A DNA stretch of 34,279 nt from positions 1 to 34,279 of IMG/VR virus record IMGVR_UViG_3300033049_000053; one strand, written 5' to 3'. Both the position numbers and the translations under genes were made by a program. Origin of the DNA: a virus. Shown piece after piece: positions 1 through 34,279 of this stretch (its first letter is position 1; the number at the start of each line of letters is the position of its first letter). The notes under the pieces are model-generated. The model was given only the letters and a program-made list of their open reading frames with translations, was not told the origin of the DNA and did not search any database.

Positions 1-278
1 ATATTTCTATATTTATCAGTGAACTTCCAAGACTTGGTAAATTCTGAATACCGTTGTATGGTTAAGAAAAGTACGGGCACTTGCTCACCGTCAATCTCTA
101 TTTTAAGGTCATCCTCTACGAACTTAATGAACGATTTGTCCATATCCTCATAGTCAACCCCCCTAGGTAGAAATCCACTACCTTCCGCGATGTCGTTCAA
201 GATTTCCTCTCTACGCTCTACGCCAACGATTTGTGGTGTAAGTTTTAATTGTTTCTTAAATCCTTTTGGAAATGGCAT
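1..278 (-). CDS. Unrecognised probable virion protein (partial, cut by window edge)
   Basis: An open frame runs from an ATG (complement of 276-278) to the left edge of the window without a stop, giving at least 92 codons. The protein begins MPFPKGFKKQLKL and is rich in charged residues, with no signal peptide or membrane segment in the visible part. I do not recognise the family. It is the downstream partner of the minus-strand gene at 315-836, with a 36-base gap, and the pair probably share the promoter upstream of that gene. Because that promoter is of the candidate late type, a structural or assembly role is a reasonable inference, no more. The C-terminus lies outside the window. Confidence 0.6.
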   Translation of the reverse strand, partial: MPFPKGFKKQLKLTPQIVGVERREEILNDIAEGSGFLPRGVDYEDMDKSFIKFVEDDLKIEIDGEQVPVLFLTIQRYSEFTKSWKFTDKYRN

Positions 279-314
279 TATAATACTGTGTTAATGTGTT
301 TATCTTTTTCATAA

Positions 315-836
315 TTATGAAGCCCGAAATTCATTATAATCTACTGGAGCACAAGTAACAATTCTATACGCCCCTTTATAGCCCATGATAGTGTGTTTAT
401 TATCATAGTTCTTTTTACCGTCATGTACAACACTAAAATATCTTAATTCGTCTTCAGTAACTTGATAGCCAATATAATCACCCAAAGATAACTCAACATT
501 CAGCTCTATTAGTTGTGCGGAATAAATACTGAATAATAATTGACCATCTTGTTGGTCAATACCACTACCAGCATTTTGATTGAATGCAAAATACTCGGCT
601 TCATTCAATAATGGCATAACTGATAACTCTACTGGTACCTTATACATAACCTCATCTTTACGAGCTTCTCCGTAAACATCAGTTGTGGTGGCTTCCCTAT
701 TTACCCGATATAGAACCACCTTAAAATTTCCATCCCCCTCAATAGCCTCTCTACCCATTTCAATCTCTAATTCGAAATCTCGTTGGGAAAAGAACTTATT
801 ATTCCTATTTATTGGTGTAATTTTAGGTTTAGACAT
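315..836 (-). CDS. Unrecognised probable virion structural protein, 173 aa
   Basis: A complete frame of 173 residues starting MSKPKITPINRNNKFFSQRD. It reads as a soluble, mostly beta protein with alternating hydrophobic strands (for example VELSVMPLLNEAEYFAFNQ) and no cysteine-rich, ATP-binding or membrane motifs. Its size and strand-rich look fit a head-completion, neck or tail-terminator protein of a large myovirus, but no diagnostic motif is visible and the function is unassigned. It is transcribed away from the helicase at 923. A candidate late-promoter element lies directly upstream at 842-856 with a 12-base gap to the ATG, which supports expression with virion genes. Confidence 0.65.
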   Translation of the reverse strand: MSKPKITPINRNNKFFSQRDFELEIEMGREAIEGDGNFKVVLYRVNREATTTDVYGEARKDEVMYKVPVELSVMPLLNEAEYFAFNQNAGSGIDQQDGQLLFSIYSAQLIELNVELSLGDYIGYQVTEDELRYFSVVHDGKKNYDNKHTIMGYKGAYRIVTCAPVDYNEFRAS

Positions 837-841
837 ATCTC

Positions 842-856
842 TTTAAAGATAAATAT
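842..856 (-). promoter_or_regulatory. Candidate phage late promoter (ATATTTAT-N3-TAAA)
   Basis: On the minus strand the octamer ATATTTAT occupies 856-849 and is followed three bases later by TAAA (845-842). The gene at 836 begins 12 bases after the octamer. The same arrangement recurs before several other genes in this window. The TAAA part could alternatively act as a Bacteroidota-type A-rich ribosome-binding element. Confidence 0.5.
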
Positions 857-884
857 CTCACAACACGGTAAATAGTTCAAAGAC

Positions 885-915
885 TTGATTTTTAAATTTA
901 AAATGATTATATTTA
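885..915 (+). promoter_or_regulatory. Candidate Bacteroidota-type promoter for the helicase
   Basis: TTGATT at 885-890, a 17-base spacer, then TATATTTA at 908-915, which matches the Bacteroidota -7 consensus TAnnTTTG at all but the last position. The -33 hexamer and the spacer are identical to those before the gene at 20797. The ATG follows only seven bases after the -7 box, so the transcript would be leaderless or nearly so. Confidence 0.5.
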
Positions 916-922
916 ACTCATT

Positions 923-2761
923 ATGATAAAGTTAGAAGATATTAAAGGAAGAAAAGCTTTAAGCCTTTTATGGCTTTACGAAGGTCGTAACCCCTATTTG
1001 TTGAACCTTAAGGAAATTCTTACGGCAAAAGGTAAGATAGCCTTAACTCCAACACAAGATTCGTACATTATTGACAACTACGACCAAGACCCTATCAAAG
1101 TAGATAGGGTAATAGGTGTTTCAACTTATCTTGGAGAGGAATTGAAGAAGAAGGATGATTTATCATTCATACCGCAAAGAATATATGTCGGTTTCGTACT
1201 GGCTGAGACTGAAAAGTCATACCACGTATTCGGTAAATTAACACAAAATCAAGTTGAATTCAGAATGTACTGGCTTCCAAAGACACAAGTTATGGAAGAC
1301 CCATACTTCATGCCTGTGGACATTGATATGGAATTTGACAAGTATATTGAGTTGGATACTATGGGAAGAGTACCATACGAGCACCAAGAAGAAGGGGTTA
1401 AATTCTTACTCAGTAGGAACGGATGTATCTTGGCTGACGACATGGGATTGGGTAAGACCTACCAAGCTATTATGGCTGCATTAGAGGCTAATGTGGATAA
1501 AGTACTGATTATATGCCCAGCATCAACCAAGATAAACTGGAAGAGAGAAATAGAAATGTTCGGGGAAACTGACATCAGTATTGTCAATTCATTTAATTGG
1601 TCACCAGCAAAATGGACAATCATTAACTACGACATACTGAAAAATTATCATACAATCACACCTAAGACTAAAAAGGAACGTGCTGGAATAGATTATTGGG
1701 ATAGAGAAATATGGGAAGAGAATTTTGGTTTGATTATTTGTGACGAAGCTCACAAATTGAAAGACCATAAAAGTAAGAGAGGGGCTATTGTGGGAGAATT
1801 GACCCAAAACCCTGCTACAGAACGTGTATGGTTATTAACTGGCACACCAGTGGCGAATAGGCCAAAGGACTTCTATAACCTCTTAAAACTCATTAAAAGC
1901 CCATTGGCCGATAACTGGCCGTTCTTCATGAAACGATATTGCGATGCTAAGTATTTATATAAGAAACTCCCAAGTGGTGGGACTAGGAAGATATTGGTAG
2001 CCAAAGGAGAATCAAACTTAGCCGAATTATCGATGAAATCTAGAAACTACGTTATGCGTAGATTGAAGACTGATGTTCTTGACATGCCAGATAAAATTGT
2101 TACACCTGTTCATCACGAACTTACGGAAGCTCAACGTACTGAATATGAGTACTTATGGGAAGAATATCTTATAGAGAGAAAAGCTAAAAAGAAGAAAGGA
2201 ACACCAGATAAAGATTTGGTTGAAATCATCCTATTACGTAGATTTATGGCTATGACTGCCATTCAGAATACAATTGATATGGCTGAGGCTGCTTTGGAAG
2301 AAGGACAAAAGGTTGTAATATTCACCACATTCAATGACGAGCAAGCCGAATTATTCGAACATTTCGGAAACAAATGTGTATTACATAATGGGTCAATGAA
2401 TGACAATGAAAAACAAAGGTCTGTCGATAAATTTCAAAAAAATGTCAGAACTAAAGTATTTATAGGTAACATCATATCTGCTGGTGTTGGTATTACCCTT
2501 ACTGAAGGTACGGTTGTAATTTTTAACTCATTTGATTGGGTTCCAGGTAACAACGAACAAGCTGAAGATAGAACATACAGAATTGGACAAGAACAAACCG
2601 TGAACGTATATTACCAATTGTTTGAAGATACTATCACAACTAAAATGTGGTACACCGTTCTTAGGAAAAGAGGTATAATTGATAAGATTATTGGTACTGG
2701 TTCTGATGATAGAACTTTTGAACTGGTAGACTACATAATAGAACACGAAGATGAGAGTTAG
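923..2761 (+). CDS. SNF2-family DNA helicase/translocase
   Basis: A 612-residue superfamily 2 ATPase of SNF2 type, which would use ATP to translocate on duplex DNA and remodel forks or strip proteins during replication and recombination. Visible motifs in order: the Q-like PYEHQEEGVKFLL segment just before motif I, Walker A DDMGLGKT (residues 172-179), the DEAH box (274-277), LLTGTPVANRP (motif III region), and motif VI QAEDRTYRIGQ (546-556) with its arginines. The first 150 residues form an extra N-terminal domain with no motif I recognise. Its C-terminal end overlaps the glutaredoxin gene by 11 bases, so the two are co-transcribed. A host-type promoter lies directly upstream. It may do the job of T4 UvsW or Dda, although it is not of those subfamilies. 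Confidence 0.93.
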   Translation: MIKLEDIKGRKALSLLWLYEGRNPYLLNLKEILTAKGKIALTPTQDSYIIDNYDQDPIKVDRVIGVSTYLGEELKKKDDLSFIPQRIYVGFVLAETEKSYHVFGKLTQNQVEFRMYWLPKTQVMEDPYFMPVDIDMEFDKYIELDTMGRVPYEHQEEGVKFLLSRNGCILADDMGLGKTYQAIMAALEANVDKVLIICPASTKINWKREIEMFGETDISIVNSFNWSPAKWTIINYDILKNYHTITPKTKKERAGIDYWDREIWEENFGLIICDEAHKLKDHKSKRGAIVGELTQNPATERVWLLTGTPVANRPKDFYNLLKLIKSPLADNWPFFMKRYCDAKYLYKKLPSGGTRKILVAKGESNLAELSMKSRNYVMRRLKTDVLDMPDKIVTPVHHELTEAQRTEYEYLWEEYLIERKAKKKKGTPDKDLVEIILLRRFMAMTAIQNTIDMAEAALEEGQKVVIFTTFNDEQAELFEHFGNKCVLHNGSMNDNEKQRSVDKFQKNVRTKVFIGNIISAGVGITLTEGTVVIFNSFDWVPGNNEQAEDRTYRIGQEQTVNVYYQLFEDTITTKMWYTVLRKRGIIDKIIGTGSDDRTFELVDYIIEHEDES

Positions 2762-3017
2762 ATTATATACAACAAATGACTGTCCTTTCTGTAAGGAGAT
2801 GTTAGAACACTTTAAAAGTGAAAAGATTGACTTCACTGAAGTTAATATCAGGAAAGCGACAAATAAAGCCGAATTCGCTAAAATTCAAGAGGTTAGTGGA
2901 GCTGACAGCGTACCTATCATTTTGGTAGGTAAAAACATCTTAATTCCAGACCGTTCATTCCGAACAATAAAGGAAGGCTTTGAAATCACCAAAAAAATAT
3001 TGTCCGATAACGCTTAA
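2751..3017 (+). CDS. Glutaredoxin
   Basis: An 88-residue thioredoxin-fold protein of normal glutaredoxin length. The dithiol active site CPFC is at residues 11-14, after a first beta strand (RVRLYTT), and the cis-proline loop SVPIILVG carries Pro55. Phage glutaredoxins typically pass electrons from glutathione or thioredoxin systems to ribonucleotide reductase. No reductase gene is in this window, so the partner is not known. The start lies 11 bases inside the end of the helicase gene, in another frame, which implies translational coupling. A candidate late promoter follows its stop, so it ends its transcription unit or is read through into the gene at 3060. Confidence 0.92.
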   Translation: MRVRLYTTNDCPFCKEMLEHFKSEKIDFTEVNIRKATNKAEFAKIQEVSGADSVPIILVGKNILIPDRSFRTIKEGFEITKKILSDNA

Positions 3018-3035
3018 TGTTTATCTGTTTGCTAG

Positions 3036-3050
3036 ATATTTATAGTTAAA
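3036..3050 (+). promoter_or_regulatory. Candidate phage late promoter (ATATTTAT-N3-TAAA)
   Basis: ATATTTAT at 3036-3043, three bases, then TAAA at 3047-3050. The ATG of the next gene is at 3060, 16 bases after the octamer. The position falls in the 42-base gap between glutaredoxin and a probable virion gene, as expected for a separate late start. Confidence 0.55.
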
Positions 3051-3059
3051 CAGAATACA

Positions 3060-4211
3060 ATGGCAGTATCAAATGAGGATAAATTAAAAATATTCGCTCA
3101 GTTCCGAGCGCAAATGGGTGCTCCAGTTCGAAACATCGAAATGGAAGACGAAACCCTATGCATACTTCTGGAGATTGCAATCGAAGATTACGCCCAATAC
3201 ATACAAGAATGGCTAATCGAACACCAATGGCAATCGTTGTTAGGTGCTAACATAGATACCACGGATATGGCATTCGCAATGAGTGTTAGGTCTCTGGATT
3301 TCATCAGCCAATACTCATACGCATACTCGAAACAAGTAGGGCTTCAAACTAGAGGACCTTGGGAATTGAAGAAGGATTTTGTGACCCTAGAAACTGGTCG
3401 ACAGGTATATGAAATACCTGCTGGCCGTGAGGTAAACGAAGTATTATGGTTAACACCTCCTACTACGGATATGGCACTTATGGCCAACTACGCTGGTATC
3501 GATTTTGGTTTCGGTGGTGGTAATGCACAACTTGGCTCTGCTGGTGGTGGTATGAACGGTGGTGGTATGGGTGGTGCAGGTGGCTACTACATAGCGCCTG
3601 CTTATGACATCCTTTTAACTGCTCAAGATTTCAATCTTAAAAATAGGATTCTTAGAAGTGAAATGACATACAAAGTAACGGCAGGACCTGGAGGCACTAG
3701 GTTATTACATTTGATGTCCGTTCCAGGTTCTAAACTATCATTTGGTCACGGAATAGGTGGTGCTGCATCCAATTCAATAAATATGACTGGATGTCAAGTT
3801 TGGTACCACTATTATGACACTACGCCAGAAAATGTGGATGAGTGTAGATTGGATAACCCAGACATCATCAAATTACCTAATGAAGTTCCATTGTCTAAAT
3901 TAGATTACGCAGACTTTAATTTTCCAACTAAAGCACTGGTACGTCAATTGTTTGTTGCTGAATCTAAAAGAGCATTGGGAAGGACAAGAGGTAAATTCGG
4001 TGGCGTGATAGGGCCGCCTGAAGCTGAACGTACAATGGACTACGAAACACTAATCACTGAAGGAAACGATGAGAGAAGATTTGTTTTGGAAAGATTGGAT
4101 GAAAGATTATTGAGATTATCTTCTGAGTCGCAAATTGAACGTGCAGCTAACGAAGCTGAGAACCTTAATCGACAGTTAAAATACAAGCCTTTAGGATTCT
4201 ACTTCAAGTAA
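3060..4211 (+). CDS. Probable virion structural protein (possibly neck/head completion)
   Basis: A 383-residue soluble protein. The N-terminal part is helical and acidic (for example ILLEIAIEDYAQYIQEWLI). The middle contains SQYSYAYSKQVGLQ and GPWELKKDFV followed by beta strands. A flexible Gly/Met-rich loop sits at about residues 148-177 (repeated GGG and GGMGG), and a second beta region contains CQVWYHYYDTT. The C-terminal 70 residues form a charged helical tail (RRFVLERLDERLLRL). The layout and size resemble neck proteins of T4-like phages such as gp13, but I see no decisive motif, so that name is only a suggestion. It has its own candidate late promoter and lies between two replication-type genes. 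Confidence 0.6.
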   Translation: MAVSNEDKLKIFAQFRAQMGAPVRNIEMEDETLCILLEIAIEDYAQYIQEWLIEHQWQSLLGANIDTTDMAFAMSVRSLDFISQYSYAYSKQVGLQTRGPWELKKDFVTLETGRQVYEIPAGREVNEVLWLTPPTTDMALMANYAGIDFGFGGGNAQLGSAGGGMNGGGMGGAGGYYIAPAYDILLTAQDFNLKNRILRSEMTYKVTAGPGGTRLLHLMSVPGSKLSFGHGIGGAASNSINMTGCQVWYHYYDTTPENVDECRLDNPDIIKLPNEVPLSKLDYADFNFPTKALVRQLFVAESKRALGRTRGKFGGVIGPPEAERTMDYETLITEGNDERRFVLERLDERLLRLSSESQIERAANEAENLNRQLKYKPLGFYFK

Positions 4212-4215
4212 GAAA

Positions 4216-4246
4216 TTGACATTCTGATAATTTTTCAGTATCTTTG
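4216..4246 (+). promoter_or_regulatory. Bacteroidota-type promoter for DNA polymerase
   Basis: TTGACA at 4216-4221, a 17-base spacer, and TATCTTTG at 4239-4246, a full match to the Bacteroidota -7 consensus TAnnTTTG. The polymerase ATG is 19 bases downstream, after an A/C-rich leader (GTAACAACAACATTAC) like the one before the gene at 20797. Confidence 0.75.
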
Positions 4247-4265
4247 CAAGTAACAACAACATTAC

Positions 4266-7200
4266 ATGCAGAACATAGACAACGAAACTATCGTCCAGTT
4301 TTTAGAAGGACACGACCCCCAAGAACATATAGTAGCCATTGAAGCGCCTTATCATGTTAATAAGGCTTACTTAATCATCAATCACCCTGAGAAGGGGAAA
4401 TATATAGAGACACATCATTACGAACCTTTCGTTTGGATGAAGCATGCCGTTTCAGGAACTCTGTACGGTGGTAATCGAGCCAGAATCAAAGAAGCTATGA
4501 TGAACTATGGCATCAAAATTAAGGCTCTACAAATAGCAAACGAAGAAGGGTACACTCCAGACAGGATGAAGAACGGGTTCAAATACCTTGCATCCTCAAG
4601 CCAAAGCTATACAGCATTATTAAACTTCTTCAAGGAAGGTGGACACGATGTCTACGATAGTACCAAAGCTAGAAATTTCATGGCACTTAACCCTACTGAG
4701 CAATTCCTAATTGCAACAGGGAAACGTATGTTCAAAGGTAAGAACGACTATGACGACTTACACAGATTCCAATTTGACCTTGAAACAACTGGATTAGACC
4801 CAAGACGGGATTCTATTTTCCAGATTGGTATGAAAGATAATCGTGGTTACGAAATGATTGTCGAAACCATTGGCGATACGCCACAAGAAAAGCGAGATAG
4901 TGAGCGTGTAAATATCGTTAAATTCTTTGACGAACTAATTCGTATTAAGCCAGATACAATTGTTGGGTATAACTCAGAATTCTTTGACTGGAACTTCTTC
5001 GAAGTGAGATGCGGAATACTAGGCATCCCAATGGAAGACATCGCAAGAACACTTAACAAAACGTCTAAGATTAGACGTAGAGACTCCCAAATCAAATTAG
5101 GGGCTGAGACAGAATACTACAAACAAACAATGATGTGGGGATTCAATATATTGGATATTTCTCACTCAGTTAGACGAGCACAAGCCATTAACTCTGACAT
5201 TAAATCTTGGAGTTTGAAGTATATCACTAAGTTCTCCAAAGTTAATAAGAAGAACAGGGTATATGTAGATGGTGACGCCCTACACGATACTTGGGCACAA
5301 ACAGAGGACAATTTCTTATTCAATAATACTGATGGAGATTGGTTCAAATTTGACCCCACTGATGAAGACCATCTTAAGAAATTAGAATCTGGTAAATACG
5401 AACGTAAGAATGGTGCGTTCATCGTGCGTAGATATTTGTTAGATGACCTTTGGGAAACTGAAATGGTCGATGGCATCTATAACCAAGCATCATTCCTATT
5501 ATCTAAACTATTGCCGACTTCTTACATGAGAAGCTCTACAATGGGAACGGCCAGCCAATGGAAATTAATATTGGCAGCTTGGTCTTACGAACAAAATATA
5601 GGTATCCCAGATTACGAAGCTAAGAGAAGCTTTACTGGTGGTCTATCAAGATTACTTAAGGTAGGATTCGCCAAGATTGTAGCAAAACTAGATTATGCGG
5701 CACTTTACCCTAAATGTACTCTCACGTATGATATTTTCCCTTCGTTAGATATTACTGGCGTTATGAAGGGTCTATTAAAATACGTTGTAGATACTCGTGA
5801 TGAATTCAAATTCCTTACTGGTAAGTACAAGGGAATGGTTAAGAAGTTTAAAGTTGACCTTGAAGTAACCGACCCTAATAGTGCTGATTATCAAATACTT
5901 ATAGATAAAATAACTGAGTATGAGAAATTAGCGTCTGATGCTGACAAAAAACAATTGCCGCTTAAGATATTAGCAAACTCATTCTTTGGGTCTTACGGAG
6001 CGCCACATATTTTCCCATGGGGAGATAGTAACTGTGCCGAAAAGATTACCTGTATGTCCAGACAACACCTTAGACTTATGGTTAAATGGTTCTTAGATAA
6101 ATTCGGATTTGACCCACTTGTGGGTGATACTGATGGTTTTAACTTTGCATTGCCAGATAACATTGAGGACTTTATATATACAACCAAAGGTGACCACTGG
6201 AAAACTAAAGAATACGGAGTCACTGAACTAAAAGGTCTCGATGCTACCGTGGCTGAATTCAATGAAACTCACATGGAAGGATGGATGGGGCTAGATATAG
6301 ATGATATATGCTCAACCACAATCAACTTCAAACGTAAGAATTATGCTAATATGATTGACGGTAAAATGAAGCTTGTAGGTAACTCTATTAAATCTAAAAG
6401 AATGCCAATCTATATTGAAGAATTCTTAGATAATGGTATTAAAATGCTATTGAATGGTAATGGTCATGATTTCGTGGAGCATTACAATGAGTATGTAGAT
6501 AAAATTTATAATTATGAGATTCCTTTGATGAAAATTGCATCTAAGGCAAGAGTTAAACAATCTATTGACGCTTACAAAAAGGATTGTAAATCAAAAACTA
6601 AAGCTGGACATTTCAAAGCTAGAAAAGCTCATATGGAGCTATTAATCGCGAACAATAGACCTGCTAACTTAGGTGATACTATATACTATGTGAATATTGG
6701 TAAAACAAAATCTACTGGTGACGTAACTAAGGTAACCGATAAAGAAACTAATAAGGTAACTATAAATCTAAATTGTAAACTAATCTCACAAGCTGAGATT
6801 GAAAGTAATCCAGACCTTACAACAGATGAGTACAATGTATCCAAATACATCGCGGCACTAAATAAAAGGCTGGAACCGCTATTGGTGTGTTTCTCTCCCG
6901 AAATCAGAGATGAAATTCTTATTGGTTTGAGTAAAGATAAAAAGACTAAAGAATATGTTCTTAATGACAGAAAAGTATTCACAGAAAAACAATGCGAATT
7001 AAGTTCTGGCCAACCAATCAATCCTACAGACCAAGATACGTTAGAGGACTTTTATACGCTGGCCGATACTGAGATAGAATTCTGGCACAATATCAATGAG
7101 ACACCAAATCAAATGACTGATAATGAATGGACTTTGATTGAAGAAGATTGGATTGAGAGAATTCGTATAGCCAGAGAGGTCGGTATTAGTAGTGATAGGG

Positions 7201-7814
7201 CTAGATTAATCGATACTTGTCGTAGATTAGAAACTTCTGACCTTAGAAATATAGAAGTGTACGGTAAGATACCTAAGTCTATTGAGTTGTTCACATATTT
7301 GAACTTAGAGGATAAAACCTTATGTTCTACAGAGTTCGGGATACCTTTAGCTAAGTTGGGTATTCTATTCGATTACCAAGACGAAGCATTATTGAGAGAT
7401 AAATTCTATCAGACTATTCTTCCAGAAATGAGAGGATATATTGAGGAAGGTGGGGAGTACGATGATTATAGCTGTTGGATATGGTTTTTAGAAGAGATTC
7501 AAGATGATAGGTTTGAAGTAGATAGATTCGCTAAAATTAAATTCTGGATTGACCTTATTGGTATTTTAGGATTTGTAACGTATTATGACCTACCAGAAGA
7601 TGAAATAAATAACCATTGGCTTAAACTACTAGAATTGCAAGTCACTGATGAGTATACTGCCCCAAGTAATAGAGAACCAGAGAACGAGCAAGATGGTAAT
7701 GAATCTGAGGAAGAGTTCATTAGTACTACTAAGGAAGAGAAAACAATACTTTCTCTCGTTGACGAAGTTAGAAATAAAATGAATACATTAGAGAATGATG
7801 ATTGGGGATTCTAA
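4266..7814 (+). CDS. Family B DNA polymerase with 3'-5' exonuclease (T4/RB69 gp43-like)
   Basis: The replicative polymerase, 1182 residues. The exonuclease motif I DLETTG has Asp171 and Glu173, and exonuclease II is NSEFFD (236-241). Polymerase motif A is DYAALYP (Asp476), motif B is KILANSFFG (Lys567-Gly575), and motif C is GDTDGF with Asp621 and Asp623. A KxY-type motif, KRKNY, follows near residue 690. The catalytic set is complete, though motif C has Gly where Ser is usual. The A-to-B interval is about 60 residues shorter than in RB69 polymerase (Asp411, Lys560), suggesting a reduced fingers domain. About 560 residues follow motif C, against about 280 in RB69, so there is a long C-terminal extension. 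The end is acidic and finishes in NDDWGF, which could be a clamp-binding tail (inference). It has a strong host-type promoter and is convergent with the gene at 7820. Confidence 0.96.
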   Translation: MQNIDNETIVQFLEGHDPQEHIVAIEAPYHVNKAYLIINHPEKGKYIETHHYEPFVWMKHAVSGTLYGGNRARIKEAMMNYGIKIKALQIANEEGYTPDRMKNGFKYLASSSQSYTALLNFFKEGGHDVYDSTKARNFMALNPTEQFLIATGKRMFKGKNDYDDLHRFQFDLETTGLDPRRDSIFQIGMKDNRGYEMIVETIGDTPQEKRDSERVNIVKFFDELIRIKPDTIVGYNSEFFDWNFFEVRCGILGIPMEDIARTLNKTSKIRRRDSQIKLGAETEYYKQTMMWGFNILDISHSVRRAQAINSDIKSWSLKYITKFSKVNKKNRVYVDGDALHDTWAQTEDNFLFNNTDGDWFKFDPTDEDHLKKLESGKYERKNGAFIVRRYLLDDLWETEMVDGIYNQASFLLSKLLPTSYMRSSTMGTASQWKLILAAWSYEQNIGIPDYEAKRSFTGGLSRLLKVGFAKIVAKLDYAALYPKCTLTYDIFPSLDITGVMKGLLKYVVDTRDEFKFLTGKYKGMVKKFKVDLEVTDPNSADYQILIDKITEYEKLASDADKKQLPLKILANSFFGSYGAPHIFPWGDSNCAEKITCMSRQHLRLMVKWFLDKFGFDPLVGDTDGFNFALPDNIEDFIYTTKGDHWKTKEYGVTELKGLDATVAEFNETHMEGWMGLDIDDICSTTINFKRKNYANMIDGKMKLVGNSIKSKRMPIYIEEFLDNGIKMLLNGNGHDFVEHYNEYVDKIYNYEIPLMKIASKARVKQSIDAYKKDCKSKTKAGHFKARKAHMELLIANNRPANLGDTIYYVNIGKTKSTGDVTKVTDKETNKVTINLNCKLISQAEIESNPDLTTDEYNVSKYIAALNKRLEPLLVCFSPEIRDEILIGLSKDKKTKEYVLNDRKVFTEKQCELSSGQPINPTDQDTLEDFYTLADTEIEFWHNINETPNQMTDNEWTLIEEDWIERIRIAREVGISSDRARLIDTCRRLETSDLRNIEVYGKIPKSIELFTYLNLEDKTLCSTEFGIPLAKLGILFDYQDEALLRDKFYQTILPEMRGYIEEGGEYDDYSCWIWFLEEIQDDRFEVDRFAKIKFWIDLIGILGFVTYYDLPEDEINNHWLKLLELQVTDEYTAPSNREPENEQDGNESEEEFISTTKEEKTILSLVDEVRNKMNTLENDDWGF

Positions 7815-7819
7815 GATGA

Positions 7820-8203
7820 TTATTTCTTAATTGAGCCACCCATTATATTGATTCTTAGTTCTTCTCTTAAGGGAACGATTAGTGTCCCAGAACCATCTAA
7901 AAATTCAATTATAAATTTACCGATGTAGATACCAGATTTATTAGTGTCTCTTTCGGTAAATCTGTAAGATAAATAATACTCATCACCAAGACAATCGTCA
8001 CAATTGGGACACTCTTCTTTCAAGATAGCCACCGTTTGTTTCTTACCTATTTTTTTGACGCCAGTTTCTAAGTCAGACATAGTGAAATATATATTGGAAT
8101 TCTGTAGCTTAGTAAAAAAGCTACTCCAATCATATCTTCCATCCTGAATCAGTTCCATCCTTAGAACTGGCAATGTCGCACCTTTATTTATAAAATAATC
8201 CAT
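7820..8203 (-). CDS. Unrecognised protein, possibly baseplate/tail type, 127 aa
   Basis: A 127-residue protein starting MDYFINKGATLPVLRMELIQDGR. It is strand-rich and has a cysteine cluster CPNCDDC near residues 85-91 that might bind a metal. The segment with NSNIYFTMSDLETGVKKI and a later KSGIYIGKF resembles the N-terminal domain of upper-baseplate (BppU-like) phage tail proteins, in which a deviation from the default sequence is added to each axis of a beta sandwich, but this is a weak likeness. It is convergent with the polymerase gene, five bases apart. A late-promoter-like element lies 16 bases before the start, which agrees with a virion role. Confidence 0.55.
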   Translation of the reverse strand: MDYFINKGATLPVLRMELIQDGRYDWSSFFTKLQNSNIYFTMSDLETGVKKIGKKQTVAILKEECPNCDDCLGDEYYLSYRFTERDTNKSGIYIGKFIIEFLDGSGTLIVPLREELRINIMGGSIKK

Positions 8204-8212
8204 TTAGTATTA

Positions 8213-8227
8213 GTTATATATAAATAA
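8213..8227 (-). promoter_or_regulatory. Candidate late promoter, one mismatch in octamer
   Basis: On the minus strand TTATTTAT (8227-8220) matches the window's ATATTTAT octamer at seven of eight positions and is followed by ATATAAC. The gap to the ATG at 8203 is 16 bases, the same as for the better copies. A second similar element lies upstream at 8269-8286. Confidence 0.35.
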
Positions 8228-8268
8228 TCCATTGCTTACAAGTACTTTATTTGTCATCATCGAATATT

Positions 8269-8286
8269 CTATTTAATTATAAATAG
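8269..8286 (-). promoter_or_regulatory. Second late-promoter-like element within an inverted repeat
   Basis: Read on the minus strand this is CTATTTATAATTAAATAG, a perfect seven-base inverted repeat with a four-base loop that also matches TATTTAT-N3-TAAA. It lies just downstream of the sulfotransferase stop and 65 bases before the gene at 8203. It could be a weak terminator hairpin, a distal promoter, or chance in AT-rich sequence. Confidence 0.25.
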
Positions 8287-8306
8287 TTCACCCGATACAA
8301 AACTAT

Positions 8307-9128
8307 TTAATTTCCATAATTGAATCTATCAAAAAACCATTTATAATGATTTTTAATCCAGTTAGACGCATTTTCACCTAATATTTCTTTGTGGTCTGAT
8401 TCTATATTGGTGATTTCAGTACGAATATTATGGTCACCATAGATTCCATATACTGAATCATCCTCAACGGTTATCTGTTCTACGTTCTTATAATCGTGCT
8501 TAAAAATAGGTAAATTGAAATAATCATATAGTCTTCCCATCTCTACATCTGGCTGAATACAAAAGTCTTCGTATTTTATAAATAGAATCTTTTTATCAAC
8601 CTTCTCGGTAATCATTTGACCCAATCGTTCAAATGCTAATCCTACAGGTTGACCCATAACCCAAATATCTACTCTTTTTTCGGTAGTAGTTCCCTTCATT
8701 TCAGCATGATTCACTATCCCAGAATCTAAATGCTGACTTTTTCGGAAATTTTTCTCCATAGAGGCGTAAATATCTCTTGGGTCTCTAATCATACAAACAA
8801 TCTTTGGGTCTGGATAGAAAGAATCTAAGAATCCATAGTGGACACCCCACCCTCTACTCTTATCTAAGACATAAGGTTTATCAGTAATACCCTCATAAAA
8901 TCCTTCTACACCACTTCTACAGAACGAACTAAAAGCTTCCTTCATAAGTCCTTGGTCTTGGGCTTTAAATTCAGGAGAGGAGCTAAAATTAGCTCTAGAG
9001 GCGTATACTAACTCTAATACACCAGATGTTGGTGAAACGTAGAAATCTGGATTCTGACCCATTACATTCTGTAATAGAGTTGAACCAGCTCTAGGTAAAG
9101 AACTTTGAAAAAATAATTTAGATGCCAT
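8307..9128 (-). CDS. Sulfotransferase
   Basis: A 273-residue PAPS-dependent sulfotransferase, expected to move sulfate from PAPS to a sugar or other hydroxyl. The 5'-phosphosulfate loop is SSLPRAGSTLL near residues 9-19, starting right after the first strand (KLFFQ). The 3'-phosphate-binding motif is MIRDPRDIYASM, with Arg115 and Ser123 in the usual places. The length is normal for the family and there is no signal peptide or membrane anchor, so it would be cytoplasmic. The start overlaps the end of the GT9-like gene by 11 bases, which makes a two-gene glycan-modifying unit placed right beside the tail-fibre genes. Virion or host-glycan sulfation is the inferred role. The acceptor cannot be told from the sequence. 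Confidence 0.88.
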   Translation of the reverse strand: MASKLFFQSSLPRAGSTLLQNVMGQNPDFYVSPTSGVLELVYASRANFSSSPEFKAQDQGLMKEAFSSFCRSGVEGFYEGITDKPYVLDKSRGWGVHYGFLDSFYPDPKIVCMIRDPRDIYASMEKNFRKSQHLDSGIVNHAEMKGTTTEKRVDIWVMGQPVGLAFERLGQMITEKVDKKILFIKYEDFCIQPDVEMGRLYDYFNLPIFKHDYKNVEQITVEDDSVYGIYGDHNIRTEITNIESDHKEILGENASNWIKNHYKWFFDRFNYGN

Positions 9129-10008
9129 TAATTGAGTCTATGATTTCGCTAAGGTCAAATATATCAGGTTCGATAATTGGACATTCGTGAATAAATCCAT
9201 TAAAATTGTAATCAAATAAATAACTGTCTGGTAATTTAACTGTTTCTGACAATGAGGCTTGAATATTATTATGGATTGTATACCCGAACACATTAGGAAC
9301 TGTACCTATCCATAATACTGTTGATGGTAAATTCATGGCTGCTGCTGCATGTTGCATACAAGAATCTATGAGTAATCTTTTATCTGATAATCGTAATAAA
9401 TAAAACAACTCCATATTGGATAATTGTTCTGTAACGGCCTCAACCCCATGGAGAATATTTGCAGAATTCCTACAAATTTGAATCACATGATAAGCCTCAT
9501 TTATATAATGGTTAGCTACCGATTGACCTAAATCATAGGGCATGTCTCTACACCATGAGTAAGGAAATGGTTGGTCATTAATTGCCCCCCCATTTGTATG
9601 TATCACGAATATAGGCTTTTCTCTTGTCCATTTATTATGACCAAATTGTTGTTGTCTGAGATTGAAAATCAATTCTGGATGTTCATTAGAAAAATCCAAA
9701 TTATATAATTTACACCAATTCTCTATTAGTGGTAACTCTTTGTGAATGTGCTCTGTTGTGAAATAAGGTTCATGTCTGAATATGATAGAATCCTTACCAT
9801 CGATGAAATCATCATAGAAATATGGAGTTGTACCTATGCGATATACTCTGTCAATAAATTCTAAATTTAAGAAAATTTCTGGATACGAGCATATTACGAT
9901 TAAGTCTCTGTCTTGGTGAGTACTCTTGATACTCTTAGCTACAGCCGTAGCAGCAATGTGTTTACCTATACCCCCATCTATGTGAAAAATTGAGAACTTA
10001 TTACCCAT
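9118..10008 (-). CDS. GT9-like glycosyltransferase (heptosyltransferase-like)
   Basis: A 296-residue GT-B type protein. The N-terminal Rossmann half opens with FSIFHIDGGIGKHIAATAVA, corresponding to the glycine-rich acceptor loop of ADP-heptose:LPS heptosyltransferases. The C-terminal half has LLIDSCMQHAAAAMNLPSTV followed by LWIGTVPNVFGY, corresponding to the family's DSGPMHLAAAL...FG donor-binding region. It is slightly shorter than bacterial GT9 enzymes (about 320-350 residues) and DSG has become DSC. Donor and acceptor are unknown. It is the first gene of the unit with the sulfotransferase, has a late-promoter-like element upstream, and follows the tail fibre gene by 80 bases. Confidence 0.75.
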   Translation of the reverse strand: MGNKFSIFHIDGGIGKHIAATAVAKSIKSTHQDRDLIVICSYPEIFLNLEFIDRVYRIGTTPYFYDDFIDGKDSIIFRHEPYFTTEHIHKELPLIENWCKLYNLDFSNEHPELIFNLRQQQFGHNKWTREKPIFVIHTNGGAINDQPFPYSWCRDMPYDLGQSVANHYINEAYHVIQICRNSANILHGVEAVTEQLSNMELFYLLRLSDKRLLIDSCMQHAAAAMNLPSTVLWIGTVPNVFGYTIHNNIQASLSETVKLPDSYLFDYNFNGFIHECPIIEPDIFDLSEIIDSINGI

Positions 10009-10017
10009 AATCTATCG

Positions 10018-10031
10018 TTTTTAATAAAAAT
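10018..10031 (-). promoter_or_regulatory. Candidate late promoter, one mismatch in octamer
   Basis: On the minus strand ATTTTTAT (10031-10024), seven of eight matches to ATATTTAT, runs straight into TAAAAAC. The ATG at 10008 is 15 bases after the octamer. It is weaker than the copies at 3036, 16717, 16739 and 32791. Confidence 0.35.
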
Positions 10032-10088
10032 AGACAAAAACATTCTAAAAATCAAGGGTTATCCTCAAGTGTCCCTGTATGTATTTTA

Positions 10089-12077
10089 TTAAGTATTAAA
10101 TAGTGGCATTTTATACCCTGTACCATTTACCGTTATCGTAATATATGTTGCCGCGCTAGCAGGTATCGCTCCACCTAAACCAATAGTGGCTGTTAAAGCT
10201 GTTGTGGTACCAATGAAGGTTAAGTCACCATTAATATCTAAATTGGGTACTGCTGAAGTATTACCAGCAGCACTTAATCCAAACCCACCCAATACGGATG
10301 AATAGTTTCCTGTTGCAGTATTATTACATCCACCCAATACGGATGAATATGTTCCTGAAGCGGTATTACCACTCCCACCCAATACCGATGACATGTAACC
10401 ACTAGCGGTATTATTACTACCACCAGCTACGGTTGCACAAGTATTTGATGCTACATTACAGTACCCACCACTTACCGTTGAGTAATTACCTGAAGCTGTA
10501 TTACCACCACCACCACCAATAAATGATATATTACCTGAAGCTGTATTACCACCACCACCACCAATAAATGATATATCACCTAAAGCAACGTTACCAATAC
10601 CACCAAGAATACTAGTATAAACACCTGATGAAGTATTTCCGCTACCACCACCAATTGTTGCGTAATTTGTGGTTATTGTGTTTTGTCTACCACCAGCAAT
10701 AATTGAGTAATTACCTGAACCACTATTATACCTACCACCAGCAATGACTGAATAATTACCTATCGCACAGTTTGTTCCACCACCACCAACGGTTGATACA
10801 CCACCTGACGTAATATTCTGTTCACCACCACTAACTGTTGACCTAACACCACCTACGGTATTATTGTATCCACCACCAATTGTTGCGCAAGCACCAGAAA
10901 CTGTATTATCACGTCCACCTCCAATAGTAGTAAATGAATTGGTTGCCGAATTGTTAAATCCACCCAGCGAACTTGAATAAGTGCCACTAGCAATGTTAGA
11001 AACGTTATCTCTCTTAGTAGAACCACTACCCGAACCAACTACCATAATTGAAGTTCCACCACTTACAGTACTCCAAGTCACATTCCCAAATCCATCAGTT
11101 ATTAGTGCTTGACCGTTAGCCCCATCCAAGTTAGGGAAGGTAAATGTATTTGCAAAGGTTACTATACCACTATTATCCACTTTGAACAGATTATTAAAAC
11201 TATTAGATATAACAAAATCGCTGACTCCACTATATGAATGAGTTAATGTAGTGCCAGTAGGTGTGAGTATTAAATTAGCATAACCCAAACCACCAACTGT
11301 ATCGGTAGAAGTAATTTCTATCGAATCGGGTGAAGCGATTAAATTATTAGATTTCATCCCATCAAAATGACCTATTAGTACACCTCCTTGATTGGAAACG
11401 TTTCCTACCGCTATGACGTCAGTGGTATTACTGCTACTGACGTCATATGTTAAACCAACGCCACTTAATGATTGTAACCCAATTGGTATTATGCCATTAG
11501 TTATAGTTGCCACATTACTATTAATAACCGAAGTTGATACGAATTGTTGGGTAATGTTATCATATGTTAATCCAGAATTCCCACCAAATGAACCATTATC
11601 ATTGAATTGTATGAAAGTATCAGACCCAGCAGGGTTTGTGGTTCCACCAGAAGTAATTCCAGTTACACTAAATGTGTCGCCAGAATTATTTGTGAATATA
11701 ATGGTATCACCTGTATAAGTACCACCAGTTACAAATACATCTGTGCCACCAGAAGTAATTCCAGTTACACTGAATGTACCACCACTTGTGTATGTGAATA
11801 CAATTGTATCGCCTGTATAAATACCACTAGCTACATAACTATTGGCTGTGCCACCACCTGTAATTCCCGATATATTAATGGCAGAACCATTAATTCTGTT
11901 CAATGTTATTGTTGAATTTCCACTATCGTATGAGCCATTTTCAATTGATAATCCCTTAAGGAATGTGAAATTATTATCCACATCACTCCACGATAGTACA
12001 CTTCCCTTAACAATGTCTGGATAGGGGAAGGTATATGGGCTAGTGATGTTCCTTAAAATAAGTTTATTATTTGCCAT
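10089..12077 (-). CDS. Tail fibre/adhesin with YadA-like head repeats
   Basis: A 662-residue fibre protein. Residues 1-60 (MANNKLILRNITSPYTFPYP...) probably form the attachment part. Two copies of a TGDTI-FT-SG-TFSVTGI module follow at about residues 80-145, then FIQFNDNGSFGGNSG, a phrase frequent in phage fibres. Residues 360-599 are sixteen consecutive 15-residue units of the form NNTASGxYSSVLGGG, the pattern of the left-handed beta-roll head of trimeric autotransporter adhesins such as YadA. The last 60 residues (IGTTTALTATIGLGG...) would be the tip or a trimerisation end. No peptidase or chaperone domain is evident. It is the last of the minus-strand fibre genes and has its own late-promoter-like element. 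The expected role is receptor contact. Confidence 0.9.
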   Translation of the reverse strand: MANNKLILRNITSPYTFPYPDIVKGSVLSWSDVDNNFTFLKGLSIENGSYDSGNSTITLNRINGSAINISGITGGGTANSYVASGIYTGDTIVFTYTSGGTFSVTGITSGGTDVFVTGGTYTGDTIIFTNNSGDTFSVTGITSGGTTNPAGSDTFIQFNDNGSFGGNSGLTYDNITQQFVSTSVINSNVATITNGIIPIGLQSLSGVGLTYDVSSSNTTDVIAVGNVSNQGGVLIGHFDGMKSNNLIASPDSIEITSTDTVGGLGYANLILTPTGTTLTHSYSGVSDFVISNSFNNLFKVDNSGIVTFANTFTFPNLDGANGQALITDGFGNVTWSTVSGGTSIMVVGSGSGSTKRDNVSNIASGTYSSSLGGFNNSATNSFTTIGGGRDNTVSGACATIGGGYNNTVGGVRSTVSGGEQNITSGGVSTVGGGGTNCAIGNYSVIAGGRYNSGSGNYSIIAGGRQNTITTNYATIGGGSGNTSSGVYTSILGGIGNVALGDISFIGGGGGNTASGNISFIGGGGGNTASGNYSTVSGGYCNVASNTCATVAGGSNNTASGYMSSVLGGSGNTASGTYSSVLGGCNNTATGNYSSVLGGFGLSAAGNTSAVPNLDINGDLTFIGTTTALTATIGLGGAIPASAATYITITVNGTGYKMPLFNT
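10281..11000 (-). repeat. Sixteen 45-bp tandem coding repeats (beta-roll units)
   Basis: Sixteen back-to-back 45-base units encode the 15-residue repeats of the fibre. Most have diverged, but 10485-10531 is repeated exactly 45 bases on, at 10530-10576, so at least one unit was duplicated recently. Because units are a whole number of codons, gain or loss keeps the frame. Confidence 0.9.
11640..11842 (-). repeat. Two tandem ~100-bp fibre modules
   Basis: Two adjacent copies, about 11642-11740 and 11744-11842, share long near-identical stretches such as CCAGAAGTAATTCCAGTTAC on the plus strand. They encode TGDTI-FT-SG-TFSVTGI. A related third copy lies in another fibre gene at about 15975-16070. 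Confidence 0.75.
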
Positions 12078-12086
12078 TGACTTTCA

Positions 12087-12101
12087 TTTAATAGTAAATA
12101 G
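12087..12101 (-). promoter_or_regulatory. Candidate late promoter, two mismatches in octamer
   Basis: On the minus strand CTATTTAC (12101-12094), three bases, then TAAA (12090-12087). The gap from octamer to the ATG at 12077 is 16 bases, matching the best copies. It fills the 32-base gap between two fibre genes. Confidence 0.4.
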
Positions 12102-12109
12102 TACTATTT

Positions 12110-13792
12110 TCAGCTATATCTCAATAATTCTTGATTATAATTATTTTCAATCTCTGTCCAGTCTAAGTCACAAGCATAAAATTTGAACTGTGAAATATTT
12201 CCAATAAACGTCCCAGCAAAATTTTGTTCAATGTTTAATCCTAAATCGCTTGGGTCTTGGCCATCAAATGTCATACTCTCAAGTAATCCTTGTGACCCAC
12301 CCCCCACACTGATATTATATGGTACCCCAACTTGCTTATTCTTATCATCATGAAGTCTACGTGGAACGATTTCTAAGAAATCATTAACCCACACTTTAAG
12401 CTTACTATTAACATAAATACCCAACCACCCTAATCGTCTGTCACCTAATTCTAACTGACATTCGTCATAAGTTTCATATGCGTAAAATCTTATAGCTACG
12501 TTAGTCCACACATTCCCACTGACGGTTCCACTTGCTGAATACTCTTCAGTAATGGTTACACCACTTATATATGTATCCCCACTACATGCTCCCGTATAGG
12601 TTAATAATCTATACCCAATACTACCATCATCCTTAATTCGGAAACCTATAGCATTATCAATTATGTCGGCATTTACGTCTAAAGTTAGGTCAGGTTTTGT
12701 AGCCCCAGTATAATTAGATACGGTAGACCCACCGTTAGAACCTGTACCGCCAGAGCATGAATTACTAGCTTGCCAGTAAACCTGAAATGGGTTTCTAAAA
12801 TCCGATTGTTCTAATGTGGTTGCTGTCCATACCACACTTCCTCTCCATGGGGCTTTCTTACCAGCAGGGTAACTGATTCCATAATGTGTATGACCCCCCT
12901 CACCTTGATTATAAATCATGAATCCGTTAGTAATTGTGCGGAATACAATCAACGGTGGACTAAGAGGATGACCGTCAGCCAATACAATTTCATTTTCTTT
13001 AGGTACTGTACACCATTCTGTAGGTGTTCCAGTACACCCAACGGGTATTGTACATTCACTTGTACAACCAGAATCTAAACCACCGAAGACAGTCCAGAAT
13101 TTATTTTCGGCTCTAGTTCCTATGTAAAAGAACATTCCTTTATTATCTGGATAATCATCGTTTAGGGTAGTCCCAGTAGTTCCACTACATATGGAATCGG
13201 ATTTGTTTAACCATAATTCGGACACCCACCCTCTTGGGAATCTATTGGGTAGAACTTGATAATCGTAACCATCTAATTTGTAATATCCTTGGTAGAACCC
13301 CCCACATAGTTGGGCGTAAGCCCCAACTGCATTTCCAGCAGATGCTGGTATGACGTCAATAGGGTAAACATACTGTTCGGTCATACCTGTAACTCGGTTC
13401 ATTACGAATCTTGTATCTCCAGAAGGAATAGTTAGAACACTACTAGTTAGAGCCGATAATAATGCTTGGTTTGTAATATCCCCAGCCATCCTATCAAAAG
13501 TTACTAAACCGTTGTCGATACCAGTGATACCAATTGTATCAAGGGTGTAGCCAGTATTGGTTGCACCTGTCCAAGTTTGTAGAGAATAAATAGTGTCGGC
13601 AGAAGTGGTACCTGACGAATAAATTTGTGGGTCATTGAAGTCAAAATGTGTTACGTAACAAGTACCTGATGTGATACCTGTGTATGGTGAGGATATAACA
13701 GCCCCATCAGCAAGATAAAAGTCCCAATAATCCTTATTGGAAACCCTTAACTTAAGGTTATTTAAATCGTAATTATGTATATTAGTACCCAT
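12110..13792 (-). CDS. Tail fibre/structural protein with lectin-like C-terminal domain
   Basis: A 560-residue virion protein. The N-terminal 30 residues (IHNYDLNNLKLRVSNKDYWD) are probably the attachment region. Much of the rest is Gly/Thr/Ser-rich beta structure. Residues about 200-250 and 340-355 are unusually rich in cysteine (CTSEC, GCTG, EWC, SCSGG). The C-terminal 130 residues, with WTNVAIRFYAY, LGWLGIYVNSKLKVWVND and FIGNISQFKFYACDLDWTEI, look like a LamG/concanavalin-type jelly-roll, a common carbohydrate-binding module in phage fibres. The ATG directly abuts the stop of the small gene at 13793, so translation is coupled. The fibre role is secure in general terms, and glycan binding is inferred. 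Confidence 0.8.
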   Translation of the reverse strand: MGTNIHNYDLNNLKLRVSNKDYWDFYLADGAVISSPYTGITSGTCYVTHFDFNDPQIYSSGTTSADTIYSLQTWTGATNTGYTLDTIGITGIDNGLVTFDRMAGDITNQALLSALTSSVLTIPSGDTRFVMNRVTGMTEQYVYPIDVIPASAGNAVGAYAQLCGGFYQGYYKLDGYDYQVLPNRFPRGWVSELWLNKSDSICSGTTGTTLNDDYPDNKGMFFYIGTRAENKFWTVFGGLDSGCTSECTIPVGCTGTPTEWCTVPKENEIVLADGHPLSPPLIVFRTITNGFMIYNQGEGGHTHYGISYPAGKKAPWRGSVVWTATTLEQSDFRNPFQVYWQASNSCSGGTGSNGGSTVSNYTGATKPDLTLDVNADIIDNAIGFRIKDDGSIGYRLLTYTGACSGDTYISGVTITEEYSASGTVSGNVWTNVAIRFYAYETYDECQLELGDRRLGWLGIYVNSKLKVWVNDFLEIVPRRLHDDKNKQVGVPYNISVGGGSQGLLESMTFDGQDPSDLGLNIEQNFAGTFIGNISQFKFYACDLDWTEIENNYNQELLRYS

Positions 13793-14029
13793 TTAGTGAG
13801 CGATATTATTATTATTTAAATTTGGTATATGTTTTTTGATGAATTGGTGTATTATGTACGATTCGCCAGAACCTTCGGCTAAACTAATTAAACCTTCAAT
13901 TGTCAGACCATTTTGAATGGAATCACCCACTTTTTTTGATTCAGCTATTACTATCCCAGTACTGGGGTTGAACGCAACGAACATTCCAGTATCATAACTC
14001 TCTTTATATCTTATATCATTAAAATCCAT
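13793..14029 (-). CDS. Small unrecognised fibre-operon protein, 78 aa
   Basis: A 78-residue protein between two fibre genes, 13 bases after the upstream gene and with no gap to the downstream one. The N-terminal half is strand-like (GMFVAFNPSTGIVIAESKKVG) and the C-terminal half helical (IEGLISLAEGSGESYIIHQFI), ending in an Asn-rich tail. I recognise no family. Its place in the operon suggests a small fibre accessory or assembly protein. Its codon use and composition look like those of its neighbours. Confidence 0.6.
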   Translation of the reverse strand: MDFNDIRYKESYDTGMFVAFNPSTGIVIAESKKVGDSIQNGLTIEGLISLAEGSGESYIIHQFIKKHIPNLNNNNIAH

Positions 14030-14042
14030 TATTTTTTATTTT

Positions 14043-15644
14043 TTAAATAAACCCATCATTAATATTCATGTACTCAAATGATGCGGCAGCAATAGTGTTA
14101 TTATCACTGACACCCTCTATACATACTTTTATGTCAGTTTTTTCACCTACAGGTCCTATAGTCGTTCTAGGTACCTCTAACGTGCTAAATGCTGTTGTTA
14201 CAGTAGAATACCTATTAGAATTAAATACCCCACCAGACGGTCTAACTCTAAATGTCCAATCAGCACTACCATCAGCCCCGTTAGCACGACCTATGGCAAT
14301 ATACCCTTGTAATACAAACATTGTTTTATTAAGTGGTACGGTATATGCAGCAATACTACTTTGATTTATAGTTGGACTCATAACTGAAAACACATTTGCG
14401 GTGGTGGTGGTGTGCCTTGCAGTTATTGTTCCAGCATTTTGACCTCCAGAGCCAGCCGTTAATACTGACATGTTATTCATTCGATGCCACAACCCAGTTG
14501 TAACGGACGATGTTGTACCACTTAATATCACATCCTCTTCTTGTTCTTCCCAATTCTCATCTAAACCATATAATCTAATGGTTCTAGCGCCAGTACCACT
14601 ATTGATATCACTACTTGAAGACGATATAATATCAATAGTCTCAGCCGATGCTGTTTGACTTGGTTGACCCGTATAAAACCCACCACCTTCCCATACATCC
14701 TCTGGGGTTGTGGCAATATCTATATCTGGATTCCTACCAAATTGAGTGTCAGATGTGTGACCTACTTCTTGACCAGTACCAACTTTAAATAGAAAATTTT
14801 TAGCATTTTGTTTATGACTACCTGAAAACTTCTGACTCAATTGCACTGCATCAACACGCAAACTCAACACTAATTCAAACGATGTTTGCGTGATAGAACC
14901 ATTAGTGTATGATATTCTACAACCATTCAATATTGGTGCAAACTTAAGTAAGAAATACCCATTAACCGTATCCTCCAATGAATAGGTAAATGTTTCGGTA
15001 GCCGCAATAACTGGTGTAGTAACATTCGCATCTAATGTATATTCGATTAATAAACCACTAATACTGGATGCTTGGTCTGTATGAATGAATAATTCTCCAG
15101 ATTTCCAACCATCCGTATCAATCCAAGCTGATACGTATGTATCACCACTAATTAATGGTGTGGTTGTTACAATCGCATTACCATCAGCAGGTACAGTAAC
15201 GTAATTACCATCTGGTTGTTTACCCTTACCAATTGCTTGTACTAAACCAGCTTGTGAGAAATCTAATGGTTCGGATATACTAGCATTTACCGTCATTTTA
15301 TCGGCACTACCAAAAGAGGCTTTGATTGATAATGAGTTATTGGTTGTAGTTCCAGTCGAATTATTAACAAGCTCAAACCTCATATAACGCTGTCTTGTTG
15401 TTATATTAACTAAATGTAATGCACCAACAGTGGTAGTGTTAGATGTTATAGTTGTACCAGAACCATTAGGTAAACTAGACGAAGTAATCCTACTATTAAG
15501 ACCAGAAGTATCCGATAGAATCTCAAGTTGGATTTTATCAACTGATTCCATATCTAACCATCCAGAATCTATAGTAGACCCAGTTGTTAGGGTGGTTTGA
15601 TTTTCAGAGAATAGATATCTCGATTTATTTGGTATATATGTCAT
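14043..15644 (-). CDS. Probable tail fibre/appendage protein, 533 aa
   Basis: A 533-residue Thr/Ser/Gly-rich beta protein beginning MTYIPNKSRYLFSENQTTLT. The first 130 residues repeat a pattern of short strands suited to a shaft (TTITSNTTTVGALHLVNITT). The middle has FLFKVGTGQEVGHTSDTQFG and the end SADWTFRVRPSGGVFN, a jelly-roll-like strand set. There are no cysteine clusters and no enzymatic motif. It is 21 bases downstream of the fibre gene at 15666 and 13 bases upstream of the small gene at 13793, so it belongs to the same operon. Precise position in the virion is unknown. Confidence 0.7.
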   Translation of the reverse strand: MTYIPNKSRYLFSENQTTLTTGSTIDSGWLDMESVDKIQLEILSDTSGLNSRITSSSLPNGSGTTITSNTTTVGALHLVNITTRQRYMRFELVNNSTGTTTNNSLSIKASFGSADKMTVNASISEPLDFSQAGLVQAIGKGKQPDGNYVTVPADGNAIVTTTPLISGDTYVSAWIDTDGWKSGELFIHTDQASSISGLLIEYTLDANVTTPVIAATETFTYSLEDTVNGYFLLKFAPILNGCRISYTNGSITQTSFELVLSLRVDAVQLSQKFSGSHKQNAKNFLFKVGTGQEVGHTSDTQFGRNPDIDIATTPEDVWEGGGFYTGQPSQTASAETIDIISSSSSDINSGTGARTIRLYGLDENWEEQEEDVILSGTTSSVTTGLWHRMNNMSVLTAGSGGQNAGTITARHTTTTANVFSVMSPTINQSSIAAYTVPLNKTMFVLQGYIAIGRANGADGSADWTFRVRPSGGVFNSNRYSTVTTAFSTLEVPRTTIGPVGEKTDIKVCIEGVSDNNTIAAASFEYMNINDGFI

Positions 15645-15665
15645 TTTAGTTATTTTTACTTTTAA

Positions 15666-16700
15666 TTATTTAATCCACCACCTATCGATACCATTACTTA
15701 TAAAAGTCATCGATGTATAGCCAACCACACCCACTGAAGTGGTCATCTGTACGAGGTCGGCTACACCCACATCTACAGTACCAACATTAGCGGTATTATC
15801 TTGTCTAACTACTGTAAGTACTAAACCTGGATTGGCCAGAGAACTAGGTAGTGTAGCTGTGACATTATTGGTTGTGCAATCCATAAATATGGTGTCGGAT
15901 AGATTATTAATTGTATACGCTGAGGTTGTTGCAGTAGTGATTATATCAATAGTTGCTCCAGTAGCGACAGAACAAGTAGTTATACCAGTAACACTAAATG
16001 TGCCACCAGTTGTATTTGTGAACGTAATTTCACCACAACTAAGAGCTGTACCTCCAGACACGAATGTGTCATTAGTTATACCCGATGTACCACCAGATAC
16101 GGGTGCCCATGTTACCATACCTTCAGTATCAGAACATGTCAATACATACCCAATTGTTGGGTTTCTACTAACAATTAATCTATCTGTTCTTGATATCTCT
16201 GGATTATCTGACCATATTGTTCTGCCAGTATAACCTAATGTCCCAGCGCTCAGATAGTACAATTCGGCTGTAGTAACATTACCACTATATGAATTAGGAG
16301 CCAACTCTACCATCTCGACAACCGACACATCGAAACTAACTCCAGTGTAAGTTAATACCACTAAATTACCGTCAATCGTAGTGGTGGTTTGAGCAGTATA
16401 TACACTATCAGTATTCTGTGTAATACCACTATTGGATGTTGTCCATCCACTTAACGTTCCATCACCTAACGACATATCTGAAGTTGCCCACGAATATACG
16501 GTAGAGGCACTGGTACCAGTAAATGTACTAATTAATGTACTAGCACTAGAGGTAATTATTTCTGTCGTGTAACCAGGTCCTGAAGTCAGCGCACTAAATG
16601 GAACTCCCAATACTGTCGTACCCGAAAGAATGGACGTAGTTCTAGGGCGTTCTTTCATCTGCCTATTATATGATAAGTCTACTTTTGTTACAAAACCCAT
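15666..16700 (-). CDS. Tail fibre protein sharing a module with the adhesin-like fibre
   Basis: A 344-residue fibre protein, first gene of the minus-strand fibre operon. Residues about 200-240 contain TFVSGGTALSCGEITFT followed by GGTFSVTGI, the same module found twice in the fibre encoded at 10089-12077. The C-terminal 90 residues (NVTATLPSSLANPGLVLTVV, then FISNGIDRWWIK) match the pattern of short beta-structured tips seen at the ends of phage fibres, where a polypeptide closes with an aromatic-basic sequence. The ATG follows a well-matched late-promoter element by 16 bases. The shared module suggests that the two fibres have common folding or assembly partners. Confidence 0.78.
   Translation of the reverse strand: MGFVTKVDLSYNRQMKERPRTTSILSGTTVLGVPFSALTSGPGYTTEIITSSASTLISTFTGTSASTVYSWATSDMSLGDGTLSGWTTSNSGITQNTDSVYTAQTTTTIDGNLVVLTYTGVSFDVSVVEMVELAPNSYSGNVTTAELYYLSAGTLGYTGRTIWSDNPEISRTDRLIVSRNPTIGYVLTCSDTEGMVTWAPVSGGTSGITNDTFVSGGTALSCGEITFTNTTGGTFSVTGITTCSVATGATIDIITTATTSAYTINNLSDTIFMDCTTNNVTATLPSSLANPGLVLTVVRQDNTANVGTVDVGVADLVQMTTSVGVVGYTSMTFISNGIDRWWIK
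15975..16070 (-). repeat. Diverged third copy of the fibre module
   Basis: The plus-strand text around 15980-16030 (for example ACACTAAATGTGCCACCAG) is close to the two modules at 11640-11842 and encodes the same ITFTNTTGGTFSVTGI phrase in a different fibre gene. Confidence 0.6.
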
Positions 16701-16709
16701 TTAGATTCG

Positions 16710-16724
16710 TTTAGTAATAAATAT
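16710..16724 (-). promoter_or_regulatory. Candidate late promoter for the fibre operon
   Basis: On the minus strand ATATTTAT (16724-16717), three bases, TAAA (16713-16710), with 16 bases from octamer to the ATG at 16700. It stands back to back with a similar element at 16739-16752 on the other strand. Confidence 0.58.
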
Positions 16725-16738
16725 TGGTTGATAGGTGT

Positions 16739-16752
16739 ATATTTATAATAAA
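16739..16752 (+). promoter_or_regulatory. Candidate late promoter for the 16764-19224 operon
   Basis: ATATTTAT at 16739-16746, two bases, TAAA at 16749-16752, with 17 bases from octamer to the ATG at 16764. Only 14 bases separate it from the divergent copy that serves the fibre operon. Confidence 0.58.
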
Positions 16753-16763
16753 CGACTATTTAG

Positions 16764-17366
16764 ATGAGAAAATTTAATAAAGCTAACTTTCTTAAAGAAT
16801 TTAAGAATAAAGAGAGTATCATTGAATGTGCCTGCAATTTAGAAGAAGAAGAAGAAAATATTGAAGAGTTGGTAGATACAGACGGTAAGATGATTGATGG
16901 TAGTGTACCAGACGGAAATGAGATGAATATCCAAACAGGACCTATTCAAAAACCATCGAATGATAATTCTACTTTTGAAAAAGGAATGGCTACAACCACG
17001 GACAAAGCTAGAATGGCTACAAGTCAAGGTAATACTTGGATGAGAGCATTCGGTGGAATGGGTGGTGCAATTTATGGTGACGGTTCTAAAGGAATTGGAA
17101 CTTGGCGAAGTATGTTAGGTGGTGACGATTTAGGTGGTATGGATTCTATGGATAACATGGGCAATATGACCGAAGATTTAGAAGAGAATATGAAAGATAT
17201 GGTAGAAGCCATTTTATCTTCAGATGATAATAAAGACATCGTAAAAAAAAAAGACGATAAGGACATATCAGATAAAGTAGAAATGGACGATTTAGTTAGT
17301 AGAATTAAAGACCTTACATCTGACGAAAAAGAGAAATTAGGAAAACTATTATCAGATGCCAAATAA
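16764..17366 (+). CDS. Unrecognised acidic protein, 200 aa (probable virion or assembly)
   Basis: A 200-residue hydrophilic protein. The N-terminal 45 residues are basic and then strongly acidic (LEEEEENIEELVD). A Gly/Met-rich centre (MRAFGGMGGAIYGDG, then MDSMDNMGNM) follows, and the C-terminal 70 residues are highly charged, with a predicted helix MDDLVSRIKDLTSDEKEKLG. No signal peptide or enzymatic motif is visible. The charge and helices would suit a scaffold, core or internal virion protein, but I do not recognise the family. It is the first of five tightly packed plus-strand genes and has a well-matched late-type promoter. It overlaps the next gene by 11 bases. Confidence 0.65.
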   Translation: MRKFNKANFLKEFKNKESIIECACNLEEEEENIEELVDTDGKMIDGSVPDGNEMNIQTGPIQKPSNDNSTFEKGMATTTDKARMATSQGNTWMRAFGGMGGAIYGDGSKGIGTWRSMLGGDDLGGMDSMDNMGNMTEDLEENMKDMVEAILSSDDNKDIVKKKDDKDISDKVEMDDLVSRIKDLTSDEKEKLGKLLSDAK

Positions 17367-17850
17367 CGCTTTAACATATAAAACATTTAAGGTTCCCGAT
17401 AATATGATTGGTGCGGCCAACGGAAACACTACCTTAACTTATGACCACATGAGGAAATTGAAGTCAGAGTTAAAGAGTAAAATGAGTACTGGTACTGCAA
17501 CAGAAGAAGAAAACCAATTAGCAACATGGGTCGGAAACTCTCTTCAAACGTCCATAGATGCCGATAGAAAGCCCAAAGAGGTGAGAATGGCCGCAGGTGC
17601 TCCTGGAGTAAAACGTTCTGTTGACGGGGCTAATAATAACTTTAAATTGGGTACGCACAAGGATAATGATAATGCAAATCCTATGGCAGTAGGTGGTGTT
17701 CCAAAAAATATAGGTAGTAATCGAAATATTATGAATAATGCGGCTGATTATGTTGACGCTGGGACTAAAAAGGAGTCAATTGATAAAGAAATTGGCGAAA
17801 TCCTATATTTAATAGAGTACATGAATAACAATAATAAGAAAAGAATTTAA
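17356..17850 (+). CDS. Unrecognised protein, 164 aa
   Basis: A 164-residue soluble protein starting MPNNALTYKTFKVPDNMIGA. An N-terminal helical part (TYDHMRKLKSELKSKM) is followed by a low-complexity Asn/Gly/Lys region and a C-terminal helix (SIDKEIGEILYLIEYMNN) ending in Asn/Lys. There is no membrane segment or catalytic motif. The start lies 11 bases inside the previous gene and the next gene begins two bases after its stop, so it is expressed with the putative virion operon. Function unknown. Confidence 0.65.
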   Translation: MPNNALTYKTFKVPDNMIGAANGNTTLTYDHMRKLKSELKSKMSTGTATEEENQLATWVGNSLQTSIDADRKPKEVRMAAGAPGVKRSVDGANNNFKLGTHKDNDNANPMAVGGVPKNIGSNRNIMNNAADYVDAGTKKESIDKEIGEILYLIEYMNNNNKKRI

Positions 17851-17852
17851 TT

Positions 17853-18197
17853 ATGGCAGAAGAAAGTAGACTAGGTATGTTAGCGGCAATCGCAAGAAAA
17901 AATAATATTACCAAAAACGGATTTAATGGTGAAGCTGATGCTAATAACTACTCAGCAACTCATACAAAGGCACTTAGCGACCAAGAAACCCCAATCAAAG
18001 GAAAAGGAACTGGCGTATTTTTAGATACCTATAATGGTGGAGGGGACTACGACATCAATGGTAACCCTAACTATGCAGGTTCTGGTAGATTGGCAGCGAT
18101 TGCCCTCAACGCATCAACATGGGGATACGGTCCTGATTCCCCTTATACAGCTCCTGATACTGGAAATCCAGCTTCAGAATCTGGTGGAATTGTTTAA
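17853..18197 (+). CDS. Unrecognised Gly/Asn-rich protein, 114 aa
   Basis: A 114-residue protein, low in charge and rich in Gly, Asn, Ala and Pro. It opens with a short helix (ESRLGMLAAIARKNNIT), continues with FLDTYNGGGDYDINGNPN, and has GRLAAIALNASTWGYGPDS before a Pro/Gly/Ser-rich tail. This composition suggests an extended or disordered virion component, but no family is recognised. It is spaced two bases after the previous gene and eight before the next. Confidence 0.6.
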   Translation: MAEESRLGMLAAIARKNNITKNGFNGEADANNYSATHTKALSDQETPIKGKGTGVFLDTYNGGGDYDINGNPNYAGSGRLAAIALNASTWGYGPDSPYTAPDTGNPASESGGIV

Positions 18198-18205
18198 TTT
18201 ATTAA

Positions 18206-18613
18206 ATGAAGCTTTACAATATATTTGAACAGCTTATATTAGAAGGTGGAGAAGACCAAAGTGTTAATGATGCCATCGATAATAAGTATATGGTTAACAT
18301 TATGTATAGTGACTCACCAAACGAGCCAGCTACAAAACGTTATCTACAGATATATGCATATGGGTTATCGAAAGCTGGGAACAGAGTAATCAGAGCATAC
18401 CAATTAGGTGGCCAATCAAAGTCTGGATTTGATAAATCAAGATGGAAATTATATCGATTGGATAGGATTTCTCAGTGGATACCAACGCAGATGAAGTGGT
18501 ATAGACCAATTCAAGGGCATGATGTTAGTGCCAAAGAATTTAAATTTAGGGATAACGAAATGAGTACAATTTATAATATGGTCACTTTTGACGACAAACA
18601 TTTTACAAGATAA
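18206..18613 (+). CDS. Small protein with a WYL-like fold signature, 135 aa
   Basis: A 135-residue protein. After an N-terminal helix (MKLYNIFEQLILEGG) comes KYMVNIMYSD, then RYLQIYAYGLSKAGNRVIRA, and KLYRLDRISQWIPT. This order (short Tyr-containing strand, 'R-x-[IL]-x-x-Y' strand, 'G-x-x-x-x-x-R-x-x-R-L-D-R-I') is that of WYL domains, which in bacteria sit in transcription regulators and anti-phage or CRISPR regulators and are thought to bind nucleic acid or a ligand. There is no helix-turn-helix in this copy. It lies among putative virion genes, and its stop overlaps the next start (TAATG). The assignment is moderate. Confidence 0.6.
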   Translation: MKLYNIFEQLILEGGEDQSVNDAIDNKYMVNIMYSDSPNEPATKRYLQIYAYGLSKAGNRVIRAYQLGGQSKSGFDKSRWKLYRLDRISQWIPTQMKWYRPIQGHDVSAKEFKFRDNEMSTIYNMVTFDDKHFTR

Positions 18614-19224
18614 TGGAAGGAACATCAGACATACCATTACATATGCTTCCAGGATTGGCAGCAAGTATGAAAATTATGGAGGCAGCCGAGCATAAAGATG
18701 CTCAGAAAACGGCTGCTGGAATGGAATCTATGGGTAATAGGACTCCTAGGTCTTCAGCAAGTATTTCAGCACCTAAATTACAGTCTTTTCCAGAGCCAGA
18801 GCCTTTAGAGCTATTAACTCATCTACCAGCAGGTGCGGCACAAGAATCAACTCAACGTACCTCAAAGCCAATGAATGTTAGTAACATCGAAAAATCTAAT
18901 TTATCACCTGAGATTAAGAAATTAATGATGGAGCATCAAATTGAAGACCCAGCGACCTACGTTAACCCAAGTATTGGGTTAGCCGAAAACACTAGAGCTG
19001 ACCTGATGGGAATTACGGAAGATGTGATACCTAAAACTAAACCACTTAATAACCTCACCCCACCTAAAGTTCAGGCTCAAGAAAAAATGGATGCTGAGAG
19101 TATTAGGAAGTTAGTACAAGAAGAAGTTCTTGCAATTATGTCTGAGACTTACGCCAATAAGATTAGGAAGGAAACCATTCAAAATACAATTAGAACACTG
19201 AAAAGTAAGGGATTGTTAAAATAA
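18613..19224 (+). CDS. Unrecognised protein, 203 aa, last gene of operon
   Basis: A 203-residue protein. The N-terminal helix (PLHMLPGLAASMKIMEAAEH) is followed by a long Pro/Ser/Thr-rich, probably unstructured region, and a C-terminal charged helix ESIRKLVQEEVLAIMSETYA ending in TIRTLKSKGLLK. The alternation of disorder and helices suggests an adaptor or an internal virion protein, but it is not recognised. The ATG overlaps the stop of the WYL-like gene by one base, and a strong terminator hairpin begins 22 bases after its stop, so it ends the transcription unit that starts at 16764. Confidence 0.62.
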   Translation: MEGTSDIPLHMLPGLAASMKIMEAAEHKDAQKTAAGMESMGNRTPRSSASISAPKLQSFPEPEPLELLTHLPAGAAQESTQRTSKPMNVSNIEKSNLSPEIKKLMMEHQIEDPATYVNPSIGLAENTRADLMGITEDVIPKTKPLNNLTPPKVQAQEKMDAESIRKLVQEEVLAIMSETYANKIRKETIQNTIRTLKSKGLLK

Positions 19225-19245
19225 GGAATTTAACCCCTTTTACCT

Positions 19246-19286
19246 AAAAAGAGAGTACATAAAATTATGTACTCTCTTTTTGTTTT
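19246..19286 (+). terminator. Rho-independent terminator after the 16764-19224 operon
   Basis: AAAAAGAGAGTACATA at 19246-19261 is the exact reverse complement of 19266-19281, leaving a four-base loop. The stem is unusually long and unbroken and ends in T-rich sequence (CTTTTTGTTTT). The symmetric A/T flanks mean it could also act on minus-strand transcripts. Between it and the start at 19445 lie about 160 bases in which I find only a 14-codon open frame at 19323 and no convincing promoter. Confidence 0.9.
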
Positions 19287-19444
19287 ACCATATTAATTAA
19301 TGTGGAAAAATATATTGGTTAAATGATGGGTACGCACACTGAAAAATTAATAGAGCTACAAAATTAGTAACAATGCGGTCTTTTTTATTATAGAACACTT
19401 TACAAATCGTTATGTTATATCTATTCTTAAAAAAAAGACAATCC

Positions 19445-20728
19445 ATGAGCGATAAAGTAGAAAACCCTTTTGGGAAGAAATTGAAGGTATTAGTAGTGCC
19501 CAGTGATAGAACAGGAGTAGGGTATTTCAGAAGTACTAATCCCCATATTATATTGCAACGAAATTATCCTGACGATTTTCACGTTGATATTGAGTATGAA
19601 CCAAAACTTGATAATGAGGAATGGTTGAAACAATATGATATAATTCACTATCATAGAGGTTTAGGGGCTTCAGATAAGATGTTAGATTTAACTAATAGGT
19701 TGGAAGAGTTAGGAATCCTTACATTTATGGATGTTGATGACCATTGGGCACCAGGTATGCACCATCCAGCTTATCACATTATTAAGAATGCTGGTTTAGA
19801 TAAGCAAATTTCCAGCAATATCAAAAACTCAAAAAATATAATTACGACCACACCTATTTTTGCTAAGGAAATGGTAAGAATGAATGATAATATTTTTGTA
19901 TTACCTAATGCGATAAATCCTAATGACAAACAATTTACCCCTAAACCTGAAGACTCTGATAGAATTAGAATCGGATGGTTAGGAGGCTCAAGTCATTTAC
20001 ATGACCTAAAATTATTGAAAGGTATGGTTAGTAAGTTGAAATCAGATAAACTATTGGATAAAATCCAATTCGTATTATGTGGGTATGACCTTAGAGGTAG
20101 CATTACTGAAATCAACCAACAAACAGGACAACAAACTCAAAGACCTATTAAACCACAAGAAAGCGTTTGGTATGACTATGAGAAAATTATGACCAACGAT
20201 TTCAAAATTGTTAGCCCAGCATATAAAGAATACCTCCACAAATTCAATAAGGCAGAATATGTAGATGTGGACAATGAACCATACAAACGAGTTTGGACGA
20301 AGCCCATTCAGAGCTACGCATCCAACTACAATAAGTTTGATATTTCGTTAGCTCCATTAGAAACCAATTTATTCAATAAGGTTAAGAGCCAATTGAAGGT
20401 CATTGAAGCTGGATTTCACAAGAAAGCATTAATTGCTCAAAATTACGGTCCTTATACAATAGACCTAACCAACGCTAAGATTTCTGGTGGTGGATTTAAC
20501 GATGACGCAAACTCAATGTTAGTGGATAACAGTAGAAATCATAAGCAATGGTACCAACATCTTAAATATCTTATTTTGAATCCAGAGAAGATTGAGATAT
20601 TAGGTAATAACCTATATGAAACTGTGAAGGATACCTATAGTATAGATGCGGTATGTTCGGATAGACGAAATCTTTACATAACCGAACTCTCAAAGCTACG
20701 AGCCGCAGGTGAAACTATAATGGTTTAG
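19445..20728 (+). CDS. GT4-like glycosyltransferase
   Basis: A GT-B fold glycosyltransferase. The frame is open from an ATG at 19412 (438 codons), but the ATG at 19445 (MSDKVENPFGKKLKVLVVPS, 427 residues) is the better start because it precedes the first Rossmann strand at normal distance. The N-terminal half has VLVVPSDRTGVGYFRS, DIIHYHRG and LTFMDVDDHW. Later comes VLPNAINPNDKQF, then the C-terminal Rossmann domain with RIGWLGGSSHLHDL, and LKVIEAGFHKKALIAQN in place of the usual E-x7-E region. Similar enzymes are widespread in large phages. Donor and acceptor are unknown. It stands after the terminator and before a host-type promoter, so its own promoter remains to be found. Confidence 0.82.
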   Translation: MSDKVENPFGKKLKVLVVPSDRTGVGYFRSTNPHIILQRNYPDDFHVDIEYEPKLDNEEWLKQYDIIHYHRGLGASDKMLDLTNRLEELGILTFMDVDDHWAPGMHHPAYHIIKNAGLDKQISSNIKNSKNIITTTPIFAKEMVRMNDNIFVLPNAINPNDKQFTPKPEDSDRIRIGWLGGSSHLHDLKLLKGMVSKLKSDKLLDKIQFVLCGYDLRGSITEINQQTGQQTQRPIKPQESVWYDYEKIMTNDFKIVSPAYKEYLHKFNKAEYVDVDNEPYKRVWTKPIQSYASNYNKFDISLAPLETNLFNKVKSQLKVIEAGFHKKALIAQNYGPYTIDLTNAKISGGGFNDDANSMLVDNSRNHKQWYQHLKYLILNPEKIEILGNNLYETVKDTYSIDAVCSDRRNLYITELSKLRAAGETIMV

Positions 20729-20730
20729 GG

Positions 20731-20761
20731 TTGATTTTCTAGATATTATTGTGTATCTTTG
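20731..20761 (+). promoter_or_regulatory. Bacteroidota-type promoter for the HD/dut/glycan operon
   Basis: TTGATT at 20731-20736, a 17-base spacer and TATCTTTG at 20754-20761, an exact -7 match and the same box as before the DNA polymerase. It begins two bases after the GT4 stop. The leader to the ATG at 20797 is A/C-rich (ACATAAACAACAACAAAC). Confidence 0.78.
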
Positions 20762-20796
20762 TAGAACATAATAACAATACATAAACAACAACAAAC

Positions 20797-21378
20797 ATGT
20801 TAGAAAAAGATAAAATCACAGGAAACGCAGCCAAGTTCTTTAAGACTGGTGAAACTTATAGCTTCATGACTGAAGAATTAATGACATTTTTAGGAGCTGG
20901 ATTCATCGGGGCACCAGCTTCAACAATGACGAGCCTTCACAATGCATTTGAAGGTGGATTAATTGACCATTTACTAAGAACTACTGCATATGCGGTTAAG
21001 ATTAACAAGACCTTACCAGAGCACATGCAAGTGTCAACAAAGTCAATCATCACGGTAGGATGCCTTTTCCAAATCGGAAAAGCACATTCATATACACCAT
21101 GTAAGTCTGACTGGCACAGAAAAAATCAAGGTAAGATGTATGAATTCGTTGACCAAATCTCAATGAGGATAGGTGAACGTTCAGTAATGTATGCTACCCA
21201 GCATGGAGTAGAATTAACTGAGGAAGAGTACCAAGCCATCTTCAACTTTGATAAAGAAGAAGATGCGCAAGCAAAATGGCATTCAGAACCATTGTCAGTT
21301 ATCTTGAAACAAGCTAACGAATTAGCCATAATGGAAGAAAAAATAAACGAATTACATGATGCAGAAATTGCCGTCTAA
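20797..21378 (+). CDS. HD-domain-like protein with the HD pair replaced
   Basis: A 193-residue helical protein with the layout of HD-type phosphohydrolases: HNAFEGGLIDHLLRTTAYA (residues 48-66, with His48 and His58), then VGCLFQIGKAHSY where the family has LLHDIGKA, and a third part, ELTEEEYQAIFNFD, PLSVILKQANELAIMEEK, corresponding to the 'H-D-G...L-h-x-A-D-x-x-A' end. The defining His-Asp pair is Phe91-Gln92, so metal-dependent phosphohydrolase activity is unlikely unless other residues serve. It heads the operon with a host-type promoter and overlaps dUTPase by 23 bases, which links it to nucleotide metabolism. A binding or regulatory role is the inference. Confidence 0.65.
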   Translation: MLEKDKITGNAAKFFKTGETYSFMTEELMTFLGAGFIGAPASTMTSLHNAFEGGLIDHLLRTTAYAVKINKTLPEHMQVSTKSIITVGCLFQIGKAHSYTPCKSDWHRKNQGKMYEFVDQISMRIGERSVMYATQHGVELTEEEYQAIFNFDKEEDAQAKWHSEPLSVILKQANELAIMEEKINELHDAEIAV

Positions 21379-21988
21379 TAATGAGAATAATAAAATTAAT
21401 CGGTTGGGTTTAGAAGTAGACCCAACCTTTAATTTAGAGGGTCATGTGAAAAATTTGATTGAGGAGGCTACAACTAAAGCTGAAGAAAAGTTTGACATAC
21501 AAAAGTGGTTTAAAAACAATCCTTTACATAAACAACACCACATTGTTTTAAAATTCAAGAACGAATCAACCAATCCAGACCCTATGTATTCTACAGTAGG
21601 GTCTTCTGGTTTTGACCTACGTGCTAATTTGAATGATGTTATGACATTAGCAGTTGGTGACTATGCAATGGTACCAACTGGGTTATTTTTCGAAATACCA
21701 GAAGGGTTTGAAATTCAAATACGACCAAGAAGTGGTCTGGCCGCAAAGAAAGGGGTGACAGTACTAAATAGTCCTGGAACCATTGATTGGGATTATAGGG
21801 GTGAGATTAAAATCATTCTAATCAATCACGGGAGCGAAGCGTTCATAATTAAACATGGTGACAGAATAGCTCAAGCTGTCATGTCAGCAGTTACAGCTAA
21901 AAATGTAGTTAAACTGCAACGTGTAGATGAAATCTTAAAAAATACAGATAGAAATACAGATGGTTTCGGAAGCACAGGTAAAAACTAA
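21356..21988 (+). CDS. dut: dUTPase (deoxyuridine 5'-triphosphate nucleotidohydrolase)
   Basis: Trimeric-type dUTPase, 210 residues, hydrolysing dUTP to dUMP and pyrophosphate to keep uracil out of phage DNA and supply dTMP synthesis. All five motifs are present: GSSGFDLRA (82-90), RPRSGLA (123-129), GTIDWDYRGEI (141-151) with catalytic Asp144 and Tyr147, GDRIAQ (168-173) and the flexible RNTDGFGSTG (199-208). The first 60 residues are an extension with a charged helix that ordinary dUTPases (about 150 residues) lack. The start lies inside the previous gene, 23 bases before its stop; a second ATG follows immediately. The next gene starts four bases after its stop. Confidence 0.95.
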   Translation: MMQKLPSNNENNKINRLGLEVDPTFNLEGHVKNLIEEATTKAEEKFDIQKWFKNNPLHKQHHIVLKFKNESTNPDPMYSTVGSSGFDLRANLNDVMTLAVGDYAMVPTGLFFEIPEGFEIQIRPRSGLAAKKGVTVLNSPGTIDWDYRGEIKIILINHGSEAFIIKHGDRIAQAVMSAVTAKNVVKLQRVDEILKNTDRNTDGFGSTGKN

Positions 21989-21992
21989 TACA

Positions 21993-22274
21993 ATGAAAAA
22001 TTATATCACAACAAAATGGGGCAATCTTAAGAATTGGTTCTTCCATAAGATTATCGTAAAGATTTTCGATAACCAAATTACATCATCAATATTGATAGTA
22101 AATGAAGATGGTACGCTACCATATACCGTCACCAAGGACTTTGTAATTCTAACACTTAATGGTGGTGGTAAGATACAAATAAATAAGGACAGATTCTGGG
22201 AAAATGTTAGACAATTATTTGCTGGTGATAAGAACACTGAAGAGTATAACCCAGAGATAGAGGCTGGTAAATGA
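21993..22274 (+). CDS. Small unrecognised protein, 93 aa
   Basis: The open frame extends upstream to 21960, but the ATG at 21993, just after the dUTPase stop, avoids a long overlap and gives a 93-residue protein starting MKNYITTKWGNLKNWFF. It has an amphipathic, aromatic N-terminal helix that could be membrane-associated, followed by strands (SSILIVNEDGTLPYTVTKDF, then VILTLNGGGKIQI) and an acidic end. I recognise no family. The stop overlaps the start of the GT2-GT4 fusion by ATGA, so the two are coupled. A small adaptor or regulator is possible. Confidence 0.55.
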   Translation: MKNYITTKWGNLKNWFFHKIIVKIFDNQITSSILIVNEDGTLPYTVTKDFVILTLNGGGKIQINKDRFWENVRQLFAGDKNTEEYNPEIEAGK

Positions 22275-23911
22275 TTAGTGTAATCTACTGTACAAGAGTT
22301 ACCAATAAAGCTCATACTGAACACCTTAGACGAAGTTCTGGTATGGCTAAGAATATTGAGATAATCGAAGTTATTAATAATGGAGAGTCTTTGACGGTTG
22401 CTTACAATAGGGCACTTAAGCAAACTAGTCATGATATTGTGGTATTTTGTCACGATGACCTTACAATAGAAACTAAATCATGGGGGCATAAATTAATTAA
22501 GCAATTTAATCGTAATCCAGAGTTCGGTATAATAGGTGTAGCTGGGTCTAAACATCTACCAATTACAGGTAGATGGTGGGACGACAAGAAGAAAATGTAT
22601 GGCAGAGTAAAACACACTAACGATGGTAAAAGCTGGCTTTCAGCATACAGTCCTGACCAAGGACATAGACTTGAAGAAGTTGTGAATGTTGATGGTGTGT
22701 TCTTCGCAATACATAGAGATAGGATTAAGACTTATTTTGACGAGTCCGTTGAAGGATTTCACTTCTACGATGTTGACTTCTCGTTCAACAATCATATGGC
22801 TGGGTGTAAAGTCGGTGTAACTACAATAATTAGAATCAATCACCAATCAATAGGAGTAACCAATGATGAGTGGGAAGATAATAGAAAAATATTTGCTGAA
22901 AAATACAAGGATAAATTACCAGTTAAAATTGACGAGACTTATGAGTATAGAAAATTAAAGGTACTTATTGGGTGTCTAAATTTCCAAGGACTTACTGGTT
23001 CTGAAATATCAACATTAGAGACAGCTAAGGCTCTGACCAATATTAATTGTGATGTTCACGTTATCTCTAGTACTGTTAGCCCTAAATTTGCCTCCATATG
23101 TAAGCGTTACGGCATTAAAACATATTTGTTTACTGAGCCGCCAAGTTATAAGTTAGGTGACGGTAAATGGAGTGTAAACACACCACAAGGAGTACAACAA
23201 TCTAAGGAGGGAACGTTATATTTCACTAATCAAATTCAGTTTGATGTAATACACACAAATCACACACCTATAACGGAACAATTACTAAAATTATATCCTA
23301 ACAACACGTTTGTTAATATAGTTAGGTCTGAAGTAATAGACCTTGAAAATCCAGTTATTAATGACAAGATTAAAAAATACGTTGCGATTAGACCATCTAT
23401 CAAAACATATTTGATGGATACATATGGAATTGAGGATGAGAAAATAGAAGTAATTTATAATCCATTCGATAAGACTAGGTTCAAGCCAAAGACAATACCT
23501 AACGGAACCGATAAAAAGGTTACGTTATTTGTCGGAACGATGGACTACCTTAGAGAAGAGGCTATTAGAGACCTTATAGAAGGGTGTGAAGAGCTATGGC
23601 TTGTGGGTAAGGATAGTGGGGACTACGCTGCTAAAATGGGTGAAGAATATGATAATGTAACATACTTCCCACCAACTGACAATATTGAAGAGTTTTTCTA
23701 TAAATGTGATGAGACTGCTGGTATCTTCTTAGGAAGAACGACCATTGAAGGTTTCCTTTGTGATAAGCCAGCAATAATATACAATGTTAATAAATATGGC
23801 AATGTTATAGATAAAGAATTGGTACAGGTTCCTGAAGATATGAGCATTTTCGATATTGATAATATCATTGCCAAATATAAAAAACTGTACATAGAAGTAG
23901 CCAATGCATGA
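22271..23911 (+). CDS. Two-domain glycosyltransferase (GT2-like + GT4-like)
   Basis: A 546-residue fusion. Residues 1-220 form a GT-A domain of GT2 type: MISVIYCTRVTN, NNGESLTVAYNRAL, and VVFCHDDL with the acidic metal-binding group at 61-63, then VDGVFFAIHRDRI and YDVDFSFNNHMAG, a layout seen in the GT2-like 'family 2_5' group. From about residue 233 (LKVLIGCLNFQGLTGSEIST) a GT-B domain of GT4 type runs to the end, with GVQQSKEG, IEVIYNPFDKTRF, LFVGTMDYLR and a final donor-side EGFLCDKPAIIYN. Two glycosyl transfers could be made in turn by one polypeptide. It overlaps both neighbours by ATGA. Confidence 0.85.
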   Translation: MISVIYCTRVTNKAHTEHLRRSSGMAKNIEIIEVINNGESLTVAYNRALKQTSHDIVVFCHDDLTIETKSWGHKLIKQFNRNPEFGIIGVAGSKHLPITGRWWDDKKKMYGRVKHTNDGKSWLSAYSPDQGHRLEEVVNVDGVFFAIHRDRIKTYFDESVEGFHFYDVDFSFNNHMAGCKVGVTTIIRINHQSIGVTNDEWEDNRKIFAEKYKDKLPVKIDETYEYRKLKVLIGCLNFQGLTGSEISTLETAKALTNINCDVHVISSTVSPKFASICKRYGIKTYLFTEPPSYKLGDGKWSVNTPQGVQQSKEGTLYFTNQIQFDVIHTNHTPITEQLLKLYPNNTFVNIVRSEVIDLENPVINDKIKKYVAIRPSIKTYLMDTYGIEDEKIEVIYNPFDKTRFKPKTIPNGTDKKVTLFVGTMDYLREEAIRDLIEGCEELWLVGKDSGDYAAKMGEEYDNVTYFPPTDNIEEFFYKCDETAGIFLGRTTIEGFLCDKPAIIYNVNKYGNVIDKELVQVPEDMSIFDIDNIIAKYKKLYIEVANA

Positions 23912-25398
23912 TTTCAGTAATATTAAACGTATACAAACGACCCTACACTTTAGAGGCACAAATTGAAGCCATAAAGAACCAGAGTATTAACATCAAAAGT
24001 GAAGACATTCACGTATGGTACAATACTCCAGAGGATAATACCGAACAATTCTTGCCAGAAGACGAGAATATAAGGACGTATGAATGTAACTACAATACCA
24101 AATTTTTTGGTAGATTCATGTTACCGTTAATCTGTAAAACACCGTATATTGCGATGTTAGATGACGATACAATACCCAGTAAGGATTGGCTGAAAAACTG
24201 CCTTGATTCAATCAACAAATGTAATGGTATTTTGGGTGCCAGTGGCGTGATAACCAATGGTAAGACATATGTCCCAAATATGAAGGTAGGTTGGAACGGC
24301 CTACATAGTGATAAGATTGAGAAGGTCGACTTAGTTGGACATGGGTGGTTCTTCAAGCAAGAGTGGGCAAAATTCATGTGGATGGAAGAACCACCATCAT
24401 GGGATAATGGTGAAGATATGTTCTTCTCGTATATGGCACAAAAGAATGGTGTTGATACCTTTGTACCACCTCATCCAGAGAATAATGTAGACTTGTGGGG
24501 TAATAATCCTAAACACGACCATAATTGGGGATTCGACAAGAATGCTCATTCTTTGTCGGTTAGTAATCACTTAACATTAAGAAATAGTATTGTGGGAGAC
24601 CTTATTAATAAAGGGTGGGAAACGATTAAAAAAACACCTAAAACTAAGACATTTAGAGGGCATTTCGATATGTTATTAGATAAACTTAAAAGTGGTGAAC
24701 ATTTCGGTTATTGTCGTTTCTCTGATGGTGAGTTCAGAATTATGGAAAATATAGAGCTAATTCTGGCTGCTGACCATTACAAAATAGGTGATAAAAAATT
24801 ACGTGGAACTTACGCTGCTGAAGACCACAAACACTTCGACCCAAGTAAACATAATTTCCATCATAATAAATTAATGGAATCATATAGATTCAAGAAGGAC
24901 AATTATTTCGTGGGACTTAGCTGTCGTTGCTGTATAGGTGAGAAGGATTTCAAACGAATGCTTGAGATGTATGAGGGTGATACTAATAGTGACAATCTTA
25001 CATGGTCTAACTTATTTTTAAATGGTAACTATCCAGCTTTCATTAAGGAATATTTGCCAGAATTTAAAAAGAAGAAAATTGTTTACATCGTAAATGAAAA
25101 CGCTGTTTTATCTGGGTTACCATTTGAGGTTGTAAAGGATTTTAGAGTTGGGGAAAATTGTATAATAAATAATTATGATATGGTAGAGGAAGTTAAAAAT
25201 TGGATTGATGATAATAATATTGAAGACCATGTGTTTTTATTCTCTGCCTCTAGTCTAAGTAATTTTATGGTTCATCAGTTGTTTGAACATAATAATAAAA
25301 ATACGTACATTGATGTCGGCACTACATTAAATCCATATATTGGAATGAAAGCTAGGCGTGGGTATCATAACGGTAACTCAAAAATCTGTATTTGGTAA
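23908..25398 (+). CDS. Two-domain glycosyltransferase (GT2 + GT-D/DUF1792-like)
   Basis: A 496-residue fusion. Residues 1-230 are a GT2 GT-A domain: MISVILNVYKRPYTL, AMLDDDTIPSKDW with the metal-binding acids at 85-87, and WDNGEDMFFSYMAQKNG, which matches the family's ED acid/base segment. From about residue 250 comes a domain with YCRFSDGEFRI (Arg270-Glu275), CIGEKDFKRML, and a closing IDVGTTLNPYIGMKARRGY. RFxDGE and a final DVG segment mark the GT-D (DUF1792) fold, whose DGE replaces the classical DxD. It would extend the glycan by two different sugars. It is joined to the previous gene by ATGA and to the next by TAATG. Confidence 0.82.
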   Translation: MISVILNVYKRPYTLEAQIEAIKNQSINIKSEDIHVWYNTPEDNTEQFLPEDENIRTYECNYNTKFFGRFMLPLICKTPYIAMLDDDTIPSKDWLKNCLDSINKCNGILGASGVITNGKTYVPNMKVGWNGLHSDKIEKVDLVGHGWFFKQEWAKFMWMEEPPSWDNGEDMFFSYMAQKNGVDTFVPPHPENNVDLWGNNPKHDHNWGFDKNAHSLSVSNHLTLRNSIVGDLINKGWETIKKTPKTKTFRGHFDMLLDKLKSGEHFGYCRFSDGEFRIMENIELILAADHYKIGDKKLRGTYAAEDHKHFDPSKHNFHHNKLMESYRFKKDNYFVGLSCRCCIGEKDFKRMLEMYEGDTNSDNLTWSNLFLNGNYPAFIKEYLPEFKKKKIVYIVNENAVLSGLPFEVVKDFRVGENCIINNYDMVEEVKNWIDDNNIEDHVFLFSASSLSNFMVHQLFEHNNKNTYIDVGTTLNPYIGMKARRGYHNGNSKICIW

Positions 25399-26456
25399 TG
25401 TTAGAATTAGTTAATAATCACGAAAAATATTATGAGTTTATCAGAATTCTAAGAACCCACAATAATAATATTTCAGGATTCTTAGAGCAGGCGGATATTA
25501 CGTCAAACCAACAAATAGCTTATATGGCTAAGTATAAGGAGGACTACTATGTGGCGCTAGATGATGGTGAACCCGTGGGATGGGTAGGGGATGTAGATTC
25601 CGATATTAGAGTTTGTACACATGCAGACCACAAAGGTAGGGGTATTGGTAAGTTTATGATTAACGAATTGATGAAGAAACACCCAGACGGTCAGGCTAAG
25701 GTCTTATTGGAGAATGTGGCTAGTAATAAATTATTCATAACTTGTGGATTCATTAACTATAAATCTGACGATAAATATCATTACTATAAGAAAGAAAACT
25801 ACAATAAATCCAAACACAATCCCTATACGATAGTTAAAATGTTTGAGGAAGAGGTAGCATCGTATACTGGTGCTAAATACGCAGTATCGGTAGATAGTTG
25901 CACAAACGCCTTATTTTTATGTTTAGAATATCAAAAACGCCAACTCAATAAAAATGATAATATGGAAATAACAATTCCATCTAAAACATATTTGTCTGTA
26001 CCACAATCAATCATTCATGCTGGGTTCGTACCAGTATTTGATACGAATATGAATGATTGGCAAGGTATCTATCCGTTGAAACCATTTGCCATCTATGATG
26101 CGGCAAAAAGATTTACATCTGGAATGTATATTGAGGACTCATTTATGTGTCTGTCCTTCCACATTAAGAAACATATTAAGATTGGTAAGGGTGGAATGAT
26201 ACTAACTAACGATGCAGATGCCGTAGAATGGTTTAAAATGGCCAGATATGAGGGTAGAAGTGAAAAGCTTTATCATGAGGACGACATAACAATGCTTGGA
26301 TGGAATATGTATATGACACCACAAGAGGCTGCTCACGGATTAGCTCTTATGCAAAACTATCCTAACAATGTATCTGATTTGGGTGAAAATGATGGGTATA
26401 GAGACTTAACTGAGTTTTCTATATTTAAAGAATACAAAGTAATTAGTTATGATTAA
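25398..26456 (+). CDS. GNAT acetyltransferase fused to a compact DegT/DnrJ-type aminotransferase
   Basis: I place the start at the ATG at 25398, overlapping the previous stop (TAATG). A TTG-initiated extension to 25392 also exists but is less likely. The 352-residue product has a GNAT domain at about 1-130, with TRVCTHADHKGRGIGKFMI-like acetyl-CoA loop (HKGRGIGKF) and LENVASNKLFITCGF. It then has a PLP-dependent DegT-type domain: TGAKYAVSVDSCTNALFLCL, Asp234 in AIYDAAKRF, and SFHIKKHIKIGKGGMIL with Lys258 at the Schiff-base position. The aminotransferase part is about 220 residues, against 370-400 normally; the C-terminal small domain is largely missing. Expected chemistry: transamination of a nucleotide keto-sugar and N-acetylation, like WecE and WecD joined. 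Confidence 0.82.
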   Translation: MLELVNNHEKYYEFIRILRTHNNNISGFLEQADITSNQQIAYMAKYKEDYYVALDDGEPVGWVGDVDSDIRVCTHADHKGRGIGKFMINELMKKHPDGQAKVLLENVASNKLFITCGFINYKSDDKYHYYKKENYNKSKHNPYTIVKMFEEEVASYTGAKYAVSVDSCTNALFLCLEYQKRQLNKNDNMEITIPSKTYLSVPQSIIHAGFVPVFDTNMNDWQGIYPLKPFAIYDAAKRFTSGMYIEDSFMCLSFHIKKHIKIGKGGMILTNDADAVEWFKMARYEGRSEKLYHEDDITMLGWNMYMTPQEAAHGLALMQNYPNNVSDLGENDGYRDLTEFSIFKEYKVISYD

Positions 26457-27003
26457 CCACAAATTAAAATGTATATTCATTCACATACCAAAAACGTCTG
26501 GCACATCCATTAAGAATACATTAGAGGGTTTTGATAAGGAAGTTGGGTATCACGCTAGACCACAACTAATCGAAGATTATAACCCAACTGTGTGGTCTAA
26601 CTATTTCAAATTCACATTTGTTAGAAACCCATTCGATAGAATATATTCTATTTATTCGTATTATAAAATGGGTAAGGCAATAACCTTAGTAAACCCAAAT
26701 AAACTACCCGACACCTTCGAGAACTTTATTATGGACATAGATAACAATCTTAAGAAGCTTGGATTGGATTATAATCAAATGGATTTCTTAAATTTAGATG
26801 TTGATTACGTTGGAAGATATGAAACCGTACAAGTTGATTTTGATGAAATATGTACAAGACTAGGAGTAGATGAAAGACAATTAAATAACGATAGAAAATC
26901 TAAAAGGGTCAAGGATTATAAACAGGTATATACATCAGAAATGGTAACAATAGTTAGTGATTATTTTAATAAGGATATTGAAAAGTTTAATTATACGTTT
27001 TAA
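26449..27003 (+). CDS. Sulfotransferase (family 2-like)
   Basis: A 184-residue PAPS-dependent sulfotransferase of the glycan type. The 5'-phosphosulfate loop is IFIHIPKTSGTSI (residues 9-21), a good match to the IPKTAGTS signature of Sulfotransfer_2 enzymes, and the 3'-phosphate site is FTFVRNPFDRIYSIYSYY, with Arg59 and Ser67. It is short for the family (about 220-260 residues), with a compact C-terminal part, and lacks the signal anchor of eukaryotic relatives, so it is cytoplasmic. It overlaps the aminotransferase gene by eight bases and abuts the next gene by TAATG. It would sulfate the glycan that its neighbours build. It is only distantly like the other sulfotransferase at 8307-9128. 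Confidence 0.88.
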   Translation: MINHKLKCIFIHIPKTSGTSIKNTLEGFDKEVGYHARPQLIEDYNPTVWSNYFKFTFVRNPFDRIYSIYSYYKMGKAITLVNPNKLPDTFENFIMDIDNNLKKLGLDYNQMDFLNLDVDYVGRYETVQVDFDEICTRLGVDERQLNNDRKSKRVKDYKQVYTSEMVTIVSDYFNKDIEKFNYTF

Positions 27004-27827
27004 TGAGAACTGCACTTTGTCTATATGGGTATTATAATAATCGAGCAGATAAAAATGCAGGTGATAAAGGATTTAATTATATACAGTCAAAAATATTTGG
27101 GGCAAACAACGATGTTGATACTTTCGTTCATTCTTGGGATACCGAGAACTCATCTAAGATTATATCGAATTATAACCCAACCATATATGAAATACTCCCC
27201 CAAATCAATTTCAATAATATTGCCAAGGAATATGGTATTAATGAGGAAAAAATAAATCATGGTTTCAATAGGAAGGCTACAATGTATAAACAATGCACCA
27301 TCAACGCATCGCTCAGTTTTTTTTATTCTAGGTCACGAGCTTTAGAATTAGCAATTAATTATGCTAAAGAAAATGGATTTACTTATGATTGTATCGTTAC
27401 GTGTCGTTTCGATTTAGGACAAAGGAGTACTTGGCACAGAGGGTATAATGTGTCTCAAATTAATTTTGATAATAGTTTGGATATGGATTACATCTACTCA
27501 GCTATGTGGGTACAAACTAACGCTGGATATGCCGACCAATGGTTCTTCTCCAACCAAGATAATATGGAGAAACTTGCCACAATGTATTCTGAGTCGTTAA
27601 ATAATTACTTTCATATTGGCAGTGATTATCAAAAAGCTATCACGACCAATTGGATTGATAGTAATTCTAAGAGTGAATTATCGAATGAGAGATTTAATAG
27701 GAGGGATAACGTAGAGGTCATGAAATACCCTAAATGGCAAATGATTAATAATCATATAATTCATAAATGGCATTTCATTGAAACAGGACTTTATGATAAA
27801 TCTAAATTTATTGGTAATCAAAGATGA
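27003..27827 (+). CDS. Putative glycosyltransferase-like protein, 274 aa
   Basis: A 274-residue protein beginning MRTALCLYGYYNNRADKNAG, of the 'ALCLxGxxR' type found in glycan clusters of marine bacteria and viruses. Further features are VDTFVHSWDTENSSKII, a helix SRSRALELAINYAKENG, and DCIVTCRFDLGQRSTW, where RFDL could be the donor-binding acidic motif, then YADQWFFSNQDNM. These suggest a GT-A-like glycosyltransferase, but no catalytic motif is beyond doubt, so the call rests largely on position among GT genes. Start and stop overlap its neighbours by TAATG and ATGA. Confidence 0.6.
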   Translation: MRTALCLYGYYNNRADKNAGDKGFNYIQSKIFGANNDVDTFVHSWDTENSSKIISNYNPTIYEILPQINFNNIAKEYGINEEKINHGFNRKATMYKQCTINASLSFFYSRSRALELAINYAKENGFTYDCIVTCRFDLGQRSTWHRGYNVSQINFDNSLDMDYIYSAMWVQTNAGYADQWFFSNQDNMEKLATMYSESLNNYFHIGSDYQKAITTNWIDSNSKSELSNERFNRRDNVEVMKYPKWQMINNHIIHKWHFIETGLYDKSKFIGNQR

Positions 27828-28540
27828 ATTGTGCAATAATACTATATACTCATACTGATGTTAAAGATGTCTGGCCTCCGTTTTTTGGTCAAACTAAGAA
27901 ATATCTAAACGGTTTTAAGAAATATATCTTCGTTAACGATAATGACATCAACATCCCAGAGGAGTACAATATAGTATTGTATGATGACAGTAAAATATAT
28001 CGAAAAAGGTTTCTATCTTGTTTACAACAATTAGACGATGAATTTGTGATGATACATCATGAAGACATGTTCTTATATGGTGAACCTGACATAAATAAAT
28101 TAAAAATTTACCAAGATAGGTTGACAAATCAATATTCTTTCGTTAAATTGATAAGAGGTGGGAATAGTAGGGGAAAATCAGATGATATATATCCAGAATT
28201 AAAGAAAATTGATAAATCGTTTGAATATATCTTTGCAATTCAGCCCACCATTTGGAAAAGAGAGAAGCTGATAGAACTATTGGAGAATAGTAGCGGTGAT
28301 ACAATCTGGGAGTTCGAAGTGGCTGCACAAAAAACGTGTAGAGATAGAAATATCTTAGGATATTATGTTGATGATGGTGGGGTTAAAAGAGGTAGATTTC
28401 ATTGGGATTCTAAGGTTTATCCTTACGTTGCTACTGCGGTAGTTAAAGGTAAGTGGAATATAAAGGAGTACCCAGAAGAATTAAAAAAGATTAGTGAAGA
28501 CTATAATATTAGTTATAAAATAAGAGGTACCAATGGTTAA
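27824..28540 (+). CDS. Putative glycosyltransferase-like protein, 238 aa
   Basis: A 238-residue protein with the strand order of a small GT-A enzyme: CAIILYTHTDVKDVWPPFFG, KYIFVNDND, FVMIHHEDMFLYG (an acidic motif at the DxD position), SFVKLIRGGNSRG and FAIQPTIWKREKLIELL, then WEFEVAAQKTCRD, where WEFE may be the catalytic acid region. The family is not certain. It overlaps the previous gene by ATGA and the next by eight bases. It probably adds one more residue to the glycan. Confidence 0.58.
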   Translation: MNCAIILYTHTDVKDVWPPFFGQTKKYLNGFKKYIFVNDNDINIPEEYNIVLYDDSKIYRKRFLSCLQQLDDEFVMIHHEDMFLYGEPDINKLKIYQDRLTNQYSFVKLIRGGNSRGKSDDIYPELKKIDKSFEYIFAIQPTIWKREKLIELLENSSGDTIWEFEVAAQKTCRDRNILGYYVDDGGVKRGRFHWDSKVYPYVATAVVKGKWNIKEYPEELKKISEDYNISYKIRGTNG

Positions 28541-29903
28541 ATTAGTAGTATTCGATTTAGATGGTGTATTAGTAGACGCAAAAGAAATACATTACGAATC
28601 GTTAAATAGGGCGTTAGGTGAAATAGATGATAAATTCATTATCAGTAGGGAGGAACATATGACAACATATGATGGACTACCAACGAAAAAAAAATTAGAA
28701 ATTCTCACAAAGCATAAAGGATTTCCAAAAGAACAGTACGATAATATATGGAACAGGAAACAAGAATTGACAGCCTTAGTCATCAAAGACTCTTTACCGT
28801 TTGACTCTAGATTAAGGTCTGTGTTGCAAAGATTAAAGAACGATGGGGTAATAATATACGTCTGTTCTAATTCAATCAGAGAAAGCCTTAAATTAATGTT
28901 ATATAAGACTGGGCTAATTGAATTTGTAGATTATTCATTATCCAATGATGATGTAGTGAATCCAAAACCTAGCCCAGAAATATATTTGAAGGCTATGATT
29001 CATGCTGGTGTTAAGCCAGCCGAAACACTAATAATTGAGGATAGTTATCATGGTCGGCAATCTGCAACTGATTCTGGTGGCCATTTATGTGGTGTCGAGT
29101 CTCCAGATGATGTAACATATGAAAGAATAAAAAAACAAATGGATATGATAGAAGAACGTCACATTAATAATACTAAGTGGGAAGGAGAAGACTTCAATAT
29201 CCTCATCCCAATGGCTGGTGCTGGAAGTAGATTCGCTAACGCTGGGTATACATTTCCAAAACCACTAATTGAGATTAATCATAAGCCGATGATTCAAGTT
29301 GTGGTGGAGAATCTTAATATCAATGCTCATTTCATATATCTGGTACAGAAAGTCCACTATGAGAAATATAACCTAAAGTACTTACTAAATTTGATAACAC
29401 CTAACTGTACAATAGTCCAAGTTGACGGTGTAACTGAAGGTGCCGCTTGTACAAGTTTATTGGCCAAAAAATACATTGACAATGATAAACACTTACTGAT
29501 TGCCAATTCAGACCAATTCGTTGAGTGGGATAGTAACAACTTTTACTATTCTGTTGTCGGTGACAACGTGGATGGCTCTATATTGACATTCAAATCAACT
29601 CACCCAAAATGGAGCTTTGTAAAATTAGATGATAATGGACATGTGATTGAACTGGCTGAGAAAAAACCTATTAGTGATATCGCCACAGTAGGTATCTACT
29701 GTTGGAATAGTGGAGCCGAATACGTTAAGTATGCGGAACAGATGATAGATAACAATGTGAGGGTTAATGGTGAATATTATATTGCTCCAGTTTACAATGA
29801 AGCGATTGCTGATGGTAAGAAGATTAAAACGTATAACATTGAGAAGATGTGGGGATTAGGTACTCCAGAGGACTTAAATCACTATTTAGAGAATTTTGAA
29901 TAA
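28533..29903 (+). CDS. HAD phosphatase fused to a sugar nucleotidyltransferase
   Basis: A 456-residue fusion. Residues 1-205 are a HAD-family phosphatase/mutase domain: FDLDGVLVD with Asp8 and Asp10, motif II VCSNSIRES, motif III Lys in NPKPSPEIYL, and motif IV IIEDSYHG, all intact and close to beta-phosphoglucomutase-type enzymes. Residues 220-456 are a nucleotidyltransferase: IPMAGAGSRFANAGYTFPKP (225-244), HLLIANSDQFVEW as the metal-binding region, and GEYYIAPVYNEAI near the end, typical of NTP_transferase enzymes making NDP-sugars. One protein could thus dephosphorylate (or isomerise) a sugar phosphate and activate it. The sugar and the nucleotide are unknown. The start overlaps the previous gene by eight bases. 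Confidence 0.9.
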   Translation: MVKLVVFDLDGVLVDAKEIHYESLNRALGEIDDKFIISREEHMTTYDGLPTKKKLEILTKHKGFPKEQYDNIWNRKQELTALVIKDSLPFDSRLRSVLQRLKNDGVIIYVCSNSIRESLKLMLYKTGLIEFVDYSLSNDDVVNPKPSPEIYLKAMIHAGVKPAETLIIEDSYHGRQSATDSGGHLCGVESPDDVTYERIKKQMDMIEERHINNTKWEGEDFNILIPMAGAGSRFANAGYTFPKPLIEINHKPMIQVVVENLNINAHFIYLVQKVHYEKYNLKYLLNLITPNCTIVQVDGVTEGAACTSLLAKKYIDNDKHLLIANSDQFVEWDSNNFYYSVVGDNVDGSILTFKSTHPKWSFVKLDDNGHVIELAEKKPISDIATVGIYCWNSGAEYVKYAEQMIDNNVRVNGEYYIAPVYNEAIADGKKIKTYNIEKMWGLGTPEDLNHYLENFE

Positions 29904-29959
29904 TGAAGAGTATAATAGTAGGTGGAACGCTACAAGATGGTAGTACTCTAAATCGATAA
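29903..29959 (+). pseudogene. 18-codon ORF, possible remnant of a Rossmann-type gene
   Basis: An ATG overlapping the previous stop by one base (TAATG) opens MKSIIVGGTLQDGSTLNR and then stops. The start MKSIIVGGT looks like the first strand and glycine turn of a Rossmann-type oxidoreductase or epimerase. Either a gene has been deleted down to its first codons or this is a short leader peptide for the cupin gene, which starts 20 bases later. Only the coupling and the resemblance support it. Confidence 0.3.
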
Positions 29960-29979
29960 CTGACAAAAATTACGTATCT

Positions 29980-30303
29980 ATGGGTAAAGTTAATATAGTA
30001 GACTTTATTAAGGGATGGTTTATTGGTAACTTTGAACCTTCATTATTAAAAACTGACAACTTTGAGGTCGGCATAAAGGAATATGTTATTGGTACCACAG
30101 AGCCAAAACATTACCATAAGGAAGCTGTGGAGTACACCATAGTTTTAGATGGTATAATAACTATGAATGGTAATGAATATCATAGACATGATATATGTAT
30201 AACCGAGAAAAATCAAACAAACACGTTTGAAGCTATAACAGACGCTAGAGTTTTAGTTGTGAAAACTCCATGCGTTGCTGGAGATAAATATTTAACTGAA
30301 TGA
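29980..30303 (+). CDS. Cupin-domain protein, 107 aa
   Basis: A 107-residue single cupin barrel. The first motif fits G-x5-H-x-H-x4-E-x6-G exactly: Gly38, His44, His46, Glu51 and Gly58. A second motif with His (EYHRHDICIT) and Asn (NQTNTFEAI) follows. The metal ligands are therefore largely present. In nucleotide-sugar clusters, small cupins act as epimerases or isomerases, or bind the product, but they can also be regulators, so the exact step is open. It follows the 18-codon ORF and overlaps the GDPD-like gene by ATGA. Confidence 0.78.
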   Translation: MGKVNIVDFIKGWFIGNFEPSLLKTDNFEVGIKEYVIGTTEPKHYHKEAVEYTIVLDGIITMNGNEYHRHDICITEKNQTNTFEAITDARVLVVKTPCVAGDKYLTE

Positions 30304-30761
30304 GATTTATCGCACATAGAGGAAACGTGGATGGGGTGAATCCAGAATTGGAGAACACTCCAGCATACTTATTATCTGCCATGAATTCTGACTTTGACAT
30401 TGAAGTTGATGTGTGGGGTATTGACAGTATGTTATGGTTAGGGCATGATAAACCATTAACTAAGATGAAAGATAACTTTGGTCATTTTGATTATTTAGGT
30501 AGTAATCACATATGGTATCATTGTAAAAATATTGAAGCTGTAGTTATTTGTGATGAACAAGGTCACGGTGGTACTAACTTCTTCTTTCATGATTCGGATG
30601 ATATGACATTAACGTCAAGAGGACAATTTTGGACTTACCCAAATAAACCATTACTATCAACGAACTCAATATGTGTGTTACCTGAATTAACTGACCAAGA
30701 AGTACCAAATTTCATATATGGTATTTGTTCTGACAATATTAGATTATATAGAAATAAGTGA
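30300..30761 (+). CDS. Compact glycerophosphodiesterase-like (GDPD) protein, 153 aa
   Basis: A 153-residue protein with the first half of a GDPD active site: IAHRGN (His6, Arg7), PELENTP (Glu16 and Glu18 region), FDIEVDVW (Glu35, Asp37) and LGHDKP (His49). The known enzymes are about 250 residues and cleave glycerophosphodiesters; this one is much shorter, with a reduced barrel. Similar short forms occur in surface-glycan clusters, where they probably act on phosphorylated glycan substituents. It overlaps the cupin gene by ATGA and is the last gene of the coupled operon, since a new promoter-like sequence precedes the epimerase gene. Confidence 0.72.
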   Translation: MRFIAHRGNVDGVNPELENTPAYLLSAMNSDFDIEVDVWGIDSMLWLGHDKPLTKMKDNFGHFDYLGSNHIWYHCKNIEAVVICDEQGHGGTNFFFHDSDDMTLTSRGQFWTYPNKPLLSTNSICVLPELTDQEVPNFIYGICSDNIRLYRNK

Positions 30762-30763
30762 GC

Positions 30764-30794
30764 TTTACATTTTCATATTAGTGAAGTATATTAA
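30764..30794 (+). promoter_or_regulatory. Weak Bacteroidota-type promoter before the epimerase gene
   Basis: TTTACA at 30764-30769, a 17-base spacer and TATATTAA at 30787-30794. The spacer agrees with the stronger promoters in the window, but the -7 box has only six of eight consensus positions. The ATG at 30814 is 19 bases downstream. Confidence 0.35.
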
Positions 30795-30813
30795 TAACTT
30801 AGACTATTAAATC

Positions 30814-31809
30814 ATGATATTACTTATTTACGGAACCCGACCAGAATATATTAAAGTTAAACCTCTCATTGATGAGATGATAAGCAGAGATATGCAATTC
30901 AAAACATTATTCACTGGTCAGCATAAAGACATCGTTCCGAAAAAGGCCGACTACAATCTGACTATGGAAAACCATGACGGAAATAGATTAGATTCTGTAC
31001 TCAAAAACTGCCTTAGTATTCCAGAAGAGTGTTTTGAAGGAATTACCCACATCTTGGTTCAAGGTGACACTACTTCGGTTGTGGGGTTAGCCATCACTGC
31101 TATGAATAGAAAAATTAAGGTAATTCACTTAGAAGCTGGGCTTAGAACCTACGACTATGAAAATCCTTTTCCAGAAGAGAATAATCGAAGAATTGTATCT
31201 ACTATTGCGTCCATACATTTATGTCCGACTACTAAGAATGAAGATAACCTGAAGAAAGAAAACTTAATTGGAGAGACATATGTCGTAGGTAATACGGTCT
31301 TAGATACGTTGATTAAATACAAAAAAGATTGTGTCTATACGGATACTGTATTAGTAACTATGCATAGGAGAGAAAACCATCATAATATGAGAAATTGGTT
31401 CACCGCTATTGACGATTTGGCTGAAGCCAATCCTGAAATAATGTTTGTAATTCCCCTTCATCCGAACCCGAACGTGCAAAAGAATAAGAAGTATCTATCA
31501 AACCTAACGATAATCCACCCACTCAACCATGACGAATTAATTAAGATTTTAGTTAAGGTTAAATTGGTTATTACTGATAGTGGTGGACTACAAGAAGAAT
31601 GTTCATTTTTCAATAAGAAAGCGCTGGTTTGTAGAAAGATAACTGAGAGACCAGAGTCTGTGGGTACGACCAGTTTTATGGTTGAATCACCTAAAAAATT
31701 ATCTAAACTGTTTTACAAACATATTAAAGAATACGAGACTGATGCAGAATGTCCATATGGGGATGGAGACAGTTCTAATAAAATTTGCAACATACTGGCG
31801 AAATTATGA
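30814..31809 (+). CDS. wecB: UDP-N-acetylglucosamine 2-epimerase
   Basis: A 331-residue non-hydrolysing type UDP-GlcNAc 2-epimerase, which makes UDP-ManNAc. Motifs are GTRPEYIKVKPLI near the start, VQGDTTSVVG, HLEAGLRTYDYENPFPEENN and RRIVSTIASIHLCPT, VTMHRRENHHN, PLHPNPNVQKN and TDSGGLQEECSF, all in the family order and with the acidic and His residues of the active site present. It is a little shorter than bacterial WecB (about 375 residues) because of trimmed loops. It provides the ManNAc route for the glycan or, as in WecC pathways, a uronic acid. No UDP-ManNAc dehydrogenase is seen here. It overlaps the next gene by ATGA. Confidence 0.93.
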   Translation: MILLIYGTRPEYIKVKPLIDEMISRDMQFKTLFTGQHKDIVPKKADYNLTMENHDGNRLDSVLKNCLSIPEECFEGITHILVQGDTTSVVGLAITAMNRKIKVIHLEAGLRTYDYENPFPEENNRRIVSTIASIHLCPTTKNEDNLKKENLIGETYVVGNTVLDTLIKYKKDCVYTDTVLVTMHRRENHHNMRNWFTAIDDLAEANPEIMFVIPLHPNPNVQKNKKYLSNLTIIHPLNHDELIKILVKVKLVITDSGGLQEECSFFNKKALVCRKITERPESVGTTSFMVESPKKLSKLFYKHIKEYETDAECPYGDGDSSNKICNILAKL

Positions 31810-32786
31810 AGTGGATTAAGAAGAAATTAAGAATGTTTATGAGTACACTTATGGTGGCACTCTATAATACTGAGCAAACTACGCTTAGTAATAAAGGTGG
31901 TTACATTGGTGAGGACGTAAACCACTCAAAAACTATGGAAGAGCAAGACCTCTTACAAGACCTTATACAAGGTCGAATTACTTTAGAAGTGAAGAACCTT
32001 CGGTGGAGGATGTATAAAGTCTTGGAGGCTTCCGCAAATGCCTTAGCAACACGTACAATGAATGAAAAAGGAGAGGAAGGATTTAAAGTGACCTACATTG
32101 ACCGTTCTCAAGAACTTAGAAAGATTAAAACGGATGATGATACTTATACGATTGAAATGGTTATTGATAATCGATTAAAGCCAAAGGGTATTCATCAGAC
32201 ATTAGATACCGATGCAATTAAATCTACGGATAAGGTTACTAATGAAATGAAAGTAGAAAATGAAGAGGAATCAGTTGTATTAGGTGAAATAACGGCTGAT
32301 GAATACTTCTCGCATATTAAAGGTAACACTAAGGTTAAATTAGAGAGAGATTTTTTACCTAAATTTGAAATAGAGAAATACACTAATAAGGTAATTGTTA
32401 AAACAGTTGACAATGAACACAAATTATTAGAATTCTATATCAGTAAATATTCTAATGAGTACGATAGAAAAAGTAACGTACTTATAAAGCAAATACAGAA
32501 GATTGATAAGAACCCTAGGGTGTCCACATTAATAGATTTTGATACCGTGTCATTTAGTACATATAATGACTTAGGAGTGGCTAATAATTTATATTATAAG
32601 TTCATCGATATACGATATATTAATACGACTGAATTTGATGGGTATTATGTGCTTAAATTCAACGCCAATGTATCAGTAGATGGTAAGAGTCAGGTTGAGG
32701 AGTTCAGAATGGAAGAACTGGATAGAAAATATGAAATGAAAGAAGTGAGAGATGAAAGCACAACAAATTACACTTTATACATATAA
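31806..32786 (+). CDS. Unrecognised protein, 326 aa (possible virion protein)
   Basis: A frame open from 31785, but the ATG at 31806 overlaps the epimerase stop by ATGA and gives MKWIKKKLRMFMSTLMVALY, the more natural start; 326 residues. The first 20 residues are a basic then hydrophobic helix that might anchor in a membrane. Next is a charged helical part (QDLLQDLIQGRITLEVKNLRW) and then long mixed strands and helices (for example FLPKFEIEKYTNKVIVKTVD). There are no known catalytic motifs. It sits between epimerase and phoH and may be a phage protein of unknown structural or regulatory function. Confidence 0.58.
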   Translation: MKWIKKKLRMFMSTLMVALYNTEQTTLSNKGGYIGEDVNHSKTMEEQDLLQDLIQGRITLEVKNLRWRMYKVLEASANALATRTMNEKGEEGFKVTYIDRSQELRKIKTDDDTYTIEMVIDNRLKPKGIHQTLDTDAIKSTDKVTNEMKVENEEESVVLGEITADEYFSHIKGNTKVKLERDFLPKFEIEKYTNKVIVKTVDNEHKLLEFYISKYSNEYDRKSNVLIKQIQKIDKNPRVSTLIDFDTVSFSTYNDLGVANNLYYKFIDIRYINTTEFDGYYVLKFNANVSVDGKSQVEEFRMEELDRKYEMKEVRDESTTNYTLYI

Positions 32787-32790
32787 GATG

Positions 32791-32805
32791 ATATTTATGA
32801 CTAAA
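32791..32805 (+). promoter_or_regulatory. Candidate late promoter for phoH
   Basis: ATATTTAT at 32791-32798, three bases, TAAA at 32802-32805, with 17 bases from octamer to the ATG at 32816. It matches the copies at 3036, 16717 and 16739 exactly in the octamer. Confidence 0.55.
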
Positions 32806-32815
32806 GTTATACTTA

Positions 32816-33718
32816 ATGGCTAAACGCAACGGAAGGACTCCTAGAGTCGAAGAAGAAGACAAATTTTTTGAACCAGAAGTGACCAAGATGTTGGGTCATC
32901 GATTCAGATTCAAATGTAAGAATGAATCGCAGAAGGTATTTTCAAAATTAATAACAGAAAAAGAGATAATTATCGCAGCAGGTCCTGCTGGTACTGGTAA
33001 ATCATTTGTAGCTATTGGCCGAGCAATCGAATTGTTACAGAATGTCTCAAATCCATACAAAGCCATTGTTTTATCAAAACCAGCCGTTGAAGCGGAAGAG
33101 AAAATAGGATTTGCACCAGGTTCCGTGAGGGAAAAAATGGAACCTCATATAGCGTCATCTTTAGACATTATCGATAAAATCATTGGCAAAACCAATCGTA
33201 TTAAATTAGAGGAAAAAGGGTTATTAATCATCCAACCTCTTGGATTCATACGTGGTAAGACATTTGACAATAAGATAATCATCATTGAGGAGGCTCAAAA
33301 TTTATCTAAAAGTCAATGTAAAACTATATTAAGTCGTATAGGGCACTCTAGTAAGCTTATTATCTCTGGAGACCTAGACCAATCGGATAGATACAAAGAT
33401 GTGCGTCAGAGTGGCTTATTTGAGCTTATGACCCTACATAGGAACATTCCTGAGATAGGATTTTACGAATTCGGAGTTGCTGATATTGTTAGAAATCCAC
33501 TTATTACTAAAATTCTGAACAACTATCCTAAGACGGTAATACCAGAATTGAAGTTAAAAGAATCTAAACAACCGACAAGACCTCAAATTAGAGTAATTCC
33601 AGAAGGGTCTGAACCCAAAGTACCTAACGGTACAATATTCAAACCAACAGAATATTATGACAAATACTGGTCATTTAAAAATCTTAAAAAGTTTTTTTCA
33701 GAAAAATTCACTTGGTAG
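32816..33718 (+). CDS. phoH: PhoH-family ATPase
   Basis: A 300-residue PhoH-like P-loop ATPase, a common marker gene of marine phages. Walker A is GPAGTGKS (residues 56-63). The Walker B region is KIIIIEEAQNLSKSQCK with acidic residues at 158-159, and ISGDLDQSDRYK is the third conserved block; ARG-type residues follow in SRIGHSSKL. Its role in phages is uncertain: it may be an RNA or nucleic-acid ATPase (some bacterial members act with RNases), and the historical phosphate-starvation link is not established here. The last 60 residues (a Pro/Lys-rich tail) are an extension. It is expressed from a candidate late promoter. Confidence 0.93.
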   Translation: MAKRNGRTPRVEEEDKFFEPEVTKMLGHRFRFKCKNESQKVFSKLITEKEIIIAAGPAGTGKSFVAIGRAIELLQNVSNPYKAIVLSKPAVEAEEKIGFAPGSVREKMEPHIASSLDIIDKIIGKTNRIKLEEKGLLIIQPLGFIRGKTFDNKIIIIEEAQNLSKSQCKTILSRIGHSSKLIISGDLDQSDRYKDVRQSGLFELMTLHRNIPEIGFYEFGVADIVRNPLITKILNNYPKTVIPELKLKESKQPTRPQIRVIPEGSEPKVPNGTIFKPTEYYDKYWSFKNLKKFFSEKFTW

Positions 33719-33755
33719 CTTTACTTTGATGTAGTTCATCCTTATTCTTGTTATT

Positions 33756-34163
33756 ATGAGAATAGGAATAACGTTAGATGAGGTTATCAGGGACTTCATA
33801 GGTCATTTAGCTTATACAATGGCGAAAGTAAGTGGTGATAAAGAATATAGTGTAACAGAGAATGATGTCACATCGTTTGATTTAACAACCATTTTTGGGT
33901 TTAAGTCAAAAGAAGAGATGTATAAGATTTTTTATGAAGACGCAGCCTTAGAACTATTTGGACATCCCGACCAATTGCATGATAATATCATGAATAAATT
34001 GAATACCCTATATTTGGATATTCTTGACGATGAAGAAGATATTCACCAAGTTACGAAATTAGTGCTAGCTGGCTTCACTTTCGAAAATAAAGGTCTGCGC
34101 TTTTATGACGCCTATTCAGCAGCCGAAGCAAAAGAGTTATTAAAGCAAAATATTCCTTCTTAA
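33756..34163 (+). CDS. Small HAD-like protein with a missing nucleophile
   Basis: A 135-residue protein. The start MRIGITLDEVIRDFIGHLAY resembles the N-terminus of HAD 5'-nucleotidases in T4-like phages, where it reads MRIGIDIDGVxRDF. Here the first (nucleophilic) Asp is Thr6, while Asp8 and Arg12-Asp13 are kept. The rest is helical (SKEEMYKIFYEDAALELF, DDEEDIHQVTKLVLAGF), and it is shorter than full HAD enzymes (about 190 residues). A non-catalytic binding protein is the likely meaning. It lies 37 bases downstream of phoH and may belong to the same unit. Confidence 0.6.
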   Translation: MRIGITLDEVIRDFIGHLAYTMAKVSGDKEYSVTENDVTSFDLTTIFGFKSKEEMYKIFYEDAALELFGHPDQLHDNIMNKLNTLYLDILDDEEDIHQVTKLVLAGFTFENKGLRFYDAYSAAEAKELLKQNIPS

Positions 34164-34253
34164 TTTTACAAGGGAAGGATAGTATAAATACTGCAACGGG
34201 TCAATACCCAATTGGGTTAACCAATTGATAAGTAAAGCGATATTTTTATTCAT
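34140..34253 (-). CDS. Short minus-strand ORF, 37 aa, doubtful
   Basis: An ATG (complement of 34251-34253) opens a 37-residue frame starting MNKNIALLINWLTQLGIDPL and ending with a stop at 34140-34142, overlapping the 3' end of the plus-strand gene by 24 bases. The 'GIDPL' phrase resembles the N-terminus of some methyltransferases and glycosyltransferases, so it could be a remnant, or a chance frame in an otherwise empty stretch. Confidence 0.2.
   Translation of the reverse strand: MNKNIALLINWLTQLGIDPLQYLYYPSLVKLRRNILL
34206..34227. repeat. Overlapping inverted repeats at the right end
   Basis: ACCCAATTGGGT at 34206-34217 is a perfect 12-base palindrome. CAATTGG at 34209-34215 is also inverted as CCAATTG at 34221-34227 across five bases. 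No T-run follows closely, so this is not a clear terminator; it could be a protein-binding site. Confidence 0.5.
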
Positions 34254-34279
34254 CGTGTTTTATTGTATTTTTATTTCTT

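Follow-up and report, generated by a model that had tools for sequence, protein, structure and literature searches.

The gene at positions 25398..26456 (plus strand, as are all features of the gene and its cluster given below) of a 34,279-base virus record (IMGVR_UViG_3300033049_000053, the whole of which is the window analysed here) raises the question of whether an acetyltransferase and a much reduced aminotransferase can act together as one amino-sugar enzyme. It is a single intact open reading frame encoding 352 aa (stop codon included in the coordinates), with a GNAT domain first and a DegT-type aminotransferase second; it overlaps both neighbors, its ATG running into the stop codon of the glycosyltransferase gene upstream and its 3' end into a sulfotransferase gene. 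Both halves scored above their Pfam cut-offs, the N-terminal one for Acetyltransf_7 (33.9 bits, cut-off 27) and the C-terminal one for DegT_DnrJ_EryC1 (85.6 bits, cut-off 19.8), which bears out the fusion proposed in a first-pass annotation of this DNA.

The N-terminal half (residues 1-133, 25398..25796; Acetyltransf_7/Acetyltransf_1, with a confident structural model) is a GNAT acetyltransferase domain by its Pfam gathering score and its acetyl-CoA motif. The acetyl-CoA loop KGRGIG occupies residues 79-84, of which Gly82 is found in 100% and Gly84 in 91% of the aligned relatives. The closest curated GNAT model, and the only one matched, was RimI, at 24.3 bits and far under its cut-off, and the fusion protein gave no match to the WecD/RffC equivalogs TIGR02382 or PRK10975 (NCBIfam, E <= 0.001).

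The C-terminal half (residues 142-352, 25821..26453) is a reduced DegT fold-type-I unit, called mini-aminotransferase in the following. As the first-pass annotation had it, Lys258 in SFHIKK (26169..26171), the predicted Schiff-base lysine, and Asp234 in YDAA (26097..26099), predicted to pair with the ring nitrogen of PLP, are both kept at the positions claimed, and the C-terminal small domain is missing, the half measuring about 210 aa against about 370 in solved relatives. Two features are to be added to that account. Alignment with three full-length DegT proteins locates an internal loss at residues 214-233 (26037..26096), where the full-length proteins have an extra beta-alpha unit and the mini forms keep only W-x-G-x-Y-x-L; both the loss of the small domain and that of the unit between Phe214 and Asp234 run throughout the mini family. 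We take this unit, deleted just before Asp234, to hold strand d of the central sheet. In addition, Lys237 (26106..26108) replaces a glutamine conserved in sugar aminotransferases (PMC7439462). Among 133 distinct sequences, position 237 is Lys in 109, Val in 10, Leu in 9, Gly in 3 and Thr in 2, and eleven residues are invariant (133/133 each): Asp234, Ser253 of the SFH motif (26154..26156), Phe254, Lys258, Gly265, Gly266, Gly286, Arg287, Tyr198, Tyr225 and Gly301. They are intact even in some members only about 33% identical to the aminotransferase of the fusion. Asn303, the residue that reaches into the active site of the partner subunit in relatives such as ArnB, is largely conserved as well.

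A frameshift or a lost end was rejected as the cause of the short aminotransferase, and mis-assembly likewise, since relatives encode the short form in a separate, complete gene. To look for relics of the small domain, the final 120 aa of each of four full-length DegT proteins were compared with the entire window; the best match had E = 0.81. The same queries matched only full-length or end-truncated DegT proteins, so that a small domain supplied by a neighboring gene was rejected too, and a stand-alone small-domain gene was absent among all selected open reading frames of the related loci. Differences among the compared relatives are most frequent at third codon positions, and dN is low. Conservation over 133 distinct sequences, with change concentrated at third codon positions, indicates that the short form is not due to chance.

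A search of viral contigs with the whole fusion protein returned 80 loci in which the aminotransferase half is a complete gene of about 200-240 aa, and an alignment search with this half alone matched at least 588 stretches of viral sequence as well as 26 sites in genome assemblies of bacteria and archaea, of which several are metagenome-assembled and perhaps viral. The reduction, for which the protein had been judged unusual, is real, but it characterizes a common viral family that is normally encoded alone. In cells the family is patchy: a strong match was obtained in only one of 61 genomes of the genus Prochlorococcus, and the idea of a typical cyanobacterial gene was rejected. In three Prochlorococcus genomes a protein of ~240 aa directly precedes the mini-aminotransferase (L092 3216-3938, L093 3204-3944, L094 3202-3936); that of L092, the one scanned, had no Pfam match. 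In some viral contigs, two distinct mini-aminotransferases lie no more than a few kb apart, one member of the pair belonging to a distant branch (L024, 4004-4645 and 7975-8565; L038, 1199-1795 and 3995-4618; also L133, L151, L154 and L155). The genome of Flavobacterium phage immuto (L176) encodes a full-length DegT protein (2277-3476) and a mini form (5986-6630) within a single glycan cluster, and each of them is annotated as WecE. In cyanophage S-SCSM2R (L182, 2998-3585) the mini-aminotransferase is annotated as 3-amino-5-hydroxybenzoate synthase, with a radical SAM gene beside it and an inosamine amidinotransferase gene four genes further on.

AlphaFold predicted the aminotransferase half alone with a pLDDT of 92.9 and the whole fusion with a pLDDT of 91.2 and a pTM of 0.71; the latter value and the low confidence of the linker are expected for two domains without fixed mutual placement. 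The best Foldseek match of the aminotransferase half in the PDB was GDP-perosamine synthase (E 5e-11), and nearly all of its PDB matches were sugar aminotransferases. Comparison with VIA gave Z scores of ~18-20 and an rmsd of ~2.7-3.3 Å over ~205 residues with structures including WlaRG, DesV, ArnB and WecE (4piw, Z 19.1). All models are of single chains, and active-site closure is outside their reach. Pfam, PHROGs and NCBIfam agree in placing this half among the DegT sugar aminotransferases, and it passes the PF01041 gathering score and has the PLP lysine and the ring-nitrogen aspartate; the complete two-domain subunit and the conserved glutamine are absent. The WecE equivalog PRK11706 gave 30.6 bits against a cut-off of 375. 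Since the small domain is absent from the whole mini family, we file it as a reduced subfamily rather than as a canonical DegT member. It is best read as an uncharacterized subfamily that resembles the WecE/WecD pair in how it works and belongs to neither; a search of the available literature found no earlier account of such a shortened DegT protein.

The nearest relatives, including the syntenic locus L002 on a 362-kb contig, encode GNAT domain and mini-aminotransferase as two overlapping genes. Comparison of the junction at the DNA level showed that the second gene's start codon has been replaced in the window, leaving a continuous frame; the resulting linker (residues 134-141, 25797..25820), in which model confidence dips to 66, occupies the position of the GNAT stop and the aminotransferase ATG in the relatives. 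Fused genes were also found in L142, L148 and L169, and a fusion unique to this window was thereby rejected; fusion is nevertheless rare, being limited to the window and these three relatives. In the tree the window lies apart from the other three, which indicates that the fusion arose at least twice. A second such difference occurs in the same cluster: the glycosyltransferase at 23908-25398 is a single gene here and is split in L002 into two overlapping genes (2512-3243 and 3219-3998).

The surroundings of the gene point to glycan synthesis. Upstream lie a glycosyltransferase with two GT domains (22271..23911) and the adjoining one (23908..25398), which has a GT2 domain (Pfam Glycos_transf_2), an unassigned C-terminal domain and an RFSDGE motif, and homologs in 88 related loci. 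Downstream follow the overlapping sulfotransferase (26449..27003, Pfam Sulfotransfer_2), a fusion of a HAD phosphatase/phosphomutase-like domain with a sugar-1-phosphate nucleotidyltransferase (28533..29903; homologs in 27 related loci) and a UDP-GlcNAc 2-epimerase of the wecB type that passes its curated cut-off (30814..31809). No 4,6-dehydratase was identified within the 34,279-base window and only a sub-threshold match in the syntenic 362-kb relative; in the neighborhoods of relatives, 4,6-dehydratase-like genes are common. The DNA polymerase (4266-7814) shares 58% identity with its counterpart on the 362-kb contig, which makes it likely that the window is part of the genome of a large phage.

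The first scan had used the whole fusion and so favored loci with GNAT genes; adjacency was recounted on a scan with the aminotransferase only. An acyltransferase was found directly upstream of, or fused to, 45 of 76 distinct mini-aminotransferases, as compared to 7 of 726 among the remaining genes of these loci. The 45 comprise 29 GNAT proteins, 10 hexapeptide acetyltransferases, three WecD-like GNAT proteins and three fusions; about 40% of the mini-aminotransferases have no recognized upstream acyltransferase. A formyltransferase occupies the upstream slot in L066 and L101, and the mini-aminotransferase of the cultured Flavobacterium phages immuto has a PglB/NeuD-type acetyltransferase after it. 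That different acyltransferase folds share one slot would be best explained by their acting on the amine made by the aminotransferase, and this context supports keto-sugar amination and N-acetylation.

On balance we favor, with somewhat better than even confidence, the reading that the fusion would be a bifunctional amino-sugar enzyme of the glycan-building cluster of a large phage, combining the reduced DegT half with the GNAT half. Lys258 would form the Schiff base with PLP, and an amino group would be moved from an amino-acid donor to a keto-sugar, most likely nucleotide-linked. The GNAT domain would then acetylate the new amine with acetyl-CoA, and the resulting acetylated amino sugars would probably enter a glycan of the phage or of its host. 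The aminotransferase is probably dimeric, as Asn303 is largely kept. In fold-type-I aminotransferases a small domain normally shapes the substrate site, moves over the substrate and closes on it. Its absence, the replacement of the conserved glutamine by lysine and a GNAT half nearer to RimI than to WecD all count against this reading, as do the lack of a 4,6-dehydratase in the window and the share of mini-aminotransferases with no recognized upstream acyltransferase. It is a tentative proposal, to which we give slightly less than even weight, that a widespread viral lineage consists of active fold-type-I aminotransferases with a subunit of ~205 residues, which lack the small domain and one strand of the central sheet, and whose site would be completed by the dimer partner or by the acyltransferase frequently adjacent or fused to them.

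The same losses and the replaced glutamine could mean that NDP-sugar transamination is not the task of the mini-aminotransferase and that this PLP enzyme acts on another carbonyl (a cyclitol, a free keto-sugar or a glycan-linked sugar) or catalyzes another PLP reaction such as dehydration or racemization. The annotation and inosamine amidinotransferase neighborhood of the cyanophage copy and the lack of a dehydratase in the window would fit, and we give this explanation some weight while considering it unlikely: the Schiff-base lysine is invariant, whereas ColD/E1 dehydratases have a histidine in its place, and the acyltransferase and formyltransferase neighbors are consistent with a product bearing a newly formed free amine. 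Taken further, the loss of a domain and a core strand and the low similarity to characterized enzymes could reflect a degenerate, regulatory or structural remnant without catalysis, leaving only the GNAT half, or nothing, active. This is hard to reconcile with catalytic residues identical in 133 of 133 sequences, with low dN and the preponderance of third-position differences, and with a compact, confidently predicted fold, and appears quite improbable.

The two overlapping genes of the nearest relatives, the syntenic contig included, would be expected if the phage itself had two separate genes and an assembly or sequencing artefact had joined them here, but the second start codon is replaced rather than merely put in frame, and three other contigs carry a fusion elsewhere in the tree, so that we regard an artefact as very improbable indeed. 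The GNAT domain might also adjoin the aminotransferase for co-expression only and act on some other target, such as a protein in the manner of RimI. The sub-threshold RimI match, the sole one to a curated GNAT model, is in line with this; that unrelated acyltransferase folds take the same slot argues instead for the product amine as common substrate, and fusion at least twice also speaks against it, which makes co-expression alone improbable in our view. Should the bifunctional amino-sugar enzyme we favor be active, a family without the small domain and a core strand would show how little of the fold catalysis needs, and the mini-aminotransferases would offer small proteins for testing minimal fold-type-I catalysis. 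The family also suggests that large phages commonly make amino sugars, using an N-acyltransferase slot whose occupant can be exchanged.

The closest parallel is the WecE/WecD (RffA/RffC) pair of enterobacterial common antigen synthesis, with which the viral protein shares the aminotransferase fold, the PLP lysine and the aspartate; WecD is a GNAT protein as well (PMC7439462). The first-pass annotation had regarded the domain order, acetyltransferase first, as reversed, which is wrong: in E. coli K-12 rffC (wecD) lies directly upstream of wecE. Its comparison to WecD/WecE chemistry is fair by context as regards the mode of working and does not extend to family membership, as the curated models of both were missed widely. 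WecE is full length and has the conserved glutamine, whereas the viral enzyme lacks the small domain and the internal unit and has lysine for glutamine, and the two enterobacterial activities reside in separate proteins. GDP-perosamine synthase and other DegT/DnrJ/EryC1/StrS aminotransferases provide the best fold matches and share the PLP-site motifs, but have a two-domain subunit of about 370 aa, compared to ~210 aa in the viral form. In Mimivirus, L136 (aminotransferase) and the N-terminal domain of L142 (N-acetyltransferase) have been shown biochemically to act in the UDP-Vio4NAc pathway (PMC9614988), a precedent for viral enzymes that aminate and N-acetylate a nucleotide sugar destined for a viral glycan, a role that for the fusion is inferred. 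L136 is a stand-alone fold-type-I enzyme of 352 aa, unlike the short fused form, and the PglB-like acetyltransferase of L142 is fused to a glycosyltransferase, not to an aminotransferase. Similar fusions may exist elsewhere, as the predicted structure of Solumvirus A0A3G5AKE8 (569 aa, "PglD N-terminal domain-containing") matches the aminotransferase half and its name implies an acetyltransferase-type domain; judged by name and length, it fits a full-size aminotransferase with a PglD-type domain rather than a GNAT.
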